This document shows, in pieces, positions 1-37,628 of a DNA stretch of 37,628 nt; within the stretch, counting starts at the first letter, position 1; the number at the start of each line of letters is the position of its first letter. The notes under the pieces were generated by a model. The model saw nothing but the letters and a program-made list of their open reading frames with translations, was not told the origin of the DNA and ran no database searches. This stretch comes from Bacteroidales bacterium. GTDB taxonomy: Bacteria; Bacteroidota; Bacteroidia; Bacteroidales; P3. Location of the stretch: contig JAFUYA010000149.1 of the NCBI GenBank assembly GCA_017477025.1, positions 1-37,628 of the forward strand. Direction: 5' to 3'. The position numbers were made by a program, and so were the translations under genes.

Positions 1-708
1 ACCGTATTGCTGATTTTTCTTGATTTTTATGTTTATAATTCCCGCAGTTCCCTCGGCATCATATTTAACTCCCGGATTCTTCAGCACTTCATACGAATCA
101 ATCATTTCAGGCGTCATTCCTTTTAACATATCTTTCACTGCAGACCAATCAAGTTTCATATCCCTGCCGTTATATTGGAACTGAACTCCACTTTGTCCGT
201 TAAGAGTGATATTTTCCGAGTTATCAATCATCACACCCGGCACAAGTTTCAACAGTTCAAAGGCATTGGTAACCATATTAGCCATACCGTCATCAACATT
301 CATAGTAAGTTTGTCGCCTTCGGTAACTATACGCTTGCGTTCCGCAACAATTTTTACTTCATCCAAGACTTCGTTCAATTCCAATGCAATCTCACCCAAA
401 TCAATATCCTCTCCGCTGTCAAATTGTGAGGAATTAATCTCTTGCCTGTACGTTTTATACCCGACAAATGATATTTTAAGAATTAAATCACGCTTTCTGA
501 TTTTCTTAAACGTAAAACTACCGTCATCTTCGGTGATAACTCCTTTGTAAATACCGACAGTATCGGTTTTATATTGCAAAATGCAGTTGGCGTATGGCAG
601 TTTGTTGTTAGTTTGAGCGTCTTTAACCGTTCCTTTTATATTTACACTTTGGGCAAATAAAGTATTGCAAATAAGAATTGCAATAGCAATCAAGTTCAAT
701 TTCTTCAT
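1..708 (-). CDS. TonB-dependent receptor-like outer membrane protein, N-terminal part (cut by window start)
   Basis: The first 236 codons are present; the 3' part lies outside the window. The ATG at 708 is followed by a clear signal peptide (KKLNLIAIAILICNTLFAQ, cleavage after AQ). Residues about 20-95 look like a carboxypeptidase-regulatory-like beta-sandwich (VNIKGTVKDAQTNNKLPYAN... FVGYKTY). Residues about 115-235 look like a TonB plug domain (NEVLDEVKIVAERK, LLKLVPGVMID, YEVLKNPGVKYDAEGTAGIINI). This order is typical of the Bacteroidota outer membrane beta-barrel family that has a plug but often no SusD partner. The protein would sit in the outer membrane; the substrate cannot be told from this part. 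A run of 11 G lies 51-61 bp upstream of the start on the coding strand, so expression may be phase variable. The family call is fairly sure; transport versus adhesion is open. Confidence 0.8.
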   Translation of the reverse strand, partial: MKKLNLIAIAILICNTLFAQSVNIKGTVKDAQTNNKLPYANCILQYKTDTVGIYKGVITEDDGSFTFKKIRKRDLILKISFVGYKTYRQEINSSQFDSGEDIDLGEIALELNEVLDEVKIVAERKRIVTEGDKLTMNVDDGMANMVTNAFELLKLVPGVMIDNSENITLNGQSGVQFQYNGRDMKLDWSAVKDMLKGMTPEMIDSYEVLKNPGVKYDAEGTAGIINIKIKKNQQYG

Positions 709-750
709 TTCAATATTATTTTTATATCCCACATAACGCAAACAGGACTT

Positions 751-782
751 TATTATTACCCCCCCCCCCTAAAAAATTCAAA
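751..782 (-). promoter_or_regulatory. Candidate phase-variable promoter of the receptor gene
   Basis: On the minus strand TTTG (782-779) is followed by a 20-nt spacer made of AATTTTTTA plus eleven G, then TAATAATA (758-751). The spacing matches the -33/-7 distance of Bacteroidota promoters, but the -7 box is only a partial match to TAnnTTTG. If this is the promoter, gain or loss of one G changes the spacer and so transcription. An alternative is that the tract lies in a 5' leader below an imperfect box near 792-798. Confidence 0.4.
759..769. repeat. Homopolymer run of 11 C (G on the minus strand)
   Basis: Eleven consecutive C on the plus strand in a strongly AT-rich intergenic region. It is the longest G/C homopolymer in the window and sits between the divergent receptor gene and the 973-1365 gene. 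Such runs mutate by slipped-strand mispairing. The exact length may vary between cells or be a sequencing uncertainty. Confidence 0.9.
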
Positions 783-936
783 AAAACGACAAAATAGTTC
801 GTAACTTGCTGATATTATGTTATATTTATTTATAAGAAAAATTACTAATTCGCAATTGGTTTTATCCTTATATAAGTATGACAAACGGAAAAGTGAAAAG
901 TTTCACAAAAACAAAAAATCTATGCAGATGTTTTAT

Positions 937-944
937 TAAATTTG
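937..944 (+). promoter_or_regulatory. Promoter -7 box TAAATTTG for the 973 gene
   Basis: TAAATTTG fits the Bacteroidota -7 consensus TAnnTTTG and lies 28 bp before the ATG at 973. No good -33 TTTG is seen at the expected distance, so the element is moderately supported. Confidence 0.5.
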
Positions 945-972
945 CAGATTCAAAGTATGAAACTACAACATT

Positions 973-1365
973 ATGGACAGAATAGAGAATGCCGTTACTT
1001 ATCATCATAAAGGATTTAATTGTGCTCAGGCGGTTGCTGTCGCTTTTTCGGACTGCTACGATATAGAAGAAAAGACTGTGGCAAGACTTTCCTGTGCTTA
1101 TGGCGGAGGAATAGGCAAACAAGGTTTGACTTGCGGGGCCGTTTTGGGGATGTGTATGTTGGTCGGATTGGAAGAATGTAAAAACGATAATATAACGGAA
1201 GCGGAAAAGCGTAAGAACTGCTACGCCGTTGCTAAAAGTTTGTGTGATAAGTTCAAAAAAGAGTACGGCAGTATTGATTGTAAGGATATTATCGGCATGA
1301 ATCCTTGTAGTGAAAAGGTACGTTTGGCAGCACAAATATTTAATGACTATATCAATGACAAATGA
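973..1365 (+). CDS. C_GCAxxG_C_C family redox-type protein
   Basis: A 130-residue soluble protein with the cysteine pattern that defines the C_GCAxxG_C_C family: an N-terminal FNCAQAV motif (Cys17), a glycine-rich stretch YGGGIGKQG followed by TCGAVLGMCM, and C-terminal cysteines in DCKDIIG and NPC. The conserved cysteines suggest a metal- or redox-active role; family members are often found next to electron-transfer or metal genes, but the reaction is not established. The ATG at 973 is the first in-frame start after the -7 box at 937-944. The stop overlaps the start of the following glycosyltransferase gene by 11 bp, so the two are probably co-transcribed, though no functional link between them is evident. 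Length is normal for the family. Confidence 0.85.
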   Translation: MDRIENAVTYHHKGFNCAQAVAVAFSDCYDIEEKTVARLSCAYGGGIGKQGLTCGAVLGMCMLVGLEECKNDNITEAEKRKNCYAVAKSLCDKFKKEYGSIDCKDIIGMNPCSEKVRLAAQIFNDYINDK

Positions 1366-2365
1366 TAGAAAACTTTTGATAGTCGGGAATGCTTCATCCA
1401 TATTGACTGAAAAATTAAAATCATTGGTCGGAGACTATTTTCGTGAAACGAGGATATTAGACAATAGAAATTTTTCGGTACATAAACCTTTTATGCTTTT
1501 GAAATCTGTTTTGAAAGCAAGGAAAGTATTGAAAAATTACGCACCGTCCTTTATTATCTTATATCAGATAGATATTGCAGCCTTTTTTCTGTCATTTATA
1601 AATCGTAAAGTACCTGTTTTGGCGGTCGGTATAGGGAGTGATGTTTTGATTATGCCGAATAAGAGTCGGTTGAATAAATTTTTGGTTACTTATGTACTCA
1701 ATCACTGTCAATATTTCAATGCAGGGAGTATTGCTGTCAAAGAAAGGATACAACAATTGTCAAACCGTCCTGTTGAGGTTACCATAGCCAACTTGGGAGT
1801 GGAAGATATTTTGCCTGCAAAGAAACAAAACATAATTTTTTCCAACAGGTTGCATAAGGATTTGTATAATATAGACAGGATTGTCAATGCTTTTGCCCGT
1901 TTTGTCAAAGACGGGAAGCGGAAAGATTGGAAACTTGTCGTTGCTGCGACAGGAAAAGAAGAAGAACTGAAAAACCGGTGTGAAATTTTAGGGATAAATG
2001 ACAGTGTTGATTTTGTAGGATGGCTTAATCATGAGCAGAATGCATATTATTATTCAATAAGCAGGATATGGGTATCATTACCGGCAAGTGATTCCATCTC
2101 ACTTTCTCTCTTGGAAGCTATGTCTGCAGGTTGTATTCCTGTATGTTATGATGTTCCTGCACTTAAAGGATTTCTTTTTGATAATCGTTCGGCAGTGATT
2201 GTAAATGATTTTAACGAGAACTTTTTTGAGCGGGCATTATTGTTGGATAATAAAGACATTCTTGCAAACAATCGCCGTAAGGCCCGCAATTTTGCGGACA
2301 TAGATTTAAACCGTAAGCGGTTTTATTCAATCTTTGACAAAGAATTTAATAAACAGACTGTATAA
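1355..2365 (+). CDS. Glycosyltransferase, GT4/GT1-like (GT-B fold)
   Basis: About 336 residues. The C-terminal half has the usual GT-B signature: WKLVVAATGKEEELKNRCEILGINDSVDFVGWL, then SLPASDSISLSLLEAMSAGCIPVCYDVPAL, in which the glutamate of LLEAMSAG and the surrounding loop normally bind the sugar nucleotide. The N-terminal half is a less conserved acceptor domain with VLAVGIGSDVLIMP. The protein should be cytoplasmic or membrane-peripheral and add a sugar to a surface glycan. I chose the ATG at 1355 (MTNDRKLLIVGNA), which gives the typical beta-strand start; an ATG at 1343 and a GTG at 1310 are in frame but lie further inside the upstream gene. The donor and acceptor are unknown. It stands alone, not in a polysaccharide cluster. 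Confidence 0.8.
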   Translation: MTNDRKLLIVGNASSILTEKLKSLVGDYFRETRILDNRNFSVHKPFMLLKSVLKARKVLKNYAPSFIILYQIDIAAFFLSFINRKVPVLAVGIGSDVLIMPNKSRLNKFLVTYVLNHCQYFNAGSIAVKERIQQLSNRPVEVTIANLGVEDILPAKKQNIIFSNRLHKDLYNIDRIVNAFARFVKDGKRKDWKLVVAATGKEEELKNRCEILGINDSVDFVGWLNHEQNAYYYSISRIWVSLPASDSISLSLLEAMSAGCIPVCYDVPALKGFLFDNRSAVIVNDFNENFFERALLLDNKDILANNRRKARNFADIDLNRKRFYSIFDKEFNKQTV

Positions 2366-2570
2366 AGTATAATCAACAGTCAGATAAACCCTTTACACAT
2401 ATAAGCAGGATTGGTATTTTCCGCATTGTTGCCTTACTTTCGGCAATTATCTGCCGTATAACCTACGGTATTGTCAAATACCGTAATGATGCCAAAGGAG
2501 ATATTTCTTTAAAACATCTTATTCGGATGACGGGATAATGTATTGAAAACGTATAAGTTGGATATTGATG
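2366..2570. other. Intergenic stretch with two tandem hairpins
   Basis: No convincing gene. Two small perfect inverted repeats lie side by side: CGGCA(attatc)TGCCG at 2441-2456 and TACGGTATT(gtca)AATACCGTA at 2464-2485. One plus-strand frame stays open across 2366-2540 and reads like protein near its end (KYRNDAKGDISLKHLIRMTG), but it has no start codon; it may be a gene remnant. The rest of the gap up to 2884 beyond the terminator holds only short imperfect repeats such as TGCCGTAAATA on the minus strand near 2778. Confidence 0.35.
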
Positions 2571-2654
2571 AAAAAAACAGCGTGATTTCTGCCGTTTTTT
2601 TAATAAATTCTCACGGAATCATTAATAAAACGGCAGAAATCACGCTGTTTTTTT
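2571..2654. terminator. Long perfect inverted repeat, likely bidirectional terminator
   Basis: A 28-bp arm at 2571-2598 is exactly complementary to 2627-2654, with a 28-nt loop. The arms begin with seven A and end with seven T, so each strand gives a GC-containing stem followed by a U tract. It lies between the converging glycosyltransferase gene and the HMA gene and would terminate both. The stem is much longer than a normal intrinsic terminator, and it resembles the hairpin at 12690-12766 (both carry AAATCACGCT followed by T-rich sequence), so it may belong to a dispersed repeat family. Confidence 0.8.
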
Positions 2655-2884
2655 GACTGATTAAAATAAGTATTTTTTTATTGTCTTTTTTTAATGTTTC
2701 CGTTAAAAAAGAACAACTCCGTTGAGTTATTTTCAGTGACGGAACATTTATAAGATTATACCGGCAGATACATATTTACGGCATTATACTGCCTCACGGA
2801 CAGTCAAATGCAAACGTCATGCAGGCAGAATGAATAACCGCTTTAGTTTTCTGTACAGGTAATAATCTGTAACTTGAAGACAGA

Positions 2885-3250
2885 TTATTTATCGGAACAT
2901 GCACCCTTATGGGATGAGTTTCCTCCCTTGCAACATGCAGGTAACTTTGCTCTTGCATCTTTATCGGCTTTTATCTCACCTGCATCATAGCCGATTTTAG
3001 CTACTGCCTGCGATATTTTTGTTATGTCAGTCAGTTTTTCGTTATAATTCAGTGTCAATTCTTTTGTGTCAGCACTCCAAACGGCAGTTTTAACGCCCTT
3101 AACACTTTTTGCTGCTTTCTCTATCTTGGTTTTGCACATACCGCATACGCCATTGACTTTGATTTTTCCGTCTTTTGCCTCAACATTTGAGAAACTCATT
3201 GCAGCAAATACAAATGCTGCGACCGTCATTACTTTAAATATCCCCTTCAT
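2885..3250 (-). CDS. Secreted heavy-metal-associated (HMA) domain protein, probable copper chaperone
   Basis: A 121-residue protein with a signal peptide (KGIFKVMTVAAFVFAAMSFSNVEA) and one HMA fold containing the metal-binding CxxC in GVCGMCKTKIEKA, followed by the usual VKGVKTAVWSADTKELTLNYNE. The C-terminal tail is rich in Cys and His (PACCKGGNSSHKGACSDK) and may bind more metal. It should act in the periplasm as a copper or silver carrier for the efflux system encoded just upstream, a role like MerP or CusF. I chose the ATG at 3250 because it starts the signal peptide; an upstream in-frame ATG at 3298 lies within the promoter region. It has its own promoter with a dyad operator, 217 bp below the adaptor gene. 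The metal is inferred from context. Confidence 0.85.
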   Translation of the reverse strand: MKGIFKVMTVAAFVFAAMSFSNVEAKDGKIKVNGVCGMCKTKIEKAAKSVKGVKTAVWSADTKELTLNYNEKLTDITKISQAVAKIGYDAGEIKADKDARAKLPACCKGGNSSHKGACSDK

Positions 3251-3295
3251 TTTATTAAATATTTTACATTTGTTATTTCTTTCACTTACCGACTG

Positions 3296-3331
3296 CAAAA
3301 TTATATCTTTCGTATTGAGTGAAAGATATAA
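3296..3331 (-). promoter_or_regulatory. Promoter with overlapping palindromic operator for the HMA gene
   Basis: On the minus strand TAATTTTG (3303-3296) is an exact TAnnTTTG -7 box, 46 bp before the ATG. A perfect 11-bp dyad, TTATATCTTTC (3301-3311) and GAAAGATATAA (3321-3331) with a 9-nt centre, fills the space between the -33 and -7 positions. A dyad inside the spacer is what MerR-type metal regulators use, but an ArsR or CopY-type repressor would also fit. No regulator gene is encoded in the window. Confidence 0.6.
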
Positions 3332-3467
3332 TTTTTTGTAAAAACTTTATAACATTCCGCAAAAACAATGCCGTTTTATTTGATTTTTGCCGTTTGTGGA
3401 ACAATGAATTAAAAACAAAACTGTTATTTGTCCGCTTTTTATGATGAATTATTCCCATTTTCAGTCT

Positions 3468-4715
3468 TTATCTGTTTGAAAACGAGCGTTTGCCTTCAAG
3501 TTGTGCAGTAGCGTCTATTTGGAATACGCCGTTAGTTACAAGTTCTTCGCCTTCATTTAATCCGCTCAGCACAATATATGCACCGTTTATCGCAGGTCCT
3601 AATTCTACTTCACGCATCGCAAAGGTCGGTTGCTCTTGTTCGGCATCTTTTACATATACTACGCTTTTCTTTCCGCTCCAAAGCACTGCACTTTTCGGAA
3701 TAATTATCTTTCCTTTGTAATCTTTCAAATCTGCAATGACATTTGCCGTTACATACATGTTAGGTTTAAGCTCTCCTTTGCCGTTCGATAGTTCCACTCT
3801 GACATCGGCAGTACGTTTCTTTGCATCTACAAAAGCATCTATGTAAGAAATCCGTCCTTTAAACTCTTTTCCTTGCAGTGCTTCGCAAGAAAAGTTTACC
3901 GTTTGTCCTACTTTCAGAAACGGTAAGTCTTTTTCGTACGCTTTCAGCACAAGCCAAAGATTGGAAAGATCTGCTACTTTGAATAATGCCTTACCTTGTG
4001 AGATGTAATCGCCTTGATTGACGTTTTTCTCCACAACAACTCCGCTCGTGTTGGCTTTAAGTTCAACAAAAGGCGTGGCTTTCTTTGTTGCAATAATATT
4101 GTCTATTTGTGCAGGTGTAAGATTCCAAAGTAAAAGTTTTTCTTTTGCAGCACGAATCATCATCTCTCTTTGTCTTTCATCGGGATACTCCAAGGCGGAC
4201 ACTAATTCCTGTGTAGCAGTATATACTTCGGGGGAGTAAATAGTAGCTACGGTCTGTCCTCTTGTTACTCTGTCGCCCACAGCCGTAATGTTAAGTTTCT
4301 CAATTCTGCCGTTTACATATGCGGTTTGTATCTGTACGGAGCGTTGATTAACATCTATGTTACCGTAAAGTGTTAAGGATTTTTCTCCGTCCTCTTCCCA
4401 AACGACCATTGTTTCAATATTAGCCAATGCAGCTGCTTCATCTGTCAGCATTACGGCATTTTCATCAACATTATTATTGCTTGTCTGTCCCAGAGGGGTT
4501 AAATCCATACCGCAAAGGGGACATTTGCCTTCCTTTTCCTGCCGTATTTGAGGATGCATACTGCAAGTGTATATCCGTTTATCGGACTGCTCTGTTTTAT
4601 CCTTTCTTCCTGAGGGAGCAAAAATCAAATATCCTGTAAAGATTCCTGCAAATAATACTAAAACGTATAATATCGCACGATGTTTATTTATCCATTGTTT
4701 TATTATTCCAATCAT
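3468..4715 (-). CDS. CusB-like periplasmic adaptor of a heavy-metal RND efflux pump
   Basis: A 415-residue membrane fusion protein. An N-terminal membrane anchor (ILYVLVLFAGIFTGYLIFAP) is followed at about residues 48-74 by a heavy-metal-binding domain with YTCSMHP and GKCPLCGMDLTPL, typical of CusB proteins of Bacteroidota. Then come the lipoyl/barrel-sandwich half motifs (NVDQRSVQ-like NGRIEKLNI, GQTVATIYSPEVYTATQEL), an alpha-hairpin region, and the beta-barrel (LWLVLKAYEKDLPFLKVGQTVNFSCEALQGKEFKGRISYID). It should bridge the inner-membrane pump and the outer-membrane channel and may pass Cu(I) or Ag(I) to the pump. The start at 4715 overlaps the channel gene by 32 bp, which supports translation coupled to it in a pump-channel-adaptor operon. 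Confidence 0.9.
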   Translation of the reverse strand: MIGIIKQWINKHRAILYVLVLFAGIFTGYLIFAPSGRKDKTEQSDKRIYTCSMHPQIRQEKEGKCPLCGMDLTPLGQTSNNNVDENAVMLTDEAAALANIETMVVWEEDGEKSLTLYGNIDVNQRSVQIQTAYVNGRIEKLNITAVGDRVTRGQTVATIYSPEVYTATQELVSALEYPDERQREMMIRAAKEKLLLWNLTPAQIDNIIATKKATPFVELKANTSGVVVEKNVNQGDYISQGKALFKVADLSNLWLVLKAYEKDLPFLKVGQTVNFSCEALQGKEFKGRISYIDAFVDAKKRTADVRVELSNGKGELKPNMYVTANVIADLKDYKGKIIIPKSAVLWSGKKSVVYVKDAEQEQPTFAMREVELGPAINGAYIVLSGLNEGEELVTNGVFQIDATAQLEGKRSFSNR

Positions 4716-5970
4716 TTCCCGTTATGATGTTTAATTTAACTTTGATCTTATTTAATTTTGTGGTTGTATCTATTAATTTCAGTTTATAGTTAAGCAGTTT
4801 TTCCCGAATATTAAGCAGATCGGTTAAAGAAGATTGATTTGTTGTATAGGCAGTATTAAGTATTTTCAAATTTTCTTCCAACAATACCATTTGTTTTTTA
4901 TATATCACTAATTTATTTTGCTCATTGGTGTAGTCCTGTTTTAGTCCTATCCATTCGCTTTTTAAATTATCCTCCTGTTGTTGAGTATTTAATGCTATAC
5001 TTTTGGTTTTCAAATTGATTGCCTCCGTTCTTCCGTCATATTTTTTACGATACAAAGGCAAAGTTACTTTGAACATAAGCATAAACATATTTTTTCCGTT
5101 CATGTCCTCCATTTTAGGCATATCGGTTTGTTTGTTTATCATGTATTCTGCACCTACTCCGAACATAGGATAAGACATCTTCTTTTGCATTAGCAAAGAA
5201 TGTTGTGTCGCCTTGCTTTCAGCATCCAACATTCCTATTTCGGGGCTGTGTTTTAATACATCCGAGTAAGTAAATTGTAAAATATTGCTGTTTTCTTCCG
5301 CAAGTGAATCAGGTAAAATAATTTTAGTTGTTTCACTACGATGCAATAATAAATTGAACTGACGTTTCAGTGTTTCAAGGTTTTCTTTTGCCGTAGATAG
5401 TTGTAACGAAAGTTCTTCCCTTTGCAATTGCAGGTTTATCAACTCCGGTAAGGAAGGTTTTTGTTTGCTGTCGGGTGTTTGCGAAGCGTATTTATACAGC
5501 AGGCTTTCTTCTGTTGATTCCAGTAACTGCAACTGTTCATTGATGATTTTTATTTGTTCCTGCAATGAAATCATATCATAATATGCAGAAGCTACCTTAT
5601 ATGCAAGTTCATCCGTAAGTTTTATCCGAGAATTAAAGATTCCCGAATTCATACACATCTTTTCGTTTTTTTTATTTTTTAAAGTACCAGGCCAAGGAAA
5701 CATTTGCATAACAGAAATACTTGCAACCTGCTCACCATTTACGTTCATCATAGGCTCGGGAAAGACGGAGGCGGAAAATTCCGGGTCTTCCAAAAAACTG
5801 TTAGTCTCAGCATCACTCATGGCAGAATAATACTCTGAGTTTTTTGCTGCAATCTCTGGAGAATTATTGATTGCAGTTCTTATATAATTGATAAGAACGG
5901 TGTCTTGTGCCGAAAGATTAACACTATATAAGACAATGAGGCACGCAATTGTAAAAAAAGTCTTCTTCAT
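4684..5970 (-). CDS. TolC-family outer membrane efflux channel (CusC-like)
   Basis: A 428-residue protein with a signal peptide (KKTFFTIACLIVLYSVNLSAQ) and two long helical repeats characteristic of outer membrane factors, e.g. the coiled segments around residues 115-205 and 320-410 (LNTAYTTNQSSLTDLLNIREKLLNYKLKLID). It forms the exit duct of the tripartite pump. Methionine-rich stretches (MPKMEDMNGKNMFMLMFKV) fit a copper/silver system. Its ATG shares one base with the stop codon of the pump gene (TAATG), a tight translational coupling; its 3' end overlaps the adaptor gene. Length is normal for the family. Confidence 0.9.
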   Translation of the reverse strand: MKKTFFTIACLIVLYSVNLSAQDTVLINYIRTAINNSPEIAAKNSEYYSAMSDAETNSFLEDPEFSASVFPEPMMNVNGEQVASISVMQMFPWPGTLKNKKNEKMCMNSGIFNSRIKLTDELAYKVASAYYDMISLQEQIKIINEQLQLLESTEESLLYKYASQTPDSKQKPSLPELINLQLQREELSLQLSTAKENLETLKRQFNLLLHRSETTKIILPDSLAEENSNILQFTYSDVLKHSPEIGMLDAESKATQHSLLMQKKMSYPMFGVGAEYMINKQTDMPKMEDMNGKNMFMLMFKVTLPLYRKKYDGRTEAINLKTKSIALNTQQQEDNLKSEWIGLKQDYTNEQNKLVIYKKQMVLLEENLKILNTAYTTNQSSLTDLLNIREKLLNYKLKLIDTTTKLNKIKVKLNIITGNDWNNKTMDK

Positions 5971-8900
5971 TATCCGATCATTTTATTTTGTCTTTTTCTT
6001 ATAGAATTTCTCCAAGAATATTGCATAACGGGAACAACAAACATTGTCATTACTTGTAAAAGCATTCCGCCGAAACAAGGAATACTCATCGGAATCATAA
6101 TGTCTGCACCTTTACCCGTTGAGGTCAATACGGGAAGAAGTGCTATTAAGGTTGTTGCCGTTGTCATAGCAGCAGGGCGAACACGTTTTTTACCGGCTTT
6201 TACAACTGCTTCCAATATTTCCTTTTGAGTCTGCGGAGAGTCCTTTAAAAAAGTCTGGTGAATGTAAGTTCCCATCAATACTCCGTCATCGGTTGCAATA
6301 CCGAAAAGTGCAATAAATCCTACCCATACTGCAACCGAAAGATTGATTGTATGCATATTGAATACGTCTTCACGCAAATTGACTCCGAAAATTGAGAAAT
6401 TCATAAACCAATACTGACCGTACAGCCATAATAATACAAACCCTCCTGCGAAAGCCACGAAAACACCCGAAAAATGTATTAAAGATGCCGTTACACTTTT
6501 AAATTGGAAATACAATATCAGCAATATAATAAGTAGGGCAACGGGAATGACCAGCATAAGTTGTTTTGTAGCCCTGTGTTGTTGTTCATAGTTGCCTGCA
6601 AATTGATAAGAAACTCCGTCAGGTAAGGAAATTTGACCCTTTTTGATTAAATCATCCAAATGTTTTTTAGCAATATTTACCACTTCTACTTCTGCTATAT
6701 CACTCTGTTTGTCAAAAATTACGTAACCTACAAGAAAAGTATTCTCACTTTGAATCATTTGAGATCCTTTCGTATATGTTACTTCTGCAACTTGTGACAA
6801 GGGAATCTGTGTCATGGATTCTGTCGGAACTAAAATATTTTTTATCTCCTCAGGATTTTCTCTCAGTTCCTTAGGATAACGTACGCGTACGTCATAACGT
6901 TCTCTTCCTTCAACCACTGTAGTCATCGGCATATTGCCTATTGCTCCCGTGATAATATCCTGTAAGGTTACAATACTTACACCGTATCTTGCCATCTTCT
7001 CTCTGTTGCATTTGATTTCCATGTAAGAAGAAGACAGACTGCGGTCATAAAAGACGCTTGCAGGGTTTATCTCCTTAACTTTTTTGAGTTCTTTCTCAAA
7101 GACAAGTCCTGCTTTTTCTATATCCTCTAATGTTGATGCTGAAATTTTCAATCCCATCGGAGCACGCATTCCCGTAGAAAGCATCACCATTCGGGTGGCT
7201 ATGGGTTGCAGTTTGGGAGCCGTTGTAACGCCTGGTATTGTTGCAGCCTTAGTTATTTCATTCCAAATATCATTCGTAGATTTTATTTCATTCCTCCATT
7301 GACGCAGGTATTTGCCGTAAGAACTTTTTATTAAGGAATCTGCAGATATGATTCTGAATTCTTTCTTCGGATTATATACACCACCATTCTTTAAAATAAA
7401 TTCACCTTTGCCGTTAGTTTTAAATCTTGCCCGTTTCCCGTTATCATCCAACAGATATTCACTGCGATAATTAATAGTTGTTTCGTACATTTGGACCGGA
7501 GCAGGGTCTAATGCCGAATTCACTCTTCCCCATTTTCCTACAACGGTTTCTATTTCCGGAATACTTTTAATACGTCTGTCCATGATGCCTATATATTCCA
7601 TATTCTGCTCCACTCCGCTGTGAGGCATGGAAGTAGGCATCAACATAAAACTTCCTTCATCCAAATCGGGCATAAATTCATTGCCTGTATTCTTCCATAT
7701 AAATACTCCTGTAATCAGACATAACAGCGGAATCAATAGAAATTTTATCCTGTTATTTAAACACCATCGCAAAATCTTTTCATAGTAAATGACAAGTAAC
7801 CAAAGTATCGTTAAAATCAATGCAATAATTATAGTTACAAATATAATATTGAGCATAATACCTTTGCCGGCTCCTAAAGGCATCCATGCAAAAGATAAGA
7901 TGTAAACGGTGAATGCAATGGTAATAGCTATGATCAACTTCTTGTTTCTAAAAATTTTGATGTTCTTTGCATTGTTGAAAAGTCTGATTCGTTTGGTAGA
8001 GTCAGGAAAAGCGGAAAAAATCCAATACATAAGTGTAGGAAGAATTATGATTCCTAACAAAAAAGCAGAAAGTAGGGCAAAAGTTTTGGTAAAAGCCAAA
8101 GGACGAAACATTTTTCCTTCTTGTGCCTGCATTACAAATACAGGTAGAAAACTTATTATAGTTGTTGCCATACCGGTGGTAACAGCAGGTGCGACCTCAT
8201 TAACACTTGATTTGATTATTTCCAATAATTGTCGTTTTCTTCGTTGTGAAGAGGTCTCATTTGTCGGATATGTTAGTTCATTTGTCGGACTTTGATTCTT
8301 TAGATTTCTTATAACATTCTCTGTAAACACAACTCCGACATCCACCATTACACCTATTGCTATTGCTATGCCGCTTAACGCTACTATGTTTGCTTGCAGG
8401 CCGGTCAATTTCATTATTATGAAAGTCAAAAGTACAGCTAAAGGTACCATGGCTGAGATTACAAGCGATGCCTTCAAATTTAAGACCAACACCAGCACGA
8501 CTATTATACATATTATTATTTCGTGCAGAAGCGAAGATTCCAATGTGCCGATCGTTTCCTTTATTAATTGAGTGCGGTCGTAGAAAGGTACAACTGTTAC
8601 CTTACTTACCGTACCGTCTTTGAGAGTTTTTTGCGGCATTCCTGCGTATGATTCCTCTATCTTGGCTTTTACGTTGTTTATTACTTCCATCGGGTTGCTT
8701 CCGTATCTGGCAACAACAACGCCACCTGTAGCTTCAACACCTTCTTTATCCAATCCTCCGCGTTTTTCTGTAGGTCCAAGATTGACTTTTGCCACATCTT
8801 TAATGCATACAGGTATTCCTTCTCGTGAAGTTATGACACTGTTTTCCAGATCTTCAACACTATTGATATATCCCAGCCCTCTGATGAGGTATTCAACACG

Positions 8901-9629
8901 ATTTATTTCCGTAGTTCCCGCACTCACGTCCAGATTGCTGTTTTTTACAGCACTCATCACCTGCATCAAATCTATATTATATGAAAGTAATTTTTGCGGA
9001 TCCACATCAACTTGATATTCTTTTACCATTCCGCCGATGGAAGCAACTTCCGATACACCTTCTGCAGCAGACAGAGCATATTTTACATAATAATCCTGGA
9101 TTGTTCTTAATTCTTGTTGCGACCATCCGCCTGCAGGCTTGCCTGTTTTCGGATCTCTGCCTTCTAATGTATACCAAAAAATCTGTCCGAGTCCCGTTGC
9201 ATCAGGTCCTAATGTAGGTTTGACTCCTTCAGGTAATAGTCCGTCAGGAAGAGAATTAAGTTTTTCCAAAATTCTCGAGCGTGAGAAATAAAATTCTACA
9301 TCATCGGAAAAGATAATATAAATAAAGGACATTCCGAGCATAGAGGAAGATCGTACGGTTTTTACACCCGGAATACCTAACAGTTGAGTAGTTAAAGGAT
9401 ATGTTACTTGTTCTTGAATATCTTTCGGACTTCTGCCCATCCATTCACAAGTTACTATCTGTTGGTTATCTCCTACATCGGGAATGGCATCAACTGACAC
9501 GGGATTTCGGGCAAAGAAGTCTGTGTTCAGGTTGAACGGTGCCGTGTATATACCTCCAACTATAATGATTATTAAAAGTATTGCCGTGATTACACGGTTT
9601 TCCAGAAAATATCGTATTATACTTTTCAC
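5970..9629 (-). CDS. CusA/CzcA-family heavy-metal RND efflux pump
   Basis: A 1219-residue inner-membrane proton/metal antiporter with the two-fold RND plan: N-terminal transmembrane helix, large periplasmic loop (DAIPDVGDNQQIVTCEWMGRSP), helices 2-6 including the proton-relay motif GIAIAIGVMVDVGVVFTENVI, then a second loop and helices with FGIATDDGVLMGTYIHQ. The segment RMVMLSTGMRAPMGLK carries the methionine-rich MLSTG pattern of Cu(I)/Ag(I) pumps rather than the form seen in Co/Zn/Cd pumps, so copper/silver is the likely substrate. It is longer than E. coli CusA, with extra sequence at about residues 445-470 and 715-790, common in Bacteroidota versions. The start is GTG at 9629. It is the first gene of the pump-channel-adaptor operon. 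Confidence 0.92.
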   Translation of the reverse strand: MKSIIRYFLENRVITAILLIIIIVGGIYTAPFNLNTDFFARNPVSVDAIPDVGDNQQIVTCEWMGRSPKDIQEQVTYPLTTQLLGIPGVKTVRSSSMLGMSFIYIIFSDDVEFYFSRSRILEKLNSLPDGLLPEGVKPTLGPDATGLGQIFWYTLEGRDPKTGKPAGGWSQQELRTIQDYYVKYALSAAEGVSEVASIGGMVKEYQVDVDPQKLLSYNIDLMQVMSAVKNSNLDVSAGTTEINRVEYLIRGLGYINSVEDLENSVITSREGIPVCIKDVAKVNLGPTEKRGGLDKEGVEATGGVVVARYGSNPMEVINNVKAKIEESYAGMPQKTLKDGTVSKVTVVPFYDRTQLIKETIGTLESSLLHEIIICIIVVLVLVLNLKASLVISAMVPLAVLLTFIIMKLTGLQANIVALSGIAIAIGVMVDVGVVFTENVIRNLKNQSPTNELTYPTNETSSQRRKRQLLEIIKSSVNEVAPAVTTGMATTIISFLPVFVMQAQEGKMFRPLAFTKTFALLSAFLLGIIILPTLMYWIFSAFPDSTKRIRLFNNAKNIKIFRNKKLIIAITIAFTVYILSFAWMPLGAGKGIMLNIIFVTIIIALILTILWLLVIYYEKILRWCLNNRIKFLLIPLLCLITGVFIWKNTGNEFMPDLDEGSFMLMPTSMPHSGVEQNMEYIGIMDRRIKSIPEIETVVGKWGRVNSALDPAPVQMYETTINYRSEYLLDDNGKRARFKTNGKGEFILKNGGVYNPKKEFRIISADSLIKSSYGKYLRQWRNEIKSTNDIWNEITKAATIPGVTTAPKLQPIATRMVMLSTGMRAPMGLKISASTLEDIEKAGLVFEKELKKVKEINPASVFYDRSLSSSYMEIKCNREKMARYGVSIVTLQDIITGAIGNMPMTTVVEGRERYDVRVRYPKELRENPEEIKNILVPTESMTQIPLSQVAEVTYTKGSQMIQSENTFLVGYVIFDKQSDIAEVEVVNIAKKHLDDLIKKGQISLPDGVSYQFAGNYEQQHRATKQLMLVIPVALLIILLILYFQFKSVTASLIHFSGVFVAFAGGFVLLWLYGQYWFMNFSIFGVNLREDVFNMHTINLSVAVWVGFIALFGIATDDGVLMGTYIHQTFLKDSPQTQKEILEAVVKAGKKRVRPAAMTTATTLIALLPVLTSTGKGADIMIPMSIPCFGGMLLQVMTMFVVPVMQYSWRNSIRKRQNKMIG

Positions 9630-9679
9630 TGATGATATATTTTGTTTCGGTAAAGAATTAGTATTCTGTATATAATATG

Positions 9680-9746
9680 CAAAAGTAGAATAATATTCAG
9701 AACTGTTATTTATAGAATTTTAGAAAAATTTTACAAATAACAGTTC
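9680..9746 (-). promoter_or_regulatory. Promoter and dyad operator of the metal-efflux operon
   Basis: On the minus strand TACTTTTG (9687-9680) matches TAnnTTTG about 50 bp before the GTG start. Just upstream, covering and extending beyond the -33 position, is a perfect 12-bp inverted repeat GAACTGTTATTT (9700-9711) and AAATAACAGTTC (9735-9746), spacing 23 bp. A related sequence, AACTGTTATTTGT, occurs at about 3419-3431 between the adaptor and HMA genes. Position and symmetry suggest a binding site for a dimeric regulator; which one is unknown. Confidence 0.55.
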
Positions 9747-9850
9747 CAAATATTTATTGAGTTTAATGAAAAAACATTTTTTGAGCTAAATCCTTGCAGT
9801 GTATATATTGTTTTATTAGTTGTTACAAGCAAACAAGAGATTTAATTGTG

Positions 9851-10837
9851 TCATTGAAAACAAGATAGCAAAGATTGAAACTCTTTTTTTCTGTCCTTAT
9901 TAAGATAAAGTATATTATAAACCGCTTCTGCAATAGGAAGTGTGCTGTTACAACTCAAGTTGGCTTCGTGAATACATTTAGCGGAATAGTATCCTTCGGC
10001 AATCATTTTCATTTCTAATTGGGCAGACTGCACACTATAACCCTGACCGATCATTTGTCCGAAAGTGCGATTGCGACTATGTTGTGAATACGCAGTAACT
10101 AACAAATCTCCCAAATATGCAAGTCGTTTAACGTCCCTGTTTCTCGGTTCGATTTTTTCAAGAAATAATTCCATCTCCTGAATTGCGTTGGCAATCAGAA
10201 CGGCAATGAAATTATCTCCGTAACCGATACCTTTGGCTATTCCTGCAGCCAAGGCGTAAATATTTTTCATAACAGCACCGTATTCTATTCCCTCAATATC
10301 ATCGCTTAATACGGTTTTAACGAATGGGCATGAAATGATATCGGCAATTTTTTCAGCAAAATTCTTGTCATGAGAAGCACAGGTCAGATAAGTAAGTTTT
10401 TCGGCGGCAATTTCTTCGGCATGTGAAGGTCCGCTTATGACAGCCTGTGAGGTTAAAGGCAGATCGTATTTCTCTTTAAACCAATTGCTTACTATTTTAT
10501 TGCAAGATGGTACAATGCCTTTAATGGCCGAAACAACTTTCTTTTCTTTCAGTTCTTCTTTTGTAACATCCGATAGGGAAATCTCCAAAAAGGCGGCAGG
10601 GATTACGAAAAACAATATATCCGCTTTCGCAATTATATCGTGAATATTATTGGAAATAAAGATTTTGCCTTTATCAAGTTCGCAATAACGTAAATACAAA
10701 GCATTAAACCCCTTATTCTCTATACTTTCTTTTATCTCTTTTTCTCTGACCCACCAGAATACCTTGTCGTGAGTTGTTGTTAATATCTTAACAATAGCGG
10801 TAGCCCAAGAGCCACCGCCTAATACCGCTATATTCAT
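9851..10837 (-). CDS. gpsA: Glycerol-3-phosphate dehydrogenase [NAD(P)+]
   Basis: A 328-residue cytoplasmic enzyme that reduces dihydroxyacetone phosphate to sn-glycerol 3-phosphate for phospholipid synthesis. The N-terminus is a Rossmann nucleotide-binding motif (MNIAVLGGGSWATAI; the more usual form is GAGSWGTA). The substrate region has ISGPSHAEEIA, and the catalytic helix reads EYGAVMKNIYALAAGIAKGIGYGDNFIAVLI with the conserved lysine in MKN and the GDN triplet. Length fits the family. It begins 6 bp after the stop of the M49-like peptidase gene, so the two likely share a transcript. The gene next in line, 222 bp on, is the metal pump with its own promoter. Confidence 0.93.
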   Translation of the reverse strand: MNIAVLGGGSWATAIVKILTTTHDKVFWWVREKEIKESIENKGFNALYLRYCELDKGKIFISNNIHDIIAKADILFFVIPAAFLEISLSDVTKEELKEKKVVSAIKGIVPSCNKIVSNWFKEKYDLPLTSQAVISGPSHAEEIAAEKLTYLTCASHDKNFAEKIADIISCPFVKTVLSDDIEGIEYGAVMKNIYALAAGIAKGIGYGDNFIAVLIANAIQEMELFLEKIEPRNRDVKRLAYLGDLLVTAYSQHSRNRTFGQMIGQGYSVQSAQLEMKMIAEGYYSAKCIHEANLSCNSTLPIAEAVYNILYLNKDRKKEFQSLLSCFQ

Positions 10838-10843
10838 TATATT

Positions 10844-12478
10844 CTATAATCCTAAAACTTTTCTTCCTTGCTTGAAGCGTACATCAACAGGAATACCCTG
10901 CGAATTTATTTTATCCAAATCTTGTTGTAAAGTAGTAGAAACCACAGCGTTTGCTTTAGAATACTTAGCTGCAGCAGCCATATCTCCGTTTCCTTCGGTT
11001 TCTATTAAGAATTTTGCCCAAGATTTGATACATTCTTTGGCCTTTTCATAGTTGATGGTGTATATTCCTTTATTATCTCTGGTGAAAGCCCCGTTCTTTT
11101 CAAACCAGTTAAAGCACATTATATTGGCTCTTCCGTGTGCTTCCGTAACTCCGAAGCGAATGGAGCGGAATAGTCCGGCTACAAAAGTAGCAATACACTC
11201 TTCTTCGGTCAAATCCTTAACTTCTCCTTTTTTTATCAGTTCGGAAATCATGTATAATCCCAATACATCGGCTTTTGCTTCCTCATAAGCCGAGTACTCA
11301 CTGCCAAGAGCTTTGCGAACAGGAGTCGTAGAGCCGACAACATTCTTTATACCCAAACCGTGTGCAACTTCATGGAAAGTAACATCGGAAAAGAAAGCGT
11401 TAAAATTAACTTGCTTCAATTGTTCAGGGTTCATAACTTGCTTGGCAATAGGCATTACAATGGCATCAAATTTAGCTTGCATTGCATTCTTCAATTGTAA
11501 ACGTCTTGAACCTTTTGCCAATTGTACTTTTTCGTCATTAGGCAAATTGATTGCAATGGTTTTTCCTGCAGCGTTGCAGTCGCCTCCGTAATATACCACG
11601 TCGTAAACATTCAAATCAGATTCCGTACCCGGAGTTTCTTTCTTATACTTGGCATCCACAGGTAAGTTTCTCTGTAATTCAGGTAAGTATTTGATAAATT
11701 TTGACAATTTTCTGCTCCATTCCGGATCTTTTACCAAGGCAAAAGCTTCAAATGAAGTCTTCAAACCGAATAACTCGTCATCATAATTCTCTATAGGCCC
11801 AACAACAAAGTCCAGATTACTGTCTTTCATATCCATCCAAGCCATATCGGAATCAAAGTATTCGTTTGTTTTCAAAGCAACGATTCTTTTCTCCAAATAC
11901 GTTTTCAATCCTTTGTTTTCCGTTATTGAAGCGGCTTTTTCCATTAGTGTGATTGCTTTATCCAAATGCTCTTTGTATTCTTCGTAATATCCTCTGACGA
12001 ATAATTTTCCTGTTTCATCACGTCGAATTACCGTATATTGAGAATTCTTGCTTTCATCTTCTAAAGCATCAAACTCTTCTTTTGTCATGTCATGCGGATA
12101 GAAATTTACCCCGGGCATTTTTGCTTTTGCGTTCTCGATAAACGGTTTCCAGTCTGCCATTCTGTCCCAAGGGCCGTAGTTTATTAAAGCAAATTCTTTT
12201 TGCCACGGATCTTCCAAAGACAGCATCTCATTTTTATCTCCGTAAGCCTGCAACCAATAAATATCATCCATGATTTCAGCCACGTCAATCATCAATCCCA
12301 AAACTTCTTTCTCGCTTTCGGATAAGAAACTTATGTCAGTTTTCAACTCAACTTCAGCATACTGCTTTACTTTCTGTTCAACCGTCAGAGTCATATCTTT
12401 AATTTCTTCTTTGCTTTGCTTGTTGCACGCACCGAATAGTGTGATAAATGCCAAGCATAATAACGTTAATTTTTTCAT
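10844..12478 (-). CDS. M49-type (dipeptidyl-peptidase III-like) zinc metallopeptidase, lipoprotein
   Basis: A 544-residue protein with a lipoprotein signal (KKLTLLCLAFITLFGAC, lipobox LFGAC), so it should be anchored in an envelope membrane. The zinc site reads HEVAHG (His369, Glu370, His373) followed by AYEEAKADVLG, where Glu400 would be the third ligand, as in the EECRAE-type motif of family M49. Classical M49 enzymes carry HExxGH with one more residue between the histidines; this is the shorter pentapeptide form HExxH, known from some bacterial dipeptidyl-peptidases III. It probably removes dipeptides from peptide N-termini, but activity is inferred. I chose the ATG at 12478 for the lipoprotein signal rather than one 14 codons upstream, because the -7 box at 12518-12525 overlaps the longer start. 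gpsA follows after 6 bp. Confidence 0.8.
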   Translation of the reverse strand: MKKLTLLCLAFITLFGACNKQSKEEIKDMTLTVEQKVKQYAEVELKTDISFLSESEKEVLGLMIDVAEIMDDIYWLQAYGDKNEMLSLEDPWQKEFALINYGPWDRMADWKPFIENAKAKMPGVNFYPHDMTKEEFDALEDESKNSQYTVIRRDETGKLFVRGYYEEYKEHLDKAITLMEKAASITENKGLKTYLEKRIVALKTNEYFDSDMAWMDMKDSNLDFVVGPIENYDDELFGLKTSFEAFALVKDPEWSRKLSKFIKYLPELQRNLPVDAKYKKETPGTESDLNVYDVVYYGGDCNAAGKTIAINLPNDEKVQLAKGSRRLQLKNAMQAKFDAIVMPIAKQVMNPEQLKQVNFNAFFSDVTFHEVAHGLGIKNVVGSTTPVRKALGSEYSAYEEAKADVLGLYMISELIKKGEVKDLTEEECIATFVAGLFRSIRFGVTEAHGRANIMCFNWFEKNGAFTRDNKGIYTINYEKAKECIKSWAKFLIETEGNGDMAAAAKYSKANAVVSTTLQQDLDKINSQGIPVDVRFKQGRKVLGL

Positions 12479-12517
12479 TGTTATATTGTTTTTAGATTCT
12501 TCCCCGGTAAGAGAACG

Positions 12518-12525
12518 CAAAATTA
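12518..12525 (-). promoter_or_regulatory. Promoter -7 box TAATTTTG for the peptidase-gpsA operon
   Basis: Exact match to TAnnTTTG on the minus strand, 40 bp before the ATG at 12478. No TTTG is seen at the -33 distance. Confidence 0.5.
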
Positions 12526-12689
12526 CAAAATAAATTCCTTAGATGAGTAATAACAGCATCATATTTTTTGTTTTGTGTTTTATTTAAATGTTTTTTGCGA
12601 CAAGTACGAATAACGAGAAATTCTCCTGTGATAGAAAAAAACTGTTTTTTATACTTCAGAATGAAAAGTATAATACTTGTAAAAAAAAT

Positions 12690-12766
12690 GTCAGTGATTT
12701 TGTCGGAAAAGTGCGAGATTTCTGAAGTTTTCTTAATGATTTTCGCAAAAATCACGCTATTTTTTA
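12690..12766. terminator. Hairpin below the NamZ gene, member of a dispersed intergenic repeat
   Basis: GTGATTTT (12694-12701) pairs perfectly with AAAATCAC (12748-12755), extended by imperfect pairs; T-rich sequence flanks both sides, so it can terminate the minus-strand gene that stops at 12793. The loop holds a 26-bp core (12717-12742) that recurs with two mismatches at 23404-23429. Another small hairpin, TTATACTT/AAGTATAA, lies at 12649-12673. The rest of the 12526-12792 gap is AT-rich with no gene seen. Confidence 0.55.
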
Positions 12767-12792
12767 AAATGTTTATTTATAACAAGTTAGGA

Positions 12793-14004
12793 TTAGTACA
12801 TAATGTACTTTTTTCTTACATTTTCGTATTCGTTAATTTCTTTATTCCAGGACATACGGATTTGTTGTGCTGTTTTACCTGCAATGATTTGCTTTTTCAT
12901 CTCGGTATCTCCCGTAAGCAGATCAAACATCGGAGTAAAGAAATTGGATTTGTCAGGATATATTTTATACATGTCAATTACATATTCCAAAACAATTTCG
13001 TTTGTATCAATACTGATTCTTCGGCCTGTACATAGTTTATCTTTGAACGGAGGATTTTCGGCAATTCCTTTGAGAGATTTGGGAGTGAAAGATATAATGT
13101 TATTACTTCCGTTATGCTTATCGGACTTGGAATATTTATCATAAGCGGGAAAACCTATAATTTCAAACGGATCTTGTGTCCCTCTGCCGACCGAAACGGG
13201 GGTTCCTTCAAACAAACATAACGTCGGATAATTTCTTATAGCCTGCATAGTTTGAAGATTAGGGGAGGGAGCAACGTCAAGAGAATAGATGCTGTCACGA
13301 TTATAGTTCAACATCGGAATAATACTCAATTCACAGCATTGATTGGCTTTTACAAGGTTTTCTTTGTTTATCATGTTCGCATATTCTCCTATTGTCAAAC
13401 CATAGCATACAGGGATATTCTGCATGCCGACAAAACTTTTACAATTGTTTTTTAATACGGGTCCTGCAACAAAATTGTTCGGGTTAGGTCTGTCCAGAAC
13501 AATGAGTTGTTTATTATTCTCAATGCAAGCTGCCATCACATATTCAAGCGTAGATATATAGGTGTAGAAACGACAGCCCACATCCTGTAAATCGAATATT
13601 ATAATATCTATGTCATTTATTTGTTCTGCCGTAGGTTTTTTATTTTTCCCGTACAGAGAAATTATTTTTATCGTGTCTTTATAGTAGTTCAAACCATTGA
13701 TTAACTTGCCTGCTTCCTCCGAACCTTTGAAGCCGTGTTCGGGAGTTAAGATTGTTTTAATATTTATTTTGTAAGTTAATAGGGTATCTATCAAATGAGT
13801 TTTGTTACATACTATACTTGTGTGGTTACAAACAACTCCTATGCGTTTGTTTTCCAAAAGCGGAACATATACGTCAAATCTTTCGTTCCCTTTGATTAAA
13901 GATCTCTCGTTTATGAATGGATGCACCGTATCTTCATAATCATTCTGTGCCGAAACAGCAATGATGCATAAGACGAAATGTATTAATAAAAGAAGTTTTT
14001 TCAT
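12793..14004 (-). CDS. DUF1343 family exo-beta-N-acetylmuramidase (NamZ-like)
   Basis: A 403-residue secreted protein (signal peptide KKLLLLIHFVLCIIAVSAQ) of the DUF1343 family, whose characterised members release terminal N-acetylmuramic acid from peptidoglycan fragments. Typical family blocks are present: KRIGVVCNHTSIV, ILTPEHGFKGSEEAGK, IIIFDLQDVGCRFYTYISTL, VLDRPNPNNFVAGPVL, IPVCYGLTIGEYANMIN, SPNLQTMQAIRNYPTLCLFEGTPVSVGRGT and FEIIGFPAY. It should act in the periplasm in cell-wall turnover or recycling. It lies downstream of the mreCD-wecB operon on the same strand but with a 151-bp gap, so it may have its own promoter; no TAnnTTTG box is obvious there. Length is normal. Confidence 0.88.
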   Translation of the reverse strand: MKKLLLLIHFVLCIIAVSAQNDYEDTVHPFINERSLIKGNERFDVYVPLLENKRIGVVCNHTSIVCNKTHLIDTLLTYKINIKTILTPEHGFKGSEEAGKLINGLNYYKDTIKIISLYGKNKKPTAEQINDIDIIIFDLQDVGCRFYTYISTLEYVMAACIENNKQLIVLDRPNPNNFVAGPVLKNNCKSFVGMQNIPVCYGLTIGEYANMINKENLVKANQCCELSIIPMLNYNRDSIYSLDVAPSPNLQTMQAIRNYPTLCLFEGTPVSVGRGTQDPFEIIGFPAYDKYSKSDKHNGSNNIISFTPKSLKGIAENPPFKDKLCTGRRISIDTNEIVLEYVIDMYKIYPDKSNFFTPMFDLLTGDTEMKKQIIAGKTAQQIRMSWNKEINEYENVRKKYIMY

Positions 14005-14155
14005 ATTCTCGATTGTTTATTAAAAGCAACGTATAATAACTATACCAATATTCTACGGTGTTTTAAAAGCATAAGTACGTGGTGGTTAATATTACGAACG
14101 CATTCTGTAAAAAAGCATATTTGTGCAATGCATATTGCATTAAAATTCTAGATTC

Positions 14156-15322
14156 TTAATCACAAAAGAAACTATCCAACGCCTGAATCATTGTGATGCA
14201 TATAAATTCTGCGGCATTGCCGTCGCCGAAGAGTGATATACCCTCCGCTCTTTCAAAAATTATTCTGTTATTTTCCGTATCTTTATATTTGCAGTAAGCA
14301 TTCATGATGGCATCAGGGTCGGTATCCGTTATAGTCGCGGCACCTGTTTCTACAATCTCAATCCATTCGGTCTGCGGACGTAATATCAAGCAAGGTTTTT
14401 TCAGGAAATAGGCTTCTTTTTGGACTCCCCCCGAATCTGTGATGACAAGAGAGGATGCAGATTCAAGATATATCATTTCCAAATAGCCTACAGGGTCTAT
14501 TATTTCTATGTTCGGATTTTCAAAAATCTCGCGTTGCAATTCGGTGTCCAGCATTAGAGGAACCATTTTTTTTGTTCTCGGATGCAAAGGTAGAATGATT
14601 CGTTGTGTATTTGCAATCTGTAGAAGAGAAGTGAATATATTTGTCAATTTTTCTTTATTGTCGGTGTTCGTATTGCGATGAACGGTGCATAGTACGAAGT
14701 CTTTGCCGAAGCGTTTTTTGTAGTCTGTATTATTCAGAGCAATATCACGAAAATAAAGTGTGTTGTCCAGCATGATATCTCCGCAATGATAGATGTTAGG
14801 AGAATTAAAATCGGGTCTTTCTGATTTTACGGAGGAGAATCCTTCCTTGATTAGGTTACAATATCCGGCTTTTGTGGGACAAAACAATAGAGTGGAAACG
14901 TTATCAGCCAAAATTCTGTTGATCTCTTCCGGCATCGTCTTGTCAAACGAACGCAACCCTGCCTCAATATGAACTATCGGTATCTGAATCTTGCTTGCCG
15001 CAATCGCACCGGCAAGAGTTGAGTTAGTATCTCCATAGATGACCAGAGCATCAGGACGTTCCGATAAAAGAATCCGTTCAATACCTTCAATCATTTTAGC
15101 AGTCTGCATTCCGTGTGTACCACTGCCTATGTTAAGATTATAATTCGGTTGAGGTATTTGAAGTTGTGAAAAGAAAATGTCGCTCATCTTTTCATCGTAA
15201 TGTTGCCCTGTATGAACAATAACTTCATTTATTCTGGTCGGATAATGATCGCGAATTGCTCTTGACAAAGCTGACGCCTTAATTATCTGAGGCCTTGCCC
15301 CTATTATTGTAACTATTTTCAT
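14156..15322 (-). CDS. wecB: UDP-N-acetylglucosamine 2-epimerase (non-hydrolysing)
   Basis: A 388-residue GT-B-like cytoplasmic enzyme that interconverts UDP-GlcNAc and UDP-ManNAc for surface polysaccharide synthesis. The sequence starts with MKIVTIIGARPQIIKASALSRAI and VHTGQHYDEKMSDIFF, and carries the active-site blocks VIYGDTNSTLAGAIAA, HIEAGLRSFDKTMPEEINR, LCTVHRNTNTD and ITDSGGVQKEA, which hold the catalytic Asp, Glu and His residues of the family. Its start overlaps the stop of the glycosyltransferase gene by 4 bp, placing it last in the operon mreC-mreD-glycosyltransferase-wecB. No UDP-ManNAc dehydrogenase is next to it, so the final sugar is uncertain. Confidence 0.92.
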   Translation of the reverse strand: MKIVTIIGARPQIIKASALSRAIRDHYPTRINEVIVHTGQHYDEKMSDIFFSQLQIPQPNYNLNIGSGTHGMQTAKMIEGIERILLSERPDALVIYGDTNSTLAGAIAASKIQIPIVHIEAGLRSFDKTMPEEINRILADNVSTLLFCPTKAGYCNLIKEGFSSVKSERPDFNSPNIYHCGDIMLDNTLYFRDIALNNTDYKKRFGKDFVLCTVHRNTNTDNKEKLTNIFTSLLQIANTQRIILPLHPRTKKMVPLMLDTELQREIFENPNIEIIDPVGYLEMIYLESASSLVITDSGGVQKEAYFLKKPCLILRPQTEWIEIVETGAATITDTDPDAIMNAYCKYKDTENNRIIFERAEGISLFGDGNAAEFICITMIQALDSFFCD

Positions 15323-16542
15323 AGATTTCTCAATTCATTGTAGAATTCTTGAGCGATGATATCACGATTGAATTTCTCACTTGCATATTTTAAGCCGTTG
15401 TTTCCGAATTGAGTGGCTTGTTCAGGATGAGCATACAAATACATAATTTTTTCTGCTAAATCTTTGTCGTTTTCAGGCTCAAAGCTCAATCCGCATTTGC
15501 CTTCATCAATGAATAATTCCTTTGCCTCTCCTTCAACTCCCAAAAGAATCGGTTTTTTTAGTGCAAGGTTTTCAAATATTTTGGAAGGTATTGCTCCTTT
15601 GAATAAATCCAAGCGTTTCAGTGGCACAATCGTTGCATTGGTTTGAGTGATTATTTCCTGCATCTGAGATTTAGGAACGGCATCATAGAAAAAAACATTC
15701 TCCAATTGCATCTCCGTTTTCATTTTCAGTAGCCGTTCTTTTTCAGGACCGTTACCCAAAAGGACGAATTTAATGTCGGTGTTATTTTTAAGTCTGTCAG
15801 CTGCGTGCAGTATAACATCCAAACCCTGAGCATAGCCTATAATACCTCCGTAAAACAAAATAAAATCCGTTGCAGAGAAACCTTTGTCTTTGCGGAAATG
15901 ATGTTGCAACTGTTTATTGATATCATAGAACTTTATATCTACTCCGTTTTTCAGCCAATACACTTTTTTATGAGGAAATCTGTCTTTTATGTTTTTACAG
16001 ATGCCTTGTGTCTGTCCTGAAATCAAAGCCGACTTTTTATAACAAAATTCTTCCAGTTTGGTTGCGAGTTTTAAAAGTATTCTATTGTGTATTATGTCTA
16101 ACTTTTCCGCACTTTCAGGCCATAAATCCGATACATTGAAAACCAATTTCGCTTTTTTCGCTTTGGAAAGTAAAAAAGCGGTAATACCTAAAAATAAAGG
16201 AGGAGATTCTACCATTAAAACATCTTTTCTTTCCAATTTTAAAAATCCGAAGAACAAAGACGAAAAGACAAATGAGAAATAATTCAGCAGTCTTTTTATG
16301 ACTGATTTATCCTTTGATACATATATCCACGTGCGTTTGACTTTCAATCCGCTAATTTCTTCTTCAACGTACTTTTTTTTCTTATAAGCTTCGTGTATCT
16401 CCATTTGCGGATAATTAGGCATCGCTGTCAAAATTTCTACGTCAATACCTTTTTCTTTCAATCTCAAAGCCAATTCAAACAATCTGTTTTGAGGAGCACC
16501 TACTTCCGGAGGAAAATATTGTGTAACTATAAGTAATTTCAT
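15319..16542 (-). CDS. Glycosyltransferase family 4 (WbuB-like)
   Basis: A 407-residue GT-B enzyme. The N-terminus MKLLIVTQYFPPEVGAPQNRLFELALRLKEKGIDVEILTAMPNYP is characteristic of the WbuB-type amino-sugar transferases of O-antigen and capsule pathways. The C-terminal donor domain has ILFYGGIIGYAQGLDVILHAADRL, FVLLGNGPEKERL and IPSKIFENLALKKPILLGVEGEAKELF. A hydrophobic stretch (YFSFVFSSLFFGFL) may hold it to the membrane. The next gene, wecB, makes a possible donor (UDP-ManNAc). The ATG at 16542 was preferred because it starts the conserved N-terminus; an in-frame ATG at 16560 would overlap mreD by 8 bp. Confidence 0.87.
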   Translation of the reverse strand: MKLLIVTQYFPPEVGAPQNRLFELALRLKEKGIDVEILTAMPNYPQMEIHEAYKKKKYVEEEISGLKVKRTWIYVSKDKSVIKRLLNYFSFVFSSLFFGFLKLERKDVLMVESPPLFLGITAFLLSKAKKAKLVFNVSDLWPESAEKLDIIHNRILLKLATKLEEFCYKKSALISGQTQGICKNIKDRFPHKKVYWLKNGVDIKFYDINKQLQHHFRKDKGFSATDFILFYGGIIGYAQGLDVILHAADRLKNNTDIKFVLLGNGPEKERLLKMKTEMQLENVFFYDAVPKSQMQEIITQTNATIVPLKRLDLFKGAIPSKIFENLALKKPILLGVEGEAKELFIDEGKCGLSFEPENDKDLAEKIMYLYAHPEQATQFGNNGLKYASEKFNRDIIAQEFYNELRNL

Positions 16543-16552
16543 TGATGTCAGA

Positions 16553-17065
16553 TTATTCATTCTTCTTAAAGAAAACCATATCCAACAGTATAATCAATCC
16601 GATTGTTACAACGGAACTCAACACACTGCGGAGTAATATTTGCAGAATTTCATTAAATGAAAATGCAGATATGAAAAAATATAGGAAATGATGTATTAAA
16701 ACTACGGATGAGGTAAATAACAAAAAATTCTTTACACCTAAAGATACGGAAGAAGGTCTTGTGTGTGTTACATTGTCCACATTGCCTGAAAAGAAATTCA
16801 GCAACATCGGTCTTATGAATCCTGTCAGTGTACAAATGAATGCATTAAAGCCTGCGTCAGCAGAAAAGATATCGACACTCACTCCCAAGATAAACGACAG
16901 AATCAGTACAAGCCAGTTCGGGGTTGCAAACGGCAATAGTATTATGAACCAAACATACAGCATAGGATTAATGAATCCTAAAAAATATATATTATTCAGC
17001 AGAAAAATCTGACAAAATACCAATATTATAAAATGAAACAGACTGACCAGAATGTCCTTTATCAT
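16553..17065 (-). CDS. mreD: Rod shape-determining protein MreD
   Basis: A 170-residue integral membrane protein with about five hydrophobic helices (FHFIILVFCQIFLLNNIYFLGFINPMLYVWFIILLPF; WLVLILSFILGVSVDIFSADAGFNAFICTLTGFIRPMLL). The motif GVSVDIFSADAGFNA matches MreD, where it follows MreC. It belongs to the elongasome that guides lateral wall synthesis. The start overlaps the mreC stop by 4 bp. Unusually, the penicillin-binding protein and rodA genes that often follow mreD in Bacteroidota are replaced here by a glycosyltransferase gene. Confidence 0.85.
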   Translation of the reverse strand: MIKDILVSLFHFIILVFCQIFLLNNIYFLGFINPMLYVWFIILLPFATPNWLVLILSFILGVSVDIFSADAGFNAFICTLTGFIRPMLLNFFSGNVDNVTHTRPSSVSLGVKNFLLFTSSVVLIHHFLYFFISAFSFNEILQILLRSVLSSVVTIGLIILLDMVFFKKNE

Positions 17066-17904
17066 AATGTTTCCTCCTGATTTTGTATATCTTCAAGAAG
17101 TTTATCCTGCTCTATCTTGAAGAAATTTTTTATTACATAGACATTCTCCAACTTATTATAATCAACGGCAAACTTAACATTTACTTTGTAGAATCCCGTT
17201 CCGGAGTCTTTGACAAAATCTTTTACGGTTCCGATAACAATTCCTTCAGGAAAATCGCGGGAGAACCCGCTTGTAACTATAGTATCGCCTTTCTTGATAA
17301 GGATACTTGCAGGCATGTCTATAATTTGTCCTATGCCATAGGAATATCCGTTCCAAACCAAAGTTCCAGTTGTCTTTGTACGTTCGTTTCTTACATTGAG
17401 CTTTGAGTCTTGATGCAAAACACTCATAACTAATGCAAAATTCTGTGTAGTTTTTACAACGACGCCAACGACACCATTAGGGGCGATAACTCCCATATCT
17501 TTTTCTATTCCGGATTCCGCTCCTTTGTCCAGCATAAAGAAATTATTCCGTTTGTTTACTGTCTTTGAGATTACCTTTGCATCTAAAAAAGAGAATCGTT
17601 GTTTATAAATAGTGTCATCTTCCTGGTGAATATTGTTCACAATTCTCACGTACGAAGTTTTTAACTGCTGTCTTAACGCTTTATTCTCTTTAACCAACGC
17701 TTCGTTTTTGCTTTTCAAGTAGAAATAGGAGTTAATGTTTTCAAAACCTGAATAAAAAGTTCCGGATATATTATTGGCGATACTGATAAGCCATGACGAT
17801 TGCCTGCTTTCGTTTAGAGAGATGAGATAAACACTTATACCCTCCAACAGAAAGAAGAGAAATACAAAATAGTACCTTTTTAAGAATCGTAATAAGTTCT
17901 CCAT
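17062..17904 (-). CDS. mreC: Rod shape-determining protein MreC
   Basis: A 280-residue periplasmic protein with one N-terminal membrane anchor (YYFVFLFFLLEGISVYLISLNE), a coiled coil (FYLKSKNEALVKENKALRQQLKTSY) and the MreC beta-barrel core (NFFMLDKGAESGIEKDMGVIAPNGVVGVVVKTTQNFALVMSVLHQDSKLNVRNERTKTTGTLVW; ITSGFSRDFPEGIVIGTV-like segment). It scaffolds the cell-elongation complex. I chose the ATG at 17904 (MENLLRFLKRYY) rather than an upstream start within the promoter. mreB is not adjacent. It leads a four-gene operon ending in wecB. Confidence 0.9.
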   Translation of the reverse strand: MENLLRFLKRYYFVFLFFLLEGISVYLISLNESRQSSWLISIANNISGTFYSGFENINSYFYLKSKNEALVKENKALRQQLKTSYVRIVNNIHQEDDTIYKQRFSFLDAKVISKTVNKRNNFFMLDKGAESGIEKDMGVIAPNGVVGVVVKTTQNFALVMSVLHQDSKLNVRNERTKTTGTLVWNGYSYGIGQIIDMPASILIKKGDTIVTSGFSRDFPEGIVIGTVKDFVKDSGTGFYKVNVKFAVDYNKLENVYVIKNFFKIEQDKLLEDIQNQEETL

Positions 17905-17933
17905 ATTATCCCGTCCGACCGAATAATGAACTG

Positions 17934-17941
17934 CAAAATTA
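17934..17941 (-). promoter_or_regulatory. Promoter -7 box TAATTTTG for the mreC operon
   Basis: Exact TAnnTTTG match on the minus strand, 30 bp before the mreC ATG and back to back with the promoter of the divergent lipoprotein gene. No TTTG at the -33 distance. Confidence 0.55.
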
Positions 17942-17960
17942 TAAAAAAAGAACAAATAAT

Positions 17961-17991
17961 TTTGTCAGTAGTTGAAAATAATTTAATTTTG
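17961..17991 (+). promoter_or_regulatory. Promoter TTTG-19-TAATTTTG for the lipoprotein gene
   Basis: TTTG (17961-17964) and TAATTTTG (17984-17991) are separated by 19 bp, an ideal Bacteroidota housekeeping promoter. It predicts a leader of about 70 nt before the ATG at 18068. Confidence 0.75.
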
Positions 17992-18067
17992 CAGTTGATA
18001 TATAATGTATAATACATTGTTGTATAAGGTGAAAATACATAAATTAAGTGATAAAAAATTAAAGAAG

Positions 18068-18631
18068 ATGAAAAAATTATTGTTTGCATTGGTATGTGTA
18101 GCATTACCATTTGTGTTTGCAAGTTGTGACGGGGACGACAGCCCGCTTGATACATTGACGGGAAAGATGACAATGGTCATTAACGGAACAAGTCATTCTT
18201 ATACGGGAGTCGGTTCTTATCAGAAAGACGGGAAGACTTACATTGCAACAACTGACGGAAGCAATGCTGTTATGATTCAATTGAACGGAACAAAGACGGG
18301 AGCATATACTCTCGGTGTTACTAACGTTACGGATCTGAATGATTGGACGAAGATCGTAACAGGGGGATTGGATTTCGGAAAATTTGAGAATGTGATGACA
18401 TTTGTACCGTTTAACAATACAAATGAAACGTATATCGTAATAGCAGGGGAATGCAATCTTACCACCTCTTCATCTTTGCAGGTATCTGGTACATTCAAAG
18501 GGAAGGCTATACAATATAAAGATATTTCAAACTTAGACGCTTCTTCGGTTATTAAATTAATCACTGACGGAACGGATATTTCCGGAACATTTACTGCAAT
18601 GGAAACGAGCAGTATTGCCGGTTTGTTCTGA
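18068..18631 (+). CDS. Small lipoprotein of unknown function
   Basis: A 187-residue protein with a lipoprotein signal (KKLLFALVCVALPFVFASC) followed by an acidic DGDDSP stretch, which in Bacteroidota can act as a surface-export signal after the lipid-bearing cysteine. The rest is rich in Thr, Ser, Gly and Asn with alternating hydrophobic residues (TGKMTMVINGTSHSYTGVGSY, SSLQVSGTFKGKAIQYK), suggesting a beta-sandwich. It resembles the general class of short Bacteroidota lipoproteins annotated DUF6252 or similar, but I cannot assign a family with confidence. The ATG at 18068 fits the signal; an upstream ATG at 18008 in the same frame would add a hydrophilic leader. It has its own promoter and is divergent from mreC. 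Confidence 0.8.
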   Translation: MKKLLFALVCVALPFVFASCDGDDSPLDTLTGKMTMVINGTSHSYTGVGSYQKDGKTYIATTDGSNAVMIQLNGTKTGAYTLGVTNVTDLNDWTKIVTGGLDFGKFENVMTFVPFNNTNETYIVIAGECNLTTSSSLQVSGTFKGKAIQYKDISNLDASSVIKLITDGTDISGTFTAMETSSIAGLF

Positions 18632-18678
18632 AAAAAGTACGAATAAGAGCCTTTAAGTAAAAAAAACGGTTTTTTATT

Positions 18679-18708
18679 TTTGTAGTATTTAGATTTTTTA
18701 TAACTTTG
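18679..18708 (+). promoter_or_regulatory. Promoter TTTG-18-TAACTTTG for the HU gene
   Basis: TTTG (18679-18682) and TAACTTTG (18701-18708), 18-bp spacer, 67 bp before the ATG at 18775. A short A-tract/T-tract dyad around AAAAAACGGTTTTTT just upstream (18661-18675) may terminate the lipoprotein transcript. Confidence 0.7.
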
Positions 18709-18774
18709 CAAACTCAAATTTAAGGACTTTTGAGAAAAGTTTTAATAATTAATAACTAAAAATAGAAAAATACG

Positions 18775-19059
18775 ATGACGAAAGCTGAGATAGTTGCAGA
18801 AATTGCACAGAGAACAGGAATAGAAAAGGTGAATGTGCAAGAAGTTGTTGAATCTTTTATGTCTGTACTAAAAGGTTCTATGAAAAAAGGAAACAATGTT
18901 TATTTAAGAGGTTTCGGAAGTTTCATAATCAAAAGAAGAGCGGAGAAGACCGGACGTAACATATCCAAGAACACAACGATAATCATTCCCGCACATAACA
19001 TTCCTTCTTTCAAACCTTCAAAAACATTTATGGAAGAAATAAAGAATAACGTTAAATAG
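18775..19059 (+). CDS. HU/IHF-family DNA-bending protein
   Basis: A 94-residue basic protein of the HU/IHF superfamily: N-terminal helices (MTKAEIVAEIAQRTGIEKVNVQEVVESFMSVLKGSMKKGNNVYLRGFGSFIIKRR) with the conserved GFGSF turn, then a beta arm (KTGRNISKNTTIIIPAHNIPSFKPSKTF) with the proline-containing tip that intercalates DNA. It binds and bends DNA in the nucleoid as a dimer. Followed after 26 bp by the small bS22-like gene and then by RNase G, an order common in Bacteroidota. Confidence 0.92.
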   Translation: MTKAEIVAEIAQRTGIEKVNVQEVVESFMSVLKGSMKKGNNVYLRGFGSFIIKRRAEKTGRNISKNTTIIIPAHNIPSFKPSKTFMEEIKNNVK

Positions 19060-19085
19060 TTAAATTTTTTAATACATTTACGAAA

Positions 19086-19175
19086 ATGCCGAGCGGAAAG
19101 AAAAGAAAAGGCCATAAAATGGCAACTCATAAACGTAAAAAACGTTTGAGAAAGAACAGACATAAGAATAAATAA
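19086..19175 (+). CDS. 29-residue basic protein, AURKAIP1/COX24-domain ribosomal protein type
   Basis: A very short ORF starting MPSGKKRKGHKMATHKRKKR and ending LRKNRHKNK, with almost only Lys, Arg and His among its charged residues. This is the pattern of the bacterial AURKAIP1/COX24 (mitochondrial mS38, mycobacterial bS22-like) proteins that bind the small ribosomal subunit. It is 26 bp after the HU stop and 109 bp before the RNase G start. The conserved sequence pattern and position, rather than length, support it as a real gene. Exact ribosomal placement in this phylum is inferred. Confidence 0.8.
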   Translation: MPSGKKRKGHKMATHKRKKRLRKNRHKNK

Positions 19176-19284
19176 TTCTTAAGTTAAGTCTAAAAACCAT
19201 TTATTGCGAAACTTGTATGCTTGAAAAAGCATGAAGTTTCGCAGTATTTTTAATTCTGGCAGCATAACTAAAAATATCACTCCT

Positions 19285-20835
19285 ATGGATAAAGATTTGA
19301 TAATTGATGTAAAAGAAAGCGGAGTTGAAATTGCGTTATTGGAAGATAAAAAACTGGTAGAACTGCATAAGGATAATCCTCAGCAAGATTATGCATGTGG
19401 TAATGTTTACTTGGGGCAAGTAAAAAAGATAATGGCAGGGCTTAATTCTGCATTTGTTGATGTAGGTGCCGGAAAAGACGGATTCTTGCATTATCTGGAT
19501 TTGGGATATAATTTTTTGAAAATACAGGATTTTGTTTCTAAATGTGTATCCGGTAATGCACCAGGAGTTCGTACTCAAAAAAAGCAGCAACCTGAGTTAC
19601 AGAAGAATGGTATTATCTCTGACGTGTTAAAGCAAGGGCAAATGATTTTGGTGCAAGTTACCAAAGAGCCTATATCTACCAAAGGACCTCGTCTTAGCGG
19701 GGACATATCTTTTGCAGGCAGATATGTTGTATTGGTACCTTTTGCAACGAAAATAACCGTTTCTCAAAAAATTAAAAGCATAGAAGAACGCAAACGCTTA
19801 CGCAGGTTGTTGACAAGTATACAACCTGAGAATTGCGGTCTTATTATTAGGACGGCAGCAGAAGGTAAGAGTGTGGCTGAGCTGGATACCGATGTAAAAG
19901 ACTTATATGCAAAATGGATGAAAATATCCGAGAAGTTAAAATCGGCAATTCCTCCTGTGAAAATGGCAGCAGAGGAGGATTCTTCCATAGTTACCGTAAG
20001 GGAAATGCTCAGTGACGAGTTCAGTAATATATACGTCAATGATGAACATGTGTATAATGAACTGCATGATTATCTTTCCAAGATATATCCCGAGAAGGAA
20101 GATATTCTGCATCATTATAAATTGCAGACACCTATCTTTGAGCAATTCAATGTTGATACTCAAATCAAAAATGCTTTCGGAAAAGTTGTAACTATACGGT
20201 CCGGAATATATTTGGTAATTGAGCAAACGGAGGCAATGGCAGTTATAGACGTCAATAGCGGTCCGAGGACAAAGGCCTCACAAGATCAGGAAGAAAATGC
20301 TTTGATGGTTAATACGGAGGCAGCGTTGGAGATTGCAAGGCAACTGCGTTTGAGAGATATGGGCGGAATAATCGTGATAGATTTCATAGACATGCTTTCA
20401 AAAGCTAATTGCAAGAAACTGTATGATACAATGCGTGAAGAATTATCCAAGGATAAAGCCCGTCATACAATATTGCCGTTAAGTAAGTTTTGTTTGATGC
20501 AGATAACAAGGCAGAGGGTCCGTCCCGTTGTTGATGTTGAGGTATCGGAGTTATGTCCTACATGTAAAGGAAGCGGAAAAATCAAGTCCTCCGTTAATGT
20601 CATCAGTGATATACGTCATGATGTTAAATTTTTCTCCCAACAACAGAATGAGAAAAAACTGACGATAGTAACACATCCTTTTGTTGCAGCATATTTGACC
20701 AAAGGATTTTTCAAAAAACCGTACCACAAGTGGGAAAAAGATTACAGGATAAAATTGAAAATAACATCTTCCAATGATTTGTCCGTAACGGAGTATTTGT
20801 TTTTAAACTCTAATGGAGATAAGATAGAATTGTAA
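19285..20835 (+). CDS. rng: Ribonuclease E/G family endoribonuclease
   Basis: A 516-residue cytoplasmic enzyme for rRNA 5' processing and mRNA decay. An S1-like RNA-binding domain lies at about residues 35-130 (GNVYLGQVKKIMAGLNSAFVDVGAGKDGFLHYLDLG). The DNase I-like catalytic domain has the metal-binding aspartates in AVIDVNSGPRT (Asp322) and GGIIVIDFIDM (Asp366). The zinc-link is LCPTCKGSGKI (Cys424, Cys427). There is no long C-terminal degradosome scaffold, so it is RNase G-like in size. The ATG at 19285 (MDKDLIIDVKESGVEIALLEDKKLVEL) matches the family N-terminus; an ATG at 19231 would add an unrelated 18-residue extension. Confidence 0.92.
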   Translation: MDKDLIIDVKESGVEIALLEDKKLVELHKDNPQQDYACGNVYLGQVKKIMAGLNSAFVDVGAGKDGFLHYLDLGYNFLKIQDFVSKCVSGNAPGVRTQKKQQPELQKNGIISDVLKQGQMILVQVTKEPISTKGPRLSGDISFAGRYVVLVPFATKITVSQKIKSIEERKRLRRLLTSIQPENCGLIIRTAAEGKSVAELDTDVKDLYAKWMKISEKLKSAIPPVKMAAEEDSSIVTVREMLSDEFSNIYVNDEHVYNELHDYLSKIYPEKEDILHHYKLQTPIFEQFNVDTQIKNAFGKVVTIRSGIYLVIEQTEAMAVIDVNSGPRTKASQDQEENALMVNTEAALEIARQLRLRDMGGIIVIDFIDMLSKANCKKLYDTMREELSKDKARHTILPLSKFCLMQITRQRVRPVVDVEVSELCPTCKGSGKIKSSVNVISDIRHDVKFFSQQQNEKKLTIVTHPFVAAYLTKGFFKKPYHKWEKDYRIKLKITSSNDLSVTEYLFLNSNGDKIEL

Positions 20836-20939
20836 TTTTCGGTTGCAGACATTTTAATTGAAATGATGAAGTATTTAATTAAGAGATACGGATTTCTCAT
20901 AAGCGGTTAAAGAAAAATATTTCCAAAATATGGTAATTG

Positions 20940-20985
20940 CCTCCTTCTTTTCTATTCAAAGAAAAAGAAGGAGGTTATTTTTTTA
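20940..20985 (+). terminator. Intrinsic terminator below RNase G
   Basis: CCTCCTTCTTTT (20940-20951) pairs perfectly with AAAAGAAGGAGG (20963-20974), 11-nt loop, followed by TTATTTTTTTAT. It lies 105 bp after the rng stop. The stretch from here to 21097 is AT-rich with no gene seen. Confidence 0.85.
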
Positions 20986-21097
20986 TATCTTTTACGCAAT
21001 GTTTCCGTTTTTTTGCGTCTTAATAATAAAGAAAATAATAATCAATAGTGTTTAACAATTAAAAAGTATTACGAAAATAAAGAAACGTTTGATATAA

Positions 21098-21446
21098 ATG
21101 TTAAATAAAATCAATAAATACGGATAATAATAATAAAGAATTTGAGAATAACCGGACTTATTACAAAAAAATGTTCGGTATATGTATTAATTACGTACAT
21201 AGTAAAGTTATTACCGAAGATTTGCTTCAGAATGCGTTCATTACTATTATTGAAAAACTGCCTGCATTTAAAAATAAATCCAAAAATGAATTGCGGACTG
21301 CCGCAATACTAAAAATATTCTGTATTAATTATTTGAGAAAGAAGTCTTTATTTACTGATATAATAATTGATGATTTTGCTTTGCCTTTAGGAATATTTAC
21401 AACATTACGAGCGGTCGAAACAAAATCGAAGAGTTGTCGGTATTGA
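21098..21446 (+). pseudogene. Remnant of an ECF-type RNA polymerase sigma factor
   Basis: From about 21120 the frame reads KEFENNRTYYKKMFGICINYV, then ITEDLLQNAFITIIEKLPAF and KIFCINYLRKKSLF, which is the order and spacing of sigma region 2 in Bacteroidota ECF factors (core-binding, -10 recognition). Region 4 is missing: after the region 2 part the frame runs only to 21446 with unrelated sequence. An ATG at 21098 opens MLNKINKYG and then stops in the other frame at a TAA-rich triplet run, so a one-base frameshift near 21125 may have split it. The next in-frame ATG is 21171, inside region 2. I read it as a decayed gene. A short region-2-only protein is possible but less likely. Confidence 0.5.
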
Positions 21447-21455
21447 TATTATACA

Positions 21456-21495
21456 ATTAAGGTTTTCAAAGCCCGAAGACTTTAAAAACCTTAAT
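21456..21495. terminator. Convergent hairpin between the sigma remnant and tnaA
   Basis: ATTAAGGTTTT (21456-21466) pairs with AAAACCTTAAT (21485-21495), with an inner AAAG/CTTT extension. A second A/T-rich dyad (CTTAAAAA ... TTTTTTAAG, 21509-21528) follows. The pair lies directly after the tnaA stop on the minus strand and likely ends that transcript. Confidence 0.6.
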
Positions 21496-21551
21496 CAAAT
21501 TCGATTTCCTTAAAAAGTTTTTTTTAAGAACCTTTAAGGAGTTTTTATGTT

Positions 21552-22928
21552 TTAGCCCAAACGTTTCAACTGAACTGTGAAATGTCTCATTAAAGGAGCT
21601 TCCCATTCAATTGCAACACCGCGTGTAATCTCGTTTCTGCGGTCATAAACGTTCTTTAACGCTGCTGCTATCACATCCATGTGGTTGTTTGTATAAACAC
21701 GGCGTGCAATACACAAACGTAACAAATCCAATCCTCCGAAACGGTTTTCTCCTGTAACGGGATCACGGTCTGCAAGTATGTATCCTATTTCGCAACCTCT
21801 GATACCTGCCTCCAAATATAACTCACAAGTCAATGTTTGTGCAGGAAATTCTTCTTTAGGTACGTTGCAAAGGACCTTATCTGCATCAATAAACAATGCA
21901 TGTCCTCCTACAGGACGCTGATAAGGGATTCCGTATTCGTCTAATTTCTTTGCCAAGTACTGAACTTGTTTGATACGGGTTTCAAGCATATCAAACTCAG
22001 TATTTTCATCCAAACCTACAGCCAAAGCATTAAGATCTCTTCCGTTTAATCCGCCGTAAGTCAAAAATCCTTCGAAAGGAATACAGAATTGTTTAGCACC
22101 TTCGTACCATTCCTTCTTATTAGTTGCAATGAATCCTCCCATATTTACAAGACCGTCTTTCTTAGCAGACATAGTCATTGCATCTACATAGGAGTACATT
22201 TCTTTTGCAATTTCTTTTATAGTCTTGTCTGCGTAACCTTCTTCCCTTGTTTTGATAAAGTAAGAATTCTCGGCAAAACGTGCAGAGTCCATAACAACAG
22301 GAACACCGTATTTGTGGCAAAGTTCGCATGTTTCTTTGATATTCTTCATGGAAACAGGCTGACCGCCTACAGTGTTGTTGGTAACCGTAAGAACCATGAA
22401 CGGAACGTTTCCTTTATTTTCAATAAGGACTTTTTCCAGTTTTTCCAAAGATACATTTCCTTTGAAAGGTATTTCCAATTGAGTGTCCTTTGCTTCATCT
22501 ATAGTAACGTCTATGGCTTTTGCTTTACGGAACTCAATATGTCCTTTTGTTGTATCAAAATGTGCGTTGCCCGGAACTACATTTCCTTCTTTTACCAAAT
22601 AGGAGAATAAAACGTTCTCTGCAGCACGTCCCTGATGTGTAGGGATAACGTATTTGAAACCGAAGATACGCTGAACGACTTCTTCAAATTTGTAGAAAGA
22701 AGAAGCACCTGCATAACTTTCATCTCCCAACATCATTGCAGACCATTGACGATCGGACATTGCTCCCGTACCGGAGTCGGTCAAACAGTCAATATAGACT
22801 TGATCTGCCTTTAACATAAATACATTGTAATAAGCTTCTTTCAGCCATTGCTCTCTTTGTTCTCTTGTGGATTTACGTAATGGTTCTACCATCTTAATTT
22901 TCCACGCCTCTGCAAATGGAATTTCCAT
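21552..22928 (-). CDS. tnaA: Tryptophanase (tryptophan indole-lyase)
   Basis: A 458-residue PLP enzyme that splits L-tryptophan into indole, pyruvate and ammonia. The family blocks are clear: YIDCLTDSGTGAMSDRQW, MMLGDESYAGASSFYKFE, FKYVIPTHQGRAAENVLF, TVTNNTVGGQPVS, VVMDSARFAENSYFIKTRE, and MTMSAKKDGLVNMGG with the PLP lysine (Lys257). Tyrosine phenol-lyase is the close alternative. Tryptophanase is favoured by VVMDSARFAENSYFIK, EGFLTYGG, and by GIRGCEIG, where phenol-lyases have an arginine-containing GVRSMERG type. It is a single gene here with no aromatic amino acid permease beside it. The ATG at 22928 gives the standard N-terminus. A promoter and candidate leader ORF lie 113-241 bp upstream. 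Confidence 0.9.
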   Translation of the reverse strand: MEIPFAEAWKIKMVEPLRKSTREQREQWLKEAYYNVFMLKADQVYIDCLTDSGTGAMSDRQWSAMMLGDESYAGASSFYKFEEVVQRIFGFKYVIPTHQGRAAENVLFSYLVKEGNVVPGNAHFDTTKGHIEFRKAKAIDVTIDEAKDTQLEIPFKGNVSLEKLEKVLIENKGNVPFMVLTVTNNTVGGQPVSMKNIKETCELCHKYGVPVVMDSARFAENSYFIKTREEGYADKTIKEIAKEMYSYVDAMTMSAKKDGLVNMGGFIATNKKEWYEGAKQFCIPFEGFLTYGGLNGRDLNALAVGLDENTEFDMLETRIKQVQYLAKKLDEYGIPYQRPVGGHALFIDADKVLCNVPKEEFPAQTLTCELYLEAGIRGCEIGYILADRDPVTGENRFGGLDLLRLCIARRVYTNNHMDVIAAALKNVYDRRNEITRGVAIEWEAPLMRHFTVQLKRLG

Positions 22929-23040
22929 AATTGTAATTTTTTTTAAAGTTATTAATTAAAATTTAATGAATCGTTTTCAATAAGAAACCCGTGTAATCAA
23001 GGGCAAAGAGAAGTTATATAATATCCTGCCCCGTTACGAC

Positions 23041-23118
23041 CTACAAAAAGAACCTGTCAAGTTCTTTTATGTTCAGAAAATCATGAGATACAAATTTCGT
23101 ACGATTAAGTTTTCTCAT
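23041..23118 (-). CDS. Candidate 25-codon leader peptide upstream of tnaA
   Basis: An ATG at 23118 lies about 21 nt below a near-ideal promoter -7 box and opens a 25-codon ORF that ends in NIKELDRFFL and a TAG, 112 bp before tnaA. Its last codons are built from an 8-bp perfect hairpin, AAAAGAAC (23046-23053) with GTTCTTTT (23061-23068), loop CTGTCAA. The position recalls TnaC, the tryptophan-sensing leader of E. coli tna, and NIxxxxD is faintly like the WFNID part of TnaC, but this peptide has no tryptophan. That it is translated or regulates tnaA is inference. Confidence 0.4.
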   Translation of the reverse strand: MRKLNRTKFVSHDFLNIKELDRFFL

Positions 23119-23138
23119 AGCATTTGTATTTACACCTG

Positions 23139-23169
23139 CAAAATTACAAAAGAAAACGTTATATGCAAA
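23139..23169 (-). promoter_or_regulatory. Promoter TTTG-19-TAATTTTG of the tnaA transcript
   Basis: On the minus strand TTTG (23169-23166), 19-bp spacer, TAATTTTG (23146-23139): a perfect Bacteroidota promoter. It predicts a leader of about 200 nt before the tnaA ATG, long for this phylum. The leader also has a GGGCA/TGCCC dyad at about 23006-23035 and otherwise nothing recognised. Confidence 0.75.
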
Positions 23170-23263
23170 ATTTTTTGGAGCAAATTCTCAATAAAAACAG
23201 GTTCATCCGCTACTTTTCTCACGATGAACCGACAATAATTCCGAATTATATGGAAAAAGTTTT

Positions 23264-23429
23264 GAAATCATTAAAGATAATTTTGAAATCAGTGAGAATT
23301 CTTTTGTTTCAGACCGTCCGAAATTAATTTTGAACCGTCCAAAATGTACTTTCAGACCGTCTGAAATGTGGTTTCGGACGGTCCTGACAAAAATGTTTTC
23401 ATTGATTTCAGAAGTTTTCTTATTGATTT
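23264..23429. repeat. Long imperfect inverted repeat framing a palindrome array
   Basis: The left arm, about 23255-23303 (with GAAATC at 23264 and again at 23285), is imperfectly complementary to the right arm, about 23395-23440 (GATTTC at 23404 and 23424). Together with the palindromes between them, the region could fold as one long branched hairpin of about 180 nt. The right arm holds the 26-bp core also found at 12717-12742. No gene of good quality is seen in 23170-23525 on either strand. Confidence 0.5.
23307..23388. repeat. Four 17-bp palindromic repeats at 21-22 bp spacing
   Basis: Copies are TTTCAGACCGTCCGAAA (23307-23323), TTTTGAACCGTCCAAAA (23328-23344), TTTCAGACCGTCTGAAA (23350-23366) and, mostly inverted, TTTCGGACGGTCCTGAC (23372-23388). 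Their starts are 21, 22 and 22 bp apart, about two DNA helix turns, so the sites face the same side of the helix. They lie 97-178 bp upstream of the -7 box of the helix-hairpin-helix gene and downstream-facing the tnaA promoter. Binding sites of a dimeric protein are the simplest reading. Confidence 0.65.
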
Positions 23430-23484
23430 CAAGGAAAAAATTAAGTAAAAAAAGAAAAATAACGGATTTTACGGAAAAATGATT

Positions 23485-23492
23485 TACTTTTG
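23485..23492 (+). promoter_or_regulatory. Promoter -7 box TACTTTTG for the helix-hairpin-helix gene
   Basis: Exact match to TAnnTTTG, 33 bp before the ATG at 23526. The -33 region is a weak match. Confidence 0.55.
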
Positions 23493-23525
23493 CACTCGCG
23501 GATTTTTCAAAAAAGAAAGTTCTTC

Positions 23526-25538
23526 ATGAAACAGGCGAAACTCTTTTTTATCGTTGTACTTACTTTTCTTGCATACGGCAAACTTTATTCGCAGGTTGAA
23601 GAAGATTTGTTACAAATTATTGAGAACAGCGGGGCAAGTGAAGAACAGGCTGAGGAACTTTTGCAGATAACCGAACAGAAAAACAATAATCCTTTTAAAA
23701 TATACAATGTAAATACGTTAAGTCGGGAAGAAATGATACTTCTCGGCTTAAACAATTTTCAGATTCTTGCATTGGAAAATTATATTCTCAGAACGGGAGA
23801 ATTGTTTTCCGTCAATGAGTTGAGATTTATCAACGGTTTTGACTCCGTTACCGTCAGTCATCTTTTGCCTTTTCTGACCGCTGCACCAAGGACGGAGAAA
23901 CATTCTTTGAAACCGGATTCCGTTTTCAAAAATTCCGTAAGCACATTGAGGTTGCAATACGTTCAAAATCTGAAGACGCCTTACGGATTTACAAGACAGG
24001 ACGGCAAAGGTTTCGTGGGGGGGGGGTAATTTTGCCTCTGTTTTGCGGTACAAGCTCAAATATTACGACCGTTTGGAGTTTTCTTTGGTAGCTGATAAGG
24101 ACTTCGGCGAACCCCTCTTTATTAAAGGGAAAACGTACGGATATGATCACTACAATATTGCCTTAACTCTGAACGGTACGGGTAAATATTTAAAGCAAAT
24201 TACCATAGGTGATTATCGCCTTAACATAGGAGAGGGGCTTGCAATGAAACAAAACTTTTCTTTCGGTTATTTTTCTCCGACTTTCGGGGCAAAACAGTCA
24301 GCAAAAGAAATCGTTCCCATGCGTTCTTCACGGAATATAACTACAACAAAGGAATTGCCGCCAAGTTCAATGCAGGTAAGGTGGATATTCTTGCATTTGC
24401 TTCCTATACTCCGATTGATTACAACGGTAAAACCGTACAACAAACGGGTTACCACAGAACACAGACGGAAATAGATCATAAATATGCCACTGCCGTTGCC
24501 ATGGGTGGCAGCAGTATGCAGTATTGGAACAAAGGGTTTAATTTAGGGATAACTTTCTTTGCATATCATTACAAAGATTCCGTGTACAGAGGGCAGAGTG
24601 AGTATCAAAAATATCTCTTTGAGGGAAAAGACAACAATGTTGTTGCAGTCAATACTTCTTATGAACGGAAAAATATGATTGTTTTCGGAGAGATTGCACG
24701 CAGTATGAATAATGCGTATTCTTTTCTGTTAGGTCAGCAATATTCATTGGGTTACAGGTCGGGTTTTTCCATTGTTTTACGCAAATATTCCCCCGACTAT
24801 CAGAATGCTTATGCAAATGCCATAGGTGTCCAGTCATGTAATCGTAATGAAACGGGTGTTTATGCCGACTATTCTTATTATGTAAGCAGGAAACTGCAAT
24901 TTTCTGCAGGATTCGATATGTTTTACTTCCCCAAAGAAAGTTACAGGGCAAAAGAAAAAGCATTGGGAGAGAAATTCAGGGCTGTTTTAAGTTATCAAAT
25001 ACATGAAAAACATCTGTTGGATTTCAATTTGAGACTGCAAAACAGGCAATACAACGACAATACAAAAGATTCCGTAACGGAACTCAGTAACAATATTATC
25101 ATTCAACCGCAATTAAAATATAAATTTTCTTATTCCGAGCGATTGGCATTTGTTTATCGAATAGGTTATTCGCACACCTTTATCGGGGATGCCGACAACG
25201 ATTACGGATTTTATAACTATGTTGAGATGATATTACGTGCAAAAAAATTACCGTTGGATTTTAATTTGCGATGGACGTATTTCAGAACAACATCGTATGA
25301 CAATCGTTTCTACGTTTATGAATATTCTCTGCCGATGTCATATTCCTCAGCCATGTTGTACAACACCGGTAATAAATTATATGTAATGTTGGGCGGGAGT
25401 TTATCAAAGAATTGGAAAATATATCTTCGTTATAATCTGACACGTTACAACAATACAAAAGAAATCTCAAGCGGCAATACAAAAATCACAGGCAATCTGC
25501 AACATTATGCAGGAGGGCAGATTTTTTATAAATTCTGA
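23526..25538 (+). pseudogene. Helix-hairpin-helix outer-membrane-type protein, out of frame at a poly-G tract
   Basis: The ATG at 23526 opens a signal peptide (KQAKLFFIVVLTFLAYGKLYSQ) and a helix-hairpin-helix region at about residues 60-110 (IYNVNTLSREEMILLGLNNFQILALENYILRTG, then LFSVNELRFINGFDS). The frame stops at 24027 just after ten G. With nine or twelve G it would continue as VGGGNFASVLRYKLKYYDRLEFSL, DKDFGEPLF and IGDYRLNIGEGLAMKQ, a long beta-strand-rich part like the ComEA-like Bacteroidota outer-membrane proteins. A second break lies near 24330: inserting one base between TCTTCA and CGG would join IVPMRSS to TEYNYNKGIAAKF and VDILAFASYT, and the last frame runs to the stop at 25538. 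So at least two frame changes are needed for a product of about 670 residues. The first fits phase variation; the second suggests decay or a sequence error. Confidence 0.7.
24017..24026 (+). repeat. Run of 10 G inside the helix-hairpin-helix gene
   Basis: Ten G following TTTCGT. The zero frame reaches TAA immediately after the tract; loss of one G (or gain of two) opens the downstream frame. This is a likely contingency tract in the OFF state as written. Confidence 0.85.
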
Positions 25539-25717
25539 TTGTTTCAGTTTAGTTTTGTTGCGGCAATTTTCATATATGAATGCCGAAAACATAGTATCCT
25601 GACGGGCGGATACAAAGAAAACAGGATTTTTGTATGATATTTTCTGAATAATCACTTTATAGCGGCGACGGGTATTTTTTGTTAGGCATGCAACCTCCGC
25701 TTTCATAATAATTTTAG

Positions 25718-25725
25718 TAACTTTG
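25718..25725 (+). promoter_or_regulatory. Promoter -7 box TAACTTTG for the restriction-modification operon
   Basis: Exact match to TAnnTTTG, 29 bp before the ATG at 25755. No clear -33 TTTG. The 216-bp gap upstream holds nothing else recognised. Confidence 0.55.
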
Positions 25726-25754
25726 CAATCTTGAAAATATCATAAAACACAACT

Positions 25755-27845
25755 ATGAACTATATAGAAGAAGGCGTAAAAAGAAAACTGGTTAATTTTG
25801 ACTCTGAACAAAGAAAACAAATAACATTTCTTCATCAGAATGTTAAGCGTAATTATACACAACCTGAAATAAAAGTTCAAACGGAGGCTTTTTTGCGACT
25901 TATTATTGATTACGGATATTCAGAAAAAAGAATTAAGCAGTTTGTTCCCGTTACAATGGGCAGAGATATTAAGGAAGCGGACATTATAGTTTATAATGAT
26001 GATGAATGTTCGCAACCTTATATTGTTATTGAATGTAAAAAACAGGATATAACCGATGCAGAATTTAATCAAGCGGTGAATCAAGCTTTTTCTTATGCCT
26101 ATGCTTTGGCTGGAAGCATAAAATACATTTGGGTTACTAATGAAATAAAGAATGCTTACTACAAAGTAGATAAAAACTCTGATGAAAAGGAGACTATACC
26201 AAATATTCCGAAATGCGGAAGCAACGAAATTCTGAAATATTTATATGTTAAGGGGGGGGGAAAGGGTGATAACGGATATTTTGATTTGCGGACAATAACG
26301 GAGGATGAATTGACGAAAATATTTCAGGCTATACATCAATTGCTTTGGGACGGAGGAAAGAGAGATGAAAGCGAAGCTTTTGATGAATTTGATAAGGTTT
26401 TATTTTGTAAGATGTGGGACGAAAGAGCCGCAAGGAAGACCGGTGAACCGTATTCGTTTCAATTTTACAAGGAAGATGAACCCGAAGAAAAACTTTATAA
26501 AAGGATAATCAGCATTTACGGGCAAGGAAGACGCAAAGATGCTAATGTATTTTCGGATGATATAAAAATAGATGTACAGGAATTGTCAGAAATAGCCCGT
26601 TACTTGCAGGGAATAAATTTGAGTGCTACAGATTTGGATAGTAAGGGTAAGGCCTTTGAAACTTTTATGGGCGGATTGTTCAGAGGCAAGTTCGGAGCAT
26701 TCTTTACTCCGCGTCCTGTGGTAAAATTTATCGTTGATGTCTTGCCTATCAAAAATGACTCTAAAGTATTGGACACTTCATGCGGTAGCGGTGGATTTTT
26801 ATTGTATGCATTGGATAAAGTACGACATCTTGCAAAAGAATATTATGAAGAAGGGACAATAGAGCATTTCCGTTTCTGGCATGACTTTGCAGAAAAGAAT
26901 CTTTTCGGTATAGAGATAAGCAATAAAATTTCCCGTACGGCAAAAATGAATATGATTATTCATGATGACGGTCATACGAATGTTATTCAGAGCGACGGTT
27001 TGGTAACGGAAAAAGATTTGAGGAATAAAAATAAAGGATTTCAATATGGAACATTTGATTTTATAATTACTAATCCTCCTTTCGGTTCGGAAATAAAACA
27101 AACAAAGAATGCTTATTTCAGTTTATACAAGGTTGCACATAAACAGGTTGATTGGTTGGATATGGATGGTAAAGAAACTCTCCGTAATGCTCAAAGTACG
27201 GAAGTTATGTTTATAGAACAGGATTACCGTTTTTTGCGAGAAGGAGGTATTCTTGCCATAGTCGTTCCTGACGGAATATTGACAAATTCTTCCTTGCAAT
27301 ATTTCCGCAATCAGATAGAGGAGTGGTTTCGTATCGTTGCCGTTGTATCTTTACCTCAGACAACATTTACTGCTACGGGTGCGGGAGTAAAATCTTCGGT
27401 ATTGTTCCTTAAGAAATGGAACCTATCCCAAACCGATGATATAATCAATAAGAAAGGTGAAATAAAGCAGGAATTATTATCTTCCTTTGAATACGAATGG
27501 AAACTTAAAGAATGGGAAAAGACGAAAAAAGAGTTGCAAAAGAAGAAGATAGAAGAATTAAAAACTATATTATTAGTAAATTCGGTTGCCGAGGTAAAGA
27601 AATCCGAAGAATATAGGAAGTTTAATGATAAACTTAATGAGGACTTTGCCGAAAAGATTGCAAGCCTTAAAGATGATTTGAGGCGGAAGTATATTTACGA
27701 ACAAAAGAAAAGACTTTTGGATTATCCTATTTTTATGGCAATAGCGGAACAAATAGGATATGATGCCACAGGTAAAAAGATTCCTCAAAATGATTTGATA
27801 ATGATAAGCGAAGAGTTAAAGAAGTTTATTGAAAATTTGGAATAA
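25755..27845 (+). CDS. Fused nuclease-methylase subunit of a type I-like / BcgI-like restriction-modification system
   Basis: A 696-residue protein. Residues about 1-160 look like the HsdR N-terminal PD-(D/E)xK nuclease domain: EADIIVY (Asp76) and YIVIECKKQ (Glu93, Lys95). Residues about 270-560 are an N6-adenine methyltransferase with the helical N-terminal part, SAM motif VLDTSCGSGGFLLYAL (from about residue 339) and catalytic TNPPF (Asn440). The C-terminus is charged and helical. The specificity subunit is encoded downstream, and no translocase (HsdR helicase) gene is present, so the layout resembles BcgI-type enzymes in which one subunit cuts and modifies and another reads the DNA. A plain methylase with an inactive nuclease-like domain is also possible. 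A run of nine G at codons 166-169 lies at the boundary between the two domains and is in frame here (ON). Confidence 0.85.
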   Translation: MNYIEEGVKRKLVNFDSEQRKQITFLHQNVKRNYTQPEIKVQTEAFLRLIIDYGYSEKRIKQFVPVTMGRDIKEADIIVYNDDECSQPYIVIECKKQDITDAEFNQAVNQAFSYAYALAGSIKYIWVTNEIKNAYYKVDKNSDEKETIPNIPKCGSNEILKYLYVKGGGKGDNGYFDLRTITEDELTKIFQAIHQLLWDGGKRDESEAFDEFDKVLFCKMWDERAARKTGEPYSFQFYKEDEPEEKLYKRIISIYGQGRRKDANVFSDDIKIDVQELSEIARYLQGINLSATDLDSKGKAFETFMGGLFRGKFGAFFTPRPVVKFIVDVLPIKNDSKVLDTSCGSGGFLLYALDKVRHLAKEYYEEGTIEHFRFWHDFAEKNLFGIEISNKISRTAKMNMIIHDDGHTNVIQSDGLVTEKDLRNKNKGFQYGTFDFIITNPPFGSEIKQTKNAYFSLYKVAHKQVDWLDMDGKETLRNAQSTEVMFIEQDYRFLREGGILAIVVPDGILTNSSLQYFRNQIEEWFRIVAVVSLPQTTFTATGAGVKSSVLFLKKWNLSQTDDIINKKGEIKQELLSSFEYEWKLKEWEKTKKELQKKKIEELKTILLVNSVAEVKKSEEYRKFNDKLNEDFAEKIASLKDDLRRKYIYEQKKRLLDYPIFMAIAEQIGYDATGKKIPQNDLIMISEELKKFIENLE
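26252..26260 (+). repeat. Run of 9 G inside the nuclease-methylase gene
   Basis: Nine G encode the end of Lys166 and Gly167-169 in VKGGGKGDNG. With ten G the frame meets TGA a few codons later; with eight G it meets TAA near 26300. Either change would leave only the nuclease-like domain and remove the methylase. The tract therefore acts as a possible on/off switch, ON as written. Confidence 0.85.
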
Positions 27846-27877
27846 TATCCATTGGCAAACTTATAATTATTTTTCTT

Positions 27878-28682
27878 ATGCAAGCAACAAACTTAATAAT
27901 ATATAAGTCGGAGAACAGAAATATCAGTGTTCAAGTGCAGTATGAAGACGGTACTTTTTGGCTTACACAAAAACGTATGGCGGAATTATACGGAGTAGAA
28001 TCCAACACGATAACATATCATCTGCAAGAGATTTGTAAAAACGGAGAATTGCAACATGAAGCAACTGCTCGAAAAATTAGAGTAGTTCAAAAGGAAGGGA
28101 ACCGCGATGTTTCGCGTAATTTAGACTTCTATAATTTGGATGCAATAATTGCTGTCGGTTACCGTGTCAATTCCTTTCAGGCTACAAAGTTCAGAATATG
28201 GGCAACGCAAACATTGAAAGAATATATTGTTAAAGGTTTTGTGTTAGATGATGAACGCTTAAAACAAGGCAAAGATTTCGGTAAGGATTATTTCCGTGAG
28301 TTATTGGAGCGTGTGCGTTCAATCCGTGCAAGTGAAAGAAGAATCTGGCAACAGATTACTGACATATATGCCGAATGCAGTACGGATTATAACAAAAACT
28401 CTCCGACAACGAAAGATTTTTATGCAATGATTCAAAACAAGTTTCATTATGCAATAGCAGGACAAACTGCAACCGAAATTATCTATCACAATGCAGGAAT
28501 TTGCAGCAAGTGTCAATGAGTTTCTTTCGTTCCATAAATTTAAGGTATTAAAAAATAAAGACAGCGTTTCAAGACAACAAGCCATTGAGAAATCAGAACA
28601 AGAATACGATATATTTAATAAAACCCAAAAGATAGAATCGGATTTTGACAAACAAGTAAAACAACTACAACAAAAATTATAA
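27878..28682 (+). pseudogene. RhuM family gene with internal deletion and frame break
   Basis: The first frame (27878-28519) reads as a RhuM protein: IYKSENRNISVQVQYEDGTFWLTQKRMAELYGVESNTITYHLQEI, FYNLDAIIAVGYRVNSFQATKFRIWATQTLKEYIVKGF, then the C-terminal FHYAIAGQTATEIIYHNA. Normal family members continue with about 60-80 residues that are absent here. The second frame (from about 28491) resumes with the family C-terminus: VNEFLSFHKFKVLKNKDSVSRQQAIEKSEQEYDIFNK and IESDFDKQVKQL. The join near 28495 has lost the middle and shifted frame, so the gene is probably broken. RhuM genes are often passengers in type I restriction-modification operons, and their function there is not settled. It follows the methylase gene by 32 bp and precedes the S gene by 6 bp. 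Confidence 0.75.
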
Positions 28683-28688
28683 ACGTGT

Positions 28689-29996
28689 ATGGCTTATACT
28701 TTACCCAAACATATAGATTCAAATAAAATCTTTCTTGTAAATAAAAAAGATATTGAAGGAAGTTTCCACCCAGAGTATTATAATTACGGAATGACGCAAA
28801 TTATTAATAAATTGAAAAGTCTGCATAAGATTGAAAGACTGTGTGATGTTGCAAATTTTTCAAGAGAGATTACAACAAATATTAATGATGGTGTATATAT
28901 AGGGTTAGAAAATATTGAGAGTAATACAGGAGATTATATAAGCACAGACACAAAACAAAGTATATCATCTGCAAATGTTTTTGCAAAAAATTCTATCTTA
29001 TTTCCTAAATTAAGACCTTATTTAAATAAGGTATATTTTGCAGACCTTAACGGTATATGTTCTACGGAGTTCATGGTAATCAATGCTCACAAATTATTAC
29101 CTGAATTTTTAGCCATTTATCTACGTTCAAATATTATATTAAGTCAAACCGTTCATATGATGACAGGCAATACATTACCGAGATTACAAACTGAAGATAT
29201 TTATAATCTACCTGTACCTATATTAAGTAAAGACAAACAACAGCAAATAATAGATTTATATAACACCGCTTATAATCAAAAGAAAGCAAAGGAACAACAA
29301 GCAAAAGAATTACTTTCATCTATTGATGACTATCTATTAAACGAACTTGGAATTACTTTACCGAATATAGATAATTCACTTCCTTCAAGAATATTTATTG
29401 TTAATAGCAAAGAAATTTCCAATAGTAGATTTGACCCGAAATGTGTTTTATTTTTAGGACATAAAATGAAAAGTTGTATTTATGATAATATACAACTTAA
29501 AGATATAACATTTATTCGAAAAGGTTCTGCCATAACAAGTAATGAAATTGATATTAACGGGATATATCCTGTCATTGCCGGGGGACAGACAAGTCCTTAT
29601 AATCATAATAAATATAATTATAAAGGCAATGTGATAACTATTAGTGCTTCTGGAGCATATGCTGGATATGTTTGGTATCATAAAAATCCTATATTTGCAT
29701 CTGATTGCAGCGTCATATATTCAAAAGAAGAAAATAGTTTTTGTACAAGATATATTTTTGAAGTTTTAAAAGCACAGCAAAATCATATATACCTCCTTCA
29801 AACAGGAGCAGGACAACCTCATGTTTATCCTGATGATTTGGCAAAACTTTGGATACCTATTGTAACGTTAGAAAAACAAAAAGAGATTGCAGATCATATA
29901 ACAGAGATAAGGCAAAAAGCAAAACAATTACAAGAAGAAGCAAAACAATTACTTCAACAAACTAAAACAGAAATAGAGCAAATGATTTTAGAGTAG
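28689..29996 (+). CDS. hsdS: Type I restriction-modification specificity subunit (HsdS)
   Basis: A 435-residue protein with two target-recognition domains, each followed by a coiled coil: TRD1 about residues 1-185 (VANFSREITTNINDGVYIGLENIE, FPKLRPYLNKVYFADLNGICSTEFMVI, MTGNTLPRLQTEDIYNLPVPIL), coil 1 about 190-225 (KQQQIIDLYNTAYNQKKAKEQQAKELL), TRD2 about 230-395 (ITFIRKGSAITSNEIDINGIYPVIAGGQTSPYNHNKYNYKGNVITISASGAYAGYVWYH, TGAGQPHVYPDDLAKLWIPIV) and coil 2 to the end. It determines the DNA sequence read by the nuclease-methylase. The last coil has a perfect heptad-length repeat (AAGCAAAACAATTAC at 29917-29931 and 29938-29952, period 21 bp). It ends the operon before a convergent terminator. 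Confidence 0.9.
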   Translation: MAYTLPKHIDSNKIFLVNKKDIEGSFHPEYYNYGMTQIINKLKSLHKIERLCDVANFSREITTNINDGVYIGLENIESNTGDYISTDTKQSISSANVFAKNSILFPKLRPYLNKVYFADLNGICSTEFMVINAHKLLPEFLAIYLRSNIILSQTVHMMTGNTLPRLQTEDIYNLPVPILSKDKQQQIIDLYNTAYNQKKAKEQQAKELLSSIDDYLLNELGITLPNIDNSLPSRIFIVNSKEISNSRFDPKCVLFLGHKMKSCIYDNIQLKDITFIRKGSAITSNEIDINGIYPVIAGGQTSPYNHNKYNYKGNVITISASGAYAGYVWYHKNPIFASDCSVIYSKEENSFCTRYIFEVLKAQQNHIYLLQTGAGQPHVYPDDLAKLWIPIVTLEKQKEIADHITEIRQKAKQLQEEAKQLLQQTKTEIEQMILE

Positions 29997-30050
29997 TTTC
30001 ACAACTGCAAGGAAAGTACTACAAAAACATTTTGCACGATTATAAAACAA

Positions 30051-30084
30051 AAAGACAAACAAAGTTGTTTTCTTGTTTGCCTTT
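30051..30084. terminator. Convergent terminator between hsdS and the phosphoribosyltransferase gene
   Basis: AAAGACAAACAA (30051-30062) pairs with TTGTTTGCCTTT (30073-30084) with one mismatch, and is flanked by A- and T-rich sequence usable in both directions. Both neighbours end within 60 bp. Confidence 0.65.
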
Positions 30085-30099
30085 ATATTGAAATATTGA

Positions 30100-30903
30100 T
30101 TAGAAACTTTCGGCCATTAGGTCTTTGCGGCCGATAAGTGAAAAGATTGTAATATTATTATCTTCATTCAGAATCCTCAATGTCCTTAATATTTCATTAA
30201 GTGTAGAACCGCTTGTCGTAACGTCATCAATAATAAGAATATTCTGCTTTCTGATGGACATACATAGTTCTTTGTCTTTATCGTCCGCAAATTTCAAGAA
30301 ATTCATTATATACGGACGGTAACGGTTTTTCTTAACGTCTTTGGCAATGGTGAAATAGTCTTTATGATGTATAAGTTCCATCATGTCATCTATATTTTGC
30401 ATCACCTGTTGCTTCTGAACAGCAGTGTAACGTGGCCTACCGTTTTCCAAAACATCGTCAAGGTATTGCTGTTCATAACTATCCATATCAAAAGATATAG
30501 ACGCAGGCAACGATTTTATAAGTTCCATTTTATGAAGTGAAGGTTGGGCAAAACGGTATATATAACGGAGCATATATTGATTGACCTTGCTGGAAGATTC
30601 GGGCATTACAACCAAATCATAATCGTAAAGATTTATCTTTTTGTTGAGATTATCAACGGCTTTCTTGATAAACTGTGTTATATCTTCGTTAGCCTGCAAA
30701 TTTTCCGTGAATTTTATATACTTAATAAACTTTGCACGCAATGAACTTTCAATATTATCCTCAAATTCATAACCATAGTAAAAACATCTTCCGAATGCTT
30801 CCACTTGATAACCGTTTCCCGTCAAAGTAATTATATCTTCTTTGCCGTCATTATTAAAATCAAAGATAAATTTCTGCTCCTTTTCTTCGTAAGTTATGCC
30901 CAT
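30100..30903 (-). CDS. Phosphoribosyltransferase-domain protein of unknown role
   Basis: A 267-residue soluble protein. The C-terminal part has a textbook PRPP-binding loop, ILIIDDVTTSGSTLNEI (about residues 222-238), as in type I phosphoribosyltransferases such as ComF. The N-terminal part starts with a short repeat-like FDFNNDGKEDIITLTGNGYQVEAFG, then KINLYDYDLVVMPESSSKVNQYM, which may be the first strand of the transferase core. The middle is unlike biosynthetic enzymes. The start is ATG at 30903 (MGITYEEKEQKF); an in-frame ATG at 30942 overlaps the promoter. It is divergent from a RecD-like helicase gene. A nucleotide-salvage role, a nucleic-acid-linked role, or a mobile-element or defence function are all possible; I cannot choose. 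Confidence 0.7.
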   Translation of the reverse strand: MGITYEEKEQKFIFDFNNDGKEDIITLTGNGYQVEAFGRCFYYGYEFEDNIESSLRAKFIKYIKFTENLQANEDITQFIKKAVDNLNKKINLYDYDLVVMPESSSKVNQYMLRYIYRFAQPSLHKMELIKSLPASISFDMDSYEQQYLDDVLENGRPRYTAVQKQQVMQNIDDMMELIHHKDYFTIAKDVKKNRYRPYIMNFLKFADDKDKELCMSIRKQNILIIDDVTTSGSTLNEILRTLRILNEDNNITIFSLIGRKDLMAESF

Positions 30904-30931
30904 GGTCTTGTATTTATCGCTGCTACAATTG

Positions 30932-30962
30932 CAAAAGTACAAAGAAAATCTGAATTAACAAG
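30932..30962 (-). promoter_or_regulatory. Promoter CTTG-19-TACTTTTG for the phosphoribosyltransferase gene
   Basis: On the minus strand CTTG (30962-30959, one mismatch to TTTG), 19-bp spacer, TACTTTTG (30939-30932), 28 bp before the ATG at 30903. Confidence 0.6.
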
Positions 30963-31046
30963 AAACCAACAGATGAAATTCTATTTTCTAATGACAGATC
31001 TACATTATAATAATAATGTATTAGTAGTAAATTAACAGAAATATTC

Positions 31047-31054
31047 TAATTTTG
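31047..31054 (+). promoter_or_regulatory. Promoter -7 box TAATTTTG for the helicase gene
   Basis: Exact TAnnTTTG match, 38 bp before the ATG at 31093. No TTTG at the -33 distance. Confidence 0.55.
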
Positions 31055-31092
31055 CAACGAAAAATATTTACAAGAGTATAGATAATAAGTTT

Positions 31093-32556
31093 ATGCGTTA
31101 TTCTTTTTCGGATATATTACTAAAAAGTATCGGGTTTAAGCCGACAGATGACCAAAACAGGTTGATAGGGTTATTAGAAAAATTTGTATTTGACCAGTTA
31201 GGTACCGTGTTTATCCTTAAAGGTTATGCAGGAACAGGAAAGACTACGATGATGAGTGCATTGATAAAAACTTTACCGATATTCGGAATAAAAACCGTAT
31301 TACTTGCTCCGACGGGTAGGGCAGCTAAGGTGTTGAGTCTTTATTCTGATAAAAATGCTTTCACAATTCATAAACATATCTACTTCACTCACAGGGACGA
31401 TGAGTCTTTTAACTTTCGTTTGAAGACAAATAAATATAAGGATACGATATTTATCGTTGATGAATCCTCAATGATAGGAACCGGAAACACTAACGGTTTT
31501 ATGGAAAGGAATATTTTGGACGACCTGATGCAATACGTTTCAAGCGGAGAGAGATGCAAACTGATCTTTATAGGAGATACGGCTCAACTTCCGCCTGTAG
31601 GAGAAATTCTTTCGCCTGCATTGGACGGAGAGTATATCTATAATCATTACAATATTAATATTCCTTCTGACAAAATGTCTTTGAATGATGGTAATACTTC
31701 CATTCCTTCTTATCAACTCACGGAAGTTGTCCGTCAGGCTTTAGACAGCAATATTTTACGTAATGCTTCCAATCTGCGTTGGTGTATTGACAGAAACAGA
31801 TTCGCACTTCCTTTGTTTAAAAATCAAGACAGCGAAGATTTTAAGGCAATAAGTGCTGCGGATTTTGAAGATTATTTACGTCAAGCGTATAATGAATACG
31901 GGGAAGATGAAGTTATATGTGTTTGTCGGTCAAATAAAGCCGCCAACATCCTTAACAATCGCATTCGTTACACAATATTGGATAAGGAAAACCAAATTGA
32001 CACCGGTGATAACTTAATGGCGGTGAAGAATAATTATTTTTGGTTGGACGATTACTCAAAACAGGGATTTATTGCTAACGGAGATATATTGAAAATCAAA
32101 AGAATTTTGGGCTATGATGATAAATACGGCTATCATTTTACAGATATTATCGCCTCATTCAATGATTATGAAGACGAAGCGGATGTTGAGATGACAATTT
32201 TGTTGGATACTCTCAATATTGAGAAAGCTTCTTTAGATATGTCGGGCGATGATTCTTTGTACTACAAAGTTTTTGATAACTATTACAAAGAATGCGGCAA
32301 TAAGGTGCAAGCTAAAAAGAATACTTTGTCGGATAAATACTTCAATGCCGTACAAGTGAAATTCGCCAACTGTTTAACCTGCCATAAAGCACAAGGAGGA
32401 GGATGGAAAGCCGTATTTGTTTTTCAGAACTATTTTACTGAAGATATGCTCAATAAAGATTATTTGCGTTGGTTGTATACTGCCGTGACTCGTGCCAAAG
32501 AAAAGCTTTTCCTTGTCAATTTCAACGAAGATTTTTTTGTTGAGAAGACTATTTAA
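31093..32556 (+). CDS. RecD-like superfamily 1 DNA helicase
   Basis: A 487-residue ATPase with helicase motifs in order: Walker A GYAGTGKTTM (about residues 44-53), APTGRAAKVLS (motif Ia), the Walker B IFIVDESSMI, motif III FIGDTAQLPPVGE, and near the C-terminus LTCHKAQGGGWKAVFVF with YTAVTRAKEKLFLV (motifs V and VI of the UvrD_C_2 domain). It is shorter than E. coli RecD and RecD2 and lacks their N-terminal extension; it matches the stand-alone RecD-like ATP-dependent helicases common in Bacteroidota. It should unwind DNA 5' to 3' in repair, replication restart or conjugative contexts; the exact job is unknown. The divergent neighbour is the phosphoribosyltransferase gene, and the two may be functionally linked. 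Confidence 0.85.
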   Translation: MRYSFSDILLKSIGFKPTDDQNRLIGLLEKFVFDQLGTVFILKGYAGTGKTTMMSALIKTLPIFGIKTVLLAPTGRAAKVLSLYSDKNAFTIHKHIYFTHRDDESFNFRLKTNKYKDTIFIVDESSMIGTGNTNGFMERNILDDLMQYVSSGERCKLIFIGDTAQLPPVGEILSPALDGEYIYNHYNINIPSDKMSLNDGNTSIPSYQLTEVVRQALDSNILRNASNLRWCIDRNRFALPLFKNQDSEDFKAISAADFEDYLRQAYNEYGEDEVICVCRSNKAANILNNRIRYTILDKENQIDTGDNLMAVKNNYFWLDDYSKQGFIANGDILKIKRILGYDDKYGYHFTDIIASFNDYEDEADVEMTILLDTLNIEKASLDMSGDDSLYYKVFDNYYKECGNKVQAKKNTLSDKYFNAVQVKFANCLTCHKAQGGGWKAVFVFQNYFTEDMLNKDYLRWLYTAVTRAKEKLFLVNFNEDFFVEKTI

Positions 32557-32568
32557 TAGTTATTTTTT

Positions 32569-32576
32569 ATAAATTT
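32569..32576 (+). promoter_or_regulatory. Promoter -7 box TAAATTTG for ybjQ
   Basis: Exact TAnnTTTG match in the 55-bp gap after the helicase gene, 36 bp before the ATG at 32612. Confidence 0.5.
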
Positions 32577-32611
32577 GCATTGAATTAGTAACCGAATAAA
32601 ATAAAGATATT

Positions 32612-32929
32612 ATGTTATTAAGTACGACACCGACCATAGAAGGTCATCCTATCAAAGAATACAAAGGAGTAGTAACGGGAGAAACAATAATAGGAGCAAA
32701 TATTGTAAAAGATTTCTTCGCAGGAATAAGAGATGTTGTAGGCGGAAGAGTGAATAAGTATGAAAAAGTACTTATAGAGGCCAAAGAAACATCAATGAAA
32801 GAAATGAGTGCAAGAGCTGAAGCCTTAGGTGCTAATGCCGTAGTCGGGATTGATATAGATTACGAAACATTAGGACAGGGCGGGACAATGCTTATGGTTG
32901 CAACTTCGGGGACCGCAGTTGTTATTTAG
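32612..32929 (+). CDS. YbjQ / UPF0145 family protein
   Basis: A 105-residue protein covering the complete YbjQ (DUF74) domain: [53 protein letters not shown], then [18 protein letters not shown] and a hydrophobic C-terminus [10 protein letters not shown]. Family members are pentameric heavy-metal-binding-fold proteins without a settled function. Length is normal. It stands between the helicase gene and a secreted DUF4468-like protein, with its own promoter box; no functional link is apparent. Confidence 0.88.
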
Positions 32930-33072
32930 GTTTTGTACGGAATGAGGTTCTCAGGAAAAGATTGCATAGGGAGGCATTCGTTTCCGGTATTTCTGAATTG
33001 AGTAAAGTTGTAAGTTTTGCGTTAGAAAAATTAATCTTTTGTTTTTTACAATCAATAAACAAACGAAGAGCA

Positions 33073-33777
33073 ATGAAGAAACACGAAAATTTGGTAAAAG
33101 AATTATTATTTGTTTTATTCATGTGTGTAAGTATTTTCTCCATTCAAGCACAAGATGTTCTGACAAATGAATTAGAGAAATATGCCAAAGAAAATTATGG
33201 AGACAGTTGGATAGATGCAGCGGAAAATTTATCCAAACAATTGGTTTTGGATAAGAATTCCGCACTTACATACACTGAAATTATTAATTGCGGGACACAA
33301 ACCAAAGAGCAATTATATACGAAGTTGAATTATTGGTTTGCTTCTACATTCAATGATGCAAATTCCGTTATTCAGATGAATGATAAAGAAAACGGAACAA
33401 TCATAGGAGTGGGATTCGTGGAAGGAATTGCTGATCATATAGGCGGTTTTAATCAGTACGTGGTACATATACGTCCTGTTATAAAGGTTGATATCAAAGA
33501 TACAAGAATAAGAGTTACTTATTCCGTACAATGCTACAATGTTTCCAAGATTATAGGCGGAGGATGGTTAGGATCTCCCGAGGAGGACAGAGTCTATTCG
33601 GAACAAAAGTGGCCGTTAACTACTTGTTGGCCTTTTGCAAAAAAAGACGAGCATCATGCAAAGAAAACATCTTCTAAGGCTCTTGTAATGACTCATGCAT
33701 ACTCTAATGTTATAATGGATAAGATAAAGGAGGCTGCTCTTAACGGTGTTGTAGGCAACGAGAATGTTGAGTGGTAA
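33073..33777 (+). CDS. Secreted DUF4468-like protein
   Basis: A 234-residue protein with a signal peptide (LVKELLFVLFMCVSIFSIQAQ). The segment NCGTQTKEQLYTKLNYWFASTFNDANSVIQMNDKENGTIIGVGFVE strongly recalls the DUF4468 (TBP-like fold) proteins of Bacteroidota, which are periplasmic or surface-exposed and uncharacterised. The C-terminal part (VRVTYSVQCYNV-like segment, GSPEEDRVYSEQKWPLTTCWPF) is a beta-rich extension. I chose the ATG at 33073 for the signal peptide; an ATG at 32962 would add 37 residues of low-quality sequence. A hairpin terminator follows the stop by 15 bp. Confidence 0.75.
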   Translation: MKKHENLVKELLFVLFMCVSIFSIQAQDVLTNELEKYAKENYGDSWIDAAENLSKQLVLDKNSALTYTEIINCGTQTKEQLYTKLNYWFASTFNDANSVIQMNDKENGTIIGVGFVEGIADHIGGFNQYVVHIRPVIKVDIKDTRIRVTYSVQCYNVSKIIGGGWLGSPEEDRVYSEQKWPLTTCWPFAKKDEHHAKKTSSKALVMTHAYSNVIMDKIKEAALNGVVGNENVEW

Positions 33778-33792
33778 AAAGAAAGAAGATGC

Positions 33793-33818
33793 ATATAAAG
33801 GTTCTTATGCCTTTATAT
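33793..33818 (+). terminator. Hairpin after the DUF4468-like gene
   Basis: ATATAAAGG (33793-33801) pairs perfectly with CCTTTATAT (33810-33818), loop of 8, then TGTTTA. It can end the upstream transcript or act in the leader of fucP, which starts 45 bp on. Confidence 0.65.
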
Positions 33819-33862
33819 TGTTTAGATATAGTTAAAATTGGTGAAGATATAAAATAAAGAGT

Positions 33863-35167
33863 ATGAGTATTTTCAAAACATCGGACGGAAAGAATTATTT
33901 GCCTGTTTTTATAGTTGTTACCTTATGCTTTGCATTGTGGGGTTTTGCTAATGATATAACCAATCCTATGGTTAAATCTTTTTCAAAAATATTCAGGATG
34001 AGTGTGACAGACGGAGCATTAGTACAGGTTGCCTTCTACGGAGGCTATTTTGCAATGGCATTCCCTGCTGCCATGTTTATAAAGAGATTCTCTTATAAGA
34101 AAGGTATTTTATTAGGACTCGGTCTTTACGCTTTCGGAGCATTAATGTTTATTCCCGCATCAACCAAAGGCGATTATTATCCGTTCCTTTTGGCTTATTT
34201 TATTTTAACCTGCGGGCTTTCTTTTTTGGAAACGAGTGCAAACCCATTCATTTTATCAATGGGAGAACAGAAAACTGCAACGCGAAGATTGAATTTTGCA
34301 CAAGCATTCAATCCCATAGGTTCATTGGCAGGAATGTTTGTAGCAATGAATTTCATTCAGGCAAAATTAAATCCTATGTCTTCGGCTGAAAGAGCGACAT
34401 TGAACGAGGCGGACTTTGAGGCATTGAAGCATGCAGACTTGGATATATTAATAAAACCGTACGTAGCCATAGGAATCATATTGATTGCAGTATTTATAGT
34501 AATGGCAGTTATGAAAATTCCGCAGAAAGAAGAGAAAAGCAGCATGGAGACAAGAAACCTGGGTGCAACACTCAAACGTCTTTTACATAATAAGATATAC
34601 AGAGAAGGGGTGTTGACACAATTTTTTTATGTAGGAGCACAAATCACATGCTGGACATTTATTATTCAATACGGAACACGTGTATTCATGGCAGAGGGAA
34701 TGACGGAACAATCAGCCGAAGTTTATTCACAAACATTGAATATTGTTGCTATGGTGATATTCTGTCTATCCCGGTTTATAGGAACGTTCCTTATGAAATA
34801 TTTCAAACCGGCACGTTTATTAAGCATTTTTGCCATGGCCGGATTTCTGTTGCTTTTGGTAACAATTTTTGTAGGAGGCAGAATAGGAGTATATTCCTTA
34901 GTGGCTGTTTCTGCATGTATGTCGTTGATGTTTCCTACCATTTACGGACTTGCGTTGGGTAATGTCGGACAGGATGCGGAAGTCGGTTCGGCCGGACTGA
35001 TTATGGCAATACTGGGCGGAAGTGTTTTACCTTATTTACAGGCCAGGATAATAGATCAACAAACTGTTTTTTCTATGCCGGCAGTCAATGTGTCTTTTAT
35101 TGTTCCTTTAGTTTGTTTCGTTGTTGTATTCATCTACGGAAGAAGAAATCTCAATAGAGTAGAGTAG
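33863..35167 (+). CDS. fucP: L-fucose:proton symporter family sugar transporter
   Basis: A 434-residue inner-membrane major facilitator protein of the FucP/FHS branch with about 12 hydrophobic helices. Diagnostic blocks are the N-terminal LPVFIVVTLCFALWGFANDITNPMVKSFSKIF (the WGFAxxxN motif of the family) and FLETSANPFILSMG with RRLNFAQAFNPIGSLAGMF. It imports a neutral hexose or deoxyhexose, most likely L-fucose, with a proton. No fucose isomerase or kinase gene is beside it, so the sugar is not proved by context. The stop is followed by a bidirectional terminator before the convergent cinA. Confidence 0.85.
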   Translation: MSIFKTSDGKNYLPVFIVVTLCFALWGFANDITNPMVKSFSKIFRMSVTDGALVQVAFYGGYFAMAFPAAMFIKRFSYKKGILLGLGLYAFGALMFIPASTKGDYYPFLLAYFILTCGLSFLETSANPFILSMGEQKTATRRLNFAQAFNPIGSLAGMFVAMNFIQAKLNPMSSAERATLNEADFEALKHADLDILIKPYVAIGIILIAVFIVMAVMKIPQKEEKSSMETRNLGATLKRLLHNKIYREGVLTQFFYVGAQITCWTFIIQYGTRVFMAEGMTEQSAEVYSQTLNIVAMVIFCLSRFIGTFLMKYFKPARLLSIFAMAGFLLLLVTIFVGGRIGVYSLVAVSACMSLMFPTIYGLALGNVGQDAEVGSAGLIMAILGGSVLPYLQARIIDQQTVFSMPAVNVSFIVPLVCFVVVFIYGRRNLNRVE

Positions 35168-35199
35168 TTCGCATATACAATAAGTAATCTTTTTTACTG

Positions 35200-35244
35200 A
35201 CACTGCAAAGTAATAGTTTCTGTAGAAATATTATTTTGCAGTGT
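35200..35244. terminator. Bidirectional terminator between fucP and cinA
   Basis: ACACTGCAAAGTAATA (35200-35215) pairs with TATTATTTTGCAGTGT (35229-35244) with one non-Watson-Crick step and a 13-nt loop. T-tracts lie on both outer sides. It is 33 bp after the fucP stop and 66 bp below the cinA stop. Confidence 0.85.
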
Positions 35245-35309
35245 TTGTATCTGTTATAAAAAAGCGGACAGACGGCACAATTCGTTTTAGGATATAGCAG
35301 AACCTGTTA

Positions 35310-36566
35310 TCATATATTCTTCCATAGTAAAAAAAGTGCGGCATTTGTAACTCTGTCAATGAAATTAGATCTGGAAGTCTTAAAGCAACTCTTCTCTACA
35401 ATCGTTTCTCCGTTTCTTTTTGCCAATCCGATATAAACAGTGCCGATTTCCGTATCGGTTCCATCGGAATCAGGACCTGCTAATCCGGTAGTGCTTATTG
35501 CAAAGTCTGTATTGTATAGTTTTACAGCATTTTCCGCCATCTGTCTTGCCGTCTCCTCACTTACAGCTCCTTTTATGCTTAATGTATCTTCTTCTACTCT
35601 TACTGTTTTATTCTTTATTTCATTGCAGTAAGCTACGATTCCACCTTTGAAATAGACCGATGCTCCAGGATTCAATGTTATACTATGAGCAATATTTCCA
35701 CCTGTACAGGATTCAACGGTAATGAGGGTTTGATTTTTTGATTGCAGTTTTTCTCCTATGATTTGTGCAAAACTTTTATCATCCTCTCCAATGAGAAAAT
35801 CTCCCACAGCTGTTTTAAGAGCCGAGTATTGGATTTGAAATTTTTCCAGTGCAGATTCTCGCTTTGAGCATTTCATACTAAGACGTAGCTTTATCACTCC
35901 TGCATTCGGGAGATAAGCAAGAGAAAATCTGGAAGATTTGTCTTTATTATTTATGTTTTTAATATTGAGTTCAAATTCCTCAAGTTTGTCTGAAAGAAAA
36001 CTCTCCCCGATACCACTTACCAAGACGGATTTATGAATAATCGTTTCGGTTTCGTAGTGTTTTAAAAGTATGGGAATGACAGAGTCCATCATTCTTTCCA
36101 TTTCAAAAGGCACTCCAGGCATAGATATAACAAGTTTTCCATTACTGTTAAATATCATTCCCGGAGCAGTACCTACAGGGTTGAATATAATTTGGCAACA
36201 ATCAGGAATGAAAGACTGGGAACGGTTGGTATCAGTATATGGTAAATTTCTTCGTTCAAAGAAACTTTTTACATGTGTGCTGACTTCTTTGTTCTCGATC
36301 AGTTTGCCGTTAAACATTTCATTCAAACAATGTTTGGTAATATCATCTTTTGTAGGTCCTAAACCTCCTGTTATTAGTACGCAATCAGTTCTTTGCAGGG
36401 CAAGAGTTACTGCATTCTTGATTGCAGTTGAATCATCGTTGATAACGGTAATATATTTTACGGTAATGCCGTTTTGGTTAAGAATCTTTGCCATATAGGC
36501 ACAATTGGTATTTATCACCTGTCCTATAAGTAATTCATCCCCGATATTTATAATTTCTGTATTCAT
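35310..36566 (-). CDS. cinA: CinA family nicotinamide-nucleotide amidohydrolase
   Basis: A 418-residue two-domain cytoplasmic protein. The N-terminal MoaB-like domain has GDELLIGQVINTNCAYMAKILN and LITGGLGPTKDDITK. The C-terminal PncC-type amidase domain has TVESCTGGNIAHSITLNPGASVYFKGGIVAYCNEIKNKTV, AVSEETARQMAENAV and STTGLAGPDSDG. It deamidates nicotinamide mononucleotide in NAD recycling. Historically it is linked to competence, but that link is regulatory in other bacteria and is not implied here. Length is normal for the fused form. It is divergent from prfB with 204 bp between them; no clear promoter box was found for it. Confidence 0.9.
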   Translation of the reverse strand: MNTEIINIGDELLIGQVINTNCAYMAKILNQNGITVKYITVINDDSTAIKNAVTLALQRTDCVLITGGLGPTKDDITKHCLNEMFNGKLIENKEVSTHVKSFFERRNLPYTDTNRSQSFIPDCCQIIFNPVGTAPGMIFNSNGKLVISMPGVPFEMERMMDSVIPILLKHYETETIIHKSVLVSGIGESFLSDKLEEFELNIKNINNKDKSSRFSLAYLPNAGVIKLRLSMKCSKRESALEKFQIQYSALKTAVGDFLIGEDDKSFAQIIGEKLQSKNQTLITVESCTGGNIAHSITLNPGASVYFKGGIVAYCNEIKNKTVRVEEDTLSIKGAVSEETARQMAENAVKLYNTDFAISTTGLAGPDSDGTDTEIGTVYIGLAKRNGETIVEKSCFKTSRSNFIDRVTNAALFLLWKNI

Positions 36567-36737
36567 GTTGTTCTTTCTGAATTTTATGTTTTCAAGACCT
36601 CTAACGTAAATTATTATTATTTAGTATAATGGTTTTACATTCTTTGCGTTGCAGAAAGAAAATAGAAATGAAACTCCGTCTTATTCAATGCAAAAGTGTA
36701 TTAATAATACAATAAAAATGAAAAAAAAACGTACTTA

Positions 36738-36745
36738 TAATTTTG
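36738..36745 (+). promoter_or_regulatory. Promoter -7 box TAATTTTG for prfB
   Basis: Exact TAnnTTTG match, 25 bp before the ATG at 36771. No clear TTTG at the -33 distance. Confidence 0.55.
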
Positions 36746-36770
36746 AGAATAGTTATTAACAGCAAAAAAA

Positions 36771-37628
36771 ATGACAATAGAAGAAACTATCAAAGATTTT
36801 GAATCACGTCTTCAAGATCTATGGAGGTGTCTTTGACATCGCCAAAAAGCAAGAAATAATTAAAGAAAAACAAGGTATAAGTGAACAGCCAGATTTCTGG
36901 AATGACCCGAAAAGAGCAGAAAAACTGTTAAAAGAAGTGTCATCTCTTAAGGATGTAGTGACTGAATATCAAGACGTCAGTTCCGCTTTTGAGGATATCA
37001 AGGTGTTAAAAGAATTTGCTGATACAGGAGAGGCAACAATTGAAGATGTTGAAACAGAGCTTTCGAAAGTTCGAAAGCTAATTGAGAGCTTGGAATTCAA
37101 GAAAATGCTCGGGGCAGAAGAAGATACACTTGATGCCATTCTAACAATAAACAGCGGAGCAGGAGGAACGGAAAGTTGTGATTGGGTTGCAATGCTGATG
37201 CGTATGTATGTACGTTGGGCGGAAAGACATGGATACAAGGTAGAGGAAGTGTCGTCTCAGGAAGGAGATGTTGCAGGTTATAAGAATGTTACATTAGAAA
37301 TTTCCGGGAAATATTGTTACGGTTATCTTAAAGGAGAGAATGGAGTACATCGTTTGGTTAGATTGTCTCCTTTTGATGCAGCTAATAAACGTCATACATC
37401 TTTTGCATCCGTCTATGCTTATCCTGTAGTAGATGAAAATATAGAGATAAATATTAATCCTGCAGATATAGAATGGGAAACCTTCCGTTCATCAGGACCA
37501 GGTGGGCAGAACGTCAATAAAGTTGAAACGGCAGTTCGCTTGCATTATAAGCCTGACAATATAATTATAGAATGTCAGCAGACGCGTAGTCAGTTGCAGA
37601 ATAGAGAAAAAGCCTTGCAGATGTTACG
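36771..37628 (+). CDS. prfB: Peptide chain release factor 2, programmed +1 frameshift, cut by window end
   Basis: The gene is read as codons 36771-36833, then +1 shift to 36835 and on past the window end; about 285 of some 365 residues are present. The zero frame ends at an in-frame TGA (36834-36836) after 21 codons. The shifted frame starts [13 protein letters not shown] and shows the whole N-terminal helical domain, then [16 protein letters not shown], the stop-codon-reading SPF motif in [14 protein letters not shown], and the GGQ motif in [17 protein letters not shown], which triggers peptide release. RF2 reads UGA and UAA. The TGA makes the gene self-regulating: low RF2 favours the shift. 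The start is the only ATG with a suitable -7 box. Confidence 0.95.
36823..36837 (+). promoter_or_regulatory. RF2 programmed frameshift signal
   Basis: The bases GGAGG (36823-36827) stand three bases before CTT TGA C (36831-36837), the standard layout with an internal Shine-Dalgarno element, a slippery leucine codon and an in-frame stop followed by C. In a phylum that mostly lacks Shine-Dalgarno initiation, this shows that the anti-SD tail of 16S rRNA is still able to act here. Confidence 0.9.

Follow-up and report, generated by a model that had tools for sequence, protein, structure and literature searches.

Type IIB restriction enzymes of the BcgI and BsaXI kind are built as an RM fusion, with an N-terminal PD-(D/E)xK nuclease, a helical connector and an adenine methylase in one chain, accompanied by a separate specificity protein, S. 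BsaXI forms an (RM)2S assembly in which recognition is supplied by S, and the residues E73, D90, E105 and K107 of its nuclease domain are required for cutting (PMC11997821). Single-chain RMS forms are also found among the Type IIB enzymes (PMC11997821). A phase-variable precedent exists in the BcgI-like pair HP1471/HP1472 of Helicobacter pylori (PMC3936762, PMC4209511). Both this pair and JHP1364/JHP1365 carry a tract of 13-14 G in the S gene, and the corrected JHP1364/JHP1365 system brings about TCAN6TRG methylation (PMC3936762). In mice, colonisation was affected by mutation of HP1471 (PMC4209511). ON/OFF tracts are known from Type IIG enzymes as well (PMC3936762).

The locus analysed here lies in a stretch of 37,628 nucleotides from a Bacteroidales bacterium (contig JAFUYA010000149.1), referred to below as the window; its features are on the forward strand unless stated otherwise. 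An RM gene at 25755-27845, encoding 696 aa, shares the domain order of BsaXI and BcgI, and a separate S gene is present at 28689-29996. In contrast to these enzymes, however, the RM gene of the window has a poly-G tract of nine G in the linker between nuclease and methylase (26252-26260), and its product is a predicted enzyme. It is also shorter than BsaXI (696 versus 916 aa), with an identity of about 23-25% in structure alignments. The tract is probably a slipped-strand phase-variation switch of a Type IIB-like RM enzyme acting with a separate S protein.

Control by a coding poly-G tract in a BcgI-like RM and S pair is shared with HP1471/HP1472 (JHP1364/JHP1365, Hpy99XXII). There, the tract lies between the two recognition domains of S and may alter specificity, whereas the tract of the window, being in RM between nuclease and methylase, should give a plain ON/OFF response. 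In the Type IIG enzymes (H. pylori JHP1272/HP1353-HP1354), too, a homopolymer in a fused R-M gene toggles the enzyme, but recognition resides in the same chain and a second tract alters specificity. Phase-variable Type IIB restriction is thus already known in H. pylori; what differs here is the position of the tract, in the RM linker, and the host. With this locus, such control would reach beyond Helicobacter to a lineage of Bacteroidales that is uncultured.

A fused nuclease and methylase with a separate S gene

The N-terminal part of the RM protein is a nuclease domain of about residues 1-155 (25755-26219), which is supported by a Pfam match to HSDR_N_2 (67.6 bits, residues 47-152), by conservation and by a fold match. 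The helical connector and the N6-adenine methylase follow at 26277-27842, with a Pfam match to N6_Mtase at residues 295-618 and an NPPF motif at residues 440-443. Of 80 sequences compared, 79-80 share this motif and the residues P37, E38, D76, E93, K95, Q110 and Y114. E93 and K95 enclose C94 in an E-C-K motif, and D76, E93 and K95 match the pattern of the cutting residues of BsaXI, whereas the counterpart of BsaXI E73 in the protein of the window was not placed with certainty.

A full-length AlphaFold model is of moderate quality (pLDDT 75.5), with residues 161-174 of the linker as the longest stretch below 50. BsaXI is the best match of this model in Foldseek, as it is the top match by sequence. 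With VIA-align, three BsaXI entries align at Z 26-30 over residues 5-695, at a high rmsd because the domains are displaced. Modelled alone, the nuclease domain reaches a pLDDT of 92.6, and its top three Foldseek matches are BsaXI, followed by restriction-endonuclease-like folds; a phmmer search of the same domain against the PDB gave no meaningful match. The PD-(D/E)xK-like character that the first-pass annotation had given to this domain is therefore upheld by the conserved residues and by the match to the BsaXI nuclease fold.

The S protein of 435 aa contains two Methylase_S stretches. Nuclease and methylase are in one chain, the PD-(D/E)xK residues are present, S has two recognition domains, and no HsdR, the subunit expected in a Type I operon, was found among the window neighbours with Pfam or NCBIfam. 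Since an RM and S pair stands without HsdR at the locus, the layout is that of a BcgI-type Type IIB system and not of Type I. Sequence and model together favour a Type IIB-like enzyme of the BcgI/BsaXI kind.

A different view would be that the protein is a methylase that only modifies, or one of a Type I-like kind, with an HSDR_N domain that does not cut, so that the tract switches methylation only. The name of HSDR_N_2 does derive from the HsdR of Type I systems, and the genome has an HsdR-like gene; this sole match, however, is on another contig (C30). Six of the seven listed neighbouring ORFs of at least 850 aa (all but that of L117) were scanned with Pfam and contain no HsdR either. Together with the near-invariance of the catalytic-type residues and with a nearest solved relative, BsaXI, that is a cutting enzyme, this makes the loss of cutting improbable. 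Membership of a MADS-type defence system was considered on the grounds that the best NCBIfam matches are MAD2 (270.8 bits) for the methylase and MAD5 (73.7 bits) for S, and that in MADS, too, a protein with an HSDR_N-like part and an N6 methylase goes together with one that resembles S. Yet these scores are far below the curated cut-offs (720 for MAD2 and 400 for MAD5), and no further MAD protein is found among the seven window proteins scanned. MADS is therefore not claimed; score and absent partners rule it out for practical purposes, and we regard it as extremely improbable.

Between RM and S lies a broken gene of the RhuM family (27878-28519), with an internal deletion of 191 bp relative to an intact copy of 331 aa in the nearest relative. 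RhuM-like genes are present near 9 of the 80 homologous systems. Among the 80 homologous loci, 75 have a separate S-like gene; in two more, S and RM form single chains of 1206 aa (L109, 1506-5126) and 1171 aa (L117, 4001-7516). A protein of about 490-510 aa often accompanies these systems, and two copies that were scanned have no Pfam match. It is encoded between RM and S in L058 (6163-7689) and about 20 other loci, and after S in L074 (7596-9125).

Reading frames at the tract

The tract reads AAG GGG GGG GGA, that is K-G-G-G at residues 165-168, its first G being the third base of the lysine codon; residues 166-168 fall in the low-confidence linker. In the assembly the gene is in frame, hence ON, but the assembly is a draft metagenome of 156 contigs and the length of nine G may be off by one. 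Frame shifts of +1, -1, -2 and +2 give products of 171, 180, 170 and 181 aa, respectively. A TGA at 26267-26269, 6 nt past the tract, closes the +1 and -2 frames (171 and 170 aa), and a TAA at 26296-26298, 35 nt past the tract, closes the -1 and +2 frames (180 and 181 aa). The annotation made from the letters had placed nine G between the two domains, with a stop within about 50 bases after a one-base change and a truncated product that keeps the nuclease domain only. The position of the tract is exact, the Pfam domains bracket it, and both stops and the removal of the methylase agree with that description.

We infer enzyme activity, as well as changes of tract length in the cells. With nine G, or with lengths that differ from nine by multiples of three, full RM would be made and would join S in a complex that methylates and cuts. 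With other lengths, translation would end at one of the two stops and only the nuclease domain of about 170-181 aa would be made, so that methylation and restriction would be lost together. Because recognition comes from S within the RM-S complex, a free nuclease domain of this size should be target-less, and by analogy with BsaXI it is presumably inert.

The first-pass annotation had supposed that switching could need a safety mechanism, as the nuclease part would stay. This idea finds no support in the Type IIB layout: nuclease and methylase are in one chain and the OFF state should lose both, and therefore a dedicated safety device would not seem to be required. The delicate moment would instead be the return to ON with unmethylated sites, which is common to any phase-variable R-M system. 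The cells may benefit from a barrier against phage and foreign DNA that varies, and possibly from altered gene expression through switched methylation, the phasevarion of the first-pass annotation.

An in-frame TTG occurs at 26286-26288, beside the stops at 26267 and 26296. It could be imagined that re-initiation at this codon yields a methylase without nuclease that acts with S and only modifies, in which case the tract would toggle between cut-and-modify and modify-only and not between ON and OFF; we hold this to be very unlikely. The locus also holds a caution for metagenomics, namely that a seeming R-M pseudogene may be an OFF state.

Poly-G tracts in the gene, the genome and the genus

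Nine overlapping GGGGGGGG matches, belonging to three tracts, occur in the window against 0.15 expected. In the whole genome (2.39 Mb), there are 23 runs of six G, two of seven, six of eight and 21 of at least nine. The last figure counts distinct tracts of 9-11 G, merged from 35 overlapping matches. The long tracts constitute a population of their own, since a steady decay from six to seven G would predict almost none of at least nine. In the neighbouring genes, GGG makes up about 7% of the glycine codons, and synonymous recoding of the RM gene with local codon usage produced a run of at least nine G in 0.17% of trials (P=0.0017). The tract in the RM gene is not a chance product.

The second tract of the window, ten G at 24017-24026, is outside the R-M system and leaves its gene frameshifted, in the OFF position, in the assembly. 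This gene is split into an ORF at 23490-24029 and shifted frames at 24043-24474 and 24381-25538. It lies 2 kb upstream of the RM gene and is apparently a phase-variable gene in its OFF state. The third tract, 11 G on the reverse strand at 759-769, is likewise outside the system and directly upstream of a TonB-dependent-receptor-like gene, where it is possibly a promoter or start-region switch.

Twenty genomic tracts were inspected. Seven are inside in-frame ORFs and four, including that at 24017-24026, clearly split ORFs out of frame; others directly precede a gene, are intergenic or lie close to the end of a gene. The families that can be named in or near tracts include acyltransferase 3, sulfatase, hexapeptide acetyltransferase, ATP-grasp and TonB-receptor-like. 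Tracts both in and out of frame in genes of a surface or glycan type are the picture expected of a phase-variable genome.

Tracts of at least nine G are found in 12 of the 14 genomes of the genus. Across its species, the number of 9-G matches varies widely, with none in G008 and G009 and upwards of 80 overlapping ones in G002. Loss of MutS was considered as the source of so many tracts; mutS is present in the genus, and therefore a loss of mismatch repair is not their cause. The best-known phase variation in Bacteroides is DNA inversion, whereas this genus of Bacteroidales appears to make wide use of poly-G slippage.

Homologous loci and a second linker tract

The nearest relative, of 64% identity, comes from a roe deer rumen Bacteroidales (RGIG5007, JAFVBA010000003); its genes follow the same order, and the tract is missing. 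Searches across the genus, family and order led to other species alone, each with one genome. No run of at least six G is present in the linker of any other homologue, and a G/C run of at least eight in the gene is absent from 79 of the 80 homologues. Relatives on plasmids all have less than 60% identity, and the one on a viral contig has no G/C run of at least seven in its RM gene.

The exception is Anaerosolibacter carboniphilus DSM 103526, a member of the Bacillota (L074), with ten G at gene positions 593-602, or about codons 198-201. This tract is situated about 30 residues further on than that of the window and is still between nuclease and methylase, and frame shifts lead to stops at 202-209 aa. 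In its genome of 5.2 Mb, there are only two tracts of at least nine G. It is an independent tract and suggests convergence, although by the codon usage of the gene itself the run has a P of about 0.04, less improbable than the tract of the window, which tempers the case. With this second tract, the junction of R and M in the linker is suggested as a place where such switches recur.

Variation of tract length among relatives, named in the earlier annotation as a check on the proposed switch, was looked for in other species with a divided outcome: the lack of a tract in 79 of 80 homologues counts against it, whereas one member of the Bacillota carries a tract of its own between the two domains. 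The central claim, that the R-M gene is phase-variable by a poly-G run separating its nuclease from its methylase, is supported by the excess of tracts and the frame outcomes, with slippage as the proposed means.

The same comparison bears on whether the run could be a neutral accident, that is, a hypermutable run in a genome that tolerates poly-G, without a selected role in switching. In its favour, the tract occurs in none of the other Bacteroidales homologues inspected, the linker is variable and often glycine-rich (KGG), which makes it an easy seed for G runs, and some tracts of the genome are intergenic. On the other hand, tracts of at least nine G are far above the prediction from the decay between six and seven G, several are in typical contingency-type genes, and the homologue of a Bacillota has an independent one between its nuclease and methylase. 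A neutral origin is therefore unlikely, and the slipped-strand switch is retained as the probable reading.

Two further loci were set aside in this comparison. One RM gene split in its methylase half (G063) was tried as an OFF state and rejected; it is taken as an ordinary broken gene because its locus is without a G/C run of at least seven. Another (L168) was not accepted as truncated, since its reading frame is still open where the retrieved sequence ends.

Some homologous systems have features of a different kind in their S genes. In Bacteroidales Kf353_bin105 (L103), the S gene and an S fragment in the opposite orientation share a perfect inverted repeat of 61 bp (6929-6989/8225-8285), and this locus is a candidate for an invertible specificity gene. 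In Capnocytophaga leadbetteri (L102, 7763-9031), an inverted S fragment with an inverted repeat of 68 nt, of 82% identity, adjoins a gene that, judged by eye, resembles a serine recombinase, and here too inversion of S is a candidate.
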